64,000 nt of DNA from Odoribacter sp. AF15-53 (GTDB taxonomy: Bacteria; Bacteroidota; Bacteroidia; Bacteroidales; Marinifilaceae), in contig NZ_QUHC01000011.1 of assembly GCF_003479425.1 (NCBI RefSeq), positions 1 to 64,000 of the forward strand, written 5' to 3'. The stretch's first letter is position 1. Each line of letters begins with the position of its first letter. Below, piece after piece: positions 1 to 64,000 of the stretch. A program made the translations under genes and the position numbers. Under the pieces are notes generated by a model. That model saw only the letters and a program-made list of their open reading frames with translations, was not told where the DNA came from and searched no databases.

Positions 1-38
1 AAAAGGGTCAAAGTCGCGTGGCTTTTCCACAACGCTAA

Positions 39-791
39 CTATTCTTTGTATGTAATTGTTGTTGTTACTTCTAGCTCTTTTGTTCCATTATGATTGGAAT
101 ACTCTTTAATAACAGTAACATTCCCTTCAGAATCAAACTCATATTCATAATTAATATTATTGTTTTTAGTCATTCGTAAGTTTTTATTTTTAATTCCAAA
201 ATAACCGTACATAAGTAGTATGTTATCTGGATTATCTTCTATAAAATAGTTTATACCAAAACTTTTTAGAAGTTCAGGATTGTAAGTGTATTCTTCTGTT
301 TCGTGTGCATCTGTTCCATATGTATAAACTTGTTTGATAACATTTCCGTTACTCCAAGTAAATGAGTAATCATCTTCACCACTTTCGCTCTCTATACTTA
401 ATAATTGATTTAATTTATCGTAATGATAAGTAGCTGTTTTGTAATCGCCTGTTTCAGATATAACAACACCTTTTTCGTTTAAAACGTAAACTGCATCAAT
501 ATTTTCTGTATAGTCATTTCCTTTTTCAACTTCTTTTCTTGTAATTTTATCTTTTTCATAAGTGTACGTGACATCAAGAGTTGTTGCATTATCTTCCCAA
601 CGATAACTGATAACACGCCCTTCCTTGTCATAACTGAAATTTTTATAAGAGTTTTTATAGCCGTCTTTATCAGTGGATGTGATTTCACTAATTTTTTTTT
701 CTACCGAAATGACATCATCTTTGTCGTCATCATCTGAACAAGCAACAAAAATAGAAGTACATAACATGATTAATAACAATATGTTTTTCAT
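39..791 (-). CDS. Surface lipoprotein with YD/RHS-like repeats (DUF4595-like), copy 2
   Basis: 250 aa protein with a lipoprotein signal peptide ending in VACSDDDD. Cysteine followed by SDDDD matches the lipoprotein export signal known in Bacteroidota, so display on the outer surface is expected. The rest is a run of short beta-hairpin units of the form 'YDKEGRV', 'YTYEKDKI' and 'LNEKGVV', as in DUF4595/RHS-type lipoproteins. No catalytic motif is visible. It follows its paralogue (814-1530) by 22 nt in the same direction, so the two are probably one operon made by tandem duplication. Function is unknown. A binding or structural surface role is inference only. Confidence 0.7.
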   Translation of the reverse strand: MKNILLLIMLCTSIFVACSDDDDKDDVISVEKKISEITSTDKDGYKNSYKNFSYDKEGRVISYRWEDNATTLDVTYTYEKDKITRKEVEKGNDYTENIDAVYVLNEKGVVISETGDYKTATYHYDKLNQLLSIESESGEDDYSFTWSNGNVIKQVYTYGTDAHETEEYTYNPELLKSFGINYFIEDNPDNILLMYGYFGIKNKNLRMTKNNNINYEYEFDSEGNVTVIKEYSNHNGTKELEVTTTITYKE

Positions 792-813
792 TTGATATAG
801 TTTTTAAATATGA

Positions 814-1530
814 TTATTCTTTATATGTAATAGTATATGTTGTAACTTCTCCTTCTGAAGTTGCTTTAATTGTACTAACGTACCCTTCTGTATCAAGTGT
901 GTATTCATAACTAGAATAATTACCTTCTTTTTGAAGTAAGTTCTTGTTACGTTTTCCCATATATCCGTAATCCATGAGGAATGCATCAATCTCGTTGATA
1001 CCTCCGACAAACCACCCCAAATTACCTTTATACTCGTTTGTTGAATAAGTGTATTCAAAAGTGTCGTACTCCTGCCCATTATACTTTAAGGATTGTTTGG
1101 TAACATTACCATTTTGCCATGTGATATTTGTTTCCCAAGTTTCTTCTTTTATATTTAGAAGTTGTTCGTTTGCATCATAAGTGTAACTACTTTTGTCACC
1201 TTCTTCATTTGTACTAGATGTGATTAACCCCTTATCATTGAGTAAATAAGTTATCACGTATTCATTCTCAACTTCTTTAGCAACGATTTTCCCAGTTTCG
1301 TAAGTATAAGCAGTTGTTGAAATACCTTCAGGATCATTATTGACAATTTTAGTGATCCTCCCTTGTGCATCATACGTGAATAGAATGTCATAATTATGAC
1401 CGTTCTCCACAACTGAAATCTTACTAACCAGTTTCTCTTTTCCTGCTGGTTTGTCCTTTTCGTCATCATCATCAGAACAAGCTACAAATACCGTAGCGCA
1501 TAACGCTAATAATAAAAAAATCTTTTTCAT
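814..1530 (-). CDS. Surface lipoprotein with YD/RHS-like repeats (DUF4595-like), copy 1
   Basis: 238 aa paralogue of the downstream gene at 39-791. The signal peptide ends VACSDDDDEKD, the Bacteroidota surface-export pattern. The body has repeated 'YDAQGRI', 'YTYETGKI', 'LNDKGLI' and 'YTYDANEQLL' hairpins. The two proteins share the layout and the C-terminal 'VTTYTITYKE'-like end. It is the first gene of a probable two-gene operon. No enzymatic residues are recognised. Confidence 0.7.
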   Translation of the reverse strand: MKKIFLLLALCATVFVACSDDDDEKDKPAGKEKLVSKISVVENGHNYDILFTYDAQGRITKIVNNDPEGISTTAYTYETGKIVAKEVENEYVITYLLNDKGLITSSTNEEGDKSSYTYDANEQLLNIKEETWETNITWQNGNVTKQSLKYNGQEYDTFEYTYSTNEYKGNLGWFVGGINEIDAFLMDYGYMGKRNKNLLQKEGNYSSYEYTLDTEGYVSTIKATSEGEVTTYTITYKE

Positions 1531-1925
1531 TTTAAACTATAATTTATCTTTACTTCCAACCACCAAAGAAGTAATTAATATAAACAAGAAAGCGTGGTAG
1601 TTGTTAGTCTATTCAGTAAGAGGTACGACCAAGTAACCTTTGCAGAAATAAACAGCAACCCCACGCTAAACCATTTATATATAGTAAATATATATACGGC
1701 AAGCATGAGCGTTTGTATCGTTTACCCCTCTGCATTAAAATTGGTCGTTTTCTTACTGAGGATAAAGCTAAACGCTTCCATTAATTCAATATGTCCGCCA
1801 TCCAGTAAACCGAATGACACCACAAAAGTAAATAAATTTCAGCATCTAACAAACGCAATTTAGGGTTGCTGTGTGGCAAAATTAGGCTAATCAATGGAAT
1901 AAAAAGAATTTATTCCCAACGGTTT
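1531..1925. other. 395-nt intergenic region, no convincing gene
   Basis: This gap carries the upstream region of the lipoprotein pair and lies downstream of the DUF3871 gene. Reading frames of up to about 90 codons exist on both strands but have no start context, signal peptide or recognised motif. I treat the stretch as non-coding leader DNA. It is unusually GC-mixed compared with the flanking genes and could be a conserved element-borne regulatory region. Confidence 0.4.
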
Positions 1926-2978
1926 TCACTCTATAAACCATTTATAGGTGTTATCACCATGCAAAGCTCTATCTATTCCTTCTGTTAATTGTGTGGCGTT
2001 TAATGACCTATCAAGAAAATTATCTATGTAACTACTTTTATTCGCACCTGTAAGCATGTTATAGAATTTCCATAAATTAATTTCATTCTCTCCATGCTCC
2101 CTCTTGAAATTGTCATCGTTGTAATACGCTTTAGCCACCATGTTAATCTGGCTATCCGTCAACTCCATGCATGGTAAACGTTTCTTCTCTCTGGCAGGCA
2201 AGCATTGATACAGCCTACTTTTACCCAAGAATTGTGCGAATTGATGTTCAGTGAGGTAAGAACCTGTAAAGCTTTTCATCAACCTTAAATGCTTTTCCGC
2301 ATCATATTGTTGAAATAACTTCATCACATCTCTAAATAGATCATGGTAACTCATCGCTCTTAAATCAGTCTGGAATCCATCTGTAAATGTACACAGGTTA
2401 CAACATACTTTATTCTGGAATCCAATCGCTACACTGAATCTTTCTGATGTCTTCTTTGAATAGAGGTTCTCCCTGTTATACGCTCTCACTCCCGTAATAC
2501 ATAGATTAATCCTGTTACCATTTATAGATTCATAGATAGTAGGAATCTCAAACACAAATGCCATTCTTTCATAATATATAGTTTTATCTGTTTCCAGTAA
2601 TTCTGCCACTGGTTTATGTATGGCTTCTGGAATCCTACCTTTTATAACATGGCTAACCATTATATCAGGTTCGTCTATACTTTCCCCTCTAAACAATTCA
2701 CTAGCCACCTTCTGCACCGTTTCAATAAATGCTGGATGGGATATTGTCATCTCGTTATCCTTGCTGAACACTGGCACTATACAATCATTCTTTAAATGCT
2801 GTATATCTATTGGCGTGGTGTTAGCCTCTATGAAATGTTTCCTCCTTTCCTTCTTGGTAGGTTCATTTACCACTTCATAAGGAGTGTAGGTAGGTTCTTC
2901 TTGCTTGACGTTATTACTGCCAAATAAAACTGGCAACAATCCTTCATTCTGGCTTGGAATTAATATTGCTGTACTCAT
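1926..2978 (-). CDS. DUF3871 family protein
   Basis: 350 aa, matching from memory the DUF3871 family found on Bacteroidota mobile elements. The recognisable core is 'NRINLCITGVRAYNREN' followed by 'FSVAIGFQNKVCCNLC', about residues 155-195. Length is typical for the family. No catalytic site is known. The family is usually a plasmid/ICE backbone or single-copy element gene, which supports the mobile nature of this region. The start lies just downstream of inverted-repeat copy A (2996-3055), which probably contains its promoter or operator. Confidence 0.7.
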   Translation of the reverse strand: MSTAILIPSQNEGLLPVLFGSNNVKQEEPTYTPYEVVNEPTKKERRKHFIEANTTPIDIQHLKNDCIVPVFSKDNEMTISHPAFIETVQKVASELFRGESIDEPDIMVSHVIKGRIPEAIHKPVAELLETDKTIYYERMAFVFEIPTIYESINGNRINLCITGVRAYNRENLYSKKTSERFSVAIGFQNKVCCNLCTFTDGFQTDLRAMSYHDLFRDVMKLFQQYDAEKHLRLMKSFTGSYLTEHQFAQFLGKSRLYQCLPAREKKRLPCMELTDSQINMVAKAYYNDDNFKREHGENEINLWKFYNMLTGANKSSYIDNFLDRSLNATQLTEGIDRALHGDNTYKWFIE

Positions 2979-2995
2979 AATCTAGTCTATTTAAC

Positions 2996-3055
2996 GATGG
3001 TGGAAATATTTAAATTTTCAGTTTATATATACAATTCAGAAATTCTCCACCAACC
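2996..3055. repeat. Inverted-repeat module, copy A (GGTGGAAAT...ATTCTCCACC)
   Basis: About 60 bp with outer arms GATGGTGGAAAT (left) and ATTCTCCACCAACC (right) around an AT-rich centre containing TATATATA. The same architecture recurs at 3159-3222 and 5378-5436. This copy lies 18 nt upstream of the DUF3871 start on the minus strand. An operator with dyad symmetry or a recombination site are the two plausible readings. Confidence 0.55.
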
Positions 3056-3158
3056 TTGATTTATAATGTTCATTATCACTTTCACTTGATTTATTTATCC
3101 TCTAGCATCATGCCAGTTAAAAAATTGAACTGGAAATGTATTTATAGTTTACGTTCTA

Positions 3159-3222
3159 TTGGTGGTGAGAATTATTGTCCCTATTGGCTATATATACCAA
3201 TCCAGACAAAAATCCACCAACC
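3159..3222. repeat. Inverted-repeat module, copy B
   Basis: Left arm TTGGTGGTGAGAATT and right arm AAAAATCCACCAACC, with a second inner dyad ATTGGC-TATATATA-CCAAT at the centre. It ends 8 nt before the stop of the RadC-like gene (3230). Copies A and B lie about 100 bp apart in a stretch with no credible gene. Confidence 0.55.
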
Positions 3223-3229
3223 TAAATTT

Positions 3230-3682
3230 CTAAAGTTTACCGTTAGCTGAATAACTGTAATAACCCTCTTCATAGTAGAGGACGAGATCTAGCAAGTCTA
3301 CATCTATATATGAAAGTGCTATTTTTATTTGCTGTACCAGTTCATCATCCTGTTTAGTTGGCTTTATATCACCAGAAGGTTGATTTATACAAACTATTAA
3401 ACTCTTACAATTAGAGAGTGCAGCCAGTTGTACTATAAACCTAATATCCGTGATGTTGTAAGATAACGCACCTTCACTTATTGTAGATATGCCTAACACT
3501 TGATTCCTACCATTTAACAGGATAACTCTAGTTGAGATATGGTGTTCCACGGTATCTTTAAATGGTGAAACCAGTAACTCGTGGACATCTTTTGCTGTTA
3601 CTATTTTATACCTTTTAGAAGGTTTGGTATTATTCCTGTACACCAGTTCCACCACTGGCACTTTTATCAATTCTTCTTTCAT
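3230..3682 (-). CDS. RadC-like JAB-domain protein, metal site degenerate
   Basis: 150 aa, the length and layout of the JAB/RadC domain proteins common on Bacteroidota elements. 'VILLNGRNQVLGISTISEG' (about 53-71) and 'QPSGDIKPTKQDD' (about 101-113) align with the family. In active JAMM proteins the second segment reads HNHPSGD; here it is INQPSGD (residues 99-105), so both metal-ligand histidines are gone, and the later DH(I/L)I segment is LDLVLY. It is therefore probably not a metalloprotease or nuclease. A structural or DNA-linked role is inference. Confidence 0.65.
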   Translation of the reverse strand: MKEELIKVPVVELVYRNNTKPSKRYKIVTAKDVHELLVSPFKDTVEHHISTRVILLNGRNQVLGISTISEGALSYNITDIRFIVQLAALSNCKSLIVCINQPSGDIKPTKQDDELVQQIKIALSYIDVDLLDLVLYYEEGYYSYSANGKL

Positions 3683-3939
3683 GATATTGTTTTACTTGAT
3701 TTTTAATTTGAATACGTTAATGGTAATGAAATTTAGAAAGTTGTAAGTTTATCAGGTTTGGCAATGGAGAGGAAAGATTCTTGTTTATACTGCCTGTTTA
3801 GAAAGGTGATACTTCCTTCACTTTGGCATAACAATATCTTTCCCCTTCCCACTGCGCTCCCTGTCCCTGTTCCTTCTCCACTAAAGGATTATTTTAGTAG
3901 AATAATGCTTTTACAAAAAAAAGAAGTAGAGATTACTCT

Positions 3940-4410
3940 CTACTCTTCATCAAACAGTATGGCGAATTTCCATACAGTTAGCGTGTACTCGTTCCCGTTG
4001 TAACTGGCTGGTGTTTCCATGCTACCACAGCAAATAATAGTTTGCCCGTCTAGGATAGAAAACAAATCCTCGTAACTGGTATTTACTGCCAGAGGGTAAA
4101 TGTATTGTAGCCTGTCTTTATACTGTTCCTCTATAACTGGATCACACGGGACATCATCGGGTGTTATCCCCGTTTGCTTGGAACCTTTCACCATGTTACG
4201 GATTCTAATATCTACCCTTTCATCCCCTTTCATGCAGGAGAGGGAAATACTTGTTGGGTCTTCACCCTTGAATCCAATAACTTTTAGAATATCACCCACT
4301 TTTGGAGGTGCTGGTAACGTGACCAGTTTGCCCGCCAGTTTAGATTTACTAATGTCTGAAAAACATTTAGGCATGATAACCTTGTTCACTTCAAAATCTT
4401 TTTTTAACAT
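3940..4410 (-). CDS. Hypothetical protein
   Basis: 156 aa, not recognised. It starts 'MLKKDFEVNKVIMPKCF' and is mixed alpha/beta without signal peptide, membrane segment or clear catalytic motif. A 'PPKVGDILKVIGF' stretch in the middle resembles a small beta-barrel turn. It sits on the same strand as the RadC-like and DUF3871 genes and probably belongs to the element backbone. The 257 nt between it and the RadC-like start hold no gene that I can support. Confidence 0.5.
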   Translation of the reverse strand: MLKKDFEVNKVIMPKCFSDISKSKLAGKLVTLPAPPKVGDILKVIGFKGEDPTSISLSCMKGDERVDIRIRNMVKGSKQTGITPDDVPCDPVIEEQYKDRLQYIYPLAVNTSYEDLFSILDGQTIICCGSMETPASYNGNEYTLTVWKFAILFDEE

Positions 4411-4594
4411 GATAATTTGTTTTTAATTAATTGATTTTTTTCCAGAGATGGGTGGGGGATGTAAATGGTACACTACCCTAGCATGGAACACTCTCTATAT
4501 ATAATGCCAACCTGAAATTAAAGGGGAGGGGGTGTTTTATAGAGGATTCTCTATTTTAACCACTCTAATTCTCTCTATATATAGAATATATTCT

Positions 4595-4602
4595 TAACTT
4601 TG
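4595..4602 (+). promoter_or_regulatory. TAnnTTTG promoter box (TAACTTTG)
   Basis: Perfect match to the Bacteroidota -7 consensus TAnnTTTG, 27 nt before the ATG at 4630. AAAGGAG at 4618-4624 serves as ribosome binding site. It makes any start upstream of 4630 unlikely. Confidence 0.6.
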
Positions 4603-4629
4603 TATAGTTGTATCAATCAAAGGAGAAGC

Positions 4630-4806
4630 ATGGAGATACGTTTTGAAACTAAAGCGGAAAGTCAAGCCAGACGAGAGAGGGAGGCTCTGGAAAGAACCCC
4701 TAACGAGAGATTTATATTCTTTTTGCGTCTGGTCGCCGAAATTGGCAAGTTTCAAACTTTGAAGGAGAGAACAAGTAACAATTTTATTCTTGAACGGAAA
4801 AGATGA
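4630..4806 (+). CDS. Small protein coupled to a nucleotidyltransferase (putative antitoxin-like partner)
   Basis: 58 aa from the ATG at 4630 (MEIRFETKAESQARREREAL...), highly charged and helical, ending in basic residues. The stop TGA overlaps the start of the next gene (ATGA at 4803-4806), indicating translational coupling. A small charged protein immediately before a MNT/AbiEii-type nucleotidyltransferase is the usual arrangement of toxin-antitoxin pairs, but the protein itself is not recognised, so the antitoxin role is inference. Confidence 0.55.
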   Translation: MEIRFETKAESQARREREALERTPNERFIFFLRLVAEIGKFQTLKERTSNNFILERKR

Positions 4807-5285
4807 ACCTTAATTTCGAAGAAGATGTATGGATGTTTATATCCTTGGCACAAAAGTATCAGGTCAGGATGTTAATGGTAGGTGGTGGTGCTGTCAATTT
4901 TTACGGCTACCAGCGTCACTCTGCCGATGTCGATTTCTGGATTGATACCACCCCCTCTAACTTGCTAGCTTTAAGAAATGCCTTGAATGAACTTGGTTAC
5001 GAGTTCGATGATTTTCCAGAGGACGTGAAAAACGGTCAACAAAATATATCCATAAAGATAAGTCCCGTTATAGATATAGAATTAATCACTTCCTTTAATC
5101 CAGGCAGGAGTTTTGATGAATGTTACGAGCAAAGATACTCTGCCACGAACACTGTAAACGGTGAAACTTTCTCTTATGACGTGATAGCCTTTAACGATTT
5201 AATTAATAGCAAAATAAAGGCTGGACGTCCTAAAGATTTGTATGACGTGATAGAACTCAGGAAGATTCAAGAGAAGAGCAAGTAA
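4803..5285 (+). CDS. Nucleotidyltransferase (MNT/AbiEii-like fold)
   Basis: 160 aa. The nucleotidyltransferase signature is present: 'VGGGAVNFYGY' at 26-36 followed by 'ADVDF' (Asp42, Asp44 as metal ligands), with a third acidic position in 'VIDIELI' near residue 90. C-terminal 'KAGRPKDLYDVIEL' is the hallmark of this family (R.KD..D). Family members transfer nucleotides to tRNA or partner proteins, or are toxins in type IV-like systems. Here it is paired with the 58-aa gene upstream. The ancestral 3' end of the neighbouring HTH gene lies just after its stop. Confidence 0.75.
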   Translation: MNLNFEEDVWMFISLAQKYQVRMLMVGGGAVNFYGYQRHSADVDFWIDTTPSNLLALRNALNELGYEFDDFPEDVKNGQQNISIKISPVIDIELITSFNPGRSFDECYEQRYSATNTVNGETFSYDVIAFNDLINSKIKAGRPKDLYDVIELRKIQEKSK

Positions 5286-5289
5286 GTAC

Positions 5290-5377
5290 TTATACATGCA
5301 GCACTGGCAACTTCACTTTTTTTTCTAGCTGGGCAACATTCTCTTTATAACATTTAGTATTTATCAATGAAGTAAGG
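5290..5377 (-). pseudogene. Displaced original 3' end of the HTH gene at 9231-10142
   Basis: Read on the minus strand this stretch encodes LTSLINTKCYKE (identical to the HTH protein near its C-terminus) and continues in frame as NVAQLEKKVKLPVLHV to a stop at 5290. At 9254 the intact HTH gene instead runs into a different short tail (RVKIFIK). The simplest reading is that the HTH gene once ended here and a 3.9 kb insertion separated the last codons from the body. Confidence 0.75.
5340..5377. repeat. 38-bp direct repeat, left copy
   Basis: Perfect 38-bp match to 9254-9291 (TCTCTTTATAAC...AAGTAAGG). It bounds the Fic-primase-RT unit on the left. It lies inside HTH coding sequence, so it is a duplicated target or recombination core, not a terminal repeat belonging only to the insert. 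Confidence 0.9.
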
Positions 5378-5436
5378 GTTGGTGGAAAATTTCTAAAATG
5401 TATATACCGACTAGAATTTTATATTTTCCCACCAGA
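5378..5436. repeat. Inverted-repeat module, copy C
   Basis: Arms GTTGGTGGAAAATTT and ATATTTTCCCACCAGA around a centre containing TGTATATACCGA. It starts exactly at the end of the left 38-bp repeat. Its right arm overlaps the expected -33 region of the Fic promoter (box at 5457), so a bound repressor would block that promoter. Confidence 0.55.
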
Positions 5437-5456
5437 TATAAACAGTGATAATTTCT

Positions 5457-5464
5457 TACCTTTG
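5457..5464 (+). promoter_or_regulatory. TAnnTTTG promoter box for fic (TACCTTTG)
   Basis: Perfect TAnnTTTG match 23 nt before the Fic start codon at 5488. It is probably the main promoter of the Fic-primase-RT transcription unit. Confidence 0.6.
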
Positions 5465-5487
5465 TAATCAACTAAAAATATGGCAAC

Positions 5488-6249
5488 ATGAATAGTAAGT
5501 TGGTTGATTTATTAAGAGAGGTGGATTCATTGAAAGTGCGGTTATCTTCCTTACGTCCTTTACCTGTCGAGGCATTAAAGAAAATTCAGGATGCTTTAGA
5601 TATCGAGTACACTTACGAGAGTAACCGTATAGAAGGGAACACGCTTACATTGCAGGAAACGGCACTTGTTGTCAATGAAGGAATCACTATTTCTGGTAAA
5701 TCCATGCGTGAACACTTGGAGGCAATCAACCATGCAGAAGCTATTGACTATATAAAGGAGGTTGCTAAACAGGATATTGAAATAAGTCAAAGAACTATCA
5801 AGGAGATTCATGCACTCGTGTTACACGGTATAGATAGGGAGAATGCTGGAAGTTATAGAACCGTACCCGTGATGATTTCGGGTAGCACTCATGTACCACC
5901 TCAACCTTATTTGTTGGAGAAACTAATGGAAGATTTCATGCTGACATTTCAAAGTATGGAAAAAGAAAACGTTCATCCAGTTATTATTGCCGCCTATTTG
6001 CATGATGAACTGGTGAGGATACATCCATTTATAGATGGCAACGGGCGTACTTCTCGACTTCTGATGAACCTCTACCTGTTGCAAAAAGGTTATACCATTG
6101 TTACCCTGAAAAGTGATAATGACATGAAGTTACGTTATTATAAAGCTTTGGAGTCTTCTCACACGGAACAACAACATGATGATTTCTACTTGTTGGTTGC
6201 CGAAGCTGAAAAAGCATCTCTAGAGAGGTATATTTCTATTCTGGGATAA
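5488..6249 (+). CDS. Fic family AMPylase-type protein with N-terminal inhibitory motif
   Basis: 253 aa. The complete Fic active-site motif HPFIDGNGRTSR is at 179-190, so the catalytic His and the phosphate-binding GNGR are intact. An inhibitory helix motif S-x-x-x-E-G-N (SNRIEGN, 45-51) lies N-terminal, which is the class II arrangement in which the Glu blocks ATP binding until relieved. Fic proteins transfer AMP or other groups to hydroxyl side chains of target proteins; the target here is unknown. It is the first gene of the inserted 3.9 kb unit, 33 nt before the primase-like gene, which suggests joint expression. Confidence 0.85.
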   Translation: MNSKLVDLLREVDSLKVRLSSLRPLPVEALKKIQDALDIEYTYESNRIEGNTLTLQETALVVNEGITISGKSMREHLEAINHAEAIDYIKEVAKQDIEISQRTIKEIHALVLHGIDRENAGSYRTVPVMISGSTHVPPQPYLLEKLMEDFMLTFQSMEKENVHPVIIAAYLHDELVRIHPFIDGNGRTSRLLMNLYLLQKGYTIVTLKSDNDMKLRYYKALESSHTEQQHDDFYLLVAEAEKASLERYISILG

Positions 6250-6282
6250 ATTAAAATGTCGTGAAAATATTTAGACAAAAAC

Positions 6283-7326
6283 ATGGAAGCAATAGAAAAT
6301 CTCTCGCCTAGATATTTAGAATCTTCAATTTTATTAGAAAAAGAAACATCTTTCTATCAACACAAAACTGCAAAAAAAGCAAGTAATTTGACCATCATAG
6401 AAGTTTTGAATTCCATCCAGCAAGGTAAATATATTAAAGAAGTTTCTAAAATTAGAGATTTAGTAGCCTCACAAAGAATTGACGAATCCAAAATATTGAA
6501 AAGTAGATTACCCGCCGTCACATTCAGTGGTCTTTTTAAAAATGGACACCAAAAATCTAATCTATATTACTATAATAATATCATTGTCTTCGATATTGAT
6601 AAAATGAGTAAGCAAGAAGTTGATTCTATATATCAGAAGTTGAGTAAAGATGAATATATCATATCTCATTGGTTATCTCCTTCAGGAAATGGAATTAAAG
6701 GATTAGTATATATTGTGTACTCTCATTGTATTACTTTGAAAGAAATTCATACATACCATAAAGCCGCCTTTAAAAAATTACAAGAATATTTTCTGAAACA
6801 ATATCAAATAGAATTAGATTCTTCTGGAAATGACACATCCCGCTTATGCTATCTCTCGTATGATCCTCTACTTAGAATAAAAAATAAATTTAAGCCATTT
6901 ATATATAATGAAAGTATTGAATCTTTTTCCCCACCCCCAAACTCTCGTTCTCGAAAAAAGAAGATTATAAATAATAATGAACAAAATATTTACTCCATAA
7001 GTAAATATTTTTTGAATCCAGAAGGTAAGAACAAACCACAACATCGAGAAATATTAAATACTCTTATTCGTTTTCTGAGAAAGAAACATTTATCTATTAC
7101 AGAAAATTATGAACAATGGTTTCGTGTTGCCTTTGCAATTGCAAATACTTTTTCTTGTGATATTGGATTAAAATATTATTTGCAATTATGCGAATTAGAT
7201 GGGATTAGATTTGATGAAATTGGCAGTCGAAAAATTTTAAAATATTGTTATGAAAATAGTAATGGAGATATTACTTTTGCAACAATACTTTTTTATGCAC
7301 AAAAAGTAGGATTTAAAACGGGGTGA
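6283..7326 (+). CDS. BT4734/VirE_N-type AEP-like primase protein
   Basis: 347 aa. The N-terminal half matches the BT4734-like (VirE N-terminal) domain. Archaeo-eukaryotic-primase-like signatures are visible: DID at 104-106 in 'IIVFDIDK' (motif I), SPSGNGIKG at 132-140 (motif II, with Lys where His is common) and DTSRLCYLSYDP from 184 (motif III). About 235-345 resembles a PriCT-type primase C-terminal helical domain. Such proteins normally accompany VirE/DUF3987 helicase-primases on elements, yet none is present in this window; the next gene is a reverse transcriptase. A nucleic-acid priming role is inferred from family. Confidence 0.75.
   Translation: MEAIENLSPRYLESSILLEKETSFYQHKTAKKASNLTIIEVLNSIQQGKYIKEVSKIRDLVASQRIDESKILKSRLPAVTFSGLFKNGHQKSNLYYYNNIIVFDIDKMSKQEVDSIYQKLSKDEYIISHWLSPSGNGIKGLVYIVYSHCITLKEIHTYHKAAFKKLQEYFLKQYQIELDSSGNDTSRLCYLSYDPLLRIKNKFKPFIYNESIESFSPPPNSRSRKKKIINNNEQNIYSISKYFLNPEGKNKPQHREILNTLIRFLRKKHLSITENYEQWFRVAFAIANTFSCDIGLKYYLQLCELDGIRFDEIGSRKILKYCYENSNGDITFATILFYAQKVGFKTG
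7272..7279 (+). promoter_or_regulatory. Possible internal promoter before the RT-associated RNA (TACTTTTG)
   Basis: Perfect TAnnTTTG match within the last codons of the primase-like gene, 36 bp before the left arm of the terminal stem at 7315. A TTG at 7245-7247 could serve as a weak -33 element, though the spacing is a little long. In AT-rich DNA this may be chance. Confidence 0.35.
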
Positions 7327-7470
7327 TTACGAAAGTTTGGTTTAGTTCACTAAATCAAAAGTGTCAATGGAATAAAGGTCTTGTTTTATCGAGGACTCCA
7401 TTAGGAATTCGGAAACACATAAGTTTGTTGTCAGAATGGAATTTTATTAGTCTCGAAATTACCCCGTTTT
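7315..7470 (+). ncRNA. Candidate structured RNA associated with the reverse transcriptase
   Basis: The region between primase and RT closes on itself. AAAACGGGGT (7315-7324) is exactly complementary to ACCCCGTTTT (7461-7470), and pairing continues inward through GATT/AATT (with a G-U), one A-A mismatch, then CGA/TCG, giving about 17 paired positions. Inside, 7336-7345 and 7350-7359 form a 10-bp hairpin with a UUCA loop. AATGGA (7366-7371) with TCCATT (7397-7402), stacked on GUCUU/AGGAC, forms a second. Retrons and DRT systems place a structured RNA immediately 5' of the RT, sometimes with such terminal complementary arms. No transcript evidence is available. Confidence 0.55.
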
Positions 7471-7475
7471 TATGA
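7323..7475 (+). CDS. 50-codon open frame bridging primase and RT (small protein or repeat-unit ORF)
   Basis: A GTG overlapping the primase stop (GTGA, 7323-7326) opens a frame of 50 codons that ends by ATGA overlap with the RT start (7472-7475). The product would run VITKVWFSSLNQKCQ...SLEITPFL. Perfect junctions at both ends argue for a real small gene; the strong RNA structure in the same place argues for an RNA function. Both could hold. The product is not recognised. Confidence 0.35.
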   Translation: MITKVWFSSLNQKCQWNKGLVLSRTPLGIRKHISLLSEWNFISLEITPFL

Positions 7476-9229
7476 TACAATTTGAAGATTACATCTCAGC
7501 AGATAATATAATCGACATCCTTTGTCGGCTAAGAGCTAAACTTGCAGACCAAAGGCATAAAAAGCAATTATTACAACATCTAGCTATATATAAAGAAACA
7601 AAAAAGACAGGACAAGATAGGCTATCTGCAATTAATTCTATTTTGCCCCCCAGAAGTAAATGGGTTTCATTAAAAGAAAAGACAAGAACGAGAGAATTTA
7701 TAACACATGATAACAGAAAATACAAACAACCGATTTCCTCTTTTGCAAAAAATAAAAAAAGTATCAAATTAACTATTCACTTCCATCAAAAATATAACTG
7801 CAATTATGAGTATTTGAATAAACTGAATGATTTTATCACATTAGTAAAAAAACATTGCCTCGACCCTAATTATCAAATAAATCATCCCCAAATATATTCT
7901 GTTTCTAAAAGTAAAATCATTGAAGACCGTATTGAATGTAGACCATTATGTGTATTTAATCAATTAGTAGATAAAGTTATAATTTGTCTTGTTAATCAAT
8001 ACCTTTCAAAATTATTCGATCCTTTTTTTTACTCAGAATCATTAGCATTTAGATATAAACGAGAATACCATGGAGAAAATAAATACACTTCCCACCATGA
8101 TGCAATATACAGAATTCAAGAGTTTGTACTAAAAAATAAAAAAAGGAATATCTACGTCGCTGAATGCGATATGGAAAAATTTTATGATTCAGTAAATCAC
8201 AAAATTGTGAAAAAATCTTTCTATACCTTGTTAAGACTGGCTCAAAAAAGTAATCCAGATATAAACTTTTCCTGTGTCCGCCGAATATTTGAAAAATATT
8301 TGCGATGCTACAATTTTCAAAGAGATGTTTATAAATTAAATAACAATCCAGAATTTTGGAAGAAACAAGAAGAGAAGAAAGGTGTTTTTTCATGGGTAAG
8401 AAATGAATTATTGAAACATGGGTTTTATAAAAACGAAAGATCATTAATTCATAGCCATATAGGAGTACCACAAGGAGGAGCTCTTTCTGGATTAATTGCT
8501 AACATCGTGTTAAATAATATAGATCAAGAAATTATAAAAAAAATAGCGAACAAAAATGTTTTATACATACGCTATTGCGATGACATGATTCTTCTAACAA
8601 CCAACAAAAGACATTGTAAAACAATTCTCAACCTATATACTAAAAACTTGGAAAAATTAAAACTTGTTCCACATCCCTTTAAAGAGATTGACTCAAGTTC
8701 TAATTTCTGGAAAGAAAAATCTAAAGCTCCTTACAAATGGGATCCTATAAATAGACCCTGGATTAGTTTTGTTGGCTACGAAATTAAAAGGAATGGGGAT
8801 ACTCGTGTAAGAAAAAAATCCATTCGAAAAGAGTTAACGAAACAAACCCAAGTCGTTAAAGAAATTATGTGTTTCCTTAAAAATAAAGAAAGAGTAACAA
8901 ATAATAGTATACAAGAATCATTAACCAATAGATTAATAGGAATGTCTATTGGACGAGTCAATCTTTGGAATTATACTACAATGAAAAATGAATTATGTTG
9001 GATTAATGGTTTTCATGCTCTTACTTACAATAAATTTGCATCAAAACAGATGAAAATGTTAGATGCTCATAGAAATATTTTATTAAAAAAAGTTCACTAC
9101 AATTTACCTCATACGGGAATACCCCAAAATAAAACAATTCTCTCAAAACAATCCCTAAAGCATCAACGATTCTATGGGAAACCATATAGCTATTATTATC
9201 ATTACATCAAAAATTTCAAAAAGAACTAG
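7472..9229 (+). CDS. Reverse transcriptase with YCDD active site (non-retron, possible DRT/unknown-group type)
   Basis: 585 aa. RT blocks appear in order: 'IECRPLCVFNQLVDK' about 154-168, motif A 'VAECDMEKFYDSV' with Asp233, 'GVPQGGALSGLIANIVLNN' at 331-349, motif C 'YIRYCDDMILL' with the catalytic YCDD at 368-371, and 'ISFVGYEIKRNGDTRVRKKS' near 431-450. The PQGG...LIAN block is closer to group II-like and unknown-group RTs than to retron RTs. There is no maturase or HNH domain and no intron RNA around it. An N-terminal extension of about 130 residues and a C-terminal helical region of about 130 residues are unassigned. YCDD, in place of the usual YADD, is shared with some defence-associated RTs such as DRT2. 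It is the last gene of the inserted unit, and its stop lies 24 nt before the right 38-bp repeat. Confidence 0.85.
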   Translation: MIQFEDYISADNIIDILCRLRAKLADQRHKKQLLQHLAIYKETKKTGQDRLSAINSILPPRSKWVSLKEKTRTREFITHDNRKYKQPISSFAKNKKSIKLTIHFHQKYNCNYEYLNKLNDFITLVKKHCLDPNYQINHPQIYSVSKSKIIEDRIECRPLCVFNQLVDKVIICLVNQYLSKLFDPFFYSESLAFRYKREYHGENKYTSHHDAIYRIQEFVLKNKKRNIYVAECDMEKFYDSVNHKIVKKSFYTLLRLAQKSNPDINFSCVRRIFEKYLRCYNFQRDVYKLNNNPEFWKKQEEKKGVFSWVRNELLKHGFYKNERSLIHSHIGVPQGGALSGLIANIVLNNIDQEIIKKIANKNVLYIRYCDDMILLTTNKRHCKTILNLYTKNLEKLKLVPHPFKEIDSSSNFWKEKSKAPYKWDPINRPWISFVGYEIKRNGDTRVRKKSIRKELTKQTQVVKEIMCFLKNKERVTNNSIQESLTNRLIGMSIGRVNLWNYTTMKNELCWINGFHALTYNKFASKQMKMLDAHRNILLKKVHYNLPHTGIPQNKTILSKQSLKHQRFYGKPYSYYYHYIKNFKKN

Positions 9230-9230
9230 C

Positions 9231-10142
9231 TTACTTGATAAATATTTTAACTCTCTCTTTATAACATTTAGTATTTATCAATGAAGTAAGGAAATATTGT
9301 AAACTATGTATTTGAGGTGGCAGGTTAGGGCATAATTTAGGTAGGTTATATTTCAACGAATAATAGTTATAATGCTTCTTGGCGTTTCTACCTCCATTTT
9401 TAACTGCCGTTTCCAGTTCCTCTTCTGGTTGATCGTACCTGTGAATACATAACACTTCCATTAGCTTGAAATCGTATGGAGGTGGGATAACATTCTTCTC
9501 TATACAATAGTTATATATAATATCGTATTTCTCTCTGGCTAGTTTGTCAAAAGTTCTCAGTCCAAAATTACTTTTAGTATGTGGAGTATCCAGTATAATA
9601 TTACAATCCGTGATAAGGAAGAAATTATTAACTTCCACCAGTTTATGATGCTTTATTGCCAAATCTATATATTTCTTTACGGTTTTGGGAGATAAATTCA
9701 ATCGCCTTGATATTTCTGTCTTGTTATAGTAAATAATATTGGTATTATTGATACATAAACATTTAAGTAGCACAAGGAAGGCTTTCAATTCAACAGGAAT
9801 ATCTTCCAGTAATAAATCTTTCTTGAACCTGACCCAGTTATTCTTTGGAATGTCTACATGATATGTAACAGGTGTGGTCAACTGTCCTTCATTGTTCCTG
9901 TAATTATACTCTTTACGCAGGAAGCCTAAATCTTCAAATTTGGCAGTGTACTTGGAAATGGTATCCACGTCTTTAATGCCAGTAACCTCACGAAGTGTTT
10001 CCCGCAGTACATGGGATTCACCTGTTTCATAATCTGATTTAAAAAGTAACCATGTAAATGTATAAGTTTCATCCAGGTTCAGTTTACCTGCAATATCTCT
10101 AGTTATGATTCTATAATCCTTCTTTTCTTCTTCATTCGCCAT
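9231..10142 (-). CDS. Winged-helix/HTH protein (replication-initiator-like), C-terminus replaced
   Basis: 303 aa. The N-terminal part 'MANEEEKKDYRIITRDIAGKL' and the central 'IYYNKTEISRRLNLSPKTVKKYIDLA' (about 137-162) form a clear helix-turn-helix. Layout resembles the Bacteroidota element helix-turn-helix proteins that open with a short winged-helix domain and may act in replication control. The last seven residues (RVKIFIK) come from the inserted DNA. The native tail survives at 5290-5377, so the gene body is nearly intact after the insertion. It is convergent with the RT gene, the two stops being one base apart. Confidence 0.65.
   Translation of the reverse strand: MANEEEKKDYRIITRDIAGKLNLDETYTFTWLLFKSDYETGESHVLRETLREVTGIKDVDTISKYTAKFEDLGFLRKEYNYRNNEGQLTTPVTYHVDIPKNNWVRFKKDLLLEDIPVELKAFLVLLKCLCINNTNIIYYNKTEISRRLNLSPKTVKKYIDLAIKHHKLVEVNNFFLITDCNIILDTPHTKSNFGLRTFDKLAREKYDIIYNYCIEKNVIPPPYDFKLMEVLCIHRYDQPEEELETAVKNGGRNAKKHYNYYSLKYNLPKLCPNLPPQIHSLQYFLTSLINTKCYKERVKIFIK
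9254..9291. repeat. 38-bp direct repeat, right copy
   Basis: Perfect copy of 5340-5377. It lies within the HTH gene (codes for LTSLINTKCYKE on the minus strand) and marks the right border of the Fic-primase-RT unit. Confidence 0.9.
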
Positions 10143-10411
10143 TATTAATTCCAGTTTGAAACAACCATCTAAAAATGATCTATGGATTCACTGGTTCTGC
10201 TTTTATTTAGTGGGATAGGCTGGCAAGCCTGTAACACCAATACTAGTTATTAGTTAAATAGTTAATAGTATGTACCCTATCAATTCCCTAAAAGCATACC
10301 CCGTCAAATCCCTAATTTTTAAATATTGATCTTTATGGAGGGATAATCTCTCTATTTCAGGTTGGAATCTCTGGTTACATGAAATACAGCCATATCATGT
10401 AGCTTTATAGA

Positions 10412-10603
10412 TTAATCTTTAGAAGGTGGTGGTATCTGGATTCTGGTATTCTCATCTGGAACGTAATATATCTTTCTCACTTTATCTACCTGTTTTTTAA
10501 TCTTTTTCAGTCCTTTAGACTTTATCCAGAAACCTATGGATACCTTGTTATCAGGGATGCCAGATTGTATGGCTAATCGCCTTAATCGCTCGTAAGTGTA
10601 CAT
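10412..10603 (-). CDS. Small hypothetical basic protein
   Basis: 63 aa, starting 'MYTYERLRRLAIQSGIPDNK'. The N-terminal half looks like a small helix-turn-helix ('RRLAIQSGIPDNKVSIGFWI'), followed by a Lys-rich stretch and a proline-rich tail. A DNA-binding accessory role for the element is possible but not shown. It has no recognised family. Confidence 0.45.
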   Translation of the reverse strand: MYTYERLRRLAIQSGIPDNKVSIGFWIKSKGLKKIKKQVDKVRKIYYVPDENTRIQIPPPSKD

Positions 10604-10934
10604 GATTTAATAGTTTGATTGGTTAGTACCGTGTATCTAGTTTAGTGCCACTTGAAGACCAAAAATTACTCCTTACAGGTGGACTTGCAAGGAGTAACAG
10701 GAATCTTTTATATAATTGTTTCAAATGGTATGCTTTGATTTTTAAGATGGTACAAAAATATTAAACATCTGGGATACCGACAAATAGAGTACAGGTATTC
10801 TTTAAAAATAGAGTTGAGATATGTATAAAGAGAGAATTTTAAGGTTATAACTTAATCAGGTATTAAATTCCGTATGATAGGTTGTGTTTTTTCCAGAAAT
10901 AGTTACTAGCTTTAAAGGTCTAAATAGTAAGTGT
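10604..10934. other. 331-nt intergenic region with a strong hairpin
   Basis: A divergent gap. TTACTCCTT (10666-10674) pairs with AAGGAGTAA (10689-10697), a perfect 9-bp stem with a 14-nt loop. It lacks a U tract on the plus side, so it is not a simple terminator. No further gene is seen. Confidence 0.45.
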
Positions 10935-11831
10935 ATGGCAACATTTAAACCGAAACGGAAATTCAAATATAATGATTTTGAACCTAATGACGAGAAAGAC
11001 AACAAGTTACTGGAATACGTGATACTGGTGGCTAACAATTTTTTTTATGATTATGATGACATGTACGATCCTGCATGTCAAAACAAGTTACCTTCTCCCC
11101 ATGTAGGGACGTTTAAAATGCTTTATAATAACGGGGAACTGGAACGTCCTGTTTCATCGAAGCAGTACATGAATAACGACAATATCCAAAAATATTTAGA
11201 AAAAACAGGGCTAGATTCAGAGAAATTCTGGTATTTACTTTTATTCGTTTATAATTATTGTCATAGTACTTGCAAGAAAGGTTACCGTGTTGAAAGTAGA
11301 ACCAAGGATGAGTTTGAAAAGGCAATGAAGTATTTGAAAGAAAATTTCTGTCATCCTGGTAAAAGAATAAGACGTGAAGATCTTGAAACCATGGAACATA
11401 GGGATGTTTCCATCACAATCAAAAAGAAAGGAAAAGAAGCTATCACTATAAGTCAGGAGAAGGCGATATTTAAACTTATAAATTGGGATGCTATCATGCC
11501 TGATGATGATTTTTTGAAATTTGATTCTAGTAAACTTGTTGATGATGGCAAGAGGTTATTCGCTTTTTATTTTGACAAGTATATAAACTGGTTGTTAGAA
11601 CAAAAAGAAACTCTAAAAGATAAAAGAAAAGTCAAACGAAGAATCCACTTTATAGAAGACTTGCTTGTATTCACCAAGGTCATAGAGGAAAATGATATGG
11701 CTTTGAAGTTTGAACGGGAAAAGATTTTCGCTAACACACCTCCCCGTGACAGGATGGAGTGGTTGAGAGATATTAGAAGAAAAGGAAAGGAAGGAGATTA
11801 TCCAACAGTAACCAGTTCCATTTTCATGTAG
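10935..11831 (+). CDS. Hypothetical protein
   Basis: 298 aa from the ATG at 10935 (MATFKPKRKFKYNDFEPND); an upstream in-frame start would add 17 unlikely residues. It is acidic/basic mixed, with no signal peptide or membrane segment. 'YLLLFVYNYCHSTCKKGY' is followed by a charged helical C-terminal half with 'RRIHFIEDLLVFTKV'. It is a likely cytoplasmic element protein of unknown function. A terminator follows at 11943. Confidence 0.5.
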   Translation: MATFKPKRKFKYNDFEPNDEKDNKLLEYVILVANNFFYDYDDMYDPACQNKLPSPHVGTFKMLYNNGELERPVSSKQYMNNDNIQKYLEKTGLDSEKFWYLLLFVYNYCHSTCKKGYRVESRTKDEFEKAMKYLKENFCHPGKRIRREDLETMEHRDVSITIKKKGKEAITISQEKAIFKLINWDAIMPDDDFLKFDSSKLVDDGKRLFAFYFDKYINWLLEQKETLKDKRKVKRRIHFIEDLLVFTKVIEENDMALKFEREKIFANTPPRDRMEWLRDIRRKGKEGDYPTVTSSIFM

Positions 11832-11942
11832 AGTTTACCAGTTCGTTTTCATATCGTGGAGAAGTCTTTTTCTTCACGTGATAATGTATTACCCTCTTGT
11901 CTCGTTAAAGAAAACAGTAGTAAATTATATTTTACATATTTT

Positions 11943-11979
11943 AAAAGGGACAATCAATTCTTGTTTGATAGTCCCTTTT
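11943..11979 (+). terminator. Rho-independent terminator
   Basis: AAAAGGGAC(T/A)ATCAAA-type stem: AAAAGGGACAATCAA pairs with TTTGATAGTCCCTTTT (one mismatch or wobble), ending in a T run. It ends the 10935-11831 gene. Confidence 0.75.
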
Positions 11980-12033
11980 AATGTATTGTTAAACAAGCAG
12001 TTACGTATTGAAATGATTATTTTTTTCTAGATA

Positions 12034-12110
12034 TTTGCATCGTCAATCAAGAATGACGGTGCGCACCTCTTCCAAGATTGAGGGTAAGCTCCAGCCCTGT
12101 TGGATGCAAA
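12034..12110 (+). ncRNA. Multibranched leader/small RNA candidate
   Basis: TTTGCATC (12034-12041) pairs with GATGCAAA (12103-12110), enclosing CAATC/GATTG (12044-12048 with 12076-12080), a GGTGCGCACC palindrome (12058-12067) and a GGG...CCC arm. It precedes the 131-aa gene at 12135. The first 23 nt recur with two mismatches at 13208-13230. It could be a 5' leader with regulatory function or a conserved promoter-plus-leader block. Confidence 0.4.
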
Positions 12111-12134
12111 ATATTAAATCTATATAAATGAAAT

Positions 12135-12530
12135 ATGGAAAAAAATAATCGTCTGGTTGCCCAGACAAAAGCTGTTATAGAATTAAACAACATGGTTATC
12201 GGGAACGTGGGTCCTGTATCTTCTTATGTTTTGGGGAAATTTAAAGAATTACCCGTGCTGGAAGCAACTTTTACTCTCCACCTTAGTAATACATACTTGG
12301 ATAAAGAGCTAGATTTGGACCAGTTCGTTGAAGAAGTGTTACCAGACGTGACACAACCATTGGTGAGAGAAAAGCTAGAACATACTTTTCCAGATATTAC
12401 ATTTAAAAGTGTACAAATCTTAATTATATCACAAGGAAATATTGATTCTGACGGGATAGAGCAGGACGGGATTTTCTATGATATAAATCTCGTGATTACA
12501 ATTTCACGCAAGGTGAAACAAGAGGAATAA
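12135..12530 (+). CDS. Hypothetical protein
   Basis: 131 aa, starting 'MEKNNRLVAQTKAVIELNNM'. It is alternating helical and beta, soluble, and ends in basic residues. Not recognised. It is preceded by a structured leader and followed by a hairpin (12541-12580) that isolates it as a single-gene unit. Confidence 0.5.
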   Translation: MEKNNRLVAQTKAVIELNNMVIGNVGPVSSYVLGKFKELPVLEATFTLHLSNTYLDKELDLDQFVEEVLPDVTQPLVREKLEHTFPDITFKSVQILIISQGNIDSDGIEQDGIFYDINLVITISRKVKQEE

Positions 12531-12540
12531 TCTACTGGAA

Positions 12541-12580
12541 AGATCATCCCGAATTCAATTATCGGGGTTTGGGATGGTCT
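12541..12580 (+). terminator. Hairpin terminator candidate
   Basis: AGATCATCCC and GGGATGGTCT (one G-U) form a 10-bp stem with an internal CCGA/TCGG pair directly after the 12135-12530 gene. The U tract is short. Confidence 0.5.
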
Positions 12581-12674
12581 ACATTCAACTGAATGCGGGA
12601 AATACTAGAAATAAACTTTGGTTAGAATGAAATAGAGAGCTGTTTTATCTACCATTAATTCAATTATTATTTTT

Positions 12675-13010
12675 ATGATACAAAAAAAGAAACTATTTGA
12701 AATTGAACCAGAGGGGTCTATTAACAAGATCGTGAAATGTCTTGATTCATTACCTCCAGAAAAATTATTGGCTGTTTTATTCCAAGCATGTTTTCACATG
12801 CAGGAAAAAATAGATGATATTCATGACGAGTGTGTTCATGTCGTGAAAACGGCAGGAGAAGAGGAGGTGTGGGACGAGCAAGAATATCGTTCAAAAATTG
12901 ACAACCTCCACGCCAAGGCTAAGAGTATATGGCTTAACGCCTTTAACGGGGGAGGAAGTCCAAAACATCTCGGGAATAACCTGTTTGAAGAATTAAACCT
13001 TCAAGTATGA
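12675..13010 (+). CDS. Hypothetical protein
   Basis: 111 aa, starting 'MIQKKKLFEIEPEGSINKIV'. It is helical and soluble with no recognised family. A strong hairpin follows its stop (GAAGTTCTTGG with CCAAGAACTTC, 13017-13050), so it too is probably expressed alone. Confidence 0.5.
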   Translation: MIQKKKLFEIEPEGSINKIVKCLDSLPPEKLLAVLFQACFHMQEKIDDIHDECVHVVKTAGEEEVWDEQEYRSKIDNLHAKAKSIWLNAFNGGGSPKHLGNNLFEELNLQV

Positions 13011-13016
13011 TAGAAT

Positions 13017-13180
13017 GAAGTTCTTGGTTTGGTTATGAGCCAAGAACTTCTAAAACCCGTGTTATCAATTTTCCAAATAAACCTGTTACAAGAATTTTTT
13101 ATATAAAACTATTGAAGCCCATGATTTATTTTTTTGACTTTCCCAAAATTGGATATTTCAATTTTAACATTTATGGGCTT
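13017..13180 (+). other. Structured non-coding stretch: two large hairpins
   Basis: First hairpin: GAAGTTCTTGG (13017-13027) with CCAAGAACTTC (13040-13050), 11 perfect pairs. Second: AAGCCCAT (13115-13122) with ATGGGCTT (13173-13180), holding an inner perfect AAAATTG/CAATTTT stem (13145-13151, 13159-13165). No coding frame accounts for it. The first is a likely terminator. The second may be a small RNA or protein-binding structure. Confidence 0.4.
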
Positions 13181-13207
13181 TCTGCCTTTGAATTTGTAAG
13201 TTGCATT

Positions 13208-13230
13208 TTTGCATTGTCAATCAACAATGA
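13208..13230 (+). repeat. Second copy of the 12034-type leader block
   Basis: TTTGCATTGTCAATCAACAATGA differs from 12034-12056 at two of 23 positions. The TTTG and preceding bases could be a promoter -7 box (7 of 8 to TAnnTTTG), with the rest being the first transcribed bases of the ART-like gene at 13291. Confidence 0.45.
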
Positions 13231-13290
13231 TTGATTTACAAACCTCTGGCAGTGACAGAGAAAATTGTAAAAACTAAAACTAATACAGTT

Positions 13291-13881
13291 ATGGAATATA
13301 TTACAAAAAAAGAAGTGGAAGAATACATGGACTTGCATTCTAATAGTTACAACCGTTTAGAAATGCTAATGGAGATGTGTTGTTGTGATACTTTTATTAA
13401 AGACGTGGAAGATTTTGCAGAGTTACTTGGTTACTATTATTCAAGTTGTGATAATTTATATTACTACCGTGGGGTTGTAAGAAAAGCTTTCACGTATGCC
13501 TCTCTACGGAAGGAAAGGTTAATGACCACGGAAGAATTAGAGTTCTTGAAGAATCTTCCCGATAAAGTGACTATTTACAGGGGAATGACAGTAGAGGAAA
13601 GCACGAAAGAACACCAAGGTGTTAGTTGGACGTTAGATAAAAAAGTTGCGGAGTTTTTTGCTTACCAGTACATACGCAACCAAAGTACTGCCAAGAAACC
13701 TAAAACCGTGGTTGAAAAAGTGATTGATAAAAGCGAGATAATCGCCGTTTTTCTGGGGAGAGAAGAACAGGAGATTATTTACATGGGAACAAATCCTGAT
13801 GGCAAGGATTCCGATGAAGACTGGGAACTTGAAGAGGATGCAGAAGCCATGTTTTACAGGGAGGATTGGGAACTTTTATAG
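13291..13881 (+). CDS. ADP-ribosyltransferase-like protein (R-S-E motif)
   Basis: 196 aa from ATG at 13291 (an earlier in-frame start would run through the leader block). 'TIYRGM' with Arg97, 'GVSWTLDKKVAEFF' with Ser112, and 'REEQEIIY' with Glu159/Glu161 give the R-S-ExE arrangement of arginine-type ADP-ribosyltransferases. N-terminal about 90 residues are helical and unassigned. Similar predicted ARTs occur on phages and elements, modifying host or invader proteins. Activity is inferred from motif spacing alone. Confidence 0.5.
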   Translation: MEYITKKEVEEYMDLHSNSYNRLEMLMEMCCCDTFIKDVEDFAELLGYYYSSCDNLYYYRGVVRKAFTYASLRKERLMTTEELEFLKNLPDKVTIYRGMTVEESTKEHQGVSWTLDKKVAEFFAYQYIRNQSTAKKPKTVVEKVIDKSEIIAVFLGREEQEIIYMGTNPDGKDSDEDWELEEDAEAMFYREDWELL

Positions 13882-13972
13882 ACTGGAATAATCAACGGGG
13901 GAATGGTGAGTGATAGCTTACCTACCCTCTTGATAAAATATCATATATAGTTAATAAAATAGAAGTAAAAAC

Positions 13973-14695
13973 ATGACAAAAATTGAATGGACGGAAAGAA
14001 CGTGGAACCCAGTAACGGGATGCACGCAAAAATCGGAAGGCTGTAGAAATTGTTACGCCAAGACAATGGCTCTACGTCTTCAAGGTATGGGGCAAGCCAA
14101 GTACAAGGACGGGTTTAAATTGACCTTGCATGAAGATGTACTGGCAGAACCCAAGTGTTGGAGGAAATCAAGCATGGTCTTCGTTTGTTCCATGGGAGAT
14201 TTATTCCATGAAGAAGTTCCCTTTGAATTTATCGACAAAGTGATGAACACGATCTGGGAAACTCCACGGCACACCTACCAGTTATTAACCAAAAGACCAG
14301 AGAGAATGGAAGAGTATTTCCGAGATCATTATATTCCAGAGAATGTATGGTTAGGAACAACGGTAGAGGCGGCAGAATACAAATACCGTGTTGATGTACT
14401 AAGACCTTTAACTCCAACGGTGAAATTCCTGTCCTGTGAACCTCTTGTTGGTGATTTGGGAGAACTGGATTTAACTGGAATAGACTGGGTAATTGTAGGT
14501 GGAGAAAGTGGTGGTAGTGCCAGACCCATGAAAGAGGAATGGGTAATGAATATCAAAAATCAGGCAGAGGCACAAGGAGTGGCTTTCTTTTTCAAGCAAT
14601 GGGGAACGTGGGGTAATGACGGGGTGAAACGGAACAAGAAAGCTAACGGTAAACTTTTGAAGGGAGAAATTTGTCAACAAATGCCCAAGAAATAA
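13973..14695 (+). CDS. DUF5131 (phage Gp37/Gp68) family protein
   Basis: 240 aa. Opening 'IEWTERTWNPVTGCTQKSEG' then 'CRNCYAK' gives the Cys-x6-Cys-x2-Cys cluster (C17, C24, C27) typical of this family, which resembles radical-SAM/spore-photoproduct-lyase-like iron-sulfur proteins. Other family blocks are 'YQLLTKRPERM', 'WLGTTVE', 'FLSCEPLVGDL' and 'VIVGGESGG'. Biochemical role is not established. The family is frequent on phages and mobile elements. The gene is immediately followed by a strong terminator. Confidence 0.85.
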   Translation: MTKIEWTERTWNPVTGCTQKSEGCRNCYAKTMALRLQGMGQAKYKDGFKLTLHEDVLAEPKCWRKSSMVFVCSMGDLFHEEVPFEFIDKVMNTIWETPRHTYQLLTKRPERMEEYFRDHYIPENVWLGTTVEAAEYKYRVDVLRPLTPTVKFLSCEPLVGDLGELDLTGIDWVIVGGESGGSARPMKEEWVMNIKNQAEAQGVAFFFKQWGTWGNDGVKRNKKANGKLLKGEICQQMPKK

Positions 14696-14719
14696 AATGC
14701 GATTTAGATTTTATAGAGA

Positions 14720-14752
14720 AGCCAGTTACTTGAACAAGGTAACTGGTTTTTA
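14720..14752 (+). terminator. Rho-independent terminator
   Basis: AAGCCAGTTAC / GTAACTGGTTTTT stem-loop with a T run, 25 nt after the DUF5131 stop. Confidence 0.85.
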
Positions 14753-14821
14753 TTATTCCTTTTTAGTCTTGGAATGCCCGAAAATATTTGTATCGCCAGT
14801 AAGAATGGATAAAAATAGAAA

Positions 14822-14845
14822 GTGTCCCACCACGTGGCAGGACAC
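14822..14845. terminator. Bidirectional hairpin between convergent genes
   Basis: GTGTCC (14822-14827) with GGACAC (14840-14845) enclosing the palindrome CCACGTGG. It lies between the convergent DUF5131 and 14885-15766 genes. Confidence 0.55.
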
Positions 14846-14884
14846 CTTAAAAGGTTTGATGTACAACCTAGCTTTCTTGTTACA

Positions 14885-15766
14885 CTATTCCTTACTATGT
14901 TTCAGGAGAGTTGCTTGTTCGATGATTAAACTTTGCAGGCAAGCGATTTTGTCATCACATTTGCTTTTCTCTATTTGCAATTTTTCGGTAGCCCCTATCT
15001 TTTTCAAGGCTTCCATGATGGTTGCCATGTCGAATTGAGAGATACAGGTATTAATTGCTTTCACGTAACGAGTTTGCTGGGCAGCCCTAACTCCAAAGGC
15101 TTGAACCATTGCCTTGAATAAATTTTCAGCTTGTTCAAAGGTTCTGTGCTCACCCAGCAATGCAGAACTTTCCATGACTAGAGCCTTACTTTGCAGTAAA
15201 GACGTGTTGGCACTTAACCCGAAATAGCCTTGGGCGGTTGTTCCCCCGATTTCATATTTATTTCCAAACTGGCGAATCTGGATCAATAATTCATCCTTGG
15301 AAACGATTCCACCTAGACCTACCCAATCATCTTTTGAAGCCCCTTGCGAGAGGTAAGCCGTTGTAGCAACCTTCTGGTACGCCTCGGCAACACTTTCACA
15401 GGGGATGATTACAGAAGGTAACGGTTCGTTCAATAATCCGAACAAGTTCATGTTGTCCGCCTTATCGAGGTAAACCATCACGGGAATTTGAATGTCTTGC
15501 AGGTCAACCAATTCTCTACCAGTATAATCGTGCAACAGAATCCCCTCGTCAATGAAGATTCGAGATTCAGCGAAACAGAATAACGTCGGTAATATTTTGG
15601 TTTTATCCACAGACTTGAATAATTTATCCTTTTCAAAATTTTTACGCTTGAAAGAATAATCGGTGAAGGCAGGAATTACTTCCCTTGTTTCACCATTTAC
15701 CATGATCGTAACCACGGCATGAAATTTGGGAGTTTCTTCACTCCCGAAATTTATCATTTTAAACAT
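14885..15766 (-). CDS. Hypothetical protein
   Basis: 293 aa, starting 'MFKMINFGSEETPKFHAVVT'. It is soluble, with an N-terminal beta-rich region and a helical C-terminal half ('AMVQAFGVRAAQQTRYVKAIN'). The length and position next to an integrase suggest an accessory element gene. The family is not recognised. A promoter box at 15954-15961 could give it a 190-nt leader. Confidence 0.5.
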   Translation of the reverse strand: MFKMINFGSEETPKFHAVVTIMVNGETREVIPAFTDYSFKRKNFEKDKLFKSVDKTKILPTLFCFAESRIFIDEGILLHDYTGRELVDLQDIQIPVMVYLDKADNMNLFGLLNEPLPSVIIPCESVAEAYQKVATTAYLSQGASKDDWVGLGGIVSKDELLIQIRQFGNKYEIGGTTAQGYFGLSANTSLLQSKALVMESSALLGEHRTFEQAENLFKAMVQAFGVRAAQQTRYVKAINTCISQFDMATIMEALKKIGATEKLQIEKSKCDDKIACLQSLIIEQATLLKHSKE

Positions 15767-16334
15767 ATCATTTAAGTATTATAATAAATAAAATATTTAT
15801 TTGTAATACTGCTGTTCGTCTTCTTAATTAACCCTTATCATCATCAGGTGAAGCTAAACTGTACATCATTTCAAAGAACTCGTGTCGTTCTTTACAGAAG
15901 ACCAGTCGAGGGATCTCAATGCCACCTATGACCTTGCCACCTTTTCGACACTACAAAGGTAAAAAATTACAATTTATCACTTGTTGCCAGTCCGAACATT
16001 TTAGTGGGGGAAGCTGTATTTAGTTCGGAATATTTATAAATGTATAAATCACCTAATGTCAGTGAACGATATATGATCATACTCCCGAAAATGAAGATTC
16101 GGTGAGTTTTTTACAGAATAGGCATGTAAAAGAAATTAGATGGTATTTTTTCATCCACTATATTCTATTTGAATTTGGTTTTAAAAAGGAAAGGTAGTAC
16201 CTCCATTGAATTGGAAATACTACCTATTATGTTATAATTAATTGAAATTCAGGTGAATAATAAACAGAAAATACATTGTTATATACCATTCTGGCTAAAA
16301 CTCACCTTACTAAATTTATCAACTTTAGATGCAA
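15767..16334. other. 568-nt intergenic region with promoter and gene-fragment traces
   Basis: On the minus strand, a perfect TAnnTTTG box (plus-strand CAAAGGTA, 15954-15961) precedes a 40-codon open frame without ATG (15828-15950; ...GGKVIGGIEIPRLVF...FFEMMYSLASPDDDKG) that looks like the end of a decayed gene. A hairpin AGGTAGTA/TACTACCT (16192-16225) follows the integrase stop and may be its terminator. Confidence 0.4.
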
Positions 16335-17552
16335 CTAAAGTAAATTACTCATAGCTTCATCCATTTGCTTATCATCAAACTTACTAAGATATATTTCTGT
16401 TGTCTTTATATCTTGGTGTCCTAATGCTTGGGAGATTAGAGCTATATTAACACCAGTATTCTTCAAAATGCTAGCAAATGAATGCCTAGCAACATAAGTT
16501 GTTACATCTGCATCTATTTCCAATTCCGAAGCAAGAAGTTTCAACTCCTTATTGATCTTAGCAAGCATCTTGTGGAGCCTATTTTTCTTTTGTACCGATG
16601 TTTTATGCACTCTATTATCATAGATTGGGAAAAGATAGCCAGCTTCCTTCTGGTAAGGGGCATACTTCTTTATTATCTCTTTTGCCTGCTCACATAACTT
16701 AAAATTAATCGCTCCATGAGTCTTCTGCCTGTGATAACGAAGTCTTCCCCTGTGTACATTATAGGAGGTCAAGTTAGCCATATCTACTAGTGAAATACCG
16801 CCACTCAAATAAGCAAAAGTAAATATATCACGAGTAAATTCCCTTATGAAAGTAGCATTTATGGTTTCCGTGGTGATAATCTTTATCATATCCTCTTTAG
16901 ATAATGCTCTCTTTCTAGTTGAGGTATCAAATTTACTTACCTTATATTCATCAAAAGGATAGTATTTCTTATTTACAATTTTAGCCTCGATAGCCTTATT
17001 AAATGTACTCCGTAAAGTTCTAAAAAGTACGCTTAAAGTTGTCCCCTTACACTTCTTTCCTACAAGCCAACTTTCATACCGTTTTAACCAAGCAACATCT
17101 ATTGAACTAAAAGGAATATCTAAATTAGAGGAAGTGAAATCCTTTAATGAATTATAGGAATATTTATAAACCAATCTATTCCCCTCATTTCCAGAATCTC
17201 TAAAACTAACCAACAACTCTTTATAAAACTCTCCCACCGTCTTATTTACTAGCTTTACTTTCTTACTTTCCACTAGCAATGCTGCCGTGTACTCCTTTTG
17301 CTCTGCTACAAATTCCAGTATCTGACGCTGATACTCAACTTGTTTATCCAAAATAATCTTCTCTATTAATTCCTTATTAGGACATCTAGGGGTTGGTTTA
17401 TTCTTTTCAAAATCCCAATATTTAGGAAAGATAGCAATACCCAAACTTACATACTTTGGTTTTCTATCTTTTGTAACCCGAAGCATTAAAAGGGATTTTC
17501 CATTAGAAAGCACCTTAGATTTGTAACAAACCACTGATACTGAAGCATTCAT
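16335..17552 (-). CDS. Tyrosine site-specific integrase
   Basis: 405 aa with the Bacteroidota phage-integrase layout: N-terminal arm-binding domain ('MNASVSVVCYKSKVLSNGKS'), SAM-like core-binding domain around 100-200, then the catalytic domain. 'TTYVARHSFAS' carries the R-H of box II, 'GHQDIKTTEIYLSKF' carries the second H and the nucleophilic Tyr near residue 388, and 'RYHRQKT' the Lys. The usual Arg of box I is not obvious in 'FAYLSGGISLVDMANL', as in related Bacteroidota integrases. It starts about 100 bp from tRNA-Pro and reads away from it. Confidence 0.9.
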   Translation of the reverse strand: MNASVSVVCYKSKVLSNGKSLLMLRVTKDRKPKYVSLGIAIFPKYWDFEKNKPTPRCPNKELIEKIILDKQVEYQRQILEFVAEQKEYTAALLVESKKVKLVNKTVGEFYKELLVSFRDSGNEGNRLVYKYSYNSLKDFTSSNLDIPFSSIDVAWLKRYESWLVGKKCKGTTLSVLFRTLRSTFNKAIEAKIVNKKYYPFDEYKVSKFDTSTRKRALSKEDMIKIITTETINATFIREFTRDIFTFAYLSGGISLVDMANLTSYNVHRGRLRYHRQKTHGAINFKLCEQAKEIIKKYAPYQKEAGYLFPIYDNRVHKTSVQKKNRLHKMLAKINKELKLLASELEIDADVTTYVARHSFASILKNTGVNIALISQALGHQDIKTTEIYLSKFDDKQMDEAMSNLL

Positions 17553-17564
17553 ACTAAATTTCTG

Positions 17565-17584
17565 GTTTAAACCTCAGTTTAAAC
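17565..17584. promoter_or_regulatory. Two GTTTAAAC palindromes upstream of the integrase
   Basis: GTTTAAAC at 17565-17572 and 17577-17584, 12 bp start to start, just upstream of the integrase start. They may be binding sites for integrase, excisionase or a repressor. Confidence 0.4.
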
Positions 17585-17617
17585 ATTTGCTCAAATCCAC
17601 CCAAAAATCACGATAAT

Positions 17618-17643
17618 AAAAAAACAGCTACTTTCGTAACTGT
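17618..17643 (-). terminator. tRNA operon terminator
   Basis: On the minus strand ACAGTTAC-GAAA-GTAGCTGT followed by seven T, directly after tRNA-Pro. It has 8 pairs (one G-U) and a GAAA tetraloop. Confidence 0.8.
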
Positions 17644-17653
17644 CTCATTTTCT

Positions 17654-17728
17654 GTCGGGGTGACAGGATTCGAACCTGCGACCCTCTGCTCCCAAAGCAG
17701 ATGCGCTACCGGACTGCGCTACGCCCCG
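17654..17728 (-). tRNA. tRNA-Pro (anticodon TGG)
   Basis: Cloverleaf legible on the minus strand: acceptor CGGGGCG with CACCCCG, D arm, anticodon stem TCTGC/GCAGA with loop TTTGGGA (anticodon TGG), T arm GCAGG-TTCGAAT-CCTGT. CCA is not encoded. The 3' end faces the integrase, as expected for a tRNA-type attachment site. Confidence 0.95.
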
Positions 17729-17746
17729 AAACATCTGCAAAATTCG

Positions 17747-17836
<90 letters not shown>

Positions 17837-17940
17837 AATTGCGCTGACAAAAGTAGTGCTTTTTATTATTCTTGCAAGCTTTTGGCGTGTTTTTTTTCAA
17901 TCTTTTCACGTTCGACAGGAAAAAACAGCCCTACAAACAA

Positions 17941-18399
17941 CTATTTTTGCACGGGGGAAGGACCTTTCCCCATTTTTTTCCATAATTGATGATGAAATTT
18001 CTGTTCTGCCTCGATCATCATCCAGACCTTTTTAGCGGATAATGCCTTCGTCAATTTATCTATATACTCTTTTTTGATATCACGCATGGCTTGTTCTGCC
18101 GCTAATAGCGTCTGTAAATTTTTCAACGCTTGCTGTTCGGTCACTTCCGGGGCCTCTTTTGACTTCCGGCAAGTTAAATCGCGAATTTTATCGTTTTCAA
18201 CACGTATTTTTTGTTGCATTTCGTTATACAAAGGCCAGAACTTAGTTGCCTCTTCGGGGGTCAACTCCATCTCCTGGGTAAAAAAAGCCACTTTCTGAGC
18301 CTCGAATTCTTTGCGCTTCTCCTCGCTCAATTTCCCAGATTGAGCAAACAAGGACAAACCGAATAACGTCATTAATATAACCAATCCTATCTTTTTCAT
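17941..18399 (-). CDS. Periplasmic Spy/CpxP-like protein
   Basis: 152 aa with signal peptide (MKKIGLVILMTLFGLSLFAQ). The mature part is all-helical with 'MELTPEEATKFWPLYNEMQ', like the LTxxQ repeats of Spy/CpxP chaperone-type sensors. Last gene of an ECF sigma operon (18840-19409, 18423-18809). An envelope-stress function is inferred from this arrangement. Confidence 0.7.
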   Translation of the reverse strand: MKKIGLVILMTLFGLSLFAQSGKLSEEKRKEFEAQKVAFFTQEMELTPEEATKFWPLYNEMQQKIRVENDKIRDLTCRKSKEAPEVTEQQALKNLQTLLAAEQAMRDIKKEYIDKLTKALSAKKVWMMIEAEQKFHHQLWKKMGKGPSPVQK

Positions 18400-18422
18400 A
18401 TATCTTGCTTGTACGTTTTACT

Positions 18423-18809
18423 TTACCTGTTCTCCGCATATAAAAACTCCAGAGGATCGGTTTCCTGTGATAAATATTCGATAATCTCTTCCCGTGAAGG
18501 ATTAAAATCTGCATCGAAAATATTTTCATCCTCTGTTTGTGATGCAATCACTTCAGGCTGTTCTCCTTTTTTAATCAGCATCCTATTCTCGTCAACCGCC
18601 CCGGGCAACACCAGTTGCACGACAACCATAGCGAAGGCAAACAATGCCGCTAACCCGAGATAAGGTTTCAATGTCAATAACAGACTTGTTTGCTTGGGCG
18701 TCTCGTTCTCTTTCACTCGACTCATCACCCGATCTTCCAACGCATCGAAATAACCGTCAGGAACCGTGAACGGGTTCTTTGATTTATATTTTTCATCCAA
18801 GTTATCCAT
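18423..18809 (-). CDS. Single-pass membrane protein, likely anti-sigma component
   Basis: 128 aa. A cytoplasmic N-terminus 'NPFTVPDGYFDALEDRVMSRV' is followed by one membrane segment at about 50-70 (GLAALFAFAMVVVQLVLPG) and an acidic outer tail. The 'VPDGYFD' block recurs in Bacteroidota membrane proteins encoded after ECF sigma factors. It lies between the sigma gene and the Spy-like gene, so it is probably the anti-sigma factor. No ZAS motif is visible. Confidence 0.6.
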   Translation of the reverse strand: MDNLDEKYKSKNPFTVPDGYFDALEDRVMSRVKENETPKQTSLLLTLKPYLGLAALFAFAMVVVQLVLPGAVDENRMLIKKGEQPEVIASQTEDENIFDADFNPSREEIIEYLSQETDPLEFLYAENR

Positions 18810-18839
18810 AATCTTCCTTTTTTACTCGTTGCCAAATAA

Positions 18840-19409
18840 TTACTCGAACGTGGGCAAAGTATCGGAAATCTTTAAACTTTCCTCGATTTTCTTCACCGCA
18901 TTATGATAGGTTGCCTTCAATGTCCCTACTGCTACATCCAACACCTCGGCAATATCTTCATATTTCATATCGTCAAAATATTTCATGTTAAATACCAAGC
19001 GTTGCCGTTCCGGTAACTTTAACACGGCTTTCTGTAATTCCCGCTGGATCGAATCCCCGCAGAAATAACAATCACTCTCCAACTGATTTTCAAGCATTGG
19101 AGTAATTTCTTGCGAGTTACCGAATGTTTTCCGGCGCTTCTCGTTCAAAAAATTGATCGCTTCATTCGTTGCCACCCGGTACATCCACGTGAACAATTTA
19201 GCCTCGTAACGAAACTCCCGCAGTCCTCGCCAAATCTTGACAAAAGTGTTCTGAAGGACGTCATCGCTATCATCGTGATTAATCACGATTTTCCGAATAT
19301 GCCAGTAAAGCCTTTCACTATGCTTTTCTACAAGCATCCGAAAAGCCCTTTCCTCTCCATGCTCGGAATGAAACAATCTTACTATATCTTCATCGTTATT
19401 CTCGTTCAT
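18840..19409 (-). CDS. RNA polymerase ECF sigma-70 factor
   Basis: 189 aa. Region 2 (HSERLYWHIRKIVINHDDSDDVLQNTFVKIWRG; the DDVLQ box is typical) and region 4 ('LPERQRLVFNMKYFDDMKYEDIAEVL') are complete. It directs RNA polymerase to its own regulon. The first gene of a three-gene operon with a membrane protein and a periplasmic helical protein, a plausible envelope-stress circuit. Promoter dyad at 19444-19462. Confidence 0.9.
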   Translation of the reverse strand: MNENNDEDIVRLFHSEHGEERAFRMLVEKHSERLYWHIRKIVINHDDSDDVLQNTFVKIWRGLREFRYEAKLFTWMYRVATNEAINFLNEKRRKTFGNSQEITPMLENQLESDCYFCGDSIQRELQKAVLKLPERQRLVFNMKYFDDMKYEDIAEVLDVAVGTLKATYHNAVKKIEESLKISDTLPTFE

Positions 19410-19443
19410 TTTCCCCTACTCTATCATTAAGGTCTTCCATCCT

Positions 19444-19462
19444 ATGACAATATTTTATGTCA
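19444..19462. promoter_or_regulatory. Dyad TGACA-N9-TGTCA at the sigma operon promoter
   Basis: TGACA (19444-19448) and TGTCA (19458-19462) flank AT-rich DNA. The right half joins a near-consensus -7 box (AACCTTTG on the minus strand). It is a candidate operator for the ECF operon. Confidence 0.4.
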
Positions 19463-19478
19463 AAGGTTTATTCAAGCA

Positions 19479-20486
19479 CTATTTAAAATTCAAATCCGAG
19501 AACTTCTTTTTGCCACGTAAAAAGTAATCCAAGACAACACTCCGTTGGTATATCCCGGTAACATTCACAGGACTCTCCGGCCCCTTGTATTCCTTTTTCA
19601 TTCTATGGTAAGCCTTGTATGCCCGGATAACGGAACGAGTATTCGAGAACTCTCCTTTCAACAGAAACAAGCCCGCCGCCATCATATCCAGCAAACCGCG
19701 GATAAAGAACACCTTCCCCCGTTGCTTTTCATCCAGATTCTTATGCAACATCAACAAATTATTCCGGTAATTCAGAAACAACTTGCGCGGGTGATTCATC
19801 GGTAAAGAACCTCCCCCAAAATGATACACGACTGACGTCGGAACCGCTTTCAGCACTCCTCCTTTATTCTTTAACCGCCAACAAAGGTCAATCTCCTCCA
19901 TGTGGGCAAAAAAAGCTTCATCCAGCCCCCCGGCCGACCGATACCGCTCCCGCCGGATACACAACGCCGCTCCCGTCGCCCAAAAAACTTCCACCTCGTC
20001 ATCATACTGTCCGGTATCCCGCTCCGTGGTATCCAACACTCGTCCGCGACAGAACGGGAATCCCAGGTAATCAATATATCCCCCTGCCGCCCCGGCATAT
20101 TCGAACTTGTCTTTTTCCCGGTAAGCTAAAATCTTCGGTTGCACGGCCACCACTTTATCATCCCGATCCAACGCCTCCACCAACGGCTCCAACCAACCGG
20201 GAGCCACCTCCACGTCACTATTTAAAAGCACGACATACTCGGCCTCGATCATCTCGATCGCCCGGTTATATCCCCCGGCAAATCCAAAATTCTCCTCGAA
20301 CAAGACACGTTCTACTTCCGGAAATTCTTTCTCCAAACATTCCCACGAACCGTCCGTAGAATGATTATCCACCACCACGACATGCCCCAACTCCACGTTG
20401 GTATTCCTCACGACAGAAGGCAGAAATTCCCGCAATAACTTCTCCCCGTTCCAATTCAATATAATTACCGCAACCCGCTTTCCCAT
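19479..20486 (-). CDS. Family 2 glycosyltransferase
   Basis: 335 aa. GT-A fold: 'AVIILNWNGEKLL' start, 'VVVVDNHSTDGS' nucleotide binding, 'VVLLNSDVEVAPGWLE' with the DxD-like acidic site (SDVE), 'GAALCIRRE' and 'FFAHMEEIDLCWRLKNKG' with the catalytic ED-region. Rhamnosyl- or similar GT2 enzymes build cell-surface glycans. The C-terminal part is basic and may touch the membrane. It precedes the ECF operon, from which it is separated by about 70 nt. Confidence 0.9.
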   Translation of the reverse strand: MGKRVAVIILNWNGEKLLREFLPSVVRNTNVELGHVVVVDNHSTDGSWECLEKEFPEVERVLFEENFGFAGGYNRAIEMIEAEYVVLLNSDVEVAPGWLEPLVEALDRDDKVVAVQPKILAYREKDKFEYAGAAGGYIDYLGFPFCRGRVLDTTERDTGQYDDEVEVFWATGAALCIRRERYRSAGGLDEAFFAHMEEIDLCWRLKNKGGVLKAVPTSVVYHFGGGSLPMNHPRKLFLNYRNNLLMLHKNLDEKQRGKVFFIRGLLDMMAAGLFLLKGEFSNTRSVIRAYKAYHRMKKEYKGPESPVNVTGIYQRSVVLDYFLRGKKKFSDLNFK

Positions 20487-20595
20487 TTATCAATTTTAGA
20501 TTTAATGATTTTAGCATCCAATCACACAAGATGAACGCTTTTTTTCACGTTAAACTCTAAATTCTAAACTTTAATATAAATCCAACTTTTAGCTT

Positions 20596-21468
20596 TTAAC
20601 GTTTATCTTTCTTGTGTTTCCACCTCTTATGCGACCACAACCAATACTGGGGTTCTTCTTTTATAAAAGACTCCAATAACCGGGTATGCATTTCCGTTAT
20701 TTTCCCCTGCGGCAATTCTGCCGGATTCGCGCATACATCCACGAATTCCACCTCGTAATACCCGCGTTTCACTTTACGCATGCGCACCGAAACCACCGGG
20801 ATATTATATTTTCTTGCAATCTTCTCGGTACCAAGCAAAACGGGAGTATCTTGATTCAAAAATTGTGTCCAGAAATTCAAATTATGCCCGTTCGGAGTCT
20901 GATCCCCAATAAAACCAGCCAAAAACAAACGATTTTCCGAACGATAACGGGCTATCACCCGCAAGGTGTCATCTTTAGCCACAAGCACCGCACCGAATCG
21001 AGATCGAATCTGTTGCATCATCCTGTTGGTCACCTTATTACGAATCGGCTTGTATAAAGCTAGAAAATCCGCGTCTGTTTCCCATAAACTATACGAAGAC
21101 ATCCACTCCCAATTCCCGTAATGCCCCAACACCCCGATCACACTCCTCCCCTCGTCAAAATAAGATTGCGGCAAAGCTGTATTTTTAAACACGCAGCGCT
21201 TCCGGATGGTAGCCTCGGACACATGCCACAACTTGTACAACTCGATCGTTAAATCCGCCAGATGTTTATAATATTTCCGCTCGATTGCCACAATCTCCCG
21301 TAAGCTTTTTTCCGGGAAAGAGTTACACAAATTCGTCCGCACCACCTTGCGACGGTAGTGAAGCACGTAATAAAGCAACAAATAATTAAAGTCGGCTATA
21401 AGATAAAGTACCCTGAATGGCAGGAAACTAATCAACCAGACAATAGCATACAGAATATACGAAAACAT
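20596..21468 (-). CDS. LpxL/HtrB-type lysophospholipid (lipid A) acyltransferase
   Basis: 290 aa from the ATG at 21468. N-terminal membrane segment (FSYILYAIVWLISFLPFRVL), then 'VLGHYGNWEW' with the HX4E catalytic motif, 'LALYKPIRNKVTNRMM' and 'IGDQTPNG' typical of the family. It acylates lipid A precursors at the inner membrane. A longer start at 21549 is rejected because a perfect TAnnTTTG box (CAAAGATA on plus, 21489-21496) lies between the two. Confidence 0.85.
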   Translation of the reverse strand: MFSYILYAIVWLISFLPFRVLYLIADFNYLLLYYVLHYRRKVVRTNLCNSFPEKSLREIVAIERKYYKHLADLTIELYKLWHVSEATIRKRCVFKNTALPQSYFDEGRSVIGVLGHYGNWEWMSSYSLWETDADFLALYKPIRNKVTNRMMQQIRSRFGAVLVAKDDTLRVIARYRSENRLFLAGFIGDQTPNGHNLNFWTQFLNQDTPVLLGTEKIARKYNIPVVSVRMRKVKRGYYEVEFVDVCANPAELPQGKITEMHTRLLESFIKEEPQYWLWSHKRWKHKKDKR

Positions 21469-21488
21469 AAGCGTCCAATTATAATGGT

Positions 21489-21496
21489 CAAAGATA
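21489..21496 (-). promoter_or_regulatory. TAnnTTTG promoter of the acyltransferase (TATCTTTG)
   Basis: Perfect -7 consensus on the minus strand 20 nt before the ATG at 21468. It decides that start. Confidence 0.6.
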
Positions 21497-21615
21497 CATG
21501 CTTTGCAATTGAAATCCAAAAAGAAGCTCCTCCTGTTTTTTTTAATCATTATAAATTGGCAGTGTCAGAATAAATCATTATTTTCGTGAGTTGAATGCGT
21601 AAAATACGAATAGCC

Positions 21616-23475
21616 ATGGAGCAAGAAAACCTACAACAAGCCGAAGAGTTGAATAACAACGAAGCAATTTCTCCGGATACTTTAAATGATGAAACTCAAA
21701 ACGAGGTTTCAGTTCAGGGTCAACCTACACCGATAGAGAAAGCCCCCGAAAAGGAAGTTCCAACATGGGATTTTTCTAGTTTTAACACGGAAGAGATCAT
21801 CTCTCACATGAAAGCATTGATCGAAGACTTCCCCGTGCAACGCCTGAAGGTGCTGGATAACCTACCCCAAGTTTTCGAGGCACAGTATCAAAAAGAGTAT
21901 GACAAGGCTCTGGCAGAGTTCACCCAAGGCGGGAACCCGGCTGAAGCATTCGACTACCAAGATAATTCGAAAGAACGTTTTTATAGCGTGTACAGGATCT
22001 ATCGTGAAAAAAAGTCAGAGTTTTACAAGAAACTAGAAGGCGAAAAAGAACAAAACTTGAAAGAAAAACTCCAGATCATCGAAGAACTGAAAGAGTTGAT
22101 CCAACACGAGGAATCGTTAAACAAAACATATCAAGACTTTAGAAGCCTACAAGAGAGATGGAGAAACACGGGTATGGTTCCGCAAGCACAAGCGGGAGAC
22201 TTGCTCGAAACTTATCACCATCACGTGGAAAACTTCTTCAACTATATTAAAATCAACAAAGAATTGCGCGATCTCGATTTAAAGAAAAATTTGGATGCCA
22301 AGAACGCTTTAATCGAACAGGCGACCGCTCTACTCGAAGATAACAATGTCGGAAACGCTTTCCGTCAATTACAATCCCTCCATTCTCAATGGAAAGAGAT
22401 CGGCCCTGTATCCAAAGACGTGCAGGAAGAAACTTGGAACCGTTTCAAGGAAGTTACCGATAAAATTAATAACGCTTACCACCGTTTCTTCGAGACCCTT
22501 CGGGAAGAACAAGACAACAACTTAAAGATTAAAGAAGAAATTTGTCTGAAGTTGGAAAATTACGCAACCGTCACTTTCGGAAAATTATCGGAATGGAACG
22601 AAGCCACGGACACCGTACTCGCCCTGCAAAACGAATGGAAACACGCGGGAACAATTCCAATCAAGGAACGCAACCGCTTGTACAAACGTTACAGATCGGC
22701 ATGCGACGCATTCTTTGAGAAGAAACGACAATATTACGCAGAAATACAGGCATTGCAAAACCAGAACCTAGCCAAGAAAATTGCTCTTTGCGAAAAGGTA
22801 GAGGCTCTGAAAGACAGTACCGACTGGCGTTCAACAACCAACAAGATCATCGAATGCCAAAGAGAATGGAAAAACATCGGACCGGTTCCGAAAAAGATAT
22901 CCAACAAAATATGGAATCGTTTCCGTACAGCCTGTGATTATTTCTTTGACAATAAATCCGCCCAATTCAAACACGTCTCTTCCGATCAAGAAAAGAATCT
23001 TGAATCAAAAAGAGCCCTGATTGAAGAGGTCCGTAATTTCCAAAAGACCGGCAACAATGATGAAGACATCGAGGCGCTGAAAGCTTTCCAGGCTCGCTGG
23101 GCTGAAATCGGATTCGTTCCAATCAGGGAGAAAGAGGCCGTGCAAAGTGAATTCCGGAAATTAATCAACGATCATTTTGACCAGCTTGATATTGATGAAT
23201 TCGATAAAAATATAGAACGATTCAAATCCAAAATCAACACTTTCGACAACAGTGACGACAAGGATAGCAAGATCATCCAGGAAAGAGAAAAACTAGTAAA
23301 CAAAATCAAGCAACTGGAAACAGACTTACATGCTTGGGAGAACAACATCGGATTCTTCTCCAAATCAAGCAATTCCGAGAGCTTGATCCGGGAATTCTCG
23401 AACAAGATAGAGAGTGCCCGTCACAAGTTAGCCTTGATGCAGGAAAAACTGAAACTCATCGACGGAATGATTTAA
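21616..23475 (+). CDS. DUF349 domain protein
   Basis: 619 aa from ATG at 21616 (MEQENLQQAEEL); an in-frame ATG at 21595 adds seven residues. Repeated DUF349 modules of about 70 residues, each with a 'W+..G..p......w.+f..a.d.f' core (for example 'WRNTGMVPQAQ', 'WKEIGPVSKDV', 'WKHAGTIPIKE', 'WKNIGPVPKKI', 'WAEIGFVPIRE'). All-helical and charged, ending in a coiled coil. DUF349 proteins are common in Bacteroidota; their role is not established. A single-gene unit closed by a terminator. Confidence 0.85.
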   Translation: MEQENLQQAEELNNNEAISPDTLNDETQNEVSVQGQPTPIEKAPEKEVPTWDFSSFNTEEIISHMKALIEDFPVQRLKVLDNLPQVFEAQYQKEYDKALAEFTQGGNPAEAFDYQDNSKERFYSVYRIYREKKSEFYKKLEGEKEQNLKEKLQIIEELKELIQHEESLNKTYQDFRSLQERWRNTGMVPQAQAGDLLETYHHHVENFFNYIKINKELRDLDLKKNLDAKNALIEQATALLEDNNVGNAFRQLQSLHSQWKEIGPVSKDVQEETWNRFKEVTDKINNAYHRFFETLREEQDNNLKIKEEICLKLENYATVTFGKLSEWNEATDTVLALQNEWKHAGTIPIKERNRLYKRYRSACDAFFEKKRQYYAEIQALQNQNLAKKIALCEKVEALKDSTDWRSTTNKIIECQREWKNIGPVPKKISNKIWNRFRTACDYFFDNKSAQFKHVSSDQEKNLESKRALIEEVRNFQKTGNNDEDIEALKAFQARWAEIGFVPIREKEAVQSEFRKLINDHFDQLDIDEFDKNIERFKSKINTFDNSDDKDSKIIQEREKLVNKIKQLETDLHAWENNIGFFSKSSNSESLIREFSNKIESARHKLALMQEKLKLIDGMI

Positions 23476-23491
23476 ACGAAAAACAAACATA

Positions 23492-23524
23492 AAAAAGAGG
23501 CGCTTCAAAAGTGCCTCTTTTTAT
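23492..23524 (+). terminator. Rho-independent terminator
   Basis: AAAAAGAGGCGCTT-CAAA-AGTGCCTCTTTTT (one mismatch), T run at 3' end, after the DUF349 gene. The A-rich 5' side also allows use on the minus strand. Confidence 0.85.
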
Positions 23525-23544
23525 GTTTGTATGATATTTTTTCT

Positions 23545-23552
23545 TACTTTTG
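23545..23552 (+). promoter_or_regulatory. pyrG promoter box (TACTTTTG)
   Basis: Perfect TAnnTTTG, giving a leader of about 110 nt before pyrG. The leader contains a TTGTTATtcattgGATAACAA hairpin (about 23585-23607), possibly regulatory. Confidence 0.5.
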
Positions 23553-23657
23553 TCGTTAAGTTTCAACATACTTGTATCATTTGATTGTTATTCATTGGAT
23601 AACAAATAGTTCAGGTATTTTCAAACTGTTGGATGTAGAATATAGAAATAATTATAA

Positions 23658-25268
<1,611 letters not shown>

Positions 25269-25347
25269 ATATAAAAAAAAAACAAATAGAACATCGCGTA
25301 TGCGATATTCAATTTAAAATCATAAATCTAAAACCTAAAATAAAAAT

Positions 25348-27198
25348 ATGGATAGAAATACAATAACCGGTTTAGTTGTCATCGCGCTCATACTGATCGG
25401 CTACTCCTATTTCATGAGTCCTTCTAAAGAGGAAATGAAGGCCATGCATGTCCGGGACTCCATCGCAAGAGTCGAAGCTCAAAGAGCCGCCGCATTGGAG
25501 AAAGAACGTCAGGCCGATTTCGCACAACAACAGCAAAACGCGGATGCACAACAAGCCCCCACAGCTTTGGTATTCAAACAAGACTCCCTGCCTGTCGAAG
25601 AGTACACGCTGGAAAATGATAAAATCAAATTACATATCAATACCAAAGGTGGCCGCATCGACTACGTGGACCTGAAAGGATACCGCACGCATGATTCTCT
25701 TCCGCTTATACTATGGAAAGAAAATAAAAGTTCCTTCGGGTTGAATTTCTATGCACAAAACAAACAAATCAATACAGAAGACTTGATCTTTGTTCCAAGC
25801 ACGAACCAAAAGAAACTGATCGCGGAGAACTCCGCGCAGACGCTCACGATGCGGGCTTACGTGGACGAGAACAAATATCTTGAATTCGAGTACAAGCTCG
25901 CCCCGGATTCTTACATGGTTGATTTCAACATCAACACCTACAACTTGAATGACGTTATCGCCTCGAACACGAATTTTCTGACCCTATACTGGGGCGTAGA
26001 TATGCCACAATTAGAGAAAAGTAGGGACTTCGAAAATCGTTACACGGGAGTATACTACAACTTCTCGAACAATGACGTGGAACACCTTTCACTTACCGGC
26101 GACGAAAAAGTAGATTTACCAACTAGCGTGAAATGGATTGCCTTCAAGCAACAATTCTTTTCTTCCATACTTATCGCCAACGAATCGTTCCCAAATGTAC
26201 TGATATCTACCACCAACAACACGACCGAGGGATTCTTGAAAACAGCCGATGCAGAAGTTTCATTACCTTATTCCGGGAAAACGATCGAAAAATACGACAT
26301 GCGCTTTTTCTTCGGACCGAACTCTTACCCTATCCTGAGAGAGTATGGTAAAGATATCGAATTGCCCCAGTTGATCAACTTAGGTTGGAAATGGATTGCT
26401 TGGTTCAACCGTTACGTGGTAATTCCAATTTTTAACTTCCTCGAAAATCATGTAACTCTCAATTACGGTCTGATTATCTTGTTGTTGACCCTGATCATAA
26501 AACTCGTCCTTTTCCCGTTGACTTACAAATCGTATATGTCTCAAGCGAAAATGCGAGTGCTGAAACCACAGATTGACGAGATAAACAAAAAGATTCCCGC
26601 CGACAAAGCCATGGAACGCCAACAAGCGGTGATGAAACTGTACAAGAAAGCAGGAGTCAACCCCATGGGAGGATGTTTGCCGATGCTCTTGCAGATGCCG
26701 ATTTTGATCGCCCTCTTTTACTTCTTCCCCGGAGCAATCGAATTGCGCCAGAAGAGCTTCTTGTGGGCTACCGACTTGGCTTCTTACGATTCCATCGCCA
26801 CACTGCCGTTCAACATCCCGTTCTATGGGAACCATGTCAGCTTGTTCTGTTTGCTAATGACAATTACCAATGTCTTATATATGTGGTATAACAGTAAGAA
26901 CCAACCGCAAAATGACCAAATGAAAGGGATGCAAACAATGATGTACATCATGCCCATCATGTTCTTATTCATCTTCAACAGTTATTCATCCGGTTTGAGT
27001 TACTACTATTTCATCGCCACGTTAATCACCATCGTTCAAACATGGGCTATCCGGAAATTCGTAAATGACGAAAAACTATTGCACCAGATAGAACTCGCCA
27101 AAACAAAACCCGTGAAAAAGTCCAAGTTCCAACAAAAACTGGAAGAAATGCAACGAATGCAAGAACAACGCATGAAACAAATGCCAAAGAAAAAATAA
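25348..27198 (+). CDS. yidC: Membrane protein insertase YidC
   Basis: 616 aa. One N-terminal membrane segment (NTITGLVVIALILIGYSYF), a Gln/Ala-rich linker, the large periplasmic domain (about 75-350), then the conserved insertase core from about residue 370 with 'KWIAWFNRYVV', 'PLTYKSYMSQAKMRVLKPQI', 'NPMGGCLPMLLQMPILIALF' and 'MMYIMPIMFLFIFNSYSSGL'. The C-terminal tail is basic (ribosome binding). Inserts proteins into the inner membrane alone or with Sec. Confidence 0.98.
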   Translation: MDRNTITGLVVIALILIGYSYFMSPSKEEMKAMHVRDSIARVEAQRAAALEKERQADFAQQQQNADAQQAPTALVFKQDSLPVEEYTLENDKIKLHINTKGGRIDYVDLKGYRTHDSLPLILWKENKSSFGLNFYAQNKQINTEDLIFVPSTNQKKLIAENSAQTLTMRAYVDENKYLEFEYKLAPDSYMVDFNINTYNLNDVIASNTNFLTLYWGVDMPQLEKSRDFENRYTGVYYNFSNNDVEHLSLTGDEKVDLPTSVKWIAFKQQFFSSILIANESFPNVLISTTNNTTEGFLKTADAEVSLPYSGKTIEKYDMRFFFGPNSYPILREYGKDIELPQLINLGWKWIAWFNRYVVIPIFNFLENHVTLNYGLIILLLTLIIKLVLFPLTYKSYMSQAKMRVLKPQIDEINKKIPADKAMERQQAVMKLYKKAGVNPMGGCLPMLLQMPILIALFYFFPGAIELRQKSFLWATDLASYDSIATLPFNIPFYGNHVSLFCLLMTITNVLYMWYNSKNQPQNDQMKGMQTMMYIMPIMFLFIFNSYSSGLSYYYFIATLITIVQTWAIRKFVNDEKLLHQIELAKTKPVKKSKFQQKLEEMQRMQEQRMKQMPKKK

Positions 27199-27213
27199 AA
27201 GCTATACAGCTTA

Positions 27214-27248
27214 AAATAAAAGAGATCATGAAAATGATCTCTTTTATT
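27214..27248 (+). terminator. Rho-independent terminator
   Basis: AAAAGAGATCAT-gaaa-ATGATCTCTTTT, perfect 12-bp stem with T run, after yidC. Confidence 0.9.
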
Positions 27249-27347
27249 TTATCCCACCCCTAACAAATAAATAAAATCATTCCCATTAAACATTTCCTTT
27301 ATTTCATTCATCCCTTCTATGTTCCTGTGGTGTCTTTATAAAAAGGA

Positions 27348-27375
27348 GTACAAAGTTTGTGTACAGTACAAATTT
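27348..27375. promoter_or_regulatory. GTAC-box operator candidate
   Basis: GTACAAA at 27348-27354 and again at 27366-27372 (18 nt apart) with TTTGTGTAC in inverse orientation between them. It lies 15 nt before the start at 27390 and may hold the operator of the two-gene unit. Confidence 0.4.
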
Positions 27376-27389
27376 TAAATTAAAACACC

Positions 27390-27818
27390 ATGCAAATAAA
27401 AAAAATCACAGAAATAATGGCAATTATATTGTTGCTTATTATTACAACAAATCCCGCTATTTCTCAATCACGAGAAATTTCTGGAACGGTACGGAAATAT
27501 GGTTCACATGAACTATTATCGGAAATTTCAGTTGTTTTTAAAGGAACCAAAAATGGAGTAACTACTGATTTAAGAGGTTCTTTCACGATACGAACTCTTT
27601 TTGCCAAAGATACCATATTAGTTTTCAGCTATATTGGTTATATTACACAAGAAATCAATATTGCTAAAAGTAAGCATCATGTTGTATATATGAAAGAAGA
27701 CGATTCAAGCCCAACAAACTACAATTTTCTTAACACTTTAAACGTCTTATATCAATTCCTAAGACAAGAAGATAAAGAAAAGTCCATAAAAATACCAATG
27801 AGACCAGAAACGAATTAA
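27390..27818 (+). CDS. Carboxypeptidase-regulatory-like domain protein, exported
   Basis: 142 aa with signal peptide (ending ITTNPAISQ). One CarboxypepD_reg-like domain: 'REISGTVRKYGSHELLSEIS', 'GTKNGVTTDLRGSFTI', 'DTILVFSYIGYITQEINI', the same domain that begins SusC proteins and is alone here. Periplasmic or outer-membrane associated. It precedes the ABC-2/M1-like gene by 41 nt and is probably co-expressed. Confidence 0.75.
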   Translation: MQIKKITEIMAIILLLIITTNPAISQSREISGTVRKYGSHELLSEISVVFKGTKNGVTTDLRGSFTIRTLFAKDTILVFSYIGYITQEINIAKSKHHVVYMKEDDSSPTNYNFLNTLNVLYQFLRQEDKEKSIKIPMRPETN

Positions 27819-27859
27819 CCATACAATAATATCACACAAACTTTATTGCCGACTATAAA

Positions 27860-30800
27860 ATGAAATATTATCACATCATAACAATCGCAAACCACGAAGC
27901 AAAGTTATTGAGAAGGAGTATTTTGTTCCAGATATTTACAGGATTGGCGATTTTAGGGATTCCGTTTTTGCAACTCATAAACCAAGGAGGTGACAATCTA
28001 TTTTGGTATAAAATAGCCCTTCCTTCCTCTTTCCCATTCATAAATGTTTACTTGTATAATCTATTACAGACATTAGTAATCATCTTTGCCTGTACAGAGC
28101 GAGAAAAACAAAGTATGACACGATACACGATAGAAGTTTTACAATGTCATCCTGTAAGTAATTACGAATTTTGTATCGGCAAGATTCTTGGAATATTTAA
28201 AGAATTTATCAAAATCAACTTCTATGTACTTATAATAGGTGCACTTATAAATATATGGGGAAGTAACGCTCCATTTCGAATCGAACTTTATCTATTCTAT
28301 TTTTTTACACTAACCTTACCTACATTATTTTTCATAAGTGGATTTACATTATGGCTGACTCGAATGATAAGAAGTCAAGTTTTAATTATCCTAATTTTAA
28401 TCATTTACTTTCTATGCAATTATTTCTATTTTTCTAGAATACAATTCGGGATATTTGATTTTTTATCGCACACCCTATCGTACCAATTTTCTGATATAAC
28501 AGGATACACAGCGTTACCGAAATTTTTATTGGTACGTCTTGGATATACATTACTAGGAATTGGATTTTTATACTTATGGAACAGAATATGGCAACGCCCT
28601 GACAACAAAGTATCCGGCAAATGGAATACGTACATGATTAGTATTCTATTCTTCCTACCGGGAAGTATTGGAATCCTTTACTCTTGGCACGATTGTCAAA
28701 ATCAAGAAAACCGGAGAGAATTGTACAGGGAAACTTATTTACACTATCAGCCGGAAGCTAAAGCCCGAGCTATACAGAACGACATCACTTATCGTTCAAA
28801 CGGCAAATACATGTCCGTCACAAGTAAATTAAGCGTGCAAAATCAAAATAAAGATACCCTATCACGTGTTATCCTTTATCTAAACCCAACCCTACACGTG
28901 ACGAAGATTCAGGAAAACACACTGAAAGTTGATTATTCCAGAGAGAATCAAGTAATTGTTCTACACAAGAAATTAGCCCCGGCAGAAAGAATCACCTTAG
29001 ACATAGATTATCATGGAAAAATTGACGATGCCATTTGTTATCTGGATTTCCCCGAAGAAGAAATCTCGAATGAAACAAGAATAAGACAAAACAAGATCTT
29101 CAGATTTGGCAAAGAATATTCTTTTCTTACTGAGAACTACACCCTATTACACCCGGAATGCATTTGGTATCCCGTTTGCGTACCGCCCGCAAATATAGCA
29201 TTTCCGTATGCCCACGAAACAAATTTCACTCATTTCACCCTAAACGTGGATCACAAAAAAGAAGGGGAAGTGCTATCACAAGGAATTTCGAAAACAACGG
29301 ATAAAGGTGTCGTTTTTGTCAACGAGCAAGCTCTCACGGGAATCAGTTTGTGTATCGGGAAATACGAGAAAAAAGAAATGCAACTTGGCAACATTCTATT
29401 GGAACTATACTATTTCCCAAAACATAAATTCATGTTCGACTCTTATCAAATAACGGACAAACAATTACAGATACAAATCACTCAAATCAAAAATAGGATA
29501 CAATCCAACTTCGGACGATACTACCCGTTCAAAAAAATCATGTTTATCGAAAGCCCGACATCCTACACCTCTTACGAGAGAAAATGGAAAGGAGGAAGTG
29601 AATATATACAACCCGAAATAGTATTTTTCCCGGAAAGACTCTTCACGTTGGCCTACAGTCCCCTTAACGTCGCTAAAAAAGTTGCCAGAAAAACGAATCC
29701 ATCGGAAGACCAGGAATCATTGAATACACAAGTAGAGAAAAATACACTGCGTTCTTTCGAGATGCCCTTATTAGGAGGCACGTATAGTCTTTCCCCTATG
29801 TTCTACGATTATATGAGCTTTATATCATCAGACAAATATCCCGGGGTAAACACACTATTAAATGATTTGATTTACCAACAGGATCGAAAAATAATGCTGA
29901 TAAACAACGAATTTACCGAAGAGTATATTGCCGTTACGGAATATCTGAAAAATAGATGTTTACAAGACGGCTTCCGGGAAGAAAACTTGTCAACAAAAAC
30001 ATTGCGGGAAATGATTCGATTGAAAGCACAATATTTAAAAGCTTATCTCTCTACACGAATTTCTCTCGACGAACTCAAACAATTTTGCAATGATATGGCC
30101 TCTCGTCTCCAGTTCTCAGAAATAAAACTAGAACAGTTTTGCGAAGAGTTTACCGATCGTAATTTGCTGGATTTACAATCAGTATTAAATCATTTATACC
30201 AAGAAAAAGGATTACCCTCATTCGTGGTCAAAGATTTACAAGCAGCAAAGATTGCAGGCGAAGAAAATAAATATCAAATCCATTATAAAGTGTGGAATAC
30301 GGCACAAACACCGGGAATCATTTCACTCGGCGCACACGACATGGAGGGAAATAGCCTGATAGAGCGCAATGATATTATCCCTCCCAAAACATGTAATGAA
30401 ATTTATTTGGAAACAATGCAGGAGCCGAGTCAATTATACATACAAACCCATTTATCACAAAACATCCCATCGTTTTATTATATCGAATACGAAAACGGGA
30501 TTCATCAAAATGCGGATAAAAAAGCCATTGGTATATTTCATACAGATAGTTCCTCTTTTTTATCCAGAGATATTATTGTAGACAACGATTCCGACAAATT
30601 CTATTTCACAGATTCCACGGAACAGAAAAGAGTCTTATTATCTTCAAAATCAAAACAAAAAAAATATACCCTTGTTTGCGATCCCCCCCAATGGATCGAA
30701 ACGATAACCCACCGCAGTTTCGGAAACCCCATTCGTAGCACGTATTGCAAACTGGCCGATCATGGAAAAAGAAATGCAGTCTGGACAACCGATATTTCCC

Positions 30801-31126
30801 AAGAGGGAACCTATGAAATCTTCTTTTACCATCAAGACATCACCGTAAGTTTTCCTCCCGTCAGCTCCACCTTCCCAGGAGCAAAGCTACATTATGCCGT
30901 ACAGTACGCCGGAGCTAAAAAAGAAATTACAATAGAAGCCGATCTGGAAGCTGAGGGTTGGATTTCTTTAGGTATATTCGACCTTCCTAAAGGAAAAGTA
31001 CAGGTTATTCTAAACGACAAAGGTGGTATCGTCGAAAAAGATAATTCCAAACAAGGTATTGAAGCTAAACGACAATTAATCATTGCCGATGCGGTAAAAT
31101 GGGTTCAGGTAAAAAGGACGAACTGA
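27860..31126 (+). CDS. ABC-2-type permease fused to an M1-like (gluzincin) domain without catalytic motif
   Basis: 1088 aa. N-terminal about 1-270 has six membrane segments of an ABC-2 permease ('SILFQIFTGLAILGIPFLQL' first). Residues about 290 onward follow the M1-aminopeptidase-like ectodomain found fused to such permeases in Bacteroidota. No HExxH zinc motif can be found anywhere in the protein, and the only 'HE' (YAHETNF) does not fit. No ABC ATPase is adjacent in this window, so any transport function needs an ATPase from elsewhere. A non-catalytic binding role is inference. Confidence 0.75.
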   Translation: MKYYHIITIANHEAKLLRRSILFQIFTGLAILGIPFLQLINQGGDNLFWYKIALPSSFPFINVYLYNLLQTLVIIFACTEREKQSMTRYTIEVLQCHPVSNYEFCIGKILGIFKEFIKINFYVLIIGALINIWGSNAPFRIELYLFYFFTLTLPTLFFISGFTLWLTRMIRSQVLIILILIIYFLCNYFYFSRIQFGIFDFLSHTLSYQFSDITGYTALPKFLLVRLGYTLLGIGFLYLWNRIWQRPDNKVSGKWNTYMISILFFLPGSIGILYSWHDCQNQENRRELYRETYLHYQPEAKARAIQNDITYRSNGKYMSVTSKLSVQNQNKDTLSRVILYLNPTLHVTKIQENTLKVDYSRENQVIVLHKKLAPAERITLDIDYHGKIDDAICYLDFPEEEISNETRIRQNKIFRFGKEYSFLTENYTLLHPECIWYPVCVPPANIAFPYAHETNFTHFTLNVDHKKEGEVLSQGISKTTDKGVVFVNEQALTGISLCIGKYEKKEMQLGNILLELYYFPKHKFMFDSYQITDKQLQIQITQIKNRIQSNFGRYYPFKKIMFIESPTSYTSYERKWKGGSEYIQPEIVFFPERLFTLAYSPLNVAKKVARKTNPSEDQESLNTQVEKNTLRSFEMPLLGGTYSLSPMFYDYMSFISSDKYPGVNTLLNDLIYQQDRKIMLINNEFTEEYIAVTEYLKNRCLQDGFREENLSTKTLREMIRLKAQYLKAYLSTRISLDELKQFCNDMASRLQFSEIKLEQFCEEFTDRNLLDLQSVLNHLYQEKGLPSFVVKDLQAAKIAGEENKYQIHYKVWNTAQTPGIISLGAHDMEGNSLIERNDIIPPKTCNEIYLETMQEPSQLYIQTHLSQNIPSFYYIEYENGIHQNADKKAIGIFHTDSSSFLSRDIIVDNDSDKFYFTDSTEQKRVLLSSKSKQKKYTLVCDPPQWIETITHRSFGNPIRSTYCKLADHGKRNAVWTTDISQEGTYEIFFYHQDITVSFPPVSSTFPGAKLHYAVQYAGAKKEITIEADLEAEGWISLGIFDLPKGKVQVILNDKGGIVEKDNSKQGIEAKRQLIIADAVKWVQVKRTN

Positions 31127-31302
31127 TAAATGAATGCCTGTCACTGAGATTGAGCAGGTTCACTGCTCCGCTGAATAAGATATGCACTACAAATATGTAA
31201 CATTTTTTAACAATTCAAACAGCATAGAGAAAATAATTTCCTTGATTACATTCACGAGATCCCAATATATATTCATACTTTCATAGAAAATCAGGGAAAA
31301 GC

Positions 31303-31470
31303 ATGACAACATTTACATTTAAGAGAAAAAGAAAAACCATAGACTTACCAATAGAACCCCTACAAAAGTTGCCTATCATGGCTACAGCACAAGGCAAAAG
31401 CTTAAAAGCCTTTATAGAACATCTTTTAACGGCGAAAGCCAATTCTTTAGAAGGATGCCCAAAACGATAA
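31303..31470 (+). CDS. Ribbon-helix-helix small protein (antitoxin-like), possibly shortened
   Basis: 55 aa: 'MTTFTFKRKRKTIDLPIEPL' then 'QKLPIMATAQGKSLKAFIEH'. A beta strand followed by two helices is the ribbon-helix-helix layout of small Bacteroidota DNA-binding or antitoxin proteins. After the stop TAA the frame stays open for 15 codons (NQTYSLDEITKLLDT) to a second stop, suggesting a premature stop in a longer ancestor. No toxin gene is next to it. Confidence 0.55.
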   Translation: MTTFTFKRKRKTIDLPIEPLQKLPIMATAQGKSLKAFIEHLLTAKANSLEGCPKR

Positions 31471-31535
31471 AACCAGACATACTCTCTGGATGAAATCACA
31501 AAACTCCTAGATACCTAACTACAAAATTCTATTGA

Positions 31536-31568
31536 TAAAAAACCGTCTCAGATCAAATCCAAGACGGT
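31536..31568 (-). terminator. Terminator of the riboflavin operon
   Basis: On the minus strand ACCGTCTT...AGACGGT followed by six T, 25 nt after ribH. Confidence 0.85.
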
Positions 31569-31592
31569 AATATCTTCCCGATTTACTGTAAA

Positions 31593-32063
31593 TTAAATCT
31601 GCTTCAACAAATTAATCATTTCGATAGCAGTAGTCACGGCCTCAAACCCCTTATTTCCGGCTTTCGTTCCCGCTCTTTCCACGGCCTGCTCGATAGAATC
31701 GGTAGTCAACACACCGAAGATAATCGGCACCCCGGTTTGCAATCCCACGTTAGCGATTCCTTTCGTAGCCTCGTTCGCCACCATATCAAAATGAGGAGTT
31801 GCACCGCGAATCACGGCCCCCAGACAAACAACGGCATCATACTTTTTTGTCTCGGCCATCTTCTTGGCAACCAACGGGATTTCAAAAGCTCCCGGAACCC
31901 AAGCCAAATCTATGTTTGCCTCGTCACCACCATGACGTTTGAAAGCATCCAAAGCTCCACCCAATAACTTACTCGTGATGAACTCGTTAAAACGTCCCGC
32001 AACGATACCAATTCGTTGACCTTCTGCTAATAATTTCCCTTCCAGTAAATTCATATCTTTCAA
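31593..32063 (-). CDS. ribH: 6,7-dimethyl-8-ribityllumazine synthase
   Basis: 156 aa, full length. Condenses 5-amino-6-ribitylamino-uracil with 3,4-dihydroxybutanone 4-phosphate. '[11 protein letters not shown]', 'VPGAFEIP', '[19 protein letters not shown]' (with the proton-transfer His) and '[15 protein letters not shown]' are diagnostic. Downstream of ribBA by 5 nt; last gene of the operon. Confidence 0.97.
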
Positions 32064-32068
32064 TTTTA

Positions 32069-33322
32069 TTATTTGTTTTCCAATTCTTCTTTCAATTTAT
32101 TGATCTCATCCTGTTGACGCACGTGAATCATGTGTCCCATTTTCTTGTACTTCGTGTACATGTAGAACTCATTTTTCTCGTTACACGTCATCTCGATAGG
32201 CTCACGTCCCACAATCTCTATACCGTATCCCATCAGTCCGTTAATCTTCAACGGATTATTCGTCATCAAAACCATCTTCTTCACGCCCAAATCTGCCAAA
32301 ATTTCGGCTCCGGTACCGTATTCACGCAAATCGGCTTTAAAACCGAGTGCAATATTTGCCTCCACGGTATCCATCCCCTCATCCTGCAAATGATAAGCTT
32401 TCAATTTATTAATCAAACCGATACCTCTCCCCTCCTGGCGCATGTACAACAACACGCCGCGACCTCTCTCCCCGATTCTACGCATCGCCTCGGCCAACTG
32501 ATCACCGCAATCACAACGCAAAGACCCGAACACGTCACCCGTCAAACATTCCGAATGCACCCGGCATAACACCGGCTCTCCATCCGTGATATCTCCTTTC
32601 ACCAAAGCGATATGATGCTCCCCATTAATCTTGTTCACATAACCATACGCTTTGAAATCACCATATTTAGTAGGCATATCTGCTTCCGTTACTCGTTCCA
32701 CCAGTATCTCCGTCCGTCTACGATAAGTAATCAGATCCGACACGGTAATCATCTTCATACCATGCTTTTTCGCAAACTCCTTCAATTCCGGGGTACGCAT
32801 CATCGTACCGTCCTCCCGCATAATCTCGCAACACAACCCGCACTCCTTCAAACCTGCAATCCGCATCAAATCCACCGTTGCCTCCGTGTGCCCCATACGT
32901 TCCAATACCCCGCCTTTCTTCGCTTCCAACGGGAACATGTGCCCCGGACGACGGAAATCCTCCGGCTTGGCGTTATCCTCTACGGACTTCATGGCCGTAA
33001 CCGACCGTTCCAAGGCAGAAATTCCGGTAGTCGTGTCCACGTGGTCAATTGACACCGTGAATGCCGTGCAATGATTATCCGTATTCGTGGTCACCATTTG
33101 CTCCAAACCTAACTTTTTCGTCAGGGCTTTACTCATCGGCATACAAATTAATCCTTTGGCATAAGAAGCCATGAAATTCACGTTTTCCAACGTTGCAAAC
33201 TCGGCCGCACAAATCAAATCCCCCTCGTTCTCCCGATCCGGATCATCGACTGCAATAATCATCTTACCAGCTCTTAAATCCGCAACAGCCTCTTCAATCG
33301 TACTAAACTTAAATTCTTCCAT
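32069..33322 (-). CDS. ribBA: Bifunctional 3,4-DHBP synthase / GTP cyclohydrolase II
   Basis: 417 aa. RibB half (about 1-205): '[21 protein letters not shown]', '[14 protein letters not shown]'. RibA half (about 210-417): '[20 protein letters not shown]' with the zinc Cys triad and '[16 protein letters not shown]'. Both substrates of riboflavin synthesis are therefore made by this one protein. Between ribE (71 nt upstream) and ribH. Confidence 0.97.
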
Positions 33323-33392
33323 GATATACCTTATTATAATTTTCTAAATTTCTCAAAACATCACCAAACAATAACTTGTTCGTCTTTAGCCT

Positions 33393-34040
33393 TTAAAACC
33401 CGTTCGCCAGCAGAAAATCCAATGTCATTCCTCCTTTCGGCTCCGAAGGTTCGGCCGGACGCATCAACTTCTCCACGTACTTCGCGATAACATCATTTTC
33501 CAGATTCACCGTATCCCCGATCTTCTTCTTCACCAACGTGGTCTCGTCCTGCGTGTGGGGAATAATCGAAACCGTAAAACCCGCGTCATTCACGGACACG
33601 ACAGTAAGACTTATCCCGTCTATCGTGATCGATCCCTTGTCCACGATATAGCGCAATAACTCGCCAGACGTGGCCACAGATATCCAAATCGCATTCTCGT
33701 CTTTCTCTCGCCCCACGATTTTCCCGGTACCGTCAATATGACCCGACACGATATGTCCTCCCAAACGACCGTTCAAAGTAAGCGCCCGTTCCAGATTCAC
33801 CCGATCACCCGCCCGCAGTTCTCCTAAATTACTACGTTGCATCGTCTCCGGCATCACGTCAGCACAAAAAACACTACCGGTAAAAGAAGTCACGGTCAGG
33901 CAAACCCCGTTCGTGGCAATACTGTCCCCCACCTTTAAATCCTCCAACACCTTTTTCGCCTGCACCTCTAGCACGACACTCCGGTTCCCTCGTTTCACCC
34001 CTTTCACGGTTCCTATTTCTTCTATTATTCCTGTAAACAT
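33393..34040 (-). CDS. ribE: Riboflavin synthase, alpha subunit
   Basis: 215 aa with the two-fold lumazine-binding domains: 'MFTGIIEEIGTVKG' start, 'SIATNGVCLTVTSF' and second repeat 'GSITIDGISLTVVSV', 'GGHIVSGHIDGTG'. It dismutates two lumazine molecules to riboflavin. In the rib cluster after ribD, 74 nt apart. Confidence 0.97.
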   Translation of the reverse strand: MFTGIIEEIGTVKGVKRGNRSVVLEVQAKKVLEDLKVGDSIATNGVCLTVTSFTGSVFCADVMPETMQRSNLGELRAGDRVNLERALTLNGRLGGHIVSGHIDGTGKIVGREKDENAIWISVATSGELLRYIVDKGSITIDGISLTVVSVNDAGFTVSIIPHTQDETTLVKKKIGDTVNLENDVIAKYVEKLMRPAEPSEPKGGMTLDFLLANGF

Positions 34041-34114
34041 ACCAATTTTAGATTTATGATTTTAGATTTTAGATTTCCCCGCTCAAAGTCCCCATTTTTA
34101 AATCACAAAATCCA

Positions 34115-35221
34115 TTATCTTTTAGTTTTTAACTTTAAAAGCACATCCTCTCCCATGTTCAGAACATTCACAAGTTCAAGATCAATAGCATCCGCCATTT
34201 TCTCAACTCCCATGCCCTCAACCGGGGTCTTGGCATTCATACCTCCCACGATCGTCGGAGCGATAAAAGCATAAACTTCATCCACGAAACCTCCCGCTAA
34301 AAACGAATAATTCAAACTACCGCCACCTTCCAGAAGAACCGAGTCTATCCCGGCCTGTCCCAACCGTGCCAACAAATCATCCACGCTCACGAGTCCTTCC
34401 CGTTCCTCACATACCCAAACCTCGACGCCCACATCCTGCAAGGCCTTCACCTTCCCCTCGTCGGCAAAACGGGTACAAGCCACAATCGTTCGGTACTCGC
34501 GGGCAGTCCTCACGAGTTGACTCTTCAAGGCTAACCGGGCATTGCTATCCACGACAACACGAATCGGTTGTCTCACCCCACGCCCCTCAATCCGACAATT
34601 CAACAACGGATTATCCGCCACGGCCGTACCGATACCAACCAGTACCGCCATGAAACGATGGCGCAATTCATGCACGTAAGCCCGGGCTTCCGTTCCCGTG
34701 ATCCATTTCGAATCACCCGTGCGGGTAGCAATCTTCCCGTCCAACGTCATCGCCGTCTTCATCGCCACCCAGGGACGCTTCGTCGTTATATATTTCAAGA
34801 ACACCCGATTCTGTTCCCGCAAAGCCTCCTCCTCCACGCCACACTCCACCTCGATTCCGGCTGCTCTCAGCGAAGCAATACCTTTCCCCCCGACCAACGG
34901 ATTCGGATCTTCCATCCCAATCACGACCCGGGCAATCTCGTGTTCAATAATTGCCTCCGTGCAAGGCGGTGTCTTCCCGTGATGACAGCAAGGCTCCAGG
35001 GTCACGTACATCGTTGCTCCCCGGGTATTCCTCATGCAACTTTTAAAAGCATTCCTTTCCGCATGCCACTCCCCGTATCGTTCGTGCCAACCTTCCCCGA
35101 TCACCTTACCACTTTTCACGATCACGGCACCCACGACCGGATTCGGATTCGTGAACCCGACTCCCCGTTCGGCAAGCTCTATCGCTCGTCGCATGTACTC
35201 GATATCTTCCTGTCTTACCAT
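34115..35221 (-). CDS. ribD: Bifunctional deaminase/reductase RibD
   Basis: 368 aa. Deaminase domain with the zinc motif 'WHAERNAF' and 'TLEPCCHHGKTPPC'; reductase domain from about 150 with 'KTAMTLDGKIATRTGDSKWI' and 'VLLEGGGSLNYSFL'. Converts the GTP cyclohydrolase product by deamination and reduction. First gene of the operon under the FMN riboswitch. Confidence 0.97.
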   Translation of the reverse strand: MVRQEDIEYMRRAIELAERGVGFTNPNPVVGAVIVKSGKVIGEGWHERYGEWHAERNAFKSCMRNTRGATMYVTLEPCCHHGKTPPCTEAIIEHEIARVVIGMEDPNPLVGGKGIASLRAAGIEVECGVEEEALREQNRVFLKYITTKRPWVAMKTAMTLDGKIATRTGDSKWITGTEARAYVHELRHRFMAVLVGIGTAVADNPLLNCRIEGRGVRQPIRVVVDSNARLALKSQLVRTAREYRTIVACTRFADEGKVKALQDVGVEVWVCEEREGLVSVDDLLARLGQAGIDSVLLEGGGSLNYSFLAGGFVDEVYAFIAPTIVGGMNAKTPVEGMGVEKMADAIDLELVNVLNMGEDVLLKLKTKR

Positions 35222-35242
35222 TCGCGTAACCTCCTTTAAACT

Positions 35243-35276
35243 AAAAATGCCCCGAATGCATACACATTCGGGGCAT
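35243..35276 (-). terminator. Riboswitch-controlled terminator
   Basis: 12-bp perfect stem ATGCCCCGAATG / CATTCGGGGCAT followed on the minus strand by five T. It lies between the FMN aptamer and ribD. Its first arm on the RNA (ATGCCCCGAATG) is complementary to TTCGGGGCA at the 5' edge of the aptamer. Confidence 0.9.
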
Positions 35277-35320
35277 AGATTTATATTGTATTAATATAAT
35301 ATCAAATTACAACTAAACAT

Positions 35321-35433
35321 CTCTTCTATCATCCGGACTTTAACCGTCGGTCTCAGAATTTCACTGAATCAGTCCCTCGAAAGGGAGTCGCGGACTTTAA
35401 CCGCCGGTAGGGAGTTGCACCCTGCCCCGAAGA
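35321..35433 (-). promoter_or_regulatory. FMN riboswitch (RFN element)
   Basis: Minus-strand sequence shows the RFN hallmarks in order: TTCGGGGCAGGGTG, CCTACCGGCGGT, AAAGTCCGCGA, GACCGACGGT, AAAGTCCGGATG and closing GAAGAG. Binds FMN and, with the downstream terminator, turns off the ribD-ribE-ribBA-ribH transcript when flavin is ample. Confidence 0.95.
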
Positions 35434-35542
35434 AACATTTTACAAATGCAAAAATAACAATATTTCTAATGATAACAAACAATCTTCAATTAATTAATGC
35501 TTTTTTTCTGCAATTCGACCCAACACCTCTCCGCTCCACACG

Positions 35543-36856
35543 CTATTTTAGCGACTCGATCAAATCCACCACTCCCGCCTTTCTCAAAATATACATCCCG
35601 ATACGCTCCTCGGAAACCCCTTCCCGCAAGTGATACGTGTAACGAGGCTCATCATTCTCCATCCGGATATCGAAAAAACGGAAATCCACCGAATCCTCCT
35701 TTTCCAGCGTTCCCGCAACCTCCACGATATGCGAGGATATCATGAACACCCCTTGCTTCAAACGGGCCAAAGCTCCCACCACGGCACGGGAAGCATCAAA
35801 AGCATCTTTCACGTTAGTCCCCCGGAACAACTCGTCAAACACGACCACCACATCCTCCAAATCCCGCACCTGTTCCACGACATACTTCACCCGCGCCACC
35901 TCGTTATAATAATGGCTATACCCCAGCGACAGGTTATCCGACAAATTAATCGTGGTAAACAATCCCCGGAACGGCGATAACTCCATCCGGCTCGCGGGCA
36001 CCGGGAATCCGCAATGAGCCAAGTACACCGCCACGCCAAACGCTTTCATGTACGTCGATTTTCCCGCCATATTCGGCCCCGTCAGGAAACACAAATGCCG
36101 CTGACCGTCCAGCAACACGTCATTCCTCACCGGCTCCTTCAAAAACAAGTGATACAATCCCTCAATCCTTACCATCCGTCTTTCTCCCGAGAAAAGCGGG
36201 AACGTCAACCCCTGCTCCTTCGCGATCGTCCCGACCGTTCGTAAAGCATCCAGCATGTACAACGTATCCAGCACGACACGCACCCCTCCCAACTCCTCGC
36301 CCCGGAAATAAAGATCCAGATTCTCCCTAGACCAAAAAGAATCCTTCTTCTGGTTCGTCAAATACTGCATCCCTTCACGAGCGAGAACCTTCTTTACCTC
36401 CTGTTGCAAATCCTTCACCATTTTCGGGATACTCCCCATCGGCAACTCGTTCATGAAAGTACCCAGTTCATGAATCAACCGTCCGAGATAAGGAACCGCC
36501 CGTTGCCGCAGAAAACAATCGTTATCCGGGTTCAACCACCCTTTCACCGCCCGGCTCGTCAAATGCAACACATTCCGTTTAGGCACGGCATCCTGCTGTA
36601 AATAAATCTCGATAAAATTCAATTCTTCCCGCCGGATATCCAGAAAGAAAGGTAATTGCCCCAGGTAAATCATCGCATCCACCCGTTCCCGAATTTGCCT
36701 CGCGTCTACCAGCGGGGACTCGAACATCCTCCTCATACACGCCTTCCCCCCGTCCGAGCAAGCGAAATCAAAATAAGAAAAAACACTCGTCCCGTCCCAA
36801 GCCTGCTCGAACAACTCCAAGTCGCTCGACGTCTGTTCATCAATACTGAATTTCAT
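35543..36856 (-). CDS. MutS-family ATPase (domain III/V only)
   Basis: 437 aa. The C-terminal ATPase is clear: 'TGPNMAGKSTYMKAFGVAVY' (Walker A), 'NLSLGYSHYYNEVARVK', Walker B 'VVVFDELFRGTNVKDAF', 'VFMISSHIVE'. There is no mismatch-binding domain, so it is one of the MutS-related proteins of Bacteroidota, not the canonical repair MutS. The start overlaps the ABC gene end by 17 nt, making it the last gene of a compact four-gene operon. Its function is not established. Confidence 0.85.
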   Translation of the reverse strand: MKFSIDEQTSSDLELFEQAWDGTSVFSYFDFACSDGGKACMRRMFESPLVDARQIRERVDAMIYLGQLPFFLDIRREELNFIEIYLQQDAVPKRNVLHLTSRAVKGWLNPDNDCFLRQRAVPYLGRLIHELGTFMNELPMGSIPKMVKDLQQEVKKVLAREGMQYLTNQKKDSFWSRENLDLYFRGEELGGVRVVLDTLYMLDALRTVGTIAKEQGLTFPLFSGERRMVRIEGLYHLFLKEPVRNDVLLDGQRHLCFLTGPNMAGKSTYMKAFGVAVYLAHCGFPVPASRMELSPFRGLFTTINLSDNLSLGYSHYYNEVARVKYVVEQVRDLEDVVVVFDELFRGTNVKDAFDASRAVVGALARLKQGVFMISSHIVEVAGTLEKEDSVDFRFFDIRMENDEPRYTYHLREGVSEERIGMYILRKAGVVDLIESLK

Positions 36857-37514
36857 CTGTTTTCTTTATATATTCCAATAATTCTAGATCCCCACGATCA
36901 CTCACCGGCCAAGTCTTCCCGCCTTTCAACACGAATAACTCGTCACTGATATCAATCACGTCCTCGAAATAATGATCGGTAATCACGATCCCTTTCCGAG
37001 CCTTTTCCCGCCAGATCACCTCTTTCATTTTCTGCACGTGCAAAGGCATCATGAAAGAAAAAGGCTCGTCCAACAAACAGAACTTCGAGTCCGCCACCAG
37101 CACCACGTACACCTCTATAATCCTTCGTTCACCCGTTGAAAACGCTTTCATCCGTTTCCGTGCATCATTCCCGAACTCCGGGAAATCAGTAACAAATTCA
37201 TTAAAATCCACCCCGAAATCATCAAACACCCGCCTCACTGACAATCCCAAAGGAACAAAACTCTGCTGCAGAAGATAACGCATATCCTCCGGCCGACGCT
37301 CTCTCGTTAACAAAGCCTTCCTATCAATAGCCACGTACTGGTCCTTCAACATCAACTCCCCGTAAATCACCCGCATGAGACAACTTTTTCCTCCCCCGTT
37401 CCGGCCAAGAATTCCGACGACCTTCCCCGTCTCGCAATGCAGACAGGTATCCCATAGGACTCGATTGAACCCGTATTCCAAACGAAGATTACTTATATCA
37501 AGAGTATGCATCAT
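36840..37514 (-). CDS. ABC transporter ATP-binding protein with variant signature
   Basis: 224 aa. Walker A 'GILGRNGGGKSC', Q-loop 'YLLQQSF', signature 'FSTGERRIIE' (LSGGQ in most), Walker B 'KFCLLDEPFSF', H-loop 'VITDHYFEDV'. 4-nt overlap with the upstream 118-aa membrane protein suggests the two form a small exporter. MutS-like gene follows with overlap. The substrate cannot be inferred. Confidence 0.85.
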   Translation of the reverse strand: MMHTLDISNLRLEYGFNRVLWDTCLHCETGKVVGILGRNGGGKSCLMRVIYGELMLKDQYVAIDRKALLTRERRPEDMRYLLQQSFVPLGLSVRRVFDDFGVDFNEFVTDFPEFGNDARKRMKAFSTGERRIIEVYVVLVADSKFCLLDEPFSFMMPLHVQKMKEVIWREKARKGIVITDHYFEDVIDISDELFVLKGGKTWPVSDRGDLELLEYIKKTDEIQY

Positions 37515-37867
37515 TTCAACTGGTAAGCGATAAACAAACAGGCGACATACGTCAGAAAATCAAACACCAACGATATTCCCCAAAGCCACCGGAGGGACAC
37601 GCCTATATTCTTGTAATAATAAAAGAAACGCCACGATTTCCGTTTCATGGCAAATCCTAGGAACACCATCGCGGCAATCTTAAACCAAAACGTGACTACC
37701 ACGATCACCGCGATCACGGCCGGCGTTTTCATGCGGTACATGAACATAATCAACCCGCACACAAACGACACGGCAAGAGCCGAGGCCGCGAACATCCCGT
37801 AAAACGAGACACACGACCTGACCAAGCGTTTCGCATCCATCAGATACGCTTTTGAATCATCCGCCAA
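37511..37867 (-). CDS. Small membrane protein, ABC partner candidate
   Basis: 118 aa with three or four membrane segments (about 20-45, 50-75, 95-115: 'FAASALAVSFVCGLIMFMYR', 'AVIAVIVVVTFWFKIAAMVF', 'WLWGISLVFDFLTYVACLFI'). Overlaps both neighbours (DUF169 end and ABC start), a tight operon. It is too small for a normal ABC permease. It may act as a membrane anchor or half-permease. Confidence 0.6.
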   Translation of the reverse strand: MADDSKAYLMDAKRLVRSCVSFYGMFAASALAVSFVCGLIMFMYRMKTPAVIAVIVVVTFWFKIAAMVFLGFAMKRKSWRFFYYYKNIGVSLRWLWGISLVFDFLTYVACLFIAYQLK

Positions 37868-38580
37868 GTATCAGTTATCAGGAAACTCTCCTCCATCTGA
37901 TCGATCATCTCCATGAATTTCGAGATCGGCACGGCAAAAGACAATAAATTATTCGGGATACACAAACGGGCGGACGGGTCAAACATACCAAGCACGGCCC
38001 TCTTCGTTCCCTCGATCTGCTCCCGGTAAGGATAATAAATAATCGACGTGCATCCCGCCCCGAAAGGAGAAATCACCGCTTCCTGCTTGGCACTATCAAA
38101 CCCGGCCAACGTGAAAAGCCCGGAAATCACATCCGGCGTGCCAAAGAAAAACACGGCCTCCGGTTTATCCTGTTCCGTCAACATATCCCAACGCTTGAAC
38201 ACCAGACAATCGCCCTTCCTTGGAAGCACGGGCAAAGTCTTTAACAACGCGTTCACCTGTTCCGGCGTACGCTTGTAGCGTTCACAACGAGGTTCGTTCT
38301 CTCCATGAGACAAGAAATACTCGAACCCTTCCCGCATACTTTTATTGAACCCCAAATAGTATTTACCCCCGCCACATCCCACAGAATCAGGGAGGAAGCA
38401 AAGAGCCTCTCCTTTCCTTACCCGTCCGAGTTGTGCTATAATACAAGTATGTCCCACGGCTTTTTTCACGATAGTCGCATTATTATTTTCCGTAGAATAA
38501 TAAAATGCTACCGGAAGTTCTGCGTCGTTGAAATATTTTTTCCAAAGAGCAATAAAATGATCGCGTTTAACAATATCCAT
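37840..38580 (-). CDS. DUF169 family protein
   Basis: 246 aa from ATG at 38580, chosen because a perfect TAnnTTTG box lies at 38605-38612. DUF169 traits: 'PVAFYYSTENNNATIVKKAVGH'-type start and 'GCTSIIYYPYREQIEG' near the end, Cys-containing 'CFLPDSVGCGGGKYYLG'. Proteins of this family often occur with radical-SAM or methanogenesis-like genes; function is unproven. First gene of the operon with the small membrane, ABC and MutS-like genes. Confidence 0.75.
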   Translation of the reverse strand: MDIVKRDHFIALWKKYFNDAELPVAFYYSTENNNATIVKKAVGHTCIIAQLGRVRKGEALCFLPDSVGCGGGKYYLGFNKSMREGFEYFLSHGENEPRCERYKRTPEQVNALLKTLPVLPRKGDCLVFKRWDMLTEQDKPEAVFFFGTPDVISGLFTLAGFDSAKQEAVISPFGAGCTSIIYYPYREQIEGTKRAVLGMFDPSARLCIPNNLLSFAVPISKFMEMIDQMEESFLITDTWRMIQKRI

Positions 38581-38604
38581 AACCCTTTTATTTTTAGTAT
38601 CAAG

Positions 38605-38612
38605 CAAATATA
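38605..38612 (-). promoter_or_regulatory. Promoter of the DUF169 operon (TATATTTG)
   Basis: Perfect TAnnTTTG on the minus strand, 24 nt before the ATG at 38580. Confidence 0.6.
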
Positions 38613-38858
38613 AATTATTTTTTGGTTAAAAGCAAATCGCTATCGCTCATATTCCTCGTTTATAGCGGAATTTCCGACAAGTCATTTAACAAAATGACAC
38701 TAATATCCCTTGAAGGCAGGAACACATGCAGGCTAAAACATTGATAATTAAAATATCACATCTAACAATTCACAATCAGATAACATCTACCGATACATGA
38801 CTGATCAATAATGTATTCTTGATTAATTCTTTATGACTACCTATTCACTAGTTGCATG

Positions 38859-38902
38859 AACCTTATACGAACCCTATATAAACCCTATACGAACCCTATT
38901 AT
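38859..38902. repeat. Four 11-bp phased direct repeats
   Basis: AACCTTATACG, AACCCTATATA, AACCCTATACG, AACCCTATTAT in direct succession, exactly one helical turn apart, followed by an inverse AATAAGGTTTATA. It is an operator array candidate. It lies 250-300 bp upstream of the DUF169 start. Confidence 0.7.
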
Positions 38903-39087
38903 AATAAGGTTTATACAATGTTATTAAAAGTCATCTAAAAGATTATTAACGCTACTGTATAGGTATTAATCAAGAACACATGATTAAATCCTTATTCATT
39001 TCAATAGGAAATCTCATGTAAATATTCATGTAATCAACAATTGCTCAACGGCCTACACCCTGTATAGCTCTTCATATTCACAAACAA

Positions 39088-39120
39088 ATACCCCGGATCA
39101 GCGATGCCGATCCGGGGTAT
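39088..39120. terminator. Rho-independent terminator of the M13 gene
   Basis: ATACCCCGGATC / GATCCGGGGTAT, perfect 12-bp stem, 24 nt after the M13 stop on the minus strand. The U tract on that side is short (TTTG). Confidence 0.8.
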
Positions 39121-39143
39121 TATATCATTAAAAGTACAATCTG

Positions 39144-41180
39144 TTACCAGATAGAAGCTCTTTGTTCAACAGGCAAATACAAGGCATCACCCTCTTTCAC
39201 GTCAAACGCTTCATACCACATCCCGATGTGAGGCAGGGCGGCATTCACACGCCAACGCCCTAAAGAGTGAGGGTCTGACTTCGTTTGCAAACGAATTTGC
39301 TCGTCACGCACATTCCCGGCCCACACGTTAGCATATGACAGGAAGAACCGTTGAGCTGGGGTAAAACCGTTCTCGTCATTCCCAAGCGGGTTCTCGGCCA
39401 TCGCTTTCTGCAACGCCTGATAAGCCACCTGCAAACCGCCATGATCCGCGATATTCTCACCCAAGGTCAATTCCCCGTTAGCTTTCAAATCAGGCAACAC
39501 TTGGATGTTACTGAAATAATCCACTAACACCTGGGCACGCTCCTGGAAATTCTTGGCATCTTCAGCTGTCCACCAGTCTTTCAGGTTCCCGTCCTTGTCG
39601 TATTGACGACCTTGATCATCAAACCCGTGAGTCATCTCGTGACCGATAACAACACCGATAGCCCCGTAATTACAAGCGTCATCAGCATTCATATCGAAGA
39701 ACGGGTATTGAAGGATACCTGCCGGGAAGCAGATTTCGTTCGTTGTTGGGTTATAATAAGCATTCACAGTTTGAGGAGTCATCAACCATTCATCCTTATC
39801 CACCGGTTTTCCGGCTTTAGCGATCATCTTATCGTAATCAAAATGATTGGAACGAACGATATTCTCCCAGTAAGAATCATTCTTGATCTCCAAGCTGGAA
39901 TAGTCTTTCCATTTGTCGGGGTAACCGATCTTCACGTGGAAGGCAGCCAGTTTCTCCAGAGCTTTCGCTTTCGTTTCGGCACTCATCCATTCCAATCCCT
40001 GAATCCGCTCGCCAAGTGCTTTCTGCAGGTTGGATACCAACTTCACCATACGTTCTTTGGCGGCTGCCGGGAAATATTTGTCGGTATACATCTGACCGAC
40101 AGCTTCACCCAACACACCGTTCACGGAACTCACGGCACGTTTCCAACGGGGTTGCATCTCTTTCGTTCCGGAAAGTGTCTTTCCATAGAAATCAAAGTTT
40201 TGAGCCACGAAATCATCACTCAAGTAAGAGGAAGCGGTATTGATCACGTTCCATTGCAAGTAGGATTTCAACACGTCCATGTTTTCTTTGGTCAACAAAT
40301 CGGCTACCGTCTTGATCTCGGCCATTTGTCCCACGTTTACTTCCTGCAAGTCCTTTAACCCGATGGTTGTGAAATAAGCATCCCAGTTTATACCCGGAAC
40401 CTCTTTTTTCAACTGGGCCACGGTGATCTTGTTATAGTTAGCATGTGGGTCACGTAATTCCACGGCCGATTTAGTCGTCTCGGCCAGACGGGTTTCCACT
40501 TTCATCACATCAGTCGCTGCTTTTCGTGCTTCCTCCTCGGTAAACCCGGCAAGTTGGAACATCTTGACTACGTGCTCTTCGAATTTTGCACGAATCTCTT
40601 TCGTGCGGTCATCATTATCCAGATAATATTCACGTTCGCCCAGGCTCAACCCTCCTTGGTACAACTGCGCCATGTTCATGGAGCTGTTCATATCATCGGC
40701 TCCCACGTACAACCCGAAGAAAGGCCCGAACCCGTCGCGGTGCATCCCGGCAACACATTTCGACAAAACTGCCCGATTGTCAAGAGCCTCGATTTTCTCC
40801 AGATAACCCTTGATCGGGGCCACTCCGTCAGCGTTCAACTTGGCGCTGTCCATAGCGATATTGTAGAGATCGCCCACTTTCTGGGCCACGCTTCCCGGTT
40901 GGGATTGCTGGTGAGCCAGGTCCTCGATCAGACTCTTGATCTGTGAACGGTTATTCTCTGCCAGTTGATCGAATGAACCGAAACGTGAATACTCGTCTGT
41001 CAACGGGTTAGCTTTCATCCAACCACCACAGGCATATTGATAAAAATCATTCCGAGGATTTGCAGTCTGGTCCAGATTCGCAATTTGAATCCCGCCTTTC
41101 TGCGCGGCCTCTTTTTTACTATTGCAACTTGTAGCCATTAGCGCTAACGCAATAAAAGGTAAATAAATTCTTGTTTTCAT
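39144..41180 (-). CDS. M13 family (neprilysin/PepO-type) metallopeptidase lipoprotein
   Basis: 678 aa. Signal peptide with lipobox 'LMATSCNSKK'. Zinc site 'VIGHEMTHGFDDQG' and the third ligand in 'GENIADHGG'; C-terminal 'NVWAGNVRDEQIRLQTKSDPHSLGR' and ending 'W' as in the family. Cleaves short peptides at the cell envelope. Single-gene unit with promoter box at 41315-41322 and a hairpin in its leader. Confidence 0.95.
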   Translation of the reverse strand: MKTRIYLPFIALALMATSCNSKKEAAQKGGIQIANLDQTANPRNDFYQYACGGWMKANPLTDEYSRFGSFDQLAENNRSQIKSLIEDLAHQQSQPGSVAQKVGDLYNIAMDSAKLNADGVAPIKGYLEKIEALDNRAVLSKCVAGMHRDGFGPFFGLYVGADDMNSSMNMAQLYQGGLSLGEREYYLDNDDRTKEIRAKFEEHVVKMFQLAGFTEEEARKAATDVMKVETRLAETTKSAVELRDPHANYNKITVAQLKKEVPGINWDAYFTTIGLKDLQEVNVGQMAEIKTVADLLTKENMDVLKSYLQWNVINTASSYLSDDFVAQNFDFYGKTLSGTKEMQPRWKRAVSSVNGVLGEAVGQMYTDKYFPAAAKERMVKLVSNLQKALGERIQGLEWMSAETKAKALEKLAAFHVKIGYPDKWKDYSSLEIKNDSYWENIVRSNHFDYDKMIAKAGKPVDKDEWLMTPQTVNAYYNPTTNEICFPAGILQYPFFDMNADDACNYGAIGVVIGHEMTHGFDDQGRQYDKDGNLKDWWTAEDAKNFQERAQVLVDYFSNIQVLPDLKANGELTLGENIADHGGLQVAYQALQKAMAENPLGNDENGFTPAQRFFLSYANVWAGNVRDEQIRLQTKSDPHSLGRWRVNAALPHIGMWYEAFDVKEGDALYLPVEQRASIW

Positions 41181-41285
41181 ATAATCAGTTTTCTAGTCTT
41201 CTCGCCGCACCGTTTTAGTTCATAAAGTTCATCAGGTTGAACCTCCGGTTCTTAAAATTTATAAAGTCAAGTGCCGGTATAAACG

Positions 41286-41322
41286 AAGGGCTGTGTTACC
41301 AGCCCTTGCGACAACAAAAGTA
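41286..41322 (-). promoter_or_regulatory. M13 promoter and 5' leader hairpin
   Basis: Perfect TACTTTTG (plus CAAAAGTA, 41315-41322) on the minus strand. AAGGGCTG / CAGCCCTT (about 41286-41308) would form a stem at the very 5' end of the transcript. Confidence 0.5.
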
Positions 41323-41361
41323 TAATATTTTACAAAGAAATAAAAACTGATCGGGTTATTT

Positions 41362-41682
41362 TTACCACCCGTACCAAGCGTCTTTTAACTCGCCAACTGT
41401 GATATTATCAAGATGTTGGTCGTGTTCGGACAGCCATTTCTTTACAATATTTTGTTCCTCGACCGTCACGCTGCCCCGCTGGCGAGTGATAAATCCCCCG
41501 CAAACATCAGAATTCCAGCCTCCTCCCATTTCCAGATCATGGGCATGTAACAAAACGGCAAACTCCTGCAACCACTCTTCCACCAGCTTCATATCGGTGT
41601 CGGCCTTGAATTTGGCATCAAAAGAAAATCCCAATTCCTGGTATTCCCCTTTATGTAATTTCTTACGTAATCTTTTTTTCAT
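41362..41682 (-). CDS. YggL family (DUF469) protein
   Basis: 106 aa, starting 'MKKRLRKKLHKGEYQELGF', a basic N-terminus. 'HDLEMGGGWNSDVCGGFITR' and 'SVTVEEQNIVKKWL' are the family core. YggL-type proteins bind the 50S ribosomal subunit in enterobacteria; in this lineage the role is not tested. The gene is 15 nt downstream of the fucosidase in the same direction. Confidence 0.85.
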   Translation of the reverse strand: MKKRLRKKLHKGEYQELGFSFDAKFKADTDMKLVEEWLQEFAVLLHAHDLEMGGGWNSDVCGGFITRQRGSVTVEEQNIVKKWLSEHDQHLDNITVGELKDAWYGW

Positions 41683-41697
41683 ACTATTATATATTTA

Positions 41698-43770
41698 TCA
41701 TTCAATCTCTACCCGCAAATCCCGTAATCCGACATCGCTATTCTTGTTAGCGGGATGAGCCATTCCTAGGCTGCAATCATGGATTTGTCCCGGATAGAGC
41801 TTCATAGGTTTCAAACGAAGTTTATACTCTTCTTGTTTCACGTTCGGGTTCACCAGATAGGTCACGTCTGACCCGTAACGATTATGTAACTTCACTACCA
41901 ACTGGTTATCACCCTTTTGCAAATGCAATTTAACCGTCTCGTTCACTCTTGGAATACCTCCCACGTAAGTACGGAGTAAAACCGTCTCGCCATTCAACGT
42001 AACTTGTATCCCGTCAGCAACTCCCAATTCTACCAGGACATCCTGTTCCCGACTGCTTTTTATTTCATGCAATAAGTAGACCGATTCTTTCTCTTCGGTA
42101 GGAATTTTCACGGTCTTACCCACTTTTAAGTCATTTTGCAAACTCCAATTATCGTTTTTCACACCAACGCTATTACCGTTAAAACGCTCACCCGCGATTG
42201 TATACTTGTACACATTTCCCCAGGTAACAGCAGCCGGATCATTATTCAATTTCTGAACATCTCCTCCCGCTAATTTCACATTCTCCACCTTGCCGTCAAG
42301 TTCCAGACGAATCTCTTTATCCCGGTCTCCGGCCATGTAAACGACCGAGGGCGTTACGGTCTTTGCCGTTTTATTGAAATGCCAGCTAAAACCTACCGTA
42401 CTCCGGAAACTAGAATAATAGTCCATGCTTGAATAAGCGTAAACGGGAGTCGCATTATCAGCCGTCAACACACTGGTTTCCAAAATCTGGTCGGGTACAA
42501 CCCGGAAATTATCGGCAAATTCCAGTTTCACGACAACGATTCCCCGCTCGGGTTTCACGTCAGCAGGAATATTCACGGACACGGTTTGCCCTTCCTGTTT
42601 CAGATCCAGTTTTTTACCATCCGCCAAGAGGGTTGCTTTTTTGGCTTTACCGATCAAACCATTTAAAATGACATCCCGATTTTCAGGCACTTGTTCGACG
42701 AACAAATAAAGGTTATTGCCCTTACGGGTGATGTCACCCCACGCCACCGCGTGATCAAAAGGGTTTGCCGTGGTATTGTAAATTGCCTCGCCGTAACGAT
42801 TCATCCATTTGCCCATGGCTAACAGCGCATCCCGTTCGAACTCGACAACGGAACCATTCCCTCTCGGTCCGATGTTCAACAAGAAATTTCCTCCCCGGCT
42901 TACGACTTTAATCAAGCTATGCAGTTTCTCGTCAATTTTATGATTCAAATCTCCCCGCTCCTGCCATGAACGATAACTCCAAGTTTCGTCAAAGAATGAA
43001 GCCGGAGTCTGCCAAGGTACCCCGATTTTATAATCCGGGTAAGCGTTATCTCCCATCACGGCAAAATCACCCCGGTCATTCCCCAAACGCCCGCTCACCA
43101 TGCACCGCGGTTGCAAACGATTCACGAGATCATACAACTCTTTACTCTGCTGCCCGCTCAACGACCCCATGTCAAACCAAATCTCGGAAATCGGGCCGTA
43201 ATTGGTCATGATTTCCTCAACCTGATGCATGCTGAAAGCATGATGCTCCTTAGAAATCGCATCCGCATTATGAGGAGTGATCCCGTTTCCGGGGAAATTC
43301 CAATCAATCAAGGAGTAGTAAACGGCAAACTTCACGCCTTGGCGCTGACAAGCATCCGACAATTCCTTCATCACGTCACGCTTGAAAGGAGTGGCATCCA
43401 CGATATTATATTTCGTGTATTTGGAGTGATACATGCAAAATCCATCATGGTGTTTCGACGTGAACACGATTGATTTCATCCCTGCAGCCTTGGCCAAGGC
43501 CACGACCGAATCAGCATTCCATTTTTCCGGATCAAACTTTTTGGCAACTGCCTCGTATTCCGCTTTCGGTATCCGGGCAAAAGATTGTATCTGCTCGCTA
43601 TATCCCGAACGAACCGGCTCTCCTTTCCATACCCCGCCCAATTCCGAGTATAATCCCCAGTGAATGAACATTGAAAACTTTTGATTTACCCAATCTGGGT
43701 TAGGCTTTTGCTGTCCAAAAGCGAATTGCACGCCTAACAACAAGATAATTAAACATCCGCGTAATAACAT
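41698..43770 (-). CDS. Family GH29 alpha-L-fucosidase
   Basis: 690 aa from the ATG at 43770 (a signal peptide 'MLLRGCLIILLLGVQFAFGQ' starts there; the 12 upstream residues are rejected). GH29 catalytic domain: 'FIHWGLYSELGGVWKGE', 'VFTSKHHDGFCMYHSKYTKY', 'EIWFDMGSLSG' with the nucleophile Asp. A beta-rich C-terminal part (about 330-690) probably holds carbohydrate-binding domains. Removes fucose from glycans in the periplasm or at the surface. It lies next to, but is not evidently in, the SusC/D operon. Confidence 0.93.
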   Translation of the reverse strand: MLLRGCLIILLLGVQFAFGQQKPNPDWVNQKFSMFIHWGLYSELGGVWKGEPVRSGYSEQIQSFARIPKAEYEAVAKKFDPEKWNADSVVALAKAAGMKSIVFTSKHHDGFCMYHSKYTKYNIVDATPFKRDVMKELSDACQRQGVKFAVYYSLIDWNFPGNGITPHNADAISKEHHAFSMHQVEEIMTNYGPISEIWFDMGSLSGQQSKELYDLVNRLQPRCMVSGRLGNDRGDFAVMGDNAYPDYKIGVPWQTPASFFDETWSYRSWQERGDLNHKIDEKLHSLIKVVSRGGNFLLNIGPRGNGSVVEFERDALLAMGKWMNRYGEAIYNTTANPFDHAVAWGDITRKGNNLYLFVEQVPENRDVILNGLIGKAKKATLLADGKKLDLKQEGQTVSVNIPADVKPERGIVVVKLEFADNFRVVPDQILETSVLTADNATPVYAYSSMDYYSSFRSTVGFSWHFNKTAKTVTPSVVYMAGDRDKEIRLELDGKVENVKLAGGDVQKLNNDPAAVTWGNVYKYTIAGERFNGNSVGVKNDNWSLQNDLKVGKTVKIPTEEKESVYLLHEIKSSREQDVLVELGVADGIQVTLNGETVLLRTYVGGIPRVNETVKLHLQKGDNQLVVKLHNRYGSDVTYLVNPNVKQEEYKLRLKPMKLYPGQIHDCSLGMAHPANKNSDVGLRDLRVEIE

Positions 43771-43939
43771 AATAAACACTTTTACAACATATAACACATT
43801 ACACAATAAACAAGGCTGTAAATATAGCGAATATTAGCGTTTGCCGGAGGGGTACTCTTCGAAAATTATTTAATTTACAAATAATATAACACACATTGTA
43901 AAATATATTATTCCTATGTAAACAAATTCTATATCGGTG

Positions 43940-44074
43940 ATGAGAGAATTCTTATTCCTCATGTTTTGCTTTACCTGCTTACTCTGTAAAAATAATTTTG
44001 CTCAAACATACGAGGAGAAAACAAAGAGAAGAGTATCCAGATTTTACTCGATAAACACATTCGAGAAAAAATAA
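43940..44074 (+). CDS. 44-aa peptide with signal-like N-terminus (possible gene remnant)
   Basis: MREFLFLMFCFTCLLCKNNF followed by AQTYEEKTKRR... Basic start, hydrophobic core and an A-Q cleavage-like site resemble a Bacteroidota signal peptide, then only 22 residues before a stop. It is opposite to the neighbouring genes and ends just before a bidirectional terminator. It may be a small exported peptide, or the stump of a longer gene. Confidence 0.4.
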   Translation: MREFLFLMFCFTCLLCKNNFAQTYEEKTKRRVSRFYSINTFEKK

Positions 44075-44077
44075 ACA

Positions 44078-44106
44078 GGGACCGTGTAAAAATCTCACAC
44101 GGTCCC
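44078..44106. terminator. Bidirectional terminator
   Basis: GGGACCGTGT / ACACGGTCCC, perfect 10-bp stem with a 9-nt loop, between the 43940 ORF and the PKD lipoprotein stop at 44124. Confidence 0.75.
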
Positions 44107-44123
44107 AAACCACACATACACGT

Positions 44124-45641
44124 CTAATACATATAATTCATTAAACTACCATACTTATACATCACATCGACAATCTCTCCATAATTATTCTTTGCTTCAT
44201 AAACAAGAACGGGTTCCTTTTTCGCCAGACTCGAATCCGTTATGTCATAAATATTAAATTTACCATTCTCCAAACCGACTGCAATTTGAGTATTATCCTT
44301 ATTATAATAAATGGATTTTATTTTCACTCCCTCAAAACCGGCATATTCCGTGGGATTCAATCCTGTCAACCGATCATAATAATATAATTTATCATCCGAT
44401 GTGAAAAACAAATAATTACGTTTAGGAAGAGCGACAATCTTGCTATCCGCCTTTAATAATGATCCTCCCACGAACTCCTTCTCATAAATATCATTCACTC
44501 GAACCATCATATAGGCATAAAGTTGGAAATCCTGAATATAATACTTCCCGGCATCAGATTTCAAAATCGTAATATAACCGGATGTTGCAAACTCCGATGA
44601 AACGTAATATCCACAATAGACCAAATCCTTATCCCCCAGGTTATCCAATGGTGTAAATCCGGGTTTATACCCCGTATAAGACACCGGAGAGATCTTGCCC
44701 GGCTGGTAGGAAGAAAAAGCATTCACCCAAAGGAATCGACGATTGTATCCATCATACATTAACACGTGATACGTGCTTTGGAAAAGAGACGGCACCACAC
44801 GGGTCACACTTAAACTATCCTGCACGTAAACAGGTTCCTGACTGTAACGTCCAGTTTGAAAATTCTGTACATCTTCATTTTTACGACTATAAACATGTCC
44901 GTTCTCCGTCACTAAATAACTATTATCAAAAACATACAAAGCATCTGTAACTTTAAAGTCTTTAGGATATTTTTCATCTATAAATTCTTGTTTCACCGTT
45001 ACGACTTTAGACAAAGAACTGCCATCCAATTCGACGCAATCACTTTTCTTATTTATCACTAATATCTGTCCCATCCGAGTATAGTCAAAACACCAATGTT
45101 CCACCATTTTCAACGGCTCCTGTCCCAAACTCTCTCCGGTATTCTCCTCGTACACGTTCGGGAATTCTTCATAAACAACTTTCGTTTCTCCATCCTCGGT
45201 CTCGTTTTTAAAACGGATACAAGATAATTCCGATTTCCCGTCCCGATTCGCCAGAATCAACCACCCCGTACCATAGGTAGGAGTAACTTTCAACTGGAAT
45301 GGTGTCATATACTTCACGCCTTCAACCTCATTGACCACGTTAAAACTACAAAGCACGCTTCCCACACTCCCCGCATATTGTTCTATCAACAACACGCTAT
45401 CCGTGGATATGATTTGTCCGTTGACATTCCACTCGTAACTGACAACCGGCTTGTTCCCGCCGGGATAAGTCACTGTCGGATTTATTTTTATCGTTTCGCC
45501 TAAACCCACGTAGTAAGTATACTCCAATCCGGAAACTTGCGGATCGCTCATCTGTTTATAATCGTAAGAACCTTTGTCCTCGTAACATCTCCCCAAGATA
45601 AAAGGAAGCACTGCTACCAATAGTATTTTTATTGATTTCAT
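44124..45641 (-). CDS. PKD-like family lipoprotein
   Basis: 505 aa from the ATG at 45641. Signal peptide and lipobox 'FILGRCYEDKGSYDY'. A PKD-like beta domain ('YYVGLGETIKINPTVTYPGG', 'VSYEWNVNGQ') is followed by a propeller-like C-terminal part. Last gene of the sigma-FecR-SusC-SusD-DUF4843 locus; 11 nt after DUF4843. It probably joins SusD-like proteins at the surface. Paralogous to the 62312-63853 gene. Confidence 0.8.
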   Translation of the reverse strand: MKSIKILLVAVLPFILGRCYEDKGSYDYKQMSDPQVSGLEYTYYVGLGETIKINPTVTYPGGNKPVVSYEWNVNGQIISTDSVLLIEQYAGSVGSVLCSFNVVNEVEGVKYMTPFQLKVTPTYGTGWLILANRDGKSELSCIRFKNETEDGETKVVYEEFPNVYEENTGESLGQEPLKMVEHWCFDYTRMGQILVINKKSDCVELDGSSLSKVVTVKQEFIDEKYPKDFKVTDALYVFDNSYLVTENGHVYSRKNEDVQNFQTGRYSQEPVYVQDSLSVTRVVPSLFQSTYHVLMYDGYNRRFLWVNAFSSYQPGKISPVSYTGYKPGFTPLDNLGDKDLVYCGYYVSSEFATSGYITILKSDAGKYYIQDFQLYAYMMVRVNDIYEKEFVGGSLLKADSKIVALPKRNYLFFTSDDKLYYYDRLTGLNPTEYAGFEGVKIKSIYYNKDNTQIAVGLENGKFNIYDITDSSLAKKEPVLVYEAKNNYGEIVDVMYKYGSLMNYMY

Positions 45642-45658
45642 ATACATCTTATTCTTGA

Positions 45659-46354
45659 TTAACCAATTACCGGAACTTTCATTACTTCATTATTATCCTC
45701 GTCATAGATCGGTGGATTACCCGCATCAATATGTTTTTGTAGATAATACTTCAAGGCCAGAGCCCACGCCGTAATCTCGCTCGCACCCCTACCCGTTAGA
45801 TCCGTCACGCCAGTCACTTGAATAAATAACTGAAACTTCTTGTCGGAATATTTACCCAAGTACGCTTTTTCAATTTTTGAATCCCACCAATCCGGTTTGC
45901 TGGCGATATTCGTCAACACGATTTTAGCTTTACCATGAGAGCTGACCCCCGGCGTGAAATTCTCGTTTTCCAGAATCTCGATCACAAGGTTCAATTTTTT
46001 CGTATCTAAATCATCACTTTTTATCACTTTCACGTACAGGGAATCTGTATCCCGGTTTACCCCAAACTTGAACGGCCCCTCCAATTTATAATTAGCCACA
46101 TGAACCGTCGTTTCCTCGGATACAACCACAACCCGGTATTCTTTTGCCTCGCTTAACGGCAACCCGGATAAATCGACCTGTAAGGGAATTATTAACTCCG
46201 TTTCTCCCGGATGAAAAAAGAAGGAAACCATCGTGCTATCCTGATCAAAATTTTTAGAGAAAGAAAGGAAATTCCCTCCGTCATAAGTTTTAAATCCTTC
46301 CGTGCTGCAAGAAGCGAACATCAATAACAGAAATACACCTATAATATTTTTCAT
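45659..46354 (-). CDS. DUF4843 family lipoprotein
   Basis: 231 aa, signal peptide and lipobox 'LLMFASCSTEGF'. DUF4843-type beta domain followed by 'GRGASEITAWALALKYYLQKHI'. Sits between SusD and the PKD lipoprotein, a set that recurs in Odoribacteraceae uptake loci. Probably an accessory lipoprotein of the SusC/D complex. Confidence 0.75.
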   Translation of the reverse strand: MKNIIGVFLLLMFASCSTEGFKTYDGGNFLSFSKNFDQDSTMVSFFFHPGETELIIPLQVDLSGLPLSEAKEYRVVVVSEETTVHVANYKLEGPFKFGVNRDTDSLYVKVIKSDDLDTKKLNLVIEILENENFTPGVSSHGKAKIVLTNIASKPDWWDSKIEKAYLGKYSDKKFQLFIQVTGVTDLTGRGASEITAWALALKYYLQKHIDAGNPPIYDEDNNEVMKVPVIG

Positions 46355-46372
46355 GAGTACGATATTTTAAAG

Positions 46373-47836
46373 TTAAAACGTAACGACATCACTCGCCGGA
46401 ATGGGTAATGTAAACTTCTCTCCCAATTCTATCGTATGGGACCCGTCAATTACCGGATGATTCAAGCGTTTATACAGGAAAAACAACTGTCCTTCGGCCA
46501 AGTATTCCCGCCGGGCATCTTTTATAATCCGTTCAATATATTCCTCCTTCGTCAAATCTCTTGGTAAACGAGCTTTACATCCCCGTCCCAAACGAGCCTC
46601 ATCCAGCCAATCAATAGCCTGCTCCCGATCCTGATCAAAAATACACTCTCCGGCAATATAGTAAATCTCGCTCAAACGGATCATCGGGATCAATGGGTTT
46701 TGCACGTTAAAAACTGAAGTATTAGCACTTTCCCGCCATTTGATTGATACACGCTGACCGGTAGTAGTACTAACCACCAGATAAGCTTTCCGGTAGTCAT
46801 CCGCATCCCCGGCAAAAAGCCCGTCCAGCTCCTTGATTTCCATGAAACCACTCAAGCCTGAAGCATAATAATCTTTACACAATTCATTCATCTTGTTGTT
46901 GTAAAGAGAGAATATCAGGTCCACATGCGTTTTCTGATCTCTGGAATCCACGTTATCCATAGAAATATTATCCACGGGAGTGAAATTAAAGTACCCGCTA
47001 TTCAATATTTCTCTCGCCTCCTCCAAAGCTAACTCCGGTTTCTGTGCATACTGGTATACACGGGCCAATAATGCCGTTATCGTATAATAATTCATCCGGG
47101 TTCCCCGATACGAGAAAAACATATCCGGACACCCCACGTAACTCCCCGGCTCCATTCTATACCAAGGAGTCTTAATGCCTGTAAGGCAAGGCTCTATCGT
47201 ATCCACCGTTGCCAATAACTCTTTTCCCTTTTTCAAATCATTGATAACCAGATTTAAATAATCCTGAATATTTTTCTTTTCTCCTACAATCGTGGGATAG
47301 GTTTGGATATAAGCTAAATGTGACGTGTGATCGTCTTGCACCGGAGCCGGAGCAAACAGACGTAGCAGATCGAAATGAATCATTCCCCGCAAAGCATAGG
47401 CTTCCCCGGCAATCATATTTTTCTCGATATATTTGTAATCAAAAATATCTTCGTTCACCTCTTCAACCCGTTGTATTAAATTATTGCAATTCGCTATCGA
47501 ATTATAGGCTTTGGACCAGATCGCATCAATAATTCCCGAACAACCGGCAGTCCCATACTCGTATGCCCCAGCATCTTTGTAGGCGGTTGATCTCAATCCA
47601 TCCCATTCGTAATTCTGACCGATAACACTCATAAATCCCCAAGTCATCTCTCTCCCGTACACGGTACCTTCAGACAATTGCTGGTAAATTCCGTTCAACG
47701 CGGTTCGGTAACCCGTTCCCGTGGAGAAAAGATCATCCTCCTGCTTCTGATTCTTGGGATTCACGGTCAACCAATCGCTACATGCACTGGTCATGATAAC
47801 AACCAATAGCACTAAACAATTTCTATATACTTTCAT
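46373..47836 (-). CDS. RagB/SusD family outer-membrane lipoprotein
   Basis: 487 aa, lipoprotein signal 'VIMTSACSDWLTVNPK'. SusD signatures: 'NLIQRVEE', 'GEAYALRGMIHFDLLRLFAP', C-terminal 'RLSEIYYIAGEC' and 'IIKDARREYLAEGQLFFLYKR'. Binds substrate at the outer surface as the lid of SusC. 20 nt after SusC. Confidence 0.95.
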   Translation of the reverse strand: MKVYRNCLVLLVVIMTSACSDWLTVNPKNQKQEDDLFSTGTGYRTALNGIYQQLSEGTVYGREMTWGFMSVIGQNYEWDGLRSTAYKDAGAYEYGTAGCSGIIDAIWSKAYNSIANCNNLIQRVEEVNEDIFDYKYIEKNMIAGEAYALRGMIHFDLLRLFAPAPVQDDHTSHLAYIQTYPTIVGEKKNIQDYLNLVINDLKKGKELLATVDTIEPCLTGIKTPWYRMEPGSYVGCPDMFFSYRGTRMNYYTITALLARVYQYAQKPELALEEAREILNSGYFNFTPVDNISMDNVDSRDQKTHVDLIFSLYNNKMNELCKDYYASGLSGFMEIKELDGLFAGDADDYRKAYLVVSTTTGQRVSIKWRESANTSVFNVQNPLIPMIRLSEIYYIAGECIFDQDREQAIDWLDEARLGRGCKARLPRDLTKEEYIERIIKDARREYLAEGQLFFLYKRLNHPVIDGSHTIELGEKFTLPIPASDVVTF

Positions 47837-47855
47837 ACATTATTTATTTATCACG

Positions 47856-50800
47856 TTAAAAACTCGCGTTCAATGTCACGTTGAAGGTTCGGGCAAACGG
47901 ATAGGACAGCCCACGTTCCTGTTTCACTGTTGAGAAACGAGCCACATCTGTCATGTTAAACTGTAAACGCAACATACTGAACCCCCATTTCCGAATCATT
48001 TCCTGCTTGAAATCATATCCCAAAGTCAACGTATTTAACGATAACACGTTATAATCTTGCACGAAACGAGAAGTAGCCCGTGTCGTAACATCCCGATCTT
48101 TTATATTCTTCAAAGGGGTTACATCACCCAATTTCTGCCACCGGGCACTCATGACCCGTTTATCCACGTTATAATTATACACATCGGCATTTTCAACCTC
48201 GTTTACCAATGTATAATTATATCGTTGTCCCCCGAACTCGTAAAGGAAGGAGGTGTAAAGAGAAAAATTCTTGTAGGTCACGTTCAACCCGAAAGAACCT
48301 TGCACGTCAGGCTCAGAATTCCCGATAATCACCATTTCTGCTGGGTCCCAATCATAAGTAGCCGTCCCGTTCCGTTTCAAATAAAGCTCGTTACCATTGG
48401 CCGGGTCAATTCCCATGGATCGCATCCCGAAAATAGAAGTCAATGACCCACCGGGCTCATACTTCGTGATAACTTTCGAATAATCCCGATCCGTCACTTT
48501 TTCATTGAAATAGTCATTCACTTTCTCATTATAGGCGGCCAATTCATCCGTGATTTTCAAAATCTCGTTTTTATTATGAGCCAGATTAGCAAACACGGAC
48601 AATAGGAAGTCGGGACGATTCACGATCATGCTCTTCACGTTTATCTCTATTCCCCGATTTACCACTTCGCCCATATTATCTTTGTAAGAGTTGAAACCGG
48701 AAGAACTCGGAAGAGACACATCCGTCACCAAATCAACAGTTTTCTTGTTATAATAAGAGAATTTAATATCCAACGCACCTCGGAAACTGGCGAAATCAAA
48801 CCCTACATCCCACGTGTTCGTCTTTTCCCACTTCAAATTACGGTTTCCCAGATACCGGATAATAGCCCCATACCCGGTAGAATACCAATCCTGAGTATAA
48901 ATATCGTACGTCGTCAGAGCCGAATAAGCCGGGAAATTCACTTTTCCTGTCTGTCCATATGACCCTCTGATCTTCAAAACTTCGATATAAGGAACATGCT
49001 CTTTCATAAAAGCATAATTATGCACGTTCACCCCTAATCCGGTAGACCAGAAGGGGGCAAATTTTTTATCGACACCAAACTCGGATGACCCATCCAAGCG
49101 GCAAGAGAGATCCATCAGGTAGATATAATCATACGTGTAATTTAGCAATCCCAGGAATCCGCATAACCGGGAAGAAGCTTCCGTCTCGCTAGGTTTACCC
49201 GTGATTTCATAAGCATACGTTGTTTCACTCATATCCTCCGACGGAAATCCCCGATAGGCCTCGGATTTACTGGAAGAATAATTATCCATCATGTTCAAGC
49301 CAACCGTGGCATTAATCCCGTGTTTACCGAACATCCGATTATACAGTATCGTGGCATTTAAATTCCAATTCACACTTTCACCTCTAGTCTGGGTCAATTC
49401 CCCTTTTTTAAAGTCCGTTACGAAATCATATTTCGTGGATCTCGGATCAGTGAAAACATCTGTTTTATTATCTTTCTTGGTAATACTGAACTCTCCTTTC
49501 AGTTGTAAACCGGTAAGAACATACCAATTCACACTCACATTGTCAATCAACTCCCGATAAGAACTCCGGTTATAAGAACGCAAGGTTGCCTCGTACAAGG
49601 GATTCAACAAATCGCTTGTATTCATTCCGTCGTGCCACGATTTAGTCGATTTCAGGTAATTCCCGAATTCATCCTTATACTCGTCATAAGGCAGTTTTTT
49701 GGTATAATCCCGGAAACTACCATAAGGAGATTCGTCCGATTTGACAACGTTATACGAAATATAGTTCTTTATTTGCAGACTCTTCAGTCGATAGTCCAAA
49801 GCAAACCCAGCTCCCATTCTCTTTCGTCCGGACTCCTTCATCACTCCTCCCTGGTCATCGTATTTCATATCCACGCCAAAACGCAAATCCTGAGATCCGC
49901 CTTCCAAGTATAAACTATGCTGATGCGTGAACACCGTTCGCAAAGGCTTGGACAACCAGTAAGTATCTACCCCACGCTGCACGTTATATAACTTGTCTTG
50001 ATACTCTCTCTCTTTTACCAATTGTGTCGAGGTATTTTCAGAATCATAATAACCGGATAATTTCTCTGCTTCTAATTTCTCTCTTGCATTCATCAGGTTA
50101 TAATCTGACAAATCAGGAGCCGTTATTCCTCCCGTAAAATTATACGAGAAGCGGATTTCTCCCGGTTTGGGAGCAACGGTCGTGATCACGATTACCCCGT
50201 TCGCGGCACGTGAACCATACATGGCCGTGGCCGCCGCATCTTTTAATATGGTAATTGACTCGATCCGATTCATATCAAAATCGTACACCTTTTCCACGGA
50301 TATCTCGAACCCATCCATGATAAAAATCGGTAAATTCGGATTTCCTTGCAAAGAAGCCTTTGACAAATCGTTACGATCCAGATCTTTCACTCCGATACCG
50401 GAACGCCCCCGGATGTAGAACTCGGGTAAAGCATTGGGATCCGATCCCCATTCATTATTTTCCTGAACACGCAAAGAAGGATCAAATGTCTGTAATACCG
50501 TGATCAAATTCCGGGATGCCACTTTTAATAATTCATCTTTTTTCACAGTCACGGCATTTCCGGTAAAACTGGAACGATTAATATTCGCGTATCCCGTCAC
50601 GACGACATCATCCATTTGTACCTCATCTTCTTCCAAATGCACGTCATACACCGTCTTGTTCGGCAATATACCGACCTCCTGTGTCTTCATTCCGACAAAC
50701 GAAACCACGATAACCATACCTTTAGTCTCCGGCACGTTCAACACATAATTACCGTCCATATCGGTCGCGACACCCAAGGTCGTTCCCTTCACGCTCACGG

Positions 50801-51203
50801 TAGCCCCAACCAAGGGTTCATTCTTAGCCAAAGTCACTTTCCCCGTAAGTTTTATCATTTTCACAGGAGAAGGAGTTTCCCGAAGTGTAACGACAATCAC
50901 TCCATCTTTATATTTATACCCTAACATCGTCCCCCCGAAACAACGATCCAAGACTTGTTTCACGGTCACTTGTTTCATCTCAAAGGTCTGGGGCTTTATT
51001 TGTTTGATTTCATCCAGATTATATAAAAAATCAACTCCTATCTTTTGAGTCAAATCCTTTAATATCTCTTTCATTTCCCATCCCTTGTATTCCACGTCTA
51101 TTTTCTTCTGCGGATAATCCTGTGCCCACCCCGTCAACGAGAAAGCAAACATGAATAAAAGTACGGGAAGTAGCCTAACTACATTCTTCTTATTCTTTTT
51201 CAT
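47856..51203 (-). CDS. SusC/RagA family TonB-linked outer-membrane protein with STN domain
   Basis: 1115 aa. Signal peptide, STN domain (about 38-100: 'YKGWEMKEILKDLTQKIGVD'), CarboxypepD_reg-like domain (about 118-195), TonB-dependent plug from 'VVVTGYANINRSSFTG', then the beta barrel ending in 'ARTFNVTLNASF' with terminal Phe. STN plus FecR and ECF sigma neighbours is the usual signalling transporter, where substrate capture turns on its own operon. The substrate is unknown. Confidence 0.95.
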   Translation of the reverse strand: MKKNKKNVVRLLPVLLFMFAFSLTGWAQDYPQKKIDVEYKGWEMKEILKDLTQKIGVDFLYNLDEIKQIKPQTFEMKQVTVKQVLDRCFGGTMLGYKYKDGVIVVTLRETPSPVKMIKLTGKVTLAKNEPLVGATVSVKGTTLGVATDMDGNYVLNVPETKGMVIVVSFVGMKTQEVGILPNKTVYDVHLEEDEVQMDDVVVTGYANINRSSFTGNAVTVKKDELLKVASRNLITVLQTFDPSLRVQENNEWGSDPNALPEFYIRGRSGIGVKDLDRNDLSKASLQGNPNLPIFIMDGFEISVEKVYDFDMNRIESITILKDAAATAMYGSRAANGVIVITTVAPKPGEIRFSYNFTGGITAPDLSDYNLMNAREKLEAEKLSGYYDSENTSTQLVKEREYQDKLYNVQRGVDTYWLSKPLRTVFTHQHSLYLEGGSQDLRFGVDMKYDDQGGVMKESGRKRMGAGFALDYRLKSLQIKNYISYNVVKSDESPYGSFRDYTKKLPYDEYKDEFGNYLKSTKSWHDGMNTSDLLNPLYEATLRSYNRSSYRELIDNVSVNWYVLTGLQLKGEFSITKKDNKTDVFTDPRSTKYDFVTDFKKGELTQTRGESVNWNLNATILYNRMFGKHGINATVGLNMMDNYSSSKSEAYRGFPSEDMSETTYAYEITGKPSETEASSRLCGFLGLLNYTYDYIYLMDLSCRLDGSSEFGVDKKFAPFWSTGLGVNVHNYAFMKEHVPYIEVLKIRGSYGQTGKVNFPAYSALTTYDIYTQDWYSTGYGAIIRYLGNRNLKWEKTNTWDVGFDFASFRGALDIKFSYYNKKTVDLVTDVSLPSSSGFNSYKDNMGEVVNRGIEINVKSMIVNRPDFLLSVFANLAHNKNEILKITDELAAYNEKVNDYFNEKVTDRDYSKVITKYEPGGSLTSIFGMRSMGIDPANGNELYLKRNGTATYDWDPAEMVIIGNSEPDVQGSFGLNVTYKNFSLYTSFLYEFGGQRYNYTLVNEVENADVYNYNVDKRVMSARWQKLGDVTPLKNIKDRDVTTRATSRFVQDYNVLSLNTLTLGYDFKQEMIRKWGFSMLRLQFNMTDVARFSTVKQERGLSYPFARTFNVTLNASF

Positions 51204-51511
51204 TATTATTGGTTTTATACATTTACCATATCATTTGAGGTAAATAACTCCCTGTATATCGTAAAAAACGATACACATACAATCAAGATGCTGGTTATTC
51301 AATTTATTTTCTATACTTTTGAAAGGTCTATAGTTCATCACCTGGTGATGAGCGATTTTAGCATGACCGGAGGCGCATCTCCGGTCTTCTAATATCCTAT
51401 AGAAGACATCACATCATGTTCATTTTTGTCATCATTTTAGGTTTGTAATTAAATTTTGCATAGACATACCGCTCATTTCGTAATTTCACGCCGATTTAGT
51501 TACTCTATTAA
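51204..51511. other. 308-nt gap FecR-SusC with two hairpins
   Basis: Contains the palindrome CATCACCTGGTGATG and a GACCGGAG/CTCCGGTC hairpin (about 51365-51388). Together with the length this suggests an internal promoter or attenuator before SusC, set off from sigma-fecR. No gene is seen. Confidence 0.5.
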
Positions 51512-52672
51512 TTATTCTCTCCTTACGATCAAAATCACATCCTCTTGGATAATAAATTTCACTTTAGTTGTCATTTCCAAAAGCTCGAACGCTTTCGAGA
51601 TATCATCATATTTAGGAAGAGCTCCGGAAAAACGAGTCTTTACTAATGTTGAATCCTCAAATTTAAAATCACGATCATACCAACGTGCTAATTTACGCAC
51701 CACCCTATCCAATGGCTCCTCGTCAAACAGGAATAAATCCCCCATCCATGAAGTATAATAACGTACATCCACTTGCCGTACGTGCAATTCCCGATTCTCG
51801 ATTTCAACCTGCTGATCAGGAACGATAACCATGGCACGCTCCCCGTTTCCAACACGCAATTTCCCGGAAGCTAAAGTCACTCGTGCCTGTTTTTCATTTG
51901 CATAGTTCATTATATCGAATGAGGTTCCAAGCACCTCAACTCGCAAATCGCCACTTTTTACTTCAAAAGGCATTTGCTCATCACGCTCTACCTCAAAAAA
52001 TCCCTGGCCTTGCAATTCCACTTCTCGCCGTTTACCGGAAAAGCGGGTCGGGTATCTTAACGATGATTCGGAATTCAGCCACACGACACTTCCGTCCGGT
52101 AATATCACTTTATATTCACCGCCCTTTCCCACGTACAAAGTATGATACTCGATCTCATTCCCCTCCCCTTTTTCCGTATCATATATCAACGTGTTGGCCT
52201 CATTCCGTACCCCAGCCAATTCTATGTGGATATTTTTGTCTATATTCAATCGGACAGAATCACGCTGCCCGTCTACAAGTAGAGAAATTAAAGCAGATTT
52301 ATGTACATCTTTGGGAGTTTCCCCAGATACATTCTCTTGTTCTTTCAACATAAAAAGAATCGAACACAAGGCAACAATTACAATCGCAGCGGCCACTGAT
52401 GAATAACGTATTATCCGGCGACGATAACTCCGGGACTTTTTATCCATTTTTCTCTCCAGTTCCACCCAAGCCTCCTCCGAATCTTTTACAAGCGAGCTAT
52501 TCCTGTGGTCATCCACAACAAAATTCAACTCGTTCTTTTGTTCGAACCAAGCCTGATTCTCCGGATTTTTTTGGACCCACGCATCGAGTTCTTTTCGCTC
52601 CTCTTCAGATATTTCTCCGGTAAATTGTTTCAAGAAAAGAGAGGATATATGTTTTACCGTTTTTTCTTCCAT
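51512..52672 (-). CDS. FecR family anti-sigma/signal protein
   Basis: 386 aa. A cytoplasmic N-terminal domain is followed by one membrane segment (VAAAIVIVALCSILFML, about 90-107), the FecR domain ('EYKVILPDGSVVWLNSESSL'), and the C-terminal DUF4974 ('EEPLDRVVRKLARWYDRDF'). It carries the signal from SusC STN to the ECF sigma factor. Follows sigma gene by about 80 nt. Confidence 0.93.
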   Translation of the reverse strand: MEEKTVKHISSLFLKQFTGEISEEERKELDAWVQKNPENQAWFEQKNELNFVVDDHRNSSLVKDSEEAWVELERKMDKKSRSYRRRIIRYSSVAAAIVIVALCSILFMLKEQENVSGETPKDVHKSALISLLVDGQRDSVRLNIDKNIHIELAGVRNEANTLIYDTEKGEGNEIEYHTLYVGKGGEYKVILPDGSVVWLNSESSLRYPTRFSGKRREVELQGQGFFEVERDEQMPFEVKSGDLRVEVLGTSFDIMNYANEKQARVTLASGKLRVGNGERAMVIVPDQQVEIENRELHVRQVDVRYYTSWMGDLFLFDEEPLDRVVRKLARWYDRDFKFEDSTLVKTRFSGALPKYDDISKAFELLEMTTKVKFIIQEDVILIVRRE

Positions 52673-52755
52673 ACCTAATTATTCTTCCGTTTCTATATAT
52701 AAAACTAACGACTTTCGGAAACGGGTGATGTCAAGAAGAATAAAATATGCAATTC

Positions 52756-53313
52756 CTACCTTCCCAGCATGAAAATAAACCAACACAAAGGATATAAATC
52801 TTTCAATATTTCCTGCAATTGCTTTCGAGCTTTCAATCGCTGTGTTTTTACCGTATCTTCGGATATAGATAACTTCCGGGCAACTTCCGATACTTTTAAA
52901 CCATCCACATAACTCAATTTAAACACTTCGCGACAACGTTCCGGTAGTTGTTCTACAGCCTGCACGACTTCCATATAAACTTCGGTCTCAATCCGATTTC
53001 TCAAATAATTATCCTCGTCCCACTCCTCTCTGGGCATCTCTCGCATCGTACGATTCACGTATTTTTTATGATTCACGAGAGTGATCGCCTGATTATAAAC
53101 GGCCCTGAACAAAAATGCTTTCAAATGATTTGAATCGTTAAACCGGAGTTGTTTCTCCCACATGGCCATAAAAACATTGTCCACGATATCCTCTGCCTCT
53201 TCGGGTGACACCATCTTCATCACGAATACACACAACGGTTTGTGGTATGTTAAAAACATCTCTTGATAAAAACTTTTAGTCACGCCGATTTTTCCATTAT
53301 CCTTAACACCCAT
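52756..53313 (-). CDS. ECF RNA polymerase sigma-70 factor
   Basis: 185 aa. Region 2: 'EEAEDIVDNVFMAMWEKQLR'; region 4: 'LPERCREVFKLSYVDGLKVS' then 'EVARKLSISEDTVKTQRLKA'. Starts the FecR-SusC/SusD locus. Perfect TAnnTTTG box at 53333-53340. Confidence 0.95.
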   Translation of the reverse strand: MGVKDNGKIGVTKSFYQEMFLTYHKPLCVFVMKMVSPEEAEDIVDNVFMAMWEKQLRFNDSNHLKAFLFRAVYNQAITLVNHKKYVNRTMREMPREEWDEDNYLRNRIETEVYMEVVQAVEQLPERCREVFKLSYVDGLKVSEVARKLSISEDTVKTQRLKARKQLQEILKDLYPLCWFIFMLGR

Positions 53314-53332
53314 AACAATTTATTGCCTTTGA

Positions 53333-53340
53333 CAAAAGTA
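53333..53340 (-). promoter_or_regulatory. Promoter of the sigma-fecR unit (TACTTTTG)
   Basis: Plus-strand CAAAAGTA at 53333-53340; 19 nt before the start codon. Confidence 0.55.
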
Positions 53341-53404
53341 GGGTTTCACAGGAATATATCATTACTTTTCGACGGAATTAACAATTTTGAGCCTACAACA
53401 AAAT

Positions 53405-53442
53405 AAAAAGGGCTATTCCACGAGACATGAAATAACCCTTTT
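53405..53442. terminator. Terminator after the GldF/GldG-like gene
   Basis: AAAAAGGGcTATTcCA / TGaAATAaCCCTTTT stem (two mismatches) with T runs on both sides, about 60 nt after the stop at 53501 on the minus strand. Confidence 0.7.
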
Positions 53443-53500
53443 AGTAAGAAAACTCACACAAAAAGACAAACACTATTATCTTCTAACGATCGAGACTGGT

Positions 53501-55795
53501 TTAACGTCCTCTTCGCCTGATCCAGATAAAGATAGCCCAGAATGCCAACGAGGCGGGCCAAACTCCCATCAAGATGATTTTCCAGAAATTCATCCATCCC
53601 ATACTTACGCGGACTTTTTTATCCGGAGGTGTCGGACGGCGAACATCAACAGGAACTTCCTCGTGGGATAACCAGAAGAAAGAACCGGAGATCAGGGAAT
53701 AGTTTGCTGCCGGCACATCTTTTCGACCAATACTGATCTCGCCGTTACTCAGACAGTCGGCATCCCCGAAGACCACGATACGCTGTTCCTTATCCCCGAT
53801 CTTTCGGGATAAAGCCAATGCCGTGGGATAGGAACGTTCCACTTCTCCCGCCGCCGGATTAAACCGCACGGTATCATCGACAAAATCGGTAGTCTCCACC
53901 TCGTTCCAACTTCCCACCGTGTCGCTCACGAAAAGAGGGGTAATCGCAAAACCCTTATCCGCGGAATATTCCAATCCCGTACATCCCGGCATCGTGGCCA
54001 CGTACTCTCGACGATACATCACGCCAAACGCATAAGCGATACTATCGGCCTCTTTCGTGGGACGGGCAATGATAAAGTCCGGCTGGAAATTGTCGCTCTG
54101 CTTCACCAACCTTCCCGGCATAAAACGTACCCCCAGTGATTCGACGATCGGGTTCATGACTTCCTGTCGACGAGGTTCTCCGGCAATAACCATGTTTCCT
54201 CCCCGGGCGATATAATCATCCAGATTCTTCTGTTCTTCCCCCGTTAAGGCAGACCTCATATCGGCAATAACAATAATGTCCACATTCTCAGGCACGGGTT
54301 TATCCAACGTGACCTCCGTGAAATCGAATCCTTGGTTAATCAAGGAATAGCGGAAAGGCTTATCCTGCGCGAAACGGTTATAATCCCGATCTCCTTCCCG
54401 GATACAATCCCGCTCTCCGTGTCCCTTCACGAAGCCCACTAATGGCAGTTCCATCACGAGACGTTTAAACGCTGCAGAAATTTCCGTCTCAAAGGGGAAA
54501 CGCTGCATATCATCATATATCCTCAAAAACGTCTTCTCCCCGTTCTCCCGCTCCAACAAACGCACGAAACGATTTCCTTCCGGCTCCAGATCTACCAGCT
54601 TCTTCACCTCCTCGGGACGTAAAAACATATTGGAATCCAAATCCCATATTTCGGTTCGCTTCAGCATCCGTTCCCGATCGGAAAGATTCGGATAAGCCTT
54701 ATCCAAATCCGGATTCTTCGCCTTATCGTAATAGTACACGTACTTCATCTTGATCTCAGGTTTGAATCTCAGGTAACGTTTAAAATGTCGCAGATCATTA
54801 TTCCGATTACGGGGCAAACCGCTCCAATAATTCTCTTCAAGAATATTCACGAATGTCGTGATCGTCAAACCGCCATCCATCTGGCCGACAATATTCTGAC
54901 TATTAGGAGTCAACGTCCTCAACTTCGTATTCGTCGCATCATAATAACACATCAGCTTCGGTCGGGATGTAAAATATCCCAATAGCATAGCTATCACGAT
55001 GACTCCTATGTATTTGCTCGTCGTGGCCATCCACGTAGATTTCTGTCGCCGGGCTTGCAACCGGAGGATCGAAAGGAAAAGAAAAAGGGCGACCACGATA
55101 ACAAAATAAAGCACGTCCTCGCTACATATCAATCCGTTGATAAACTCATCCGCCCGGCCGTTAATCGCTAGCCAGTAAGTGATATCCCGTACAAAATCAA
55201 CATCCTGCCACATTCCCCCGACAAAATTCAACACGGCCAACACGGCCAAAGTACCCATAGCCGCCACCACTTGATAAGAGGTAATACTCGACATGAACAA
55301 CCCGATCGCCGCATAAGCACATATCAACAAATAAAGCCCCAACAGCCCGGCAAGGACAGCGGGAATATCCGCTTCATAAATAGCGATCGCACTAAACAGC
55401 ATGAACACGGATAATATCGCGATTAGCACCAACCCGTAGACCATCACCGAAAGGTATTTACCCAAGATAATCTGCGTATTCGTCACCGGAGAGGAATAAA
55501 GTAACTTGATCGACCCACTGCTCAGTTCCCGGCTCATTAATCCCATGGTCAACAGGGGAATGTACAGGTAAAGATATTGTTGCATGGCCGTAAACAAACC
55601 ATTCCAGCCGCCAAAAACGGCCATAGTTGCATTATAAAGCCCATAGCCTAACGATTGACTTCGTACCTGGCCACCCATGGTATTTGAAAACACCATACTC
55701 GCCTGAAAAGTGAACACGATTAAAATTAACCAAGCCACCGGGGAGTAAAATAGGGTTTGTAATTCCGTACGGGCTATTTTATATATTGTCTTCAT
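53501..55795 (-). CDS. GldF/GldG-like fusion: ABC-2 permease plus GldG domain
   Basis: 764 aa. N-terminal six membrane segments of a GldF-type permease (about 15-250), then the periplasmic GldG-like domain (about 290-720, 'ITTFVNILEENYW', 'VDIIVIADMRSALTGEEQKNLDDY', 'ARGGNMVIAGEPRRQEV'), then a C-terminal membrane segment (FWKIILMGVWPASLAFWAIFI). Partner of the ATPase at 55814, 18 nt away. Such transporters serve gliding/secretion in Flavobacteria; here the link to secretion or uptake is open. Confidence 0.85.
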   Translation of the reverse strand: MKTIYKIARTELQTLFYSPVAWLILIVFTFQASMVFSNTMGGQVRSQSLGYGLYNATMAVFGGWNGLFTAMQQYLYLYIPLLTMGLMSRELSSGSIKLLYSSPVTNTQIILGKYLSVMVYGLVLIAILSVFMLFSAIAIYEADIPAVLAGLLGLYLLICAYAAIGLFMSSITSYQVVAAMGTLAVLAVLNFVGGMWQDVDFVRDITYWLAINGRADEFINGLICSEDVLYFVIVVALFLFLSILRLQARRQKSTWMATTSKYIGVIVIAMLLGYFTSRPKLMCYYDATNTKLRTLTPNSQNIVGQMDGGLTITTFVNILEENYWSGLPRNRNNDLRHFKRYLRFKPEIKMKYVYYYDKAKNPDLDKAYPNLSDRERMLKRTEIWDLDSNMFLRPEEVKKLVDLEPEGNRFVRLLERENGEKTFLRIYDDMQRFPFETEISAAFKRLVMELPLVGFVKGHGERDCIREGDRDYNRFAQDKPFRYSLINQGFDFTEVTLDKPVPENVDIIVIADMRSALTGEEQKNLDDYIARGGNMVIAGEPRRQEVMNPIVESLGVRFMPGRLVKQSDNFQPDFIIARPTKEADSIAYAFGVMYRREYVATMPGCTGLEYSADKGFAITPLFVSDTVGSWNEVETTDFVDDTVRFNPAAGEVERSYPTALALSRKIGDKEQRIVVFGDADCLSNGEISIGRKDVPAANYSLISGSFFWLSHEEVPVDVRRPTPPDKKVRVSMGWMNFWKIILMGVWPASLAFWAIFIWIRRRGR

Positions 55796-55813
55796 CTCAT
55801 CATTATTTATAAA

Positions 55814-56734
55814 TTACTTTTTCGATAATTCGGCAAAAATCGTATCCAGCGAACTTCTCTCCAACCGGATTTCCGTCAAACGCCATCCCTTGGTCACGCT
55901 GGCTTCAACCAAACGCTCGGTCGCCTCAAGAGCATCCGAAAAATGTACCCGGTATTTTGAGCCACCCAGTTCAACAGCATCCACTACACCCGGAATCAAT
56001 TTAATTTCTTCGGCAGAAGGTGCGGCAATCAAAGAAACAAACAACGTGGTCGGAAGGATATAATTATCGAACTCGTCGACCGTCCCTTCGAAAACCAACT
56101 TTCCCTCCTCGATCATCCGGATATAATCGCAAGTAGCTTGCACCTCCGACAATATATGCGTGGAAAGAATGACCGTCCGGTCTTCCGCAATCTCCTTGAT
56201 CAATTCCCGGATTTCTACAATCTGATTCGGGTCGAGTCCGTTGGTCGGTTCATCCAGCACCACGAAGGCCGGGTTATGAATAATAGCTTGGGCTATACCC
56301 AATCGCTGCTGGTAGCCCCCGGACAGGTTACGAATCAGACGTCGGCTGAAATGTGATATGCCGCAACGTCCCATGACATCCCGTACCGCCCGATCCACCT
56401 CACCGGAAGGCATCAGACGCATATTCGCACAATGAACCAGATATTCTTCCACGGTCAAGTCCATGTGCAAGGGTGGTTTCTGGGGTAAAAAACCGATATG
56501 TTTTTTCGCTTCCACGGGATGCGTGCGCAAATCCACACCCTTGATATAGACATTCCCTTCAGTCTGTTTCAACACGCCACAAATAATATTCATGGTGGTC
56601 GACTTCCCGGCCCCGTTCGAACCCAGCAAGCCATAAATCCCGTGCCGGGTGATTTCAAAGTTAATATCCCGCACGGCCCATTGAATACTATAACGATGAG
56701 ATAAATTTTCTACTTTTACAATTGATTCTTTCAT
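55814..56734 (-). CDS. ABC transporter ATP-binding protein (GldA-like)
   Basis: 306 aa. Walker A 'GLLGSNGAGKSTTMN', signature 'LSGGYQQRLGIAQAI', Walker B 'PAFVVLDEPTNGLD', H-loop 'ILSTHIL'. C-terminal domain about 210-306. Forms a GldA/GldF/GldG-type transporter with the next gene and is co-oriented with the metalloprotease genes. Confidence 0.93.
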   Translation of the reverse strand: MKESIVKVENLSHRYSIQWAVRDINFEITRHGIYGLLGSNGAGKSTTMNIICGVLKQTEGNVYIKGVDLRTHPVEAKKHIGFLPQKPPLHMDLTVEEYLVHCANMRLMPSGEVDRAVRDVMGRCGISHFSRRLIRNLSGGYQQRLGIAQAIIHNPAFVVLDEPTNGLDPNQIVEIRELIKEIAEDRTVILSTHILSEVQATCDYIRMIEEGKLVFEGTVDEFDNYILPTTLFVSLIAAPSAEEIKLIPGVVDAVELGGSKYRVHFSDALEATERLVEASVTKGWRLTEIRLERSSLDTIFAELSKK

Positions 56735-56762
56735 ATATCTAATTTTAAACGGTTTACCCCGT

Positions 56763-59357
56763 CTATTTATTATCTAACATTTGTTTGATCTTGAATAACA
56801 GATATTCATAATGCAATTTCGTATCACCCGAACTCCGCAGCACGGCTCCTTTCAACAAATCCTGAACCCGGAAAAGCATATTGAAATAATAGTTTACCGG
56901 CACGTAATCACCCGGCATGACCACCTGCATCGAGGGATAAAATCCACTCTGCTCTTCCGGAGTCTTTACCACAGCCTTCCAATTACCCCGTTCCCGCAAT
57001 ACCGGTAATTGATTTCGATTGATCGTAAATTCAGAGATTTGTTCATCCGTCAACCCGGTGATTCCCCTACGAGGGGTGAAATTCCCTGCCGCCGTCGCGA
57101 TCGTGGAAGAAGCCACAACGCTTCCCAGAAAGTCATGCTGCAAATCCATCTCGTACTTTTGCAACGGGCGATTTTTTATTGTTCCTTCCCACACGTTCTG
57201 ATAGATATCTTCCACGTATTCTTGTGTCGGATACCCGCTCCCTTTCTCGGCTCCCAACGCCACGTATTTTAGTCGGAAGGTCAATGTTCCCAGTATAAAA
57301 TTACGAATCTGATCAACAGACGAATTACGGATTTCCAACTGCCGTTCCACTTCTTGATTTTCCAGCCATGAAAGGTTCTTCGCCAAATCGACCATATATT
57401 TCAACGCCGCTTTCTGCACATTCCGGGGAACGGGTACATAACTGGGTTTGCCTTCCGATGAATATGCTTCCAATTGATAAAAACCTCCCAGATTCACGGA
57501 CAAATCATTGATCCGTTTTTGCAGTTGATATCTTAACCCGTTGTATATCTGGCTGCGGATAGACAAATCCTCATCTCCCTCCGCATACCACGAGTAGAAA
57601 TTCTGCACGGCAAGTTTCAGATTATTAATCGCGTATTGTAACGCTTTCAGGTGATCATCACCCAAATCCCCAGCAAAAGACGTGGGATCATAGTAATAAT
57701 AAGGCATTTTCCCGAAACGATAATTCGGGTTATCCCGTCCCTCTCTGATCCAACAATCCAGCGTAGCAAGCTCATCTTTAAAACTCACGGCTTCGGGAAT
57801 AGGCGCATACAACCATTTAATCACGTAATGATCATATTCACCCAAACCGCCCGGCGTCATGCGTACACCTTTCTCTACATCGCCCGGCTGGGCTATATAA
57901 TTACAAGGCACATGATCCATTACCGACGGGCTTAAACCATATTGCCGGGTAAACGACGGGGAGCGCAGGGAATCAACAGAGTAAGCCCCGGATGCGCCTG
58001 CATTATAAACCAGTCCTAAATTGATCCCGATTTCCCGCATGATCTCTGCCCGCACGAGTTCCCCGATCATCTGTTCGGAAAACCGATTCGTGCGCACACC
58101 GGGATCGGCTGCCATTGTCGTCATGATCCGATCGGTCTTTAATCCGGAAACCATCCCGTCATACACGTAAAGCGAAGCATTCAGTATCTCTCCCGTACGG
58201 GGATCAACGTGCATCGTGCTTTGCATATCCAACCACAGGGGAGCGTAACGAATGGTTGAATATTTGATATTATTCGCATTAAAATCCGGATCATTTCTCG
58301 GAAAATCCACCACTTGTACCACATTTTTAAACCCTATTTTCTCGAAAGCCGCATTCCAAGCCTCCGCACCTTCCCGGATATAAGATTTCCATTCCCGGGG
58401 CATTAAGGTATCCATGTAAAACACGATCGGCTTTTTCACCTCGACCAAATCCCCCTGACGAAAAGCGATTTCATCCACGGGTTCCAACCGCCACCGTTGC
58501 GTGTAGAATGTAGATTCCAATCCTTTTCGATCATGCTTGAAATGAGCGACTTTCATAAAAGACACCCCCAAACGAGGATCGGCAACCCGGGGACGCATCG
58601 GTTCTTCCGGCAACAACATCAACATTTTATTCGCCGTCACGGACACTTTTACATCTCCGGGTACCACTTTAAAAGCCCCGAACAAATATTGATTCATCAG
58701 GAAACCGAGTTCACAGGTTATCATGATATTATTATCAAAAGCATTCACGTCTTTCAAAAACGAACGTTCCTTTTTATACTCGTGATCGCGGGTGATATAC
58801 CCGAAAAACGAATTCCCGGCATACGGGGAGAAAGGCGTCGTGTACGGGGAATACTCCATGAATAAAGAAGTCATATCTACCACAACAGCCGTGCTGTCCG
58901 GGGTATAAGCCTCTATTTTAAAAGAAGTATAAACACCCCCGGCATTCGAACGGGCTATTGCCGGGTTCAAGTTTGTCTCCGCACTATTATTTAATGGTTT
59001 ATCCATCAGGAATAATCTTGCCTGTAATGTCGAATCCAGCCGGGTAAAACAGAAAGGCAGCGAATACCCGGCAAACTGACCGACAACCCCTTCTCCATTG
59101 TCACTGATGTCCTCGATTGAGGAAGTCAACATCATATCTTTTCCCAGCAAGGACAACGGGAACTCGACAAGCACTTTTTCCCCGACTTTGTGTACCGTCA
59201 TCAAACCTTTCACGGTTTTTGCTTGTTTTCCGCTAAAAAGCTTCTCGTAGGGAGTTTGAGTTTCTTTCTTTACCTCCTTTTTCTTTCTCGCTTGCACCTG
59301 CCCCGAAAGTCCAATCATGAAAAAAGAAATAAAACAGATATATAATATATTTTTCAT
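56763..59357 (-). CDS. DUF5117/DUF5118 zinc-metalloprotease paralogue with lost zinc site
   Basis: 864 aa, signal peptide then the same domain order as the downstream-coded 884-aa protein. At about residue 439 the active-site segment reads REIGINLGLVYN where the paralogue has HEIGHCLALMHN, so all three zinc histidines are replaced. Fold landmarks ('DSLRSPSFTRQYGLSPSVMDH', 'PRTGEILNASLYVYD') are kept. It should bind but not cut. Located between the active protease and the ABC transporter. Confidence 0.85.
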   Translation of the reverse strand: MKNILYICFISFFMIGLSGQVQARKKKEVKKETQTPYEKLFSGKQAKTVKGLMTVHKVGEKVLVEFPLSLLGKDMMLTSSIEDISDNGEGVVGQFAGYSLPFCFTRLDSTLQARLFLMDKPLNNSAETNLNPAIARSNAGGVYTSFKIEAYTPDSTAVVVDMTSLFMEYSPYTTPFSPYAGNSFFGYITRDHEYKKERSFLKDVNAFDNNIMITCELGFLMNQYLFGAFKVVPGDVKVSVTANKMLMLLPEEPMRPRVADPRLGVSFMKVAHFKHDRKGLESTFYTQRWRLEPVDEIAFRQGDLVEVKKPIVFYMDTLMPREWKSYIREGAEAWNAAFEKIGFKNVVQVVDFPRNDPDFNANNIKYSTIRYAPLWLDMQSTMHVDPRTGEILNASLYVYDGMVSGLKTDRIMTTMAADPGVRTNRFSEQMIGELVRAEIMREIGINLGLVYNAGASGAYSVDSLRSPSFTRQYGLSPSVMDHVPCNYIAQPGDVEKGVRMTPGGLGEYDHYVIKWLYAPIPEAVSFKDELATLDCWIREGRDNPNYRFGKMPYYYYDPTSFAGDLGDDHLKALQYAINNLKLAVQNFYSWYAEGDEDLSIRSQIYNGLRYQLQKRINDLSVNLGGFYQLEAYSSEGKPSYVPVPRNVQKAALKYMVDLAKNLSWLENQEVERQLEIRNSSVDQIRNFILGTLTFRLKYVALGAEKGSGYPTQEYVEDIYQNVWEGTIKNRPLQKYEMDLQHDFLGSVVASSTIATAAGNFTPRRGITGLTDEQISEFTINRNQLPVLRERGNWKAVVKTPEEQSGFYPSMQVVMPGDYVPVNYYFNMLFRVQDLLKGAVLRSSGDTKLHYEYLLFKIKQMLDNK

Positions 59358-59383
59358 ACCTAATAATTTACAATAAATCCGAA

Positions 59384-62038
59384 CTACTTCAACGCCTGTT
59401 CAATCTTGTACAACAGCAAACGATAGTGCTGACGGGTATCCTCCGCCCCCGTATTCTCCTTACTCTTCAACAACGACTGAATCTTTTTCAGCATATCAAA
59501 ATACAAGTGATCCAAAGGTTCTATTACCATATTGGAGTTCACATTTACCCAGTAACCGAAGCCCTGACGCTGCAAGACGCTTTCCGGCAAATGCCCCACA
59601 ACGGGAGCATTCCCGCAAGATTCCAATTGTTCCGCATTCGTAAAACGTCCCATGATTTCTGCCGGAAGCACACCGTAACGTTCCCTGCTTTTCATTTTCA
59701 CTTGTTCCGGAACATCCACCATCCGGCAGACATCCGTGATCGTCAACGGGCTTCCCGACATTCCCTTCTTTCCTAAACCGGAAAAAAGAAGTATCTGTCT
59801 CAATAACTCCATTTGCATCTTTTTCTCTTGTACCGTCAGCGTTTTCCCCTTTCGGGTCGGGGCAAAAACGTAATCCTGCACATCCTTTAAAAATTCTTTC
59901 GTCGTGTAAGTATCCTTATTATTGTCCTTTGCCGCGGCCAAGGCGACAGACCAAGAACGGGACATCAACGCTCCGAATATTTTCTCCTCCAATTCGGTAG
60001 AAATATCACTCATTAAAGGAAACTTCTGTTGTAATTCAGGCGCGTTCAACCACGCCAGATCACGTACCTGTCCCAGCAAGAAATCAAATGCGCTTTTCTG
60101 TTTTTCTTTCGGGACCACCGAGTAACTCGGCAACAGATCCCCGTCATAACGTTCATTCAAGTAAAGTCCCCCGATATTCAACAAGACATGGTTCACGTAA
60201 CGTACATACTGGTAAATAATCTCGTTATACATGTTTTGACGGAAAGTATAATCCGGATCATCCTCACCGACCCAATCATTCATATTTGCCAACACGTATT
60301 TCAGATTTCTGATCCCGTAAGTAGCTGATTTTACAGCATCATCACCCAAATCTTCCTCTAAAGAACTCGGATCAAGTTTCCCGTTTATTTGTTGTTTCCC
60401 ATAACGATAGACCGGATTCCCGGAAGTCTCCGTAATCCAACGATTCAACACGGGAACCTCCTCTCCCGCCGTTTTCGCATCCAACAAAGGAGTATACAGC
60501 CATTTAATCGTGAACAAATCATACTCACCCAAATCCGGCGGAGTTAATTTTACACCCCGCTCTTTATCGCCGGGCTGGGCCACGTAATTGTTACGGGCAT
60601 AATCCATAATAGAATAAGTCGTTCCATACTTCCGCGTGAAAGAGGGGGAACGCAACGAATCGGTCGGAATTGCCGCCGAACCCGACATATTATGCATCAA
60701 GGCCAGACAATGACCGATCTCGTGTGAAACCACGTAACGAATACAATTACCTAAAGTCTCTTCATCAAAAATAACTTTTCTAACCTCCGGGTCTGCGGGA
60801 GAAGTCTGCAAAAAACGCCAGTCCTGAACCAACTGTACCAGATTATGATACAGATAAACCGAAGCATTCAGAATCTCCCCGGTTCTTGGGTCCGTCCACG
60901 AAGGTCCCATGGCATTCGCCACCCAGGAAGGAGAATAACGCACGCAAGAGTACTTCACGTTATCCGGATCAAATTCGGGATCATCCGTCGGGAAATCCCT
61001 AGCCACGATCGCATTCTTGAAACCAATTTTTTCAAAAGCAGCCTGCCACTCTTCAACTCCCGTCTTTATATATTTTTTCCAACTTTCCGGAAAAGCATGA
61101 TCCACGTAGAAGATGATAGGCACTTTCGGCTCTACCAGCTTCCCGGCCCGATAAGCAGCCTCATCCGCAGGTTCCAAACGCCAGCGCTGAGCATAATAAA
61201 TAGTCTTCAATCCCGTATCCCCATTTCTGAAATCGGACAATTCCTGATAGAATATCCCGATCCGGGGATCAGCCATTCTCGGCCTCATCGGTTCTTCCGG
61301 CAACAAAATAAAACTCCGGGTCATCAAAGAAGTAAACGGCATTTTATACACGTAATAATAACTCCCGTCTCGCACGTTTACCTCGTAACTTAAAGAAGTT
61401 TGCACGCTCACGTTATCCGCAAAAGCTTTCACCTTCCCCAGTTGAGACTTATCTTTCTTAAAATCTTTAACGAGCCACCACCCACCCCAAGTTATCGGGG
61501 CATAAGCGGAAAAAGGACTTAATTGTTCATCATCCGTCAAGAAAAATTCGGTCATGTCAAACACGACAGCCGTACTATCAGGCGAATAAGCTAACACCCC
61601 ACTATTATACATCACGGCAGGTTTCATACTCTCCTGAATCCGGTGGGCAACATTCTCCAATTCCGTCGTGTAAGCATGATTCACTTGTCGTAAACTAATA
61701 ATCGTATCCGTTTTCGTAAACTGCACGCACAAGGGTTCTGTCGGTTTCTCTCCCACGCTACCAAATAGATTATTTGTCGTTTCCGTGATCGTGGACCCCA
61801 GCAACATATCTTTTCCTAACACCCCCAACGGAATTTCAAAATACACCTTCCCATCCATCTTGTGAATAGTAAATAATCCCTTAACCGTCTCGTGGGCCTT
61901 ATTCTTAAATAACTTTTGATAAGGCGTTTCTTTCTCCGCCTTTTCCGTTTTCTTCTTTTTTCTCGCATATCCCTCCTGTTCGAAACAGGTCACCAAAAGA
62001 ACAGGGATTAAGAAAAAAATCACAGACAATTTCCTCAT
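59384..62038 (-). CDS. Zinc-dependent metalloprotease (DUF5117/DUF5118/DUF4953 type)
   Basis: 884 aa, signal peptide (RKLSVIFFLIPVLLVTCFEQ) probably with lipid attachment. Metzincin-like site HEIGHCLALMHN near residue 438-449 (HExxHxxxxxH) and Met-turn 'YSIMDY'. Full length for the family. First of two in tandem with 26 nt between them. Expected to act in the periplasm or on the surface, degrading proteins for uptake by the same locus. Confidence 0.92.
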   Translation of the reverse strand: MRKLSVIFFLIPVLLVTCFEQEGYARKKKKTEKAEKETPYQKLFKNKAHETVKGLFTIHKMDGKVYFEIPLGVLGKDMLLGSTITETTNNLFGSVGEKPTEPLCVQFTKTDTIISLRQVNHAYTTELENVAHRIQESMKPAVMYNSGVLAYSPDSTAVVFDMTEFFLTDDEQLSPFSAYAPITWGGWWLVKDFKKDKSQLGKVKAFADNVSVQTSLSYEVNVRDGSYYYVYKMPFTSLMTRSFILLPEEPMRPRMADPRIGIFYQELSDFRNGDTGLKTIYYAQRWRLEPADEAAYRAGKLVEPKVPIIFYVDHAFPESWKKYIKTGVEEWQAAFEKIGFKNAIVARDFPTDDPEFDPDNVKYSCVRYSPSWVANAMGPSWTDPRTGEILNASVYLYHNLVQLVQDWRFLQTSPADPEVRKVIFDEETLGNCIRYVVSHEIGHCLALMHNMSGSAAIPTDSLRSPSFTRKYGTTYSIMDYARNNYVAQPGDKERGVKLTPPDLGEYDLFTIKWLYTPLLDAKTAGEEVPVLNRWITETSGNPVYRYGKQQINGKLDPSSLEEDLGDDAVKSATYGIRNLKYVLANMNDWVGEDDPDYTFRQNMYNEIIYQYVRYVNHVLLNIGGLYLNERYDGDLLPSYSVVPKEKQKSAFDFLLGQVRDLAWLNAPELQQKFPLMSDISTELEEKIFGALMSRSWSVALAAAKDNNKDTYTTKEFLKDVQDYVFAPTRKGKTLTVQEKKMQMELLRQILLFSGLGKKGMSGSPLTITDVCRMVDVPEQVKMKSRERYGVLPAEIMGRFTNAEQLESCGNAPVVGHLPESVLQRQGFGYWVNVNSNMVIEPLDHLYFDMLKKIQSLLKSKENTGAEDTRQHYRLLLYKIEQALK

Positions 62039-62099
62039 AATTAACTCATTTTAAATTTACACAAAACATCAAACTCCCAAATTATAGACAAAGAACATC

Positions 62100-62282
62100 T
62101 AGGAGACTGTGCAAAAAGTCCACATTCAAACTCCCTCCCGGCTTCGCCGTACTCCCTCTATAAACAGAGGGAGAGCTAAGTTACTCACAGTCTTCGAAAA
62201 GAGTCACCAGCTCCTCCTCTGTTTATAGAGGAGGTGGCGGCGAAGCCGACGGAGGAGTTTATTGAACTTTTAACACAGCCTA
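62100..62282. mobile_element. MITE-like 183-bp imperfect palindrome
   Basis: Ends TAGG...CTGTG...AAAAGT pair with ACTTTT...CACAG..CCTA. Inside, a near-identical inverted pair of about 48 bp (ACTCCCTCCCGGCTTCGCCG.. and the reverse of ..CGGCGAAGCCGACGGAGGAGT) carries sub-hairpins CTCCCTCT-ATAAAC-AGAGGGAG and CTCCTCTGTTTATAGAGGAG. It is non-coding and sits between protease and PKD lipoprotein genes, where it may act as terminator. A family of dispersed copies is expected but none other is in the window. Confidence 0.75.
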
Positions 62283-62311
62283 TTAGCTATCAAATTATTA
62301 AAATCAACTTA

Positions 62312-63853
62312 TCAATACCGACCGAACGCCCAATTATACGAACCTCCCCACTTCCATTCGACATCCACGATCTTTCCTAACCCGGAAACAGAGAACAACA
62401 ATCCTTTCTCTCCCGGATTATCATCGGCCAAAACTTCGGTACTTAGTTTATAGATATAGAAATTACCGTCATCCAAAGCTACCCCGATACCTCCGGCATC
62501 TGCATCCTGCAAAATCTCGACAATATTACCGGTCGTGTAACTCGTAAACAGTTTCACTCTCTTCGTGTTCACATCATAGAAATACAAGCGATTTCCTTCT
62601 CCCATAAACAAATAAGAGCTATTCCGTATCCGGAAATACACCGTGTTATCAGAGATCACGTCACTCCCCGCGAAAACCTCCTGCGTGCAATTCATGATAT
62701 TAAAATCAATCCAACTATCCATCTCCATATTCTGGTATAGATATTTACCGGTACTCTCCTCTTTCAACATAGCCATCAATCCGCTACCATCCCCGTAATC
62801 CCCCAGATACAACACTTTATAACCGGTCAGATCGTAAAATTTCACCACATCCGGCTCATCCGGGGTATAGATAAAGTTCAGCGGCCCGCTATCACTATTA
62901 CTGTTGAAACTTGTAATACGTCCCACGATCCGGCTATTTCCCTCGTCATACATTAACACCGCCCCACAAGCTTTCGTATCCAAATCAAACAACTTGGTGA
63001 TTTTCCCTCCATCCTGCGCACCTTCAAAATAAAGCGGGATATCAATAAAAGCGGATACATGTTGCGTTTCAGAACCGACATTTCGTCTCCAATATACTTC
63101 CCCGCCAGCACTCAACACGAAATCGTGCCAACCGCCATTCCGCACGTCAACAGGCTCAACGCCTGCCGGGTATGCCGCTCCCGGAAATTCTTCATGCAAG
63201 GCCGCCACTTTTTGAAAATCCGCCCCGCTCAGATAATAACATCCCCCGGTTCTTTGCACCACCATCACTTCATCTTCCTCCCCGCCCGTCATCACGTTTT
63301 CCAATTTTATCGGTCCCGTTCCCAAAGCATTACCCGGATAGAGGTCCGCGTAAATATCCGGATAAGCCACCCATTCATAATGGGTTTTCTTGTCCTCATC
63401 CTGCCAACTATCCCGCCGGATATAACTTAAACTCGTGCGATTATCTTTTTCCGACAAGATAAGCCACCCCACTTTATAGGGAGATTGAACCTCTATTGCC
63501 GTGTGACTCGCATGAGCCACGATCCCGGTCTTCTGATCCGTCATATAGAAATTCACATCAAACTGACCGCAACCCGTGGGAATATATTCAAAATTCCGCT
63601 CTGTAGAAACGACATTCCCCAACCCCATTTCCCAACGGTAATCAAAAGACAACGTATCCCGATCGGGGTATTTCCAGGTCATCTTAGGCACGATACGCAC
63701 CGTATCGCCCAAAATTATATTCTTCTTTGTCAAAGAAGTTACCACATCTAACGTAACCTCATTATAATCAATCAGACTATATTTACCTTTATCTTCATAA
63801 CACGCGTTCAACAAAAAACACGTGAACAAAGAGTATAATATCCATTTTCTCAT
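62312..63853 (-). CDS. PKD-like family lipoprotein
   Basis: 513 aa, signal peptide and lipobox 'FLLNACYEDKGKYSL'. Same domain order as the 44124 paralogue: PKD-like segment 'NIILGDTVRIVPKMTWKYPD' then a propeller-like part. Precedes the metalloprotease genes with a MITE between. Confidence 0.8.
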   Translation of the reverse strand: MRKWILYSLFTCFLLNACYEDKGKYSLIDYNEVTLDVVTSLTKKNIILGDTVRIVPKMTWKYPDRDTLSFDYRWEMGLGNVVSTERNFEYIPTGCGQFDVNFYMTDQKTGIVAHASHTAIEVQSPYKVGWLILSEKDNRTSLSYIRRDSWQDEDKKTHYEWVAYPDIYADLYPGNALGTGPIKLENVMTGGEEDEVMVVQRTGGCYYLSGADFQKVAALHEEFPGAAYPAGVEPVDVRNGGWHDFVLSAGGEVYWRRNVGSETQHVSAFIDIPLYFEGAQDGGKITKLFDLDTKACGAVLMYDEGNSRIVGRITSFNSNSDSGPLNFIYTPDEPDVVKFYDLTGYKVLYLGDYGDGSGLMAMLKEESTGKYLYQNMEMDSWIDFNIMNCTQEVFAGSDVISDNTVYFRIRNSSYLFMGEGNRLYFYDVNTKRVKLFTSYTTGNIVEILQDADAGGIGVALDDGNFYIYKLSTEVLADDNPGEKGLLFSVSGLGKIVDVEWKWGGSYNWAFGRY

Positions 63854-63869
63854 AATCGTTTCGTTTAAA

Positions 63870-64000
63870 TTATCCGACTTCTATCTCCACGGTCATTTCC
63901 GTTCCGTCATCCTCGCGCACCATTTCATCCGCATCTTTCTTTTTCTGCAAATAGTGCTTGAACATGATCGAGTAATAACGAAGTTCTTCGATATTATCGC
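63870..64000 (-). CDS. DUF4843 family protein, 3' end only (cut by window edge)
   Basis: 43 codons ending at TAA 63870-63872: ...EELRYYSIMFKHYLQKKKDA... matching the C-terminus of the DUF4843 protein at 45659 ('LALKYYLQKHIDAG'). 16 nt before the PKD lipoprotein, the same order as in the other locus. SusC/SusD genes are expected beyond the right edge. Confidence 0.7.
   Translation of the reverse strand, partial: DNIEELRYYSIMFKHYLQKKKDADEMVREDDGTEMTVEIEVG

What the first reader, a model, noticed from the sequence alone, without database searches (positions are those of the whole stretch)
5340..9291. 3.9 kb Fic + AEP-like primase + RNA + YCDD reverse transcriptase unit inserted into an HTH gene with 38-bp repeats
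A perfect 38-bp direct repeat (5340-5377 and 9254-9291) brackets exactly Fic, primase, RT and the region between. The right copy lies inside the HTH gene near its 3' end. At the left copy the HTH frame continues 16 codons to its own stop (NVAQLEKKVKLPVLHV, ending 5290), while the present gene ends in a different tail. Thus an ancestral gene was split and largely repaired by the insert. 38 bp is too long for an ordinary transposition target duplication and no recombinase lies inside, so the mode of entry (att-core recombination, RT-mediated insertion, homologous capture) is open. The unit travels as a block and looks like a cargo system.
Basis: partly seen in the sequence, partly recalled or inferred. 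Interest (0 to 1): 0.85.

Follow-up and report, generated by a model that had tools for sequence, protein, structure and literature searches.

The report
Reverse-transcriptase defence cassette in island
A gut bacterium's mobile island carries a little-studied candidate anti-phage system (primase, structured RNA and reverse transcriptase) that landed beside an older toxin-like gene, and the matching 38-letter repeats around them look like pieces of one disrupted island gene rather than the ends of a travelling four-gene unit.

Summary
The repeat is real: 38/38 bp at 5340-5377 and 9254-9291, the only exact repeat of 25 bp or more in the window. Both copies are 3' ends of one HTH gene. Six inspected relatives have that gene uninterrupted, so an empty-site form exists.

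The "four-part travelling unit" is not supported. The left junction (HTH 3' remnant, 57-bp palindrome, Fic) occurs at three related loci without primase or RT. Fic was not found at any of 64 related RT loci. G+C falls from 39% in Fic to 29% in primase-RNA-RT. The module is about 6250-9253: RT class UG39 plus a VirE/PriCT2 primase, both listed by PADLOC under DRT.

The new part is the RNA between them: a covarying closing stem (0 of 5000 arm swaps reach the real pairing; shifted controls show at most a small excess) and a loop motif in 26 of 39 same-strand loci against 0 of 190 control stretches. No held paper found discusses UG39.

Best reading: an RNA-guided reverse transcriptase with its own primase, loaded into a variable cargo slot of an integrase island; the repeats mark homologous exchange.

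The parts
5290..5339 (-). Remnant of the natural 3' tail of the HTH gene (NVAQLEKKVKLPVLHV, stop)
   Evidence: Frame read directly; tail resembles those of relatives P0127 and L105
5340..5377 (-). Left copy of the 38-bp repeat = HTH gene 3' end
5378..5434 (+). 57-bp palindromic (inverted-repeat) element at the left junction; dispersed in related islands
   Evidence: RNA fold z -2.66, 1 of 200 shuffles as good
2998..3054 (-). Second, 79% identical copy of the palindromic element
5488..6249 (+). Fic-family gene, apparently not part of the UG39 module; 95-96% identical to Fic genes without UG39 in related genomes
   Evidence: Pfam Fic 2.5e-23; PADLOC SoFic 6e-35
6250..9253 (+). UG39 module (primase-RNA-RT), about 29% G+C, inferred to be separately acquired
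   Evidence: Borders: end of Fic homology, start of HTH homology, G+C
6283..7326 (+). AEP-type primase, BT4734-like N-terminal plus weak PriCT_2 (PADLOC RTasVirE-PriCT2)
   Evidence: D104 and D106 conserved in 56 of 56 primases aligned
7315..7470 (+). Structured non-coding RNA: 14-bp closing stem 7315-7328/7457-7470, inner hairpin, loop motif UUGUCAGAAU
   Evidence: (z -3.3)
7472..9229 (+). Reverse transcriptase, class UG39, YCDD active site
   Evidence: PADLOC RT_UG39 3e-187; D233, D370, D371 invariant in 24 of 24 aligned
9254..9291 (-). Right copy of the 38-bp repeat, inside the HTH gene
9231..10142 (-). HTH gene (weak DnaD-like helicase-loader match), 3' tail replaced by sequence downstream of the RT
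4803..5285 (+). AbiEii/DUF6036-type nucleotidyltransferase, inferred older occupant of the cargo slot
   Evidence: similar gene beside the HTH gene in L114
16335..17552 (-). Tyrosine integrase of the island, next to tRNA-Pro 17654-17728

Best explanation
A UG39-type (candidate defence-associated) reverse transcriptase system of three parts, primase, structured RNA and RT, sits at about 6250-9253 as cargo in a variable slot of a tyrosine-integrase island of Butyricimonas. The 38-bp repeats are not its ends. Both are 3' ends of the island's HTH gene: the left is an old remnant already joined to a palindrome and Fic in related islands, the right belongs to the gene still present. Their identity, and the joining of the two island halves, is best explained by homologous exchange at this sequence (inferred). 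Proposed mechanism (inferred, by analogy with DRT2/DRT9/DRT10): the RT binds the RNA through its closed stem and copies an internal stretch into cDNA upon phage infection; the primase supplies the primer or the second strand; the DNA product or what it encodes stops the infected cell. Shown: gene content, conservation of catalytic residues, RNA structure, module borders, empty-site form. Not shown: expression, cDNA, defence.
For: RT_UG39 3e-187 and RTasVirE-PriCT2 1e-115. Primase in 57 of 64 related RT loci, 39 same-strand and 18 divergent; 3 of the 7 without it start inside the RT. RNA: 0 of 5000 permutations in each of two sets, with the same test on seven shifted stretches giving own-minus-swapped differences of at most 1.1 against 8.8 and 6.6 for the RNA; 11 of 26 pairs with double changes, 0 of 500 shuffles; motif 26 of 39 against 0 of 190. 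Fic in 0 of 64. 38-mer-like sequence, palindrome and Fic without UG39 at three loci. Six inspected HTH islands lack the insert and carry varied slot cargo. Allele test: the left 38-mer equals the version followed by the HTH body in 2 genomes (1 mismatch in a third), while the 4 palindrome-followed copies differ by 5-10 of 38, pointing to exchange with the intact gene. In PADLOC the next-best named RT models are Drt2 (8e-23) and UG17 (2e-21), which is DRT10, then Drt9 (1e-18).
Against: No genome was found with UG39 beside the HTH gene but without Fic, so the order of events is open; a circle carrying Fic plus UG39 that crossed over at the 38-mer would give the same product. Kinship with DRT2 is not uniform: in NCBIfam the group II maturase model scores higher (100 bits) than Drt2 (79 bits), both far below cut-off, and the best solved-structure matches are group II/retron-type RTs, with Drt2 fifth. 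The RNA model built from 12 RNAs matched 23 of 64 sources at the expected place (12 of them its own), plus one false match; it did not find the window's RNA or any divergent one at E <= 1. RNAalifold on an earlier alignment gave only 11 pairs without the closing stem; the structure tested was drawn by hand. The own 3' arm ranks first in 12 of 39 and 4 of 18 loci only, and 29th of 39 in L021 and L054. One of 14 shifted controls also came out low, 4 of 2000. The loop motif is absent from 18 of 18 divergent loci. Defence genes among neighbours were counted without a control set. No direct-repeat excess in the RNA.
Confidence: 0.66

Rival explanations
1. Single insertion of the whole 3.9-kb Fic-to-RT segment as a circle by crossover or site-specific recombination at a 38-bp core in the HTH gene.
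For: The flank join restores a 312-aa HTH protein with a homologous natural tail; empty-site forms with one 38-mer exist; an AbiEii-type gene beside an intact HTH gene occurs in L114.
Against: The left junction occurs with Fic but without UG39 in relatives; no recombinase among the three genes inside; Fic and UG39 differ in G+C and in nearest relatives; the block was found nowhere else in the genomes searched.
Confidence: 0.22
2. The 38-bp repeat is a target-site duplication made by RT-mediated (retrotransposon-like) insertion of the unit.
For: An RT and an RNA are inside; one copy at the empty site.
Against: 61 of 64 other UG39 loci show no exact flanking repeat of 19 bp or more in the sequence searched (up to 6 kb a side, often less); of the other three, L023's is an A-rich run, L056's overlaps a tRNA-Met 3' end and L025's lies among further repeats. 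The left border is a junction shared with loci that lack UG39. No endonuclease domain was detected in the RT.
Confidence: 0.03
3. The repeat or the mosaic is an assembly artefact.
For: Raw reads were not available; a 38-bp repeat can mislead assembly with very short words (recalled). No call supports it directly.
Against: The RT cluster (90% identity) that holds the window's RT has 44 members on 6 contigs from several sources, though the junctions there were not seen; left and right halves are each collinear with islands of relatives; 38 bp is shorter than usual assembly words (recalled).
Confidence: 0.05

Closest known systems
UG39 RT with VirE-PriCT2 primase (PADLOC-DB 2.0.0, DRT candidates)
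   Same: RT and primase are near full-length matches; the pair is co-conserved.
   Different: PADLOC lists proteins only; the structured RNA upstream of the RT is added here. Fic is not part of it in the loci seen.
DRT2 (UG2)
   Same: Second-best RT model in PADLOC; YCDD active site as stated in PMC12039810 (passages); RNA encoded in cis.
   Different: The DRT2 RNA is 280 nt with a 120-nt template; here about 125-176 nt with a long closing stem in most folds; a separate primase is added.
DRT10 (UG17) and DRT9
   Same: RTs with a structured RNA, 137 nt in DRT10 (PMC12632851, passages).
   Different: DRT10 has a SLATT protein and an A-B-A' template; no repeat excess was found here.
DRT7 (UG10) RT-primase
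   Same: RT plus primase as one system (reference titles seen in PMC13174585; that the RT-primase title means DRT7 is my inference).
   Different: In class 10 the primase is fused to the RT (PMC8934634, passage); here a separate BT4734-like gene, divergent in 18 of 57 loci.
UG28b of myRT
   Same: [quoted passage not shown] possibly the same group under another name (inference).
   Different: Not compared by sequence.

Membership tests
UG39 candidate DRT | RT matches the UG39 profile over full length | tested here: met
   3e-187, residues 3-581 of 585
UG39 candidate DRT | Linked VirE-PriCT2 primase with catalytic aspartates | tested here: met
   1e-115; D104/D106 56 of 56; that these are the catalytic pair follows the motif I description in PMC5862659 (passage)
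UG39 candidate DRT | Anti-phage function | not testable with these tools
   No experiment; neighbours include defence genes, counted without a control
Class 2 DRT (DRT2/9/10 type) | Conserved structured RNA encoded in cis | tested here: met
   the model did not reach the window's own RNA
Class 2 DRT (DRT2/9/10 type) | RNA-templated tandem-repeat cDNA | not testable with these tools
   Needs cDNA sequencing; A-B-A' repeat test negative
Class 2 DRT (DRT2/9/10 type) | RT falls in the class 2 clade | not tested
   No tree was built; only model scores
Retron | Retron-class RT and known msr-msd RNA | tested here: not met
   Best retron model listed 6e-12 against 3e-187 for UG39, NCBIfam retron 50 bits against cut-off 235; no retron RNA family at gathering threshold
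Group II intron | Intron ribozyme RNA around the RT | tested here: not met
   No Rfam group II family in the window at gathering threshold; maturase model 100 bits against cut-off 300
Diversity-generating retroelement | Template and variable repeats near the RT | tested here: inconclusive
   No such pair in the repeat scan of 3-12 kb; diverged or distant copies could be missed
Transposon with target-site duplication | Transposase inside and duplication at insertion | tested here: not met
   No transposase among the three genes inside; left junction shared with loci lacking UG39
att-flanked integrative cassette | Recombinase acting at the 38-bp core | tested here: inconclusive
   No recombinase among the genes inside; the island integrase at 16335-17552 lies near tRNA-Pro; its action on the 38-mer is unknown

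The most novel reading that the evidence does not exclude
UG39 is a reverse transcriptase that copies its own structured RNA with a dedicated AEP primase starting the cDNA or making the second strand: RNA-templated, primase-primed DNA synthesis as immunity, a priming route different from the protein-primed DRTs.
Probability: 0.3. Interest if true: 0.75.

Novelty: new variant of a known kind. Interest (0 to 1): 0.5.

Why it matters
It turns a catalogued gene pair, on which no held paper was found, into a testable three-part system with a mapped RNA. If the primase starts or completes the cDNA, it would be a priming route distinct from the protein-primed DRTs. The island comparison suggests how a defence cassette enters a slot beside a disrupted gene's 3' end, and warns that a perfect long direct repeat around several genes need not mark one mobile unit.

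Tried and rejected
RT in IMG/VR with the window protein alone found no relative, and with the alignment only distant RTs (29 loci, best E 2e-8). HTH in viral contigs, plasmids and phages: none. Window 4400-10200 by DNA in phages and plasmids: one weak partial match each. Exact flanking repeats at 64 UG39 loci: 27 bp at L025 and L056, 19 bp A-rich at L023, otherwise 18 bp or less, so repeats are not a general property of UG39. An integron-like attC reading of the L025 repeat was considered and dropped because further repeats (85 nt, 93%) lie beside it; this was not tested further. Telomerase-like A-B-A' repeats in the RNA: mean 5.07 against 4.69 in a simple two-base-block shuffle of 30 RNAs. 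RNA alignments A3-A5 misplaced the closing arms, partly through my trimming, and were set aside; RNAalifold on A5 gave 11 pairs without the closing stem. In one search the outer helix was searched for and then forced; in 3 of 35 RNAs (L035, L038, L051) the best helix was an inner one, not the full closing stem. Solved structures for the primase by sequence: none. Duplicate of the tRNA-Pro/Ser stretch elsewhere in the window: nothing over 13 bp. The defence-gene neighbourhood had no control set. No fold prediction and no RT tree was run.

Rows dropped: the same-strand set held 37 of 39 loci (L004 and L007 left out) plus the window and L165; one search lost one sequence at four shifts because its contig was too short. 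In one search 62 of the 64 loci plus window and L165 were searched. In one search 12 of the Flavobacteria-type RNAs were used. In one search, 99 of the 181 neighbour proteins listed were passed on; one search had skipped ten loci as near-duplicates or short, left out L064, and took at most two genes a side within 4 kb.
Full report
What is there. The 38-mer is the only exact repeat of 25 bp or more in the 64 kb. The RT is 100% identical to a cluster representative named for Butyricimonas synergistica, so the window is probably from that species; no whole genome is held for it. The genes lie in an island with a tyrosine integrase beside tRNA-Pro and tRNA-Ser. The island also carries a DUF3871 gene, a RadC-like gene and a DUF5131 gene.

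Empty sites. The HTH gene has a match in 7 of 56 genomes of the family, in 4 at 94-96% identity. I inspected six wider regions, L110-L115, from five genomes. In all six the HTH gene is uninterrupted and has its own tail, and none shows DNA similarity to the Fic-to-RT segment between the 38-mer copies. The best 38-mer match has 0 mismatches in two, 1 in one, and 7, 9 and 10 in the others. Between the conserved block (window up to about 4545) and the HTH 3' end they carry a KAP-like P-loop protein (twice), an HNH-type protein, an unknown 176-aa protein, an AbiEii-type gene as in the window, or nothing (KAP and HNH are my reading of the sequences, not a profile search). So the place is a cargo slot.

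The left half is older. A DNA search of 5300-9300 in the same 56 genomes found 5329-6250 at 96% in G402:C3, 5329-6263 at 95% in G402:C4 and 5353-6240 at 96% in G404:C16, that is HTH remnant or its end, palindrome and Fic, and Fic with part of its upstream at 90% in G403 and G401 (weaker Fic matches of 65-71% in G291, G434 and G412). In the first three the 18-bp end of the HTH gene is followed directly by the palindrome as in the window, and no HTH body was seen in the 13-17 kb fetched. G435 has AbiEii, tail, 38-mer-like sequence and palindrome without Fic in the 12 kb fetched. In this family the UG39 RT has one strong match, G107 at 46% (E 2.7e-144; the next of 18 genomes with any match is 4e-10). 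Fic and the RT part seem to have different histories: G+C 39% against 29%, and 95-96% against 48% identity to the nearest relatives found.

Why the two copies are identical. The four palindrome-followed copies elsewhere differ from the window 38-mer by 5, 8, 8 and 10 positions. HTH-followed copies differ by 0, 0, 1, 7, 9 and 10. The window's left copy thus carries a version seen elsewhere only at intact HTH genes. This points to crossover or conversion between the remnant and the intact gene (inference). It fits a homologous event better than a target duplication, but does not settle whether UG39 came with the crossover or separately.

The module. PADLOC places the RT in RT_UG39 and the primase in RTasVirE-PriCT2, both under DRT. 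A scan of genomes gave 72 loci; I treated L001-L064 as relatives by score. The primase is present in 57 of 64: 39 on the same strand and 18 divergent; three of the seven without it start inside the RT, so there is no upstream sequence to judge. Fic was found in 0 of 64 at E 1e-3 within the flanks held, which are short in many. The RT aspartates are conserved in 24 of 24 aligned, the primase aspartates in 56 of 56. Among 99 neighbour proteins, Pfam families seen include AAA_21 (6), N6_Mtase (4), Methylase_S (3), GmrSD (3), AIPR (2) and DarT (1), beside housekeeping genes (one each of PEP carboxylase, CTP synthase and others); PADLOC AriA models match 5-6. Two UG39 loci show signs of mobility: a 27-bp repeat at L056 overlaps the 3' end of a tRNA-Met gene, and L025 has a 53-nt, 91% repeat around the pair. 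The neighbourhood fits defence islands, but no control was run.

The RNA. The gap between primase and RT is 78-227 nt in same-strand loci other than L042, where the primase frame runs 17 nt past the RT start, and 144-224 nt in divergent loci. In the window a 14-bp stem closes 7315-7470, overlapping the last 12 nt of the primase gene; the fold of 7319-7466 is better than all 200 shuffles (z -3.3). If own 5' and 3' arms are compared with arms swapped between loci, the mean helix score is 26.4 against 17.6 (39 sequences) and 25.7 against 19.1 (18 divergent), with 0 of 5000 permutations reaching it in either set. The same test at seven shifted positions per set gave differences between -0.9 and +1.1; 13 of 14 were unremarkable (119 or more of 2000 permutations) and one, same-strand at shift 850, reached 4 of 2000 with a difference of 1.1. 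The window's own 3' arm ranks first of 39; the fit is not perfect everywhere, as L021 and L054 rank 29th. On 12 aligned RNAs with a hand-drawn structure 91.5% of cells pair, 11 of 26 pairs change on both sides, 0 of 500 shuffles reach any measure, and slid partners drop to 35-51%. A covariance model from these matched 23 of 64 sources at the expected place: its own 12, six close ones, and L042 (2e-7), L011 (3e-5), L165 (0.009), L006 (0.07) and L001 (0.24), plus one false match in L032; it did not find the window RNA or the divergent ones. A loop motif U(U/A)GU(U)CAGUAU, one mismatch allowed, lies in 26 of 39 same-strand RNAs including the window, 0 of 190 control stretches, and 0 of 18 divergent RNAs (1 of 90 controls there).

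Known and new. UG39 was a search term: two unrelated plant papers, and one DRT paper without the word; it is also absent from the main texts of PMC12632851 and PMC8934634. Searches on neighbouring terms listed nothing about it that I recognised. The UG/Abi classification paper I recall as the source of these names is not held, so I cannot say what it reports. The VirE_N link of a related class is in print (PMC8934634, passages). DRT2, DRT3, DRT9 and DRT10 are RNA-templated (PMC12039810, PMC13174585, PMC12632851; passages only). The gene pair is therefore known as a candidate; the conserved RNA and the dissection of the locus are, as far as I could search, new.

Kinship. PADLOC ranks Drt2, UG17 and Drt9 next after UG39 among named classes, which suggests class 2; but NCBIfam ranks the group II maturase above Drt2, and solved structures rank group II/retron-type RTs above Drt2. 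I did not build a tree.

Most likely function. By analogy with class 2 DRTs, the RT binds the RNA and copies part of it when a phage infects, and the primase primes or completes the DNA. Every step of this is inference; gene content, RNA conservation and module borders are what is shown.

Noticed in passing
window 2998-3054 and 5378-5434; copies in L110-L115, L159-L164, L166, L167: A 57-bp inverted-repeat element (72-97% identity, some copies partial) is dispersed through islands of the family and often sits at module borders, for example before and after Fic. It may be a terminator, a REP-like unit or a recombination site.
   Followed up: partly
L110-L115, slot corresponding to window 4545-9253: Variable cargo slot beside the HTH 3' end: KAP-like NTPase, HNH-type gene, unknown 176-aa gene, AbiEii-type gene, or empty; a likely defence hotspot.
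   Followed up: partly
L025:8695-8747 and 11849-11901: A UG39 primase-RT pair in a Bacteroidales MAG is bracketed by a 53-nt, 91% direct repeat (27 bp exact), beside a further 85-nt repeat pair.
   Followed up: partly
L056:5347-5373 and 16272-16298: 27-bp direct repeat around a UG39-containing segment; the second copy overlaps the 3' end of a tRNA-Met gene (16276-16350), suggesting a tRNA-integrated island.
   Followed up: partly
L159, L160 near window-equivalent 4817: The AbiEii-type gene is truncated and joined to the HTH remnant in both copies of the Fic-type island in one genome, a shared deletion.
   Followed up: no
window 35317-35438: FMN riboswitch on the minus strand (Rfam RF00050).
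   Followed up: no
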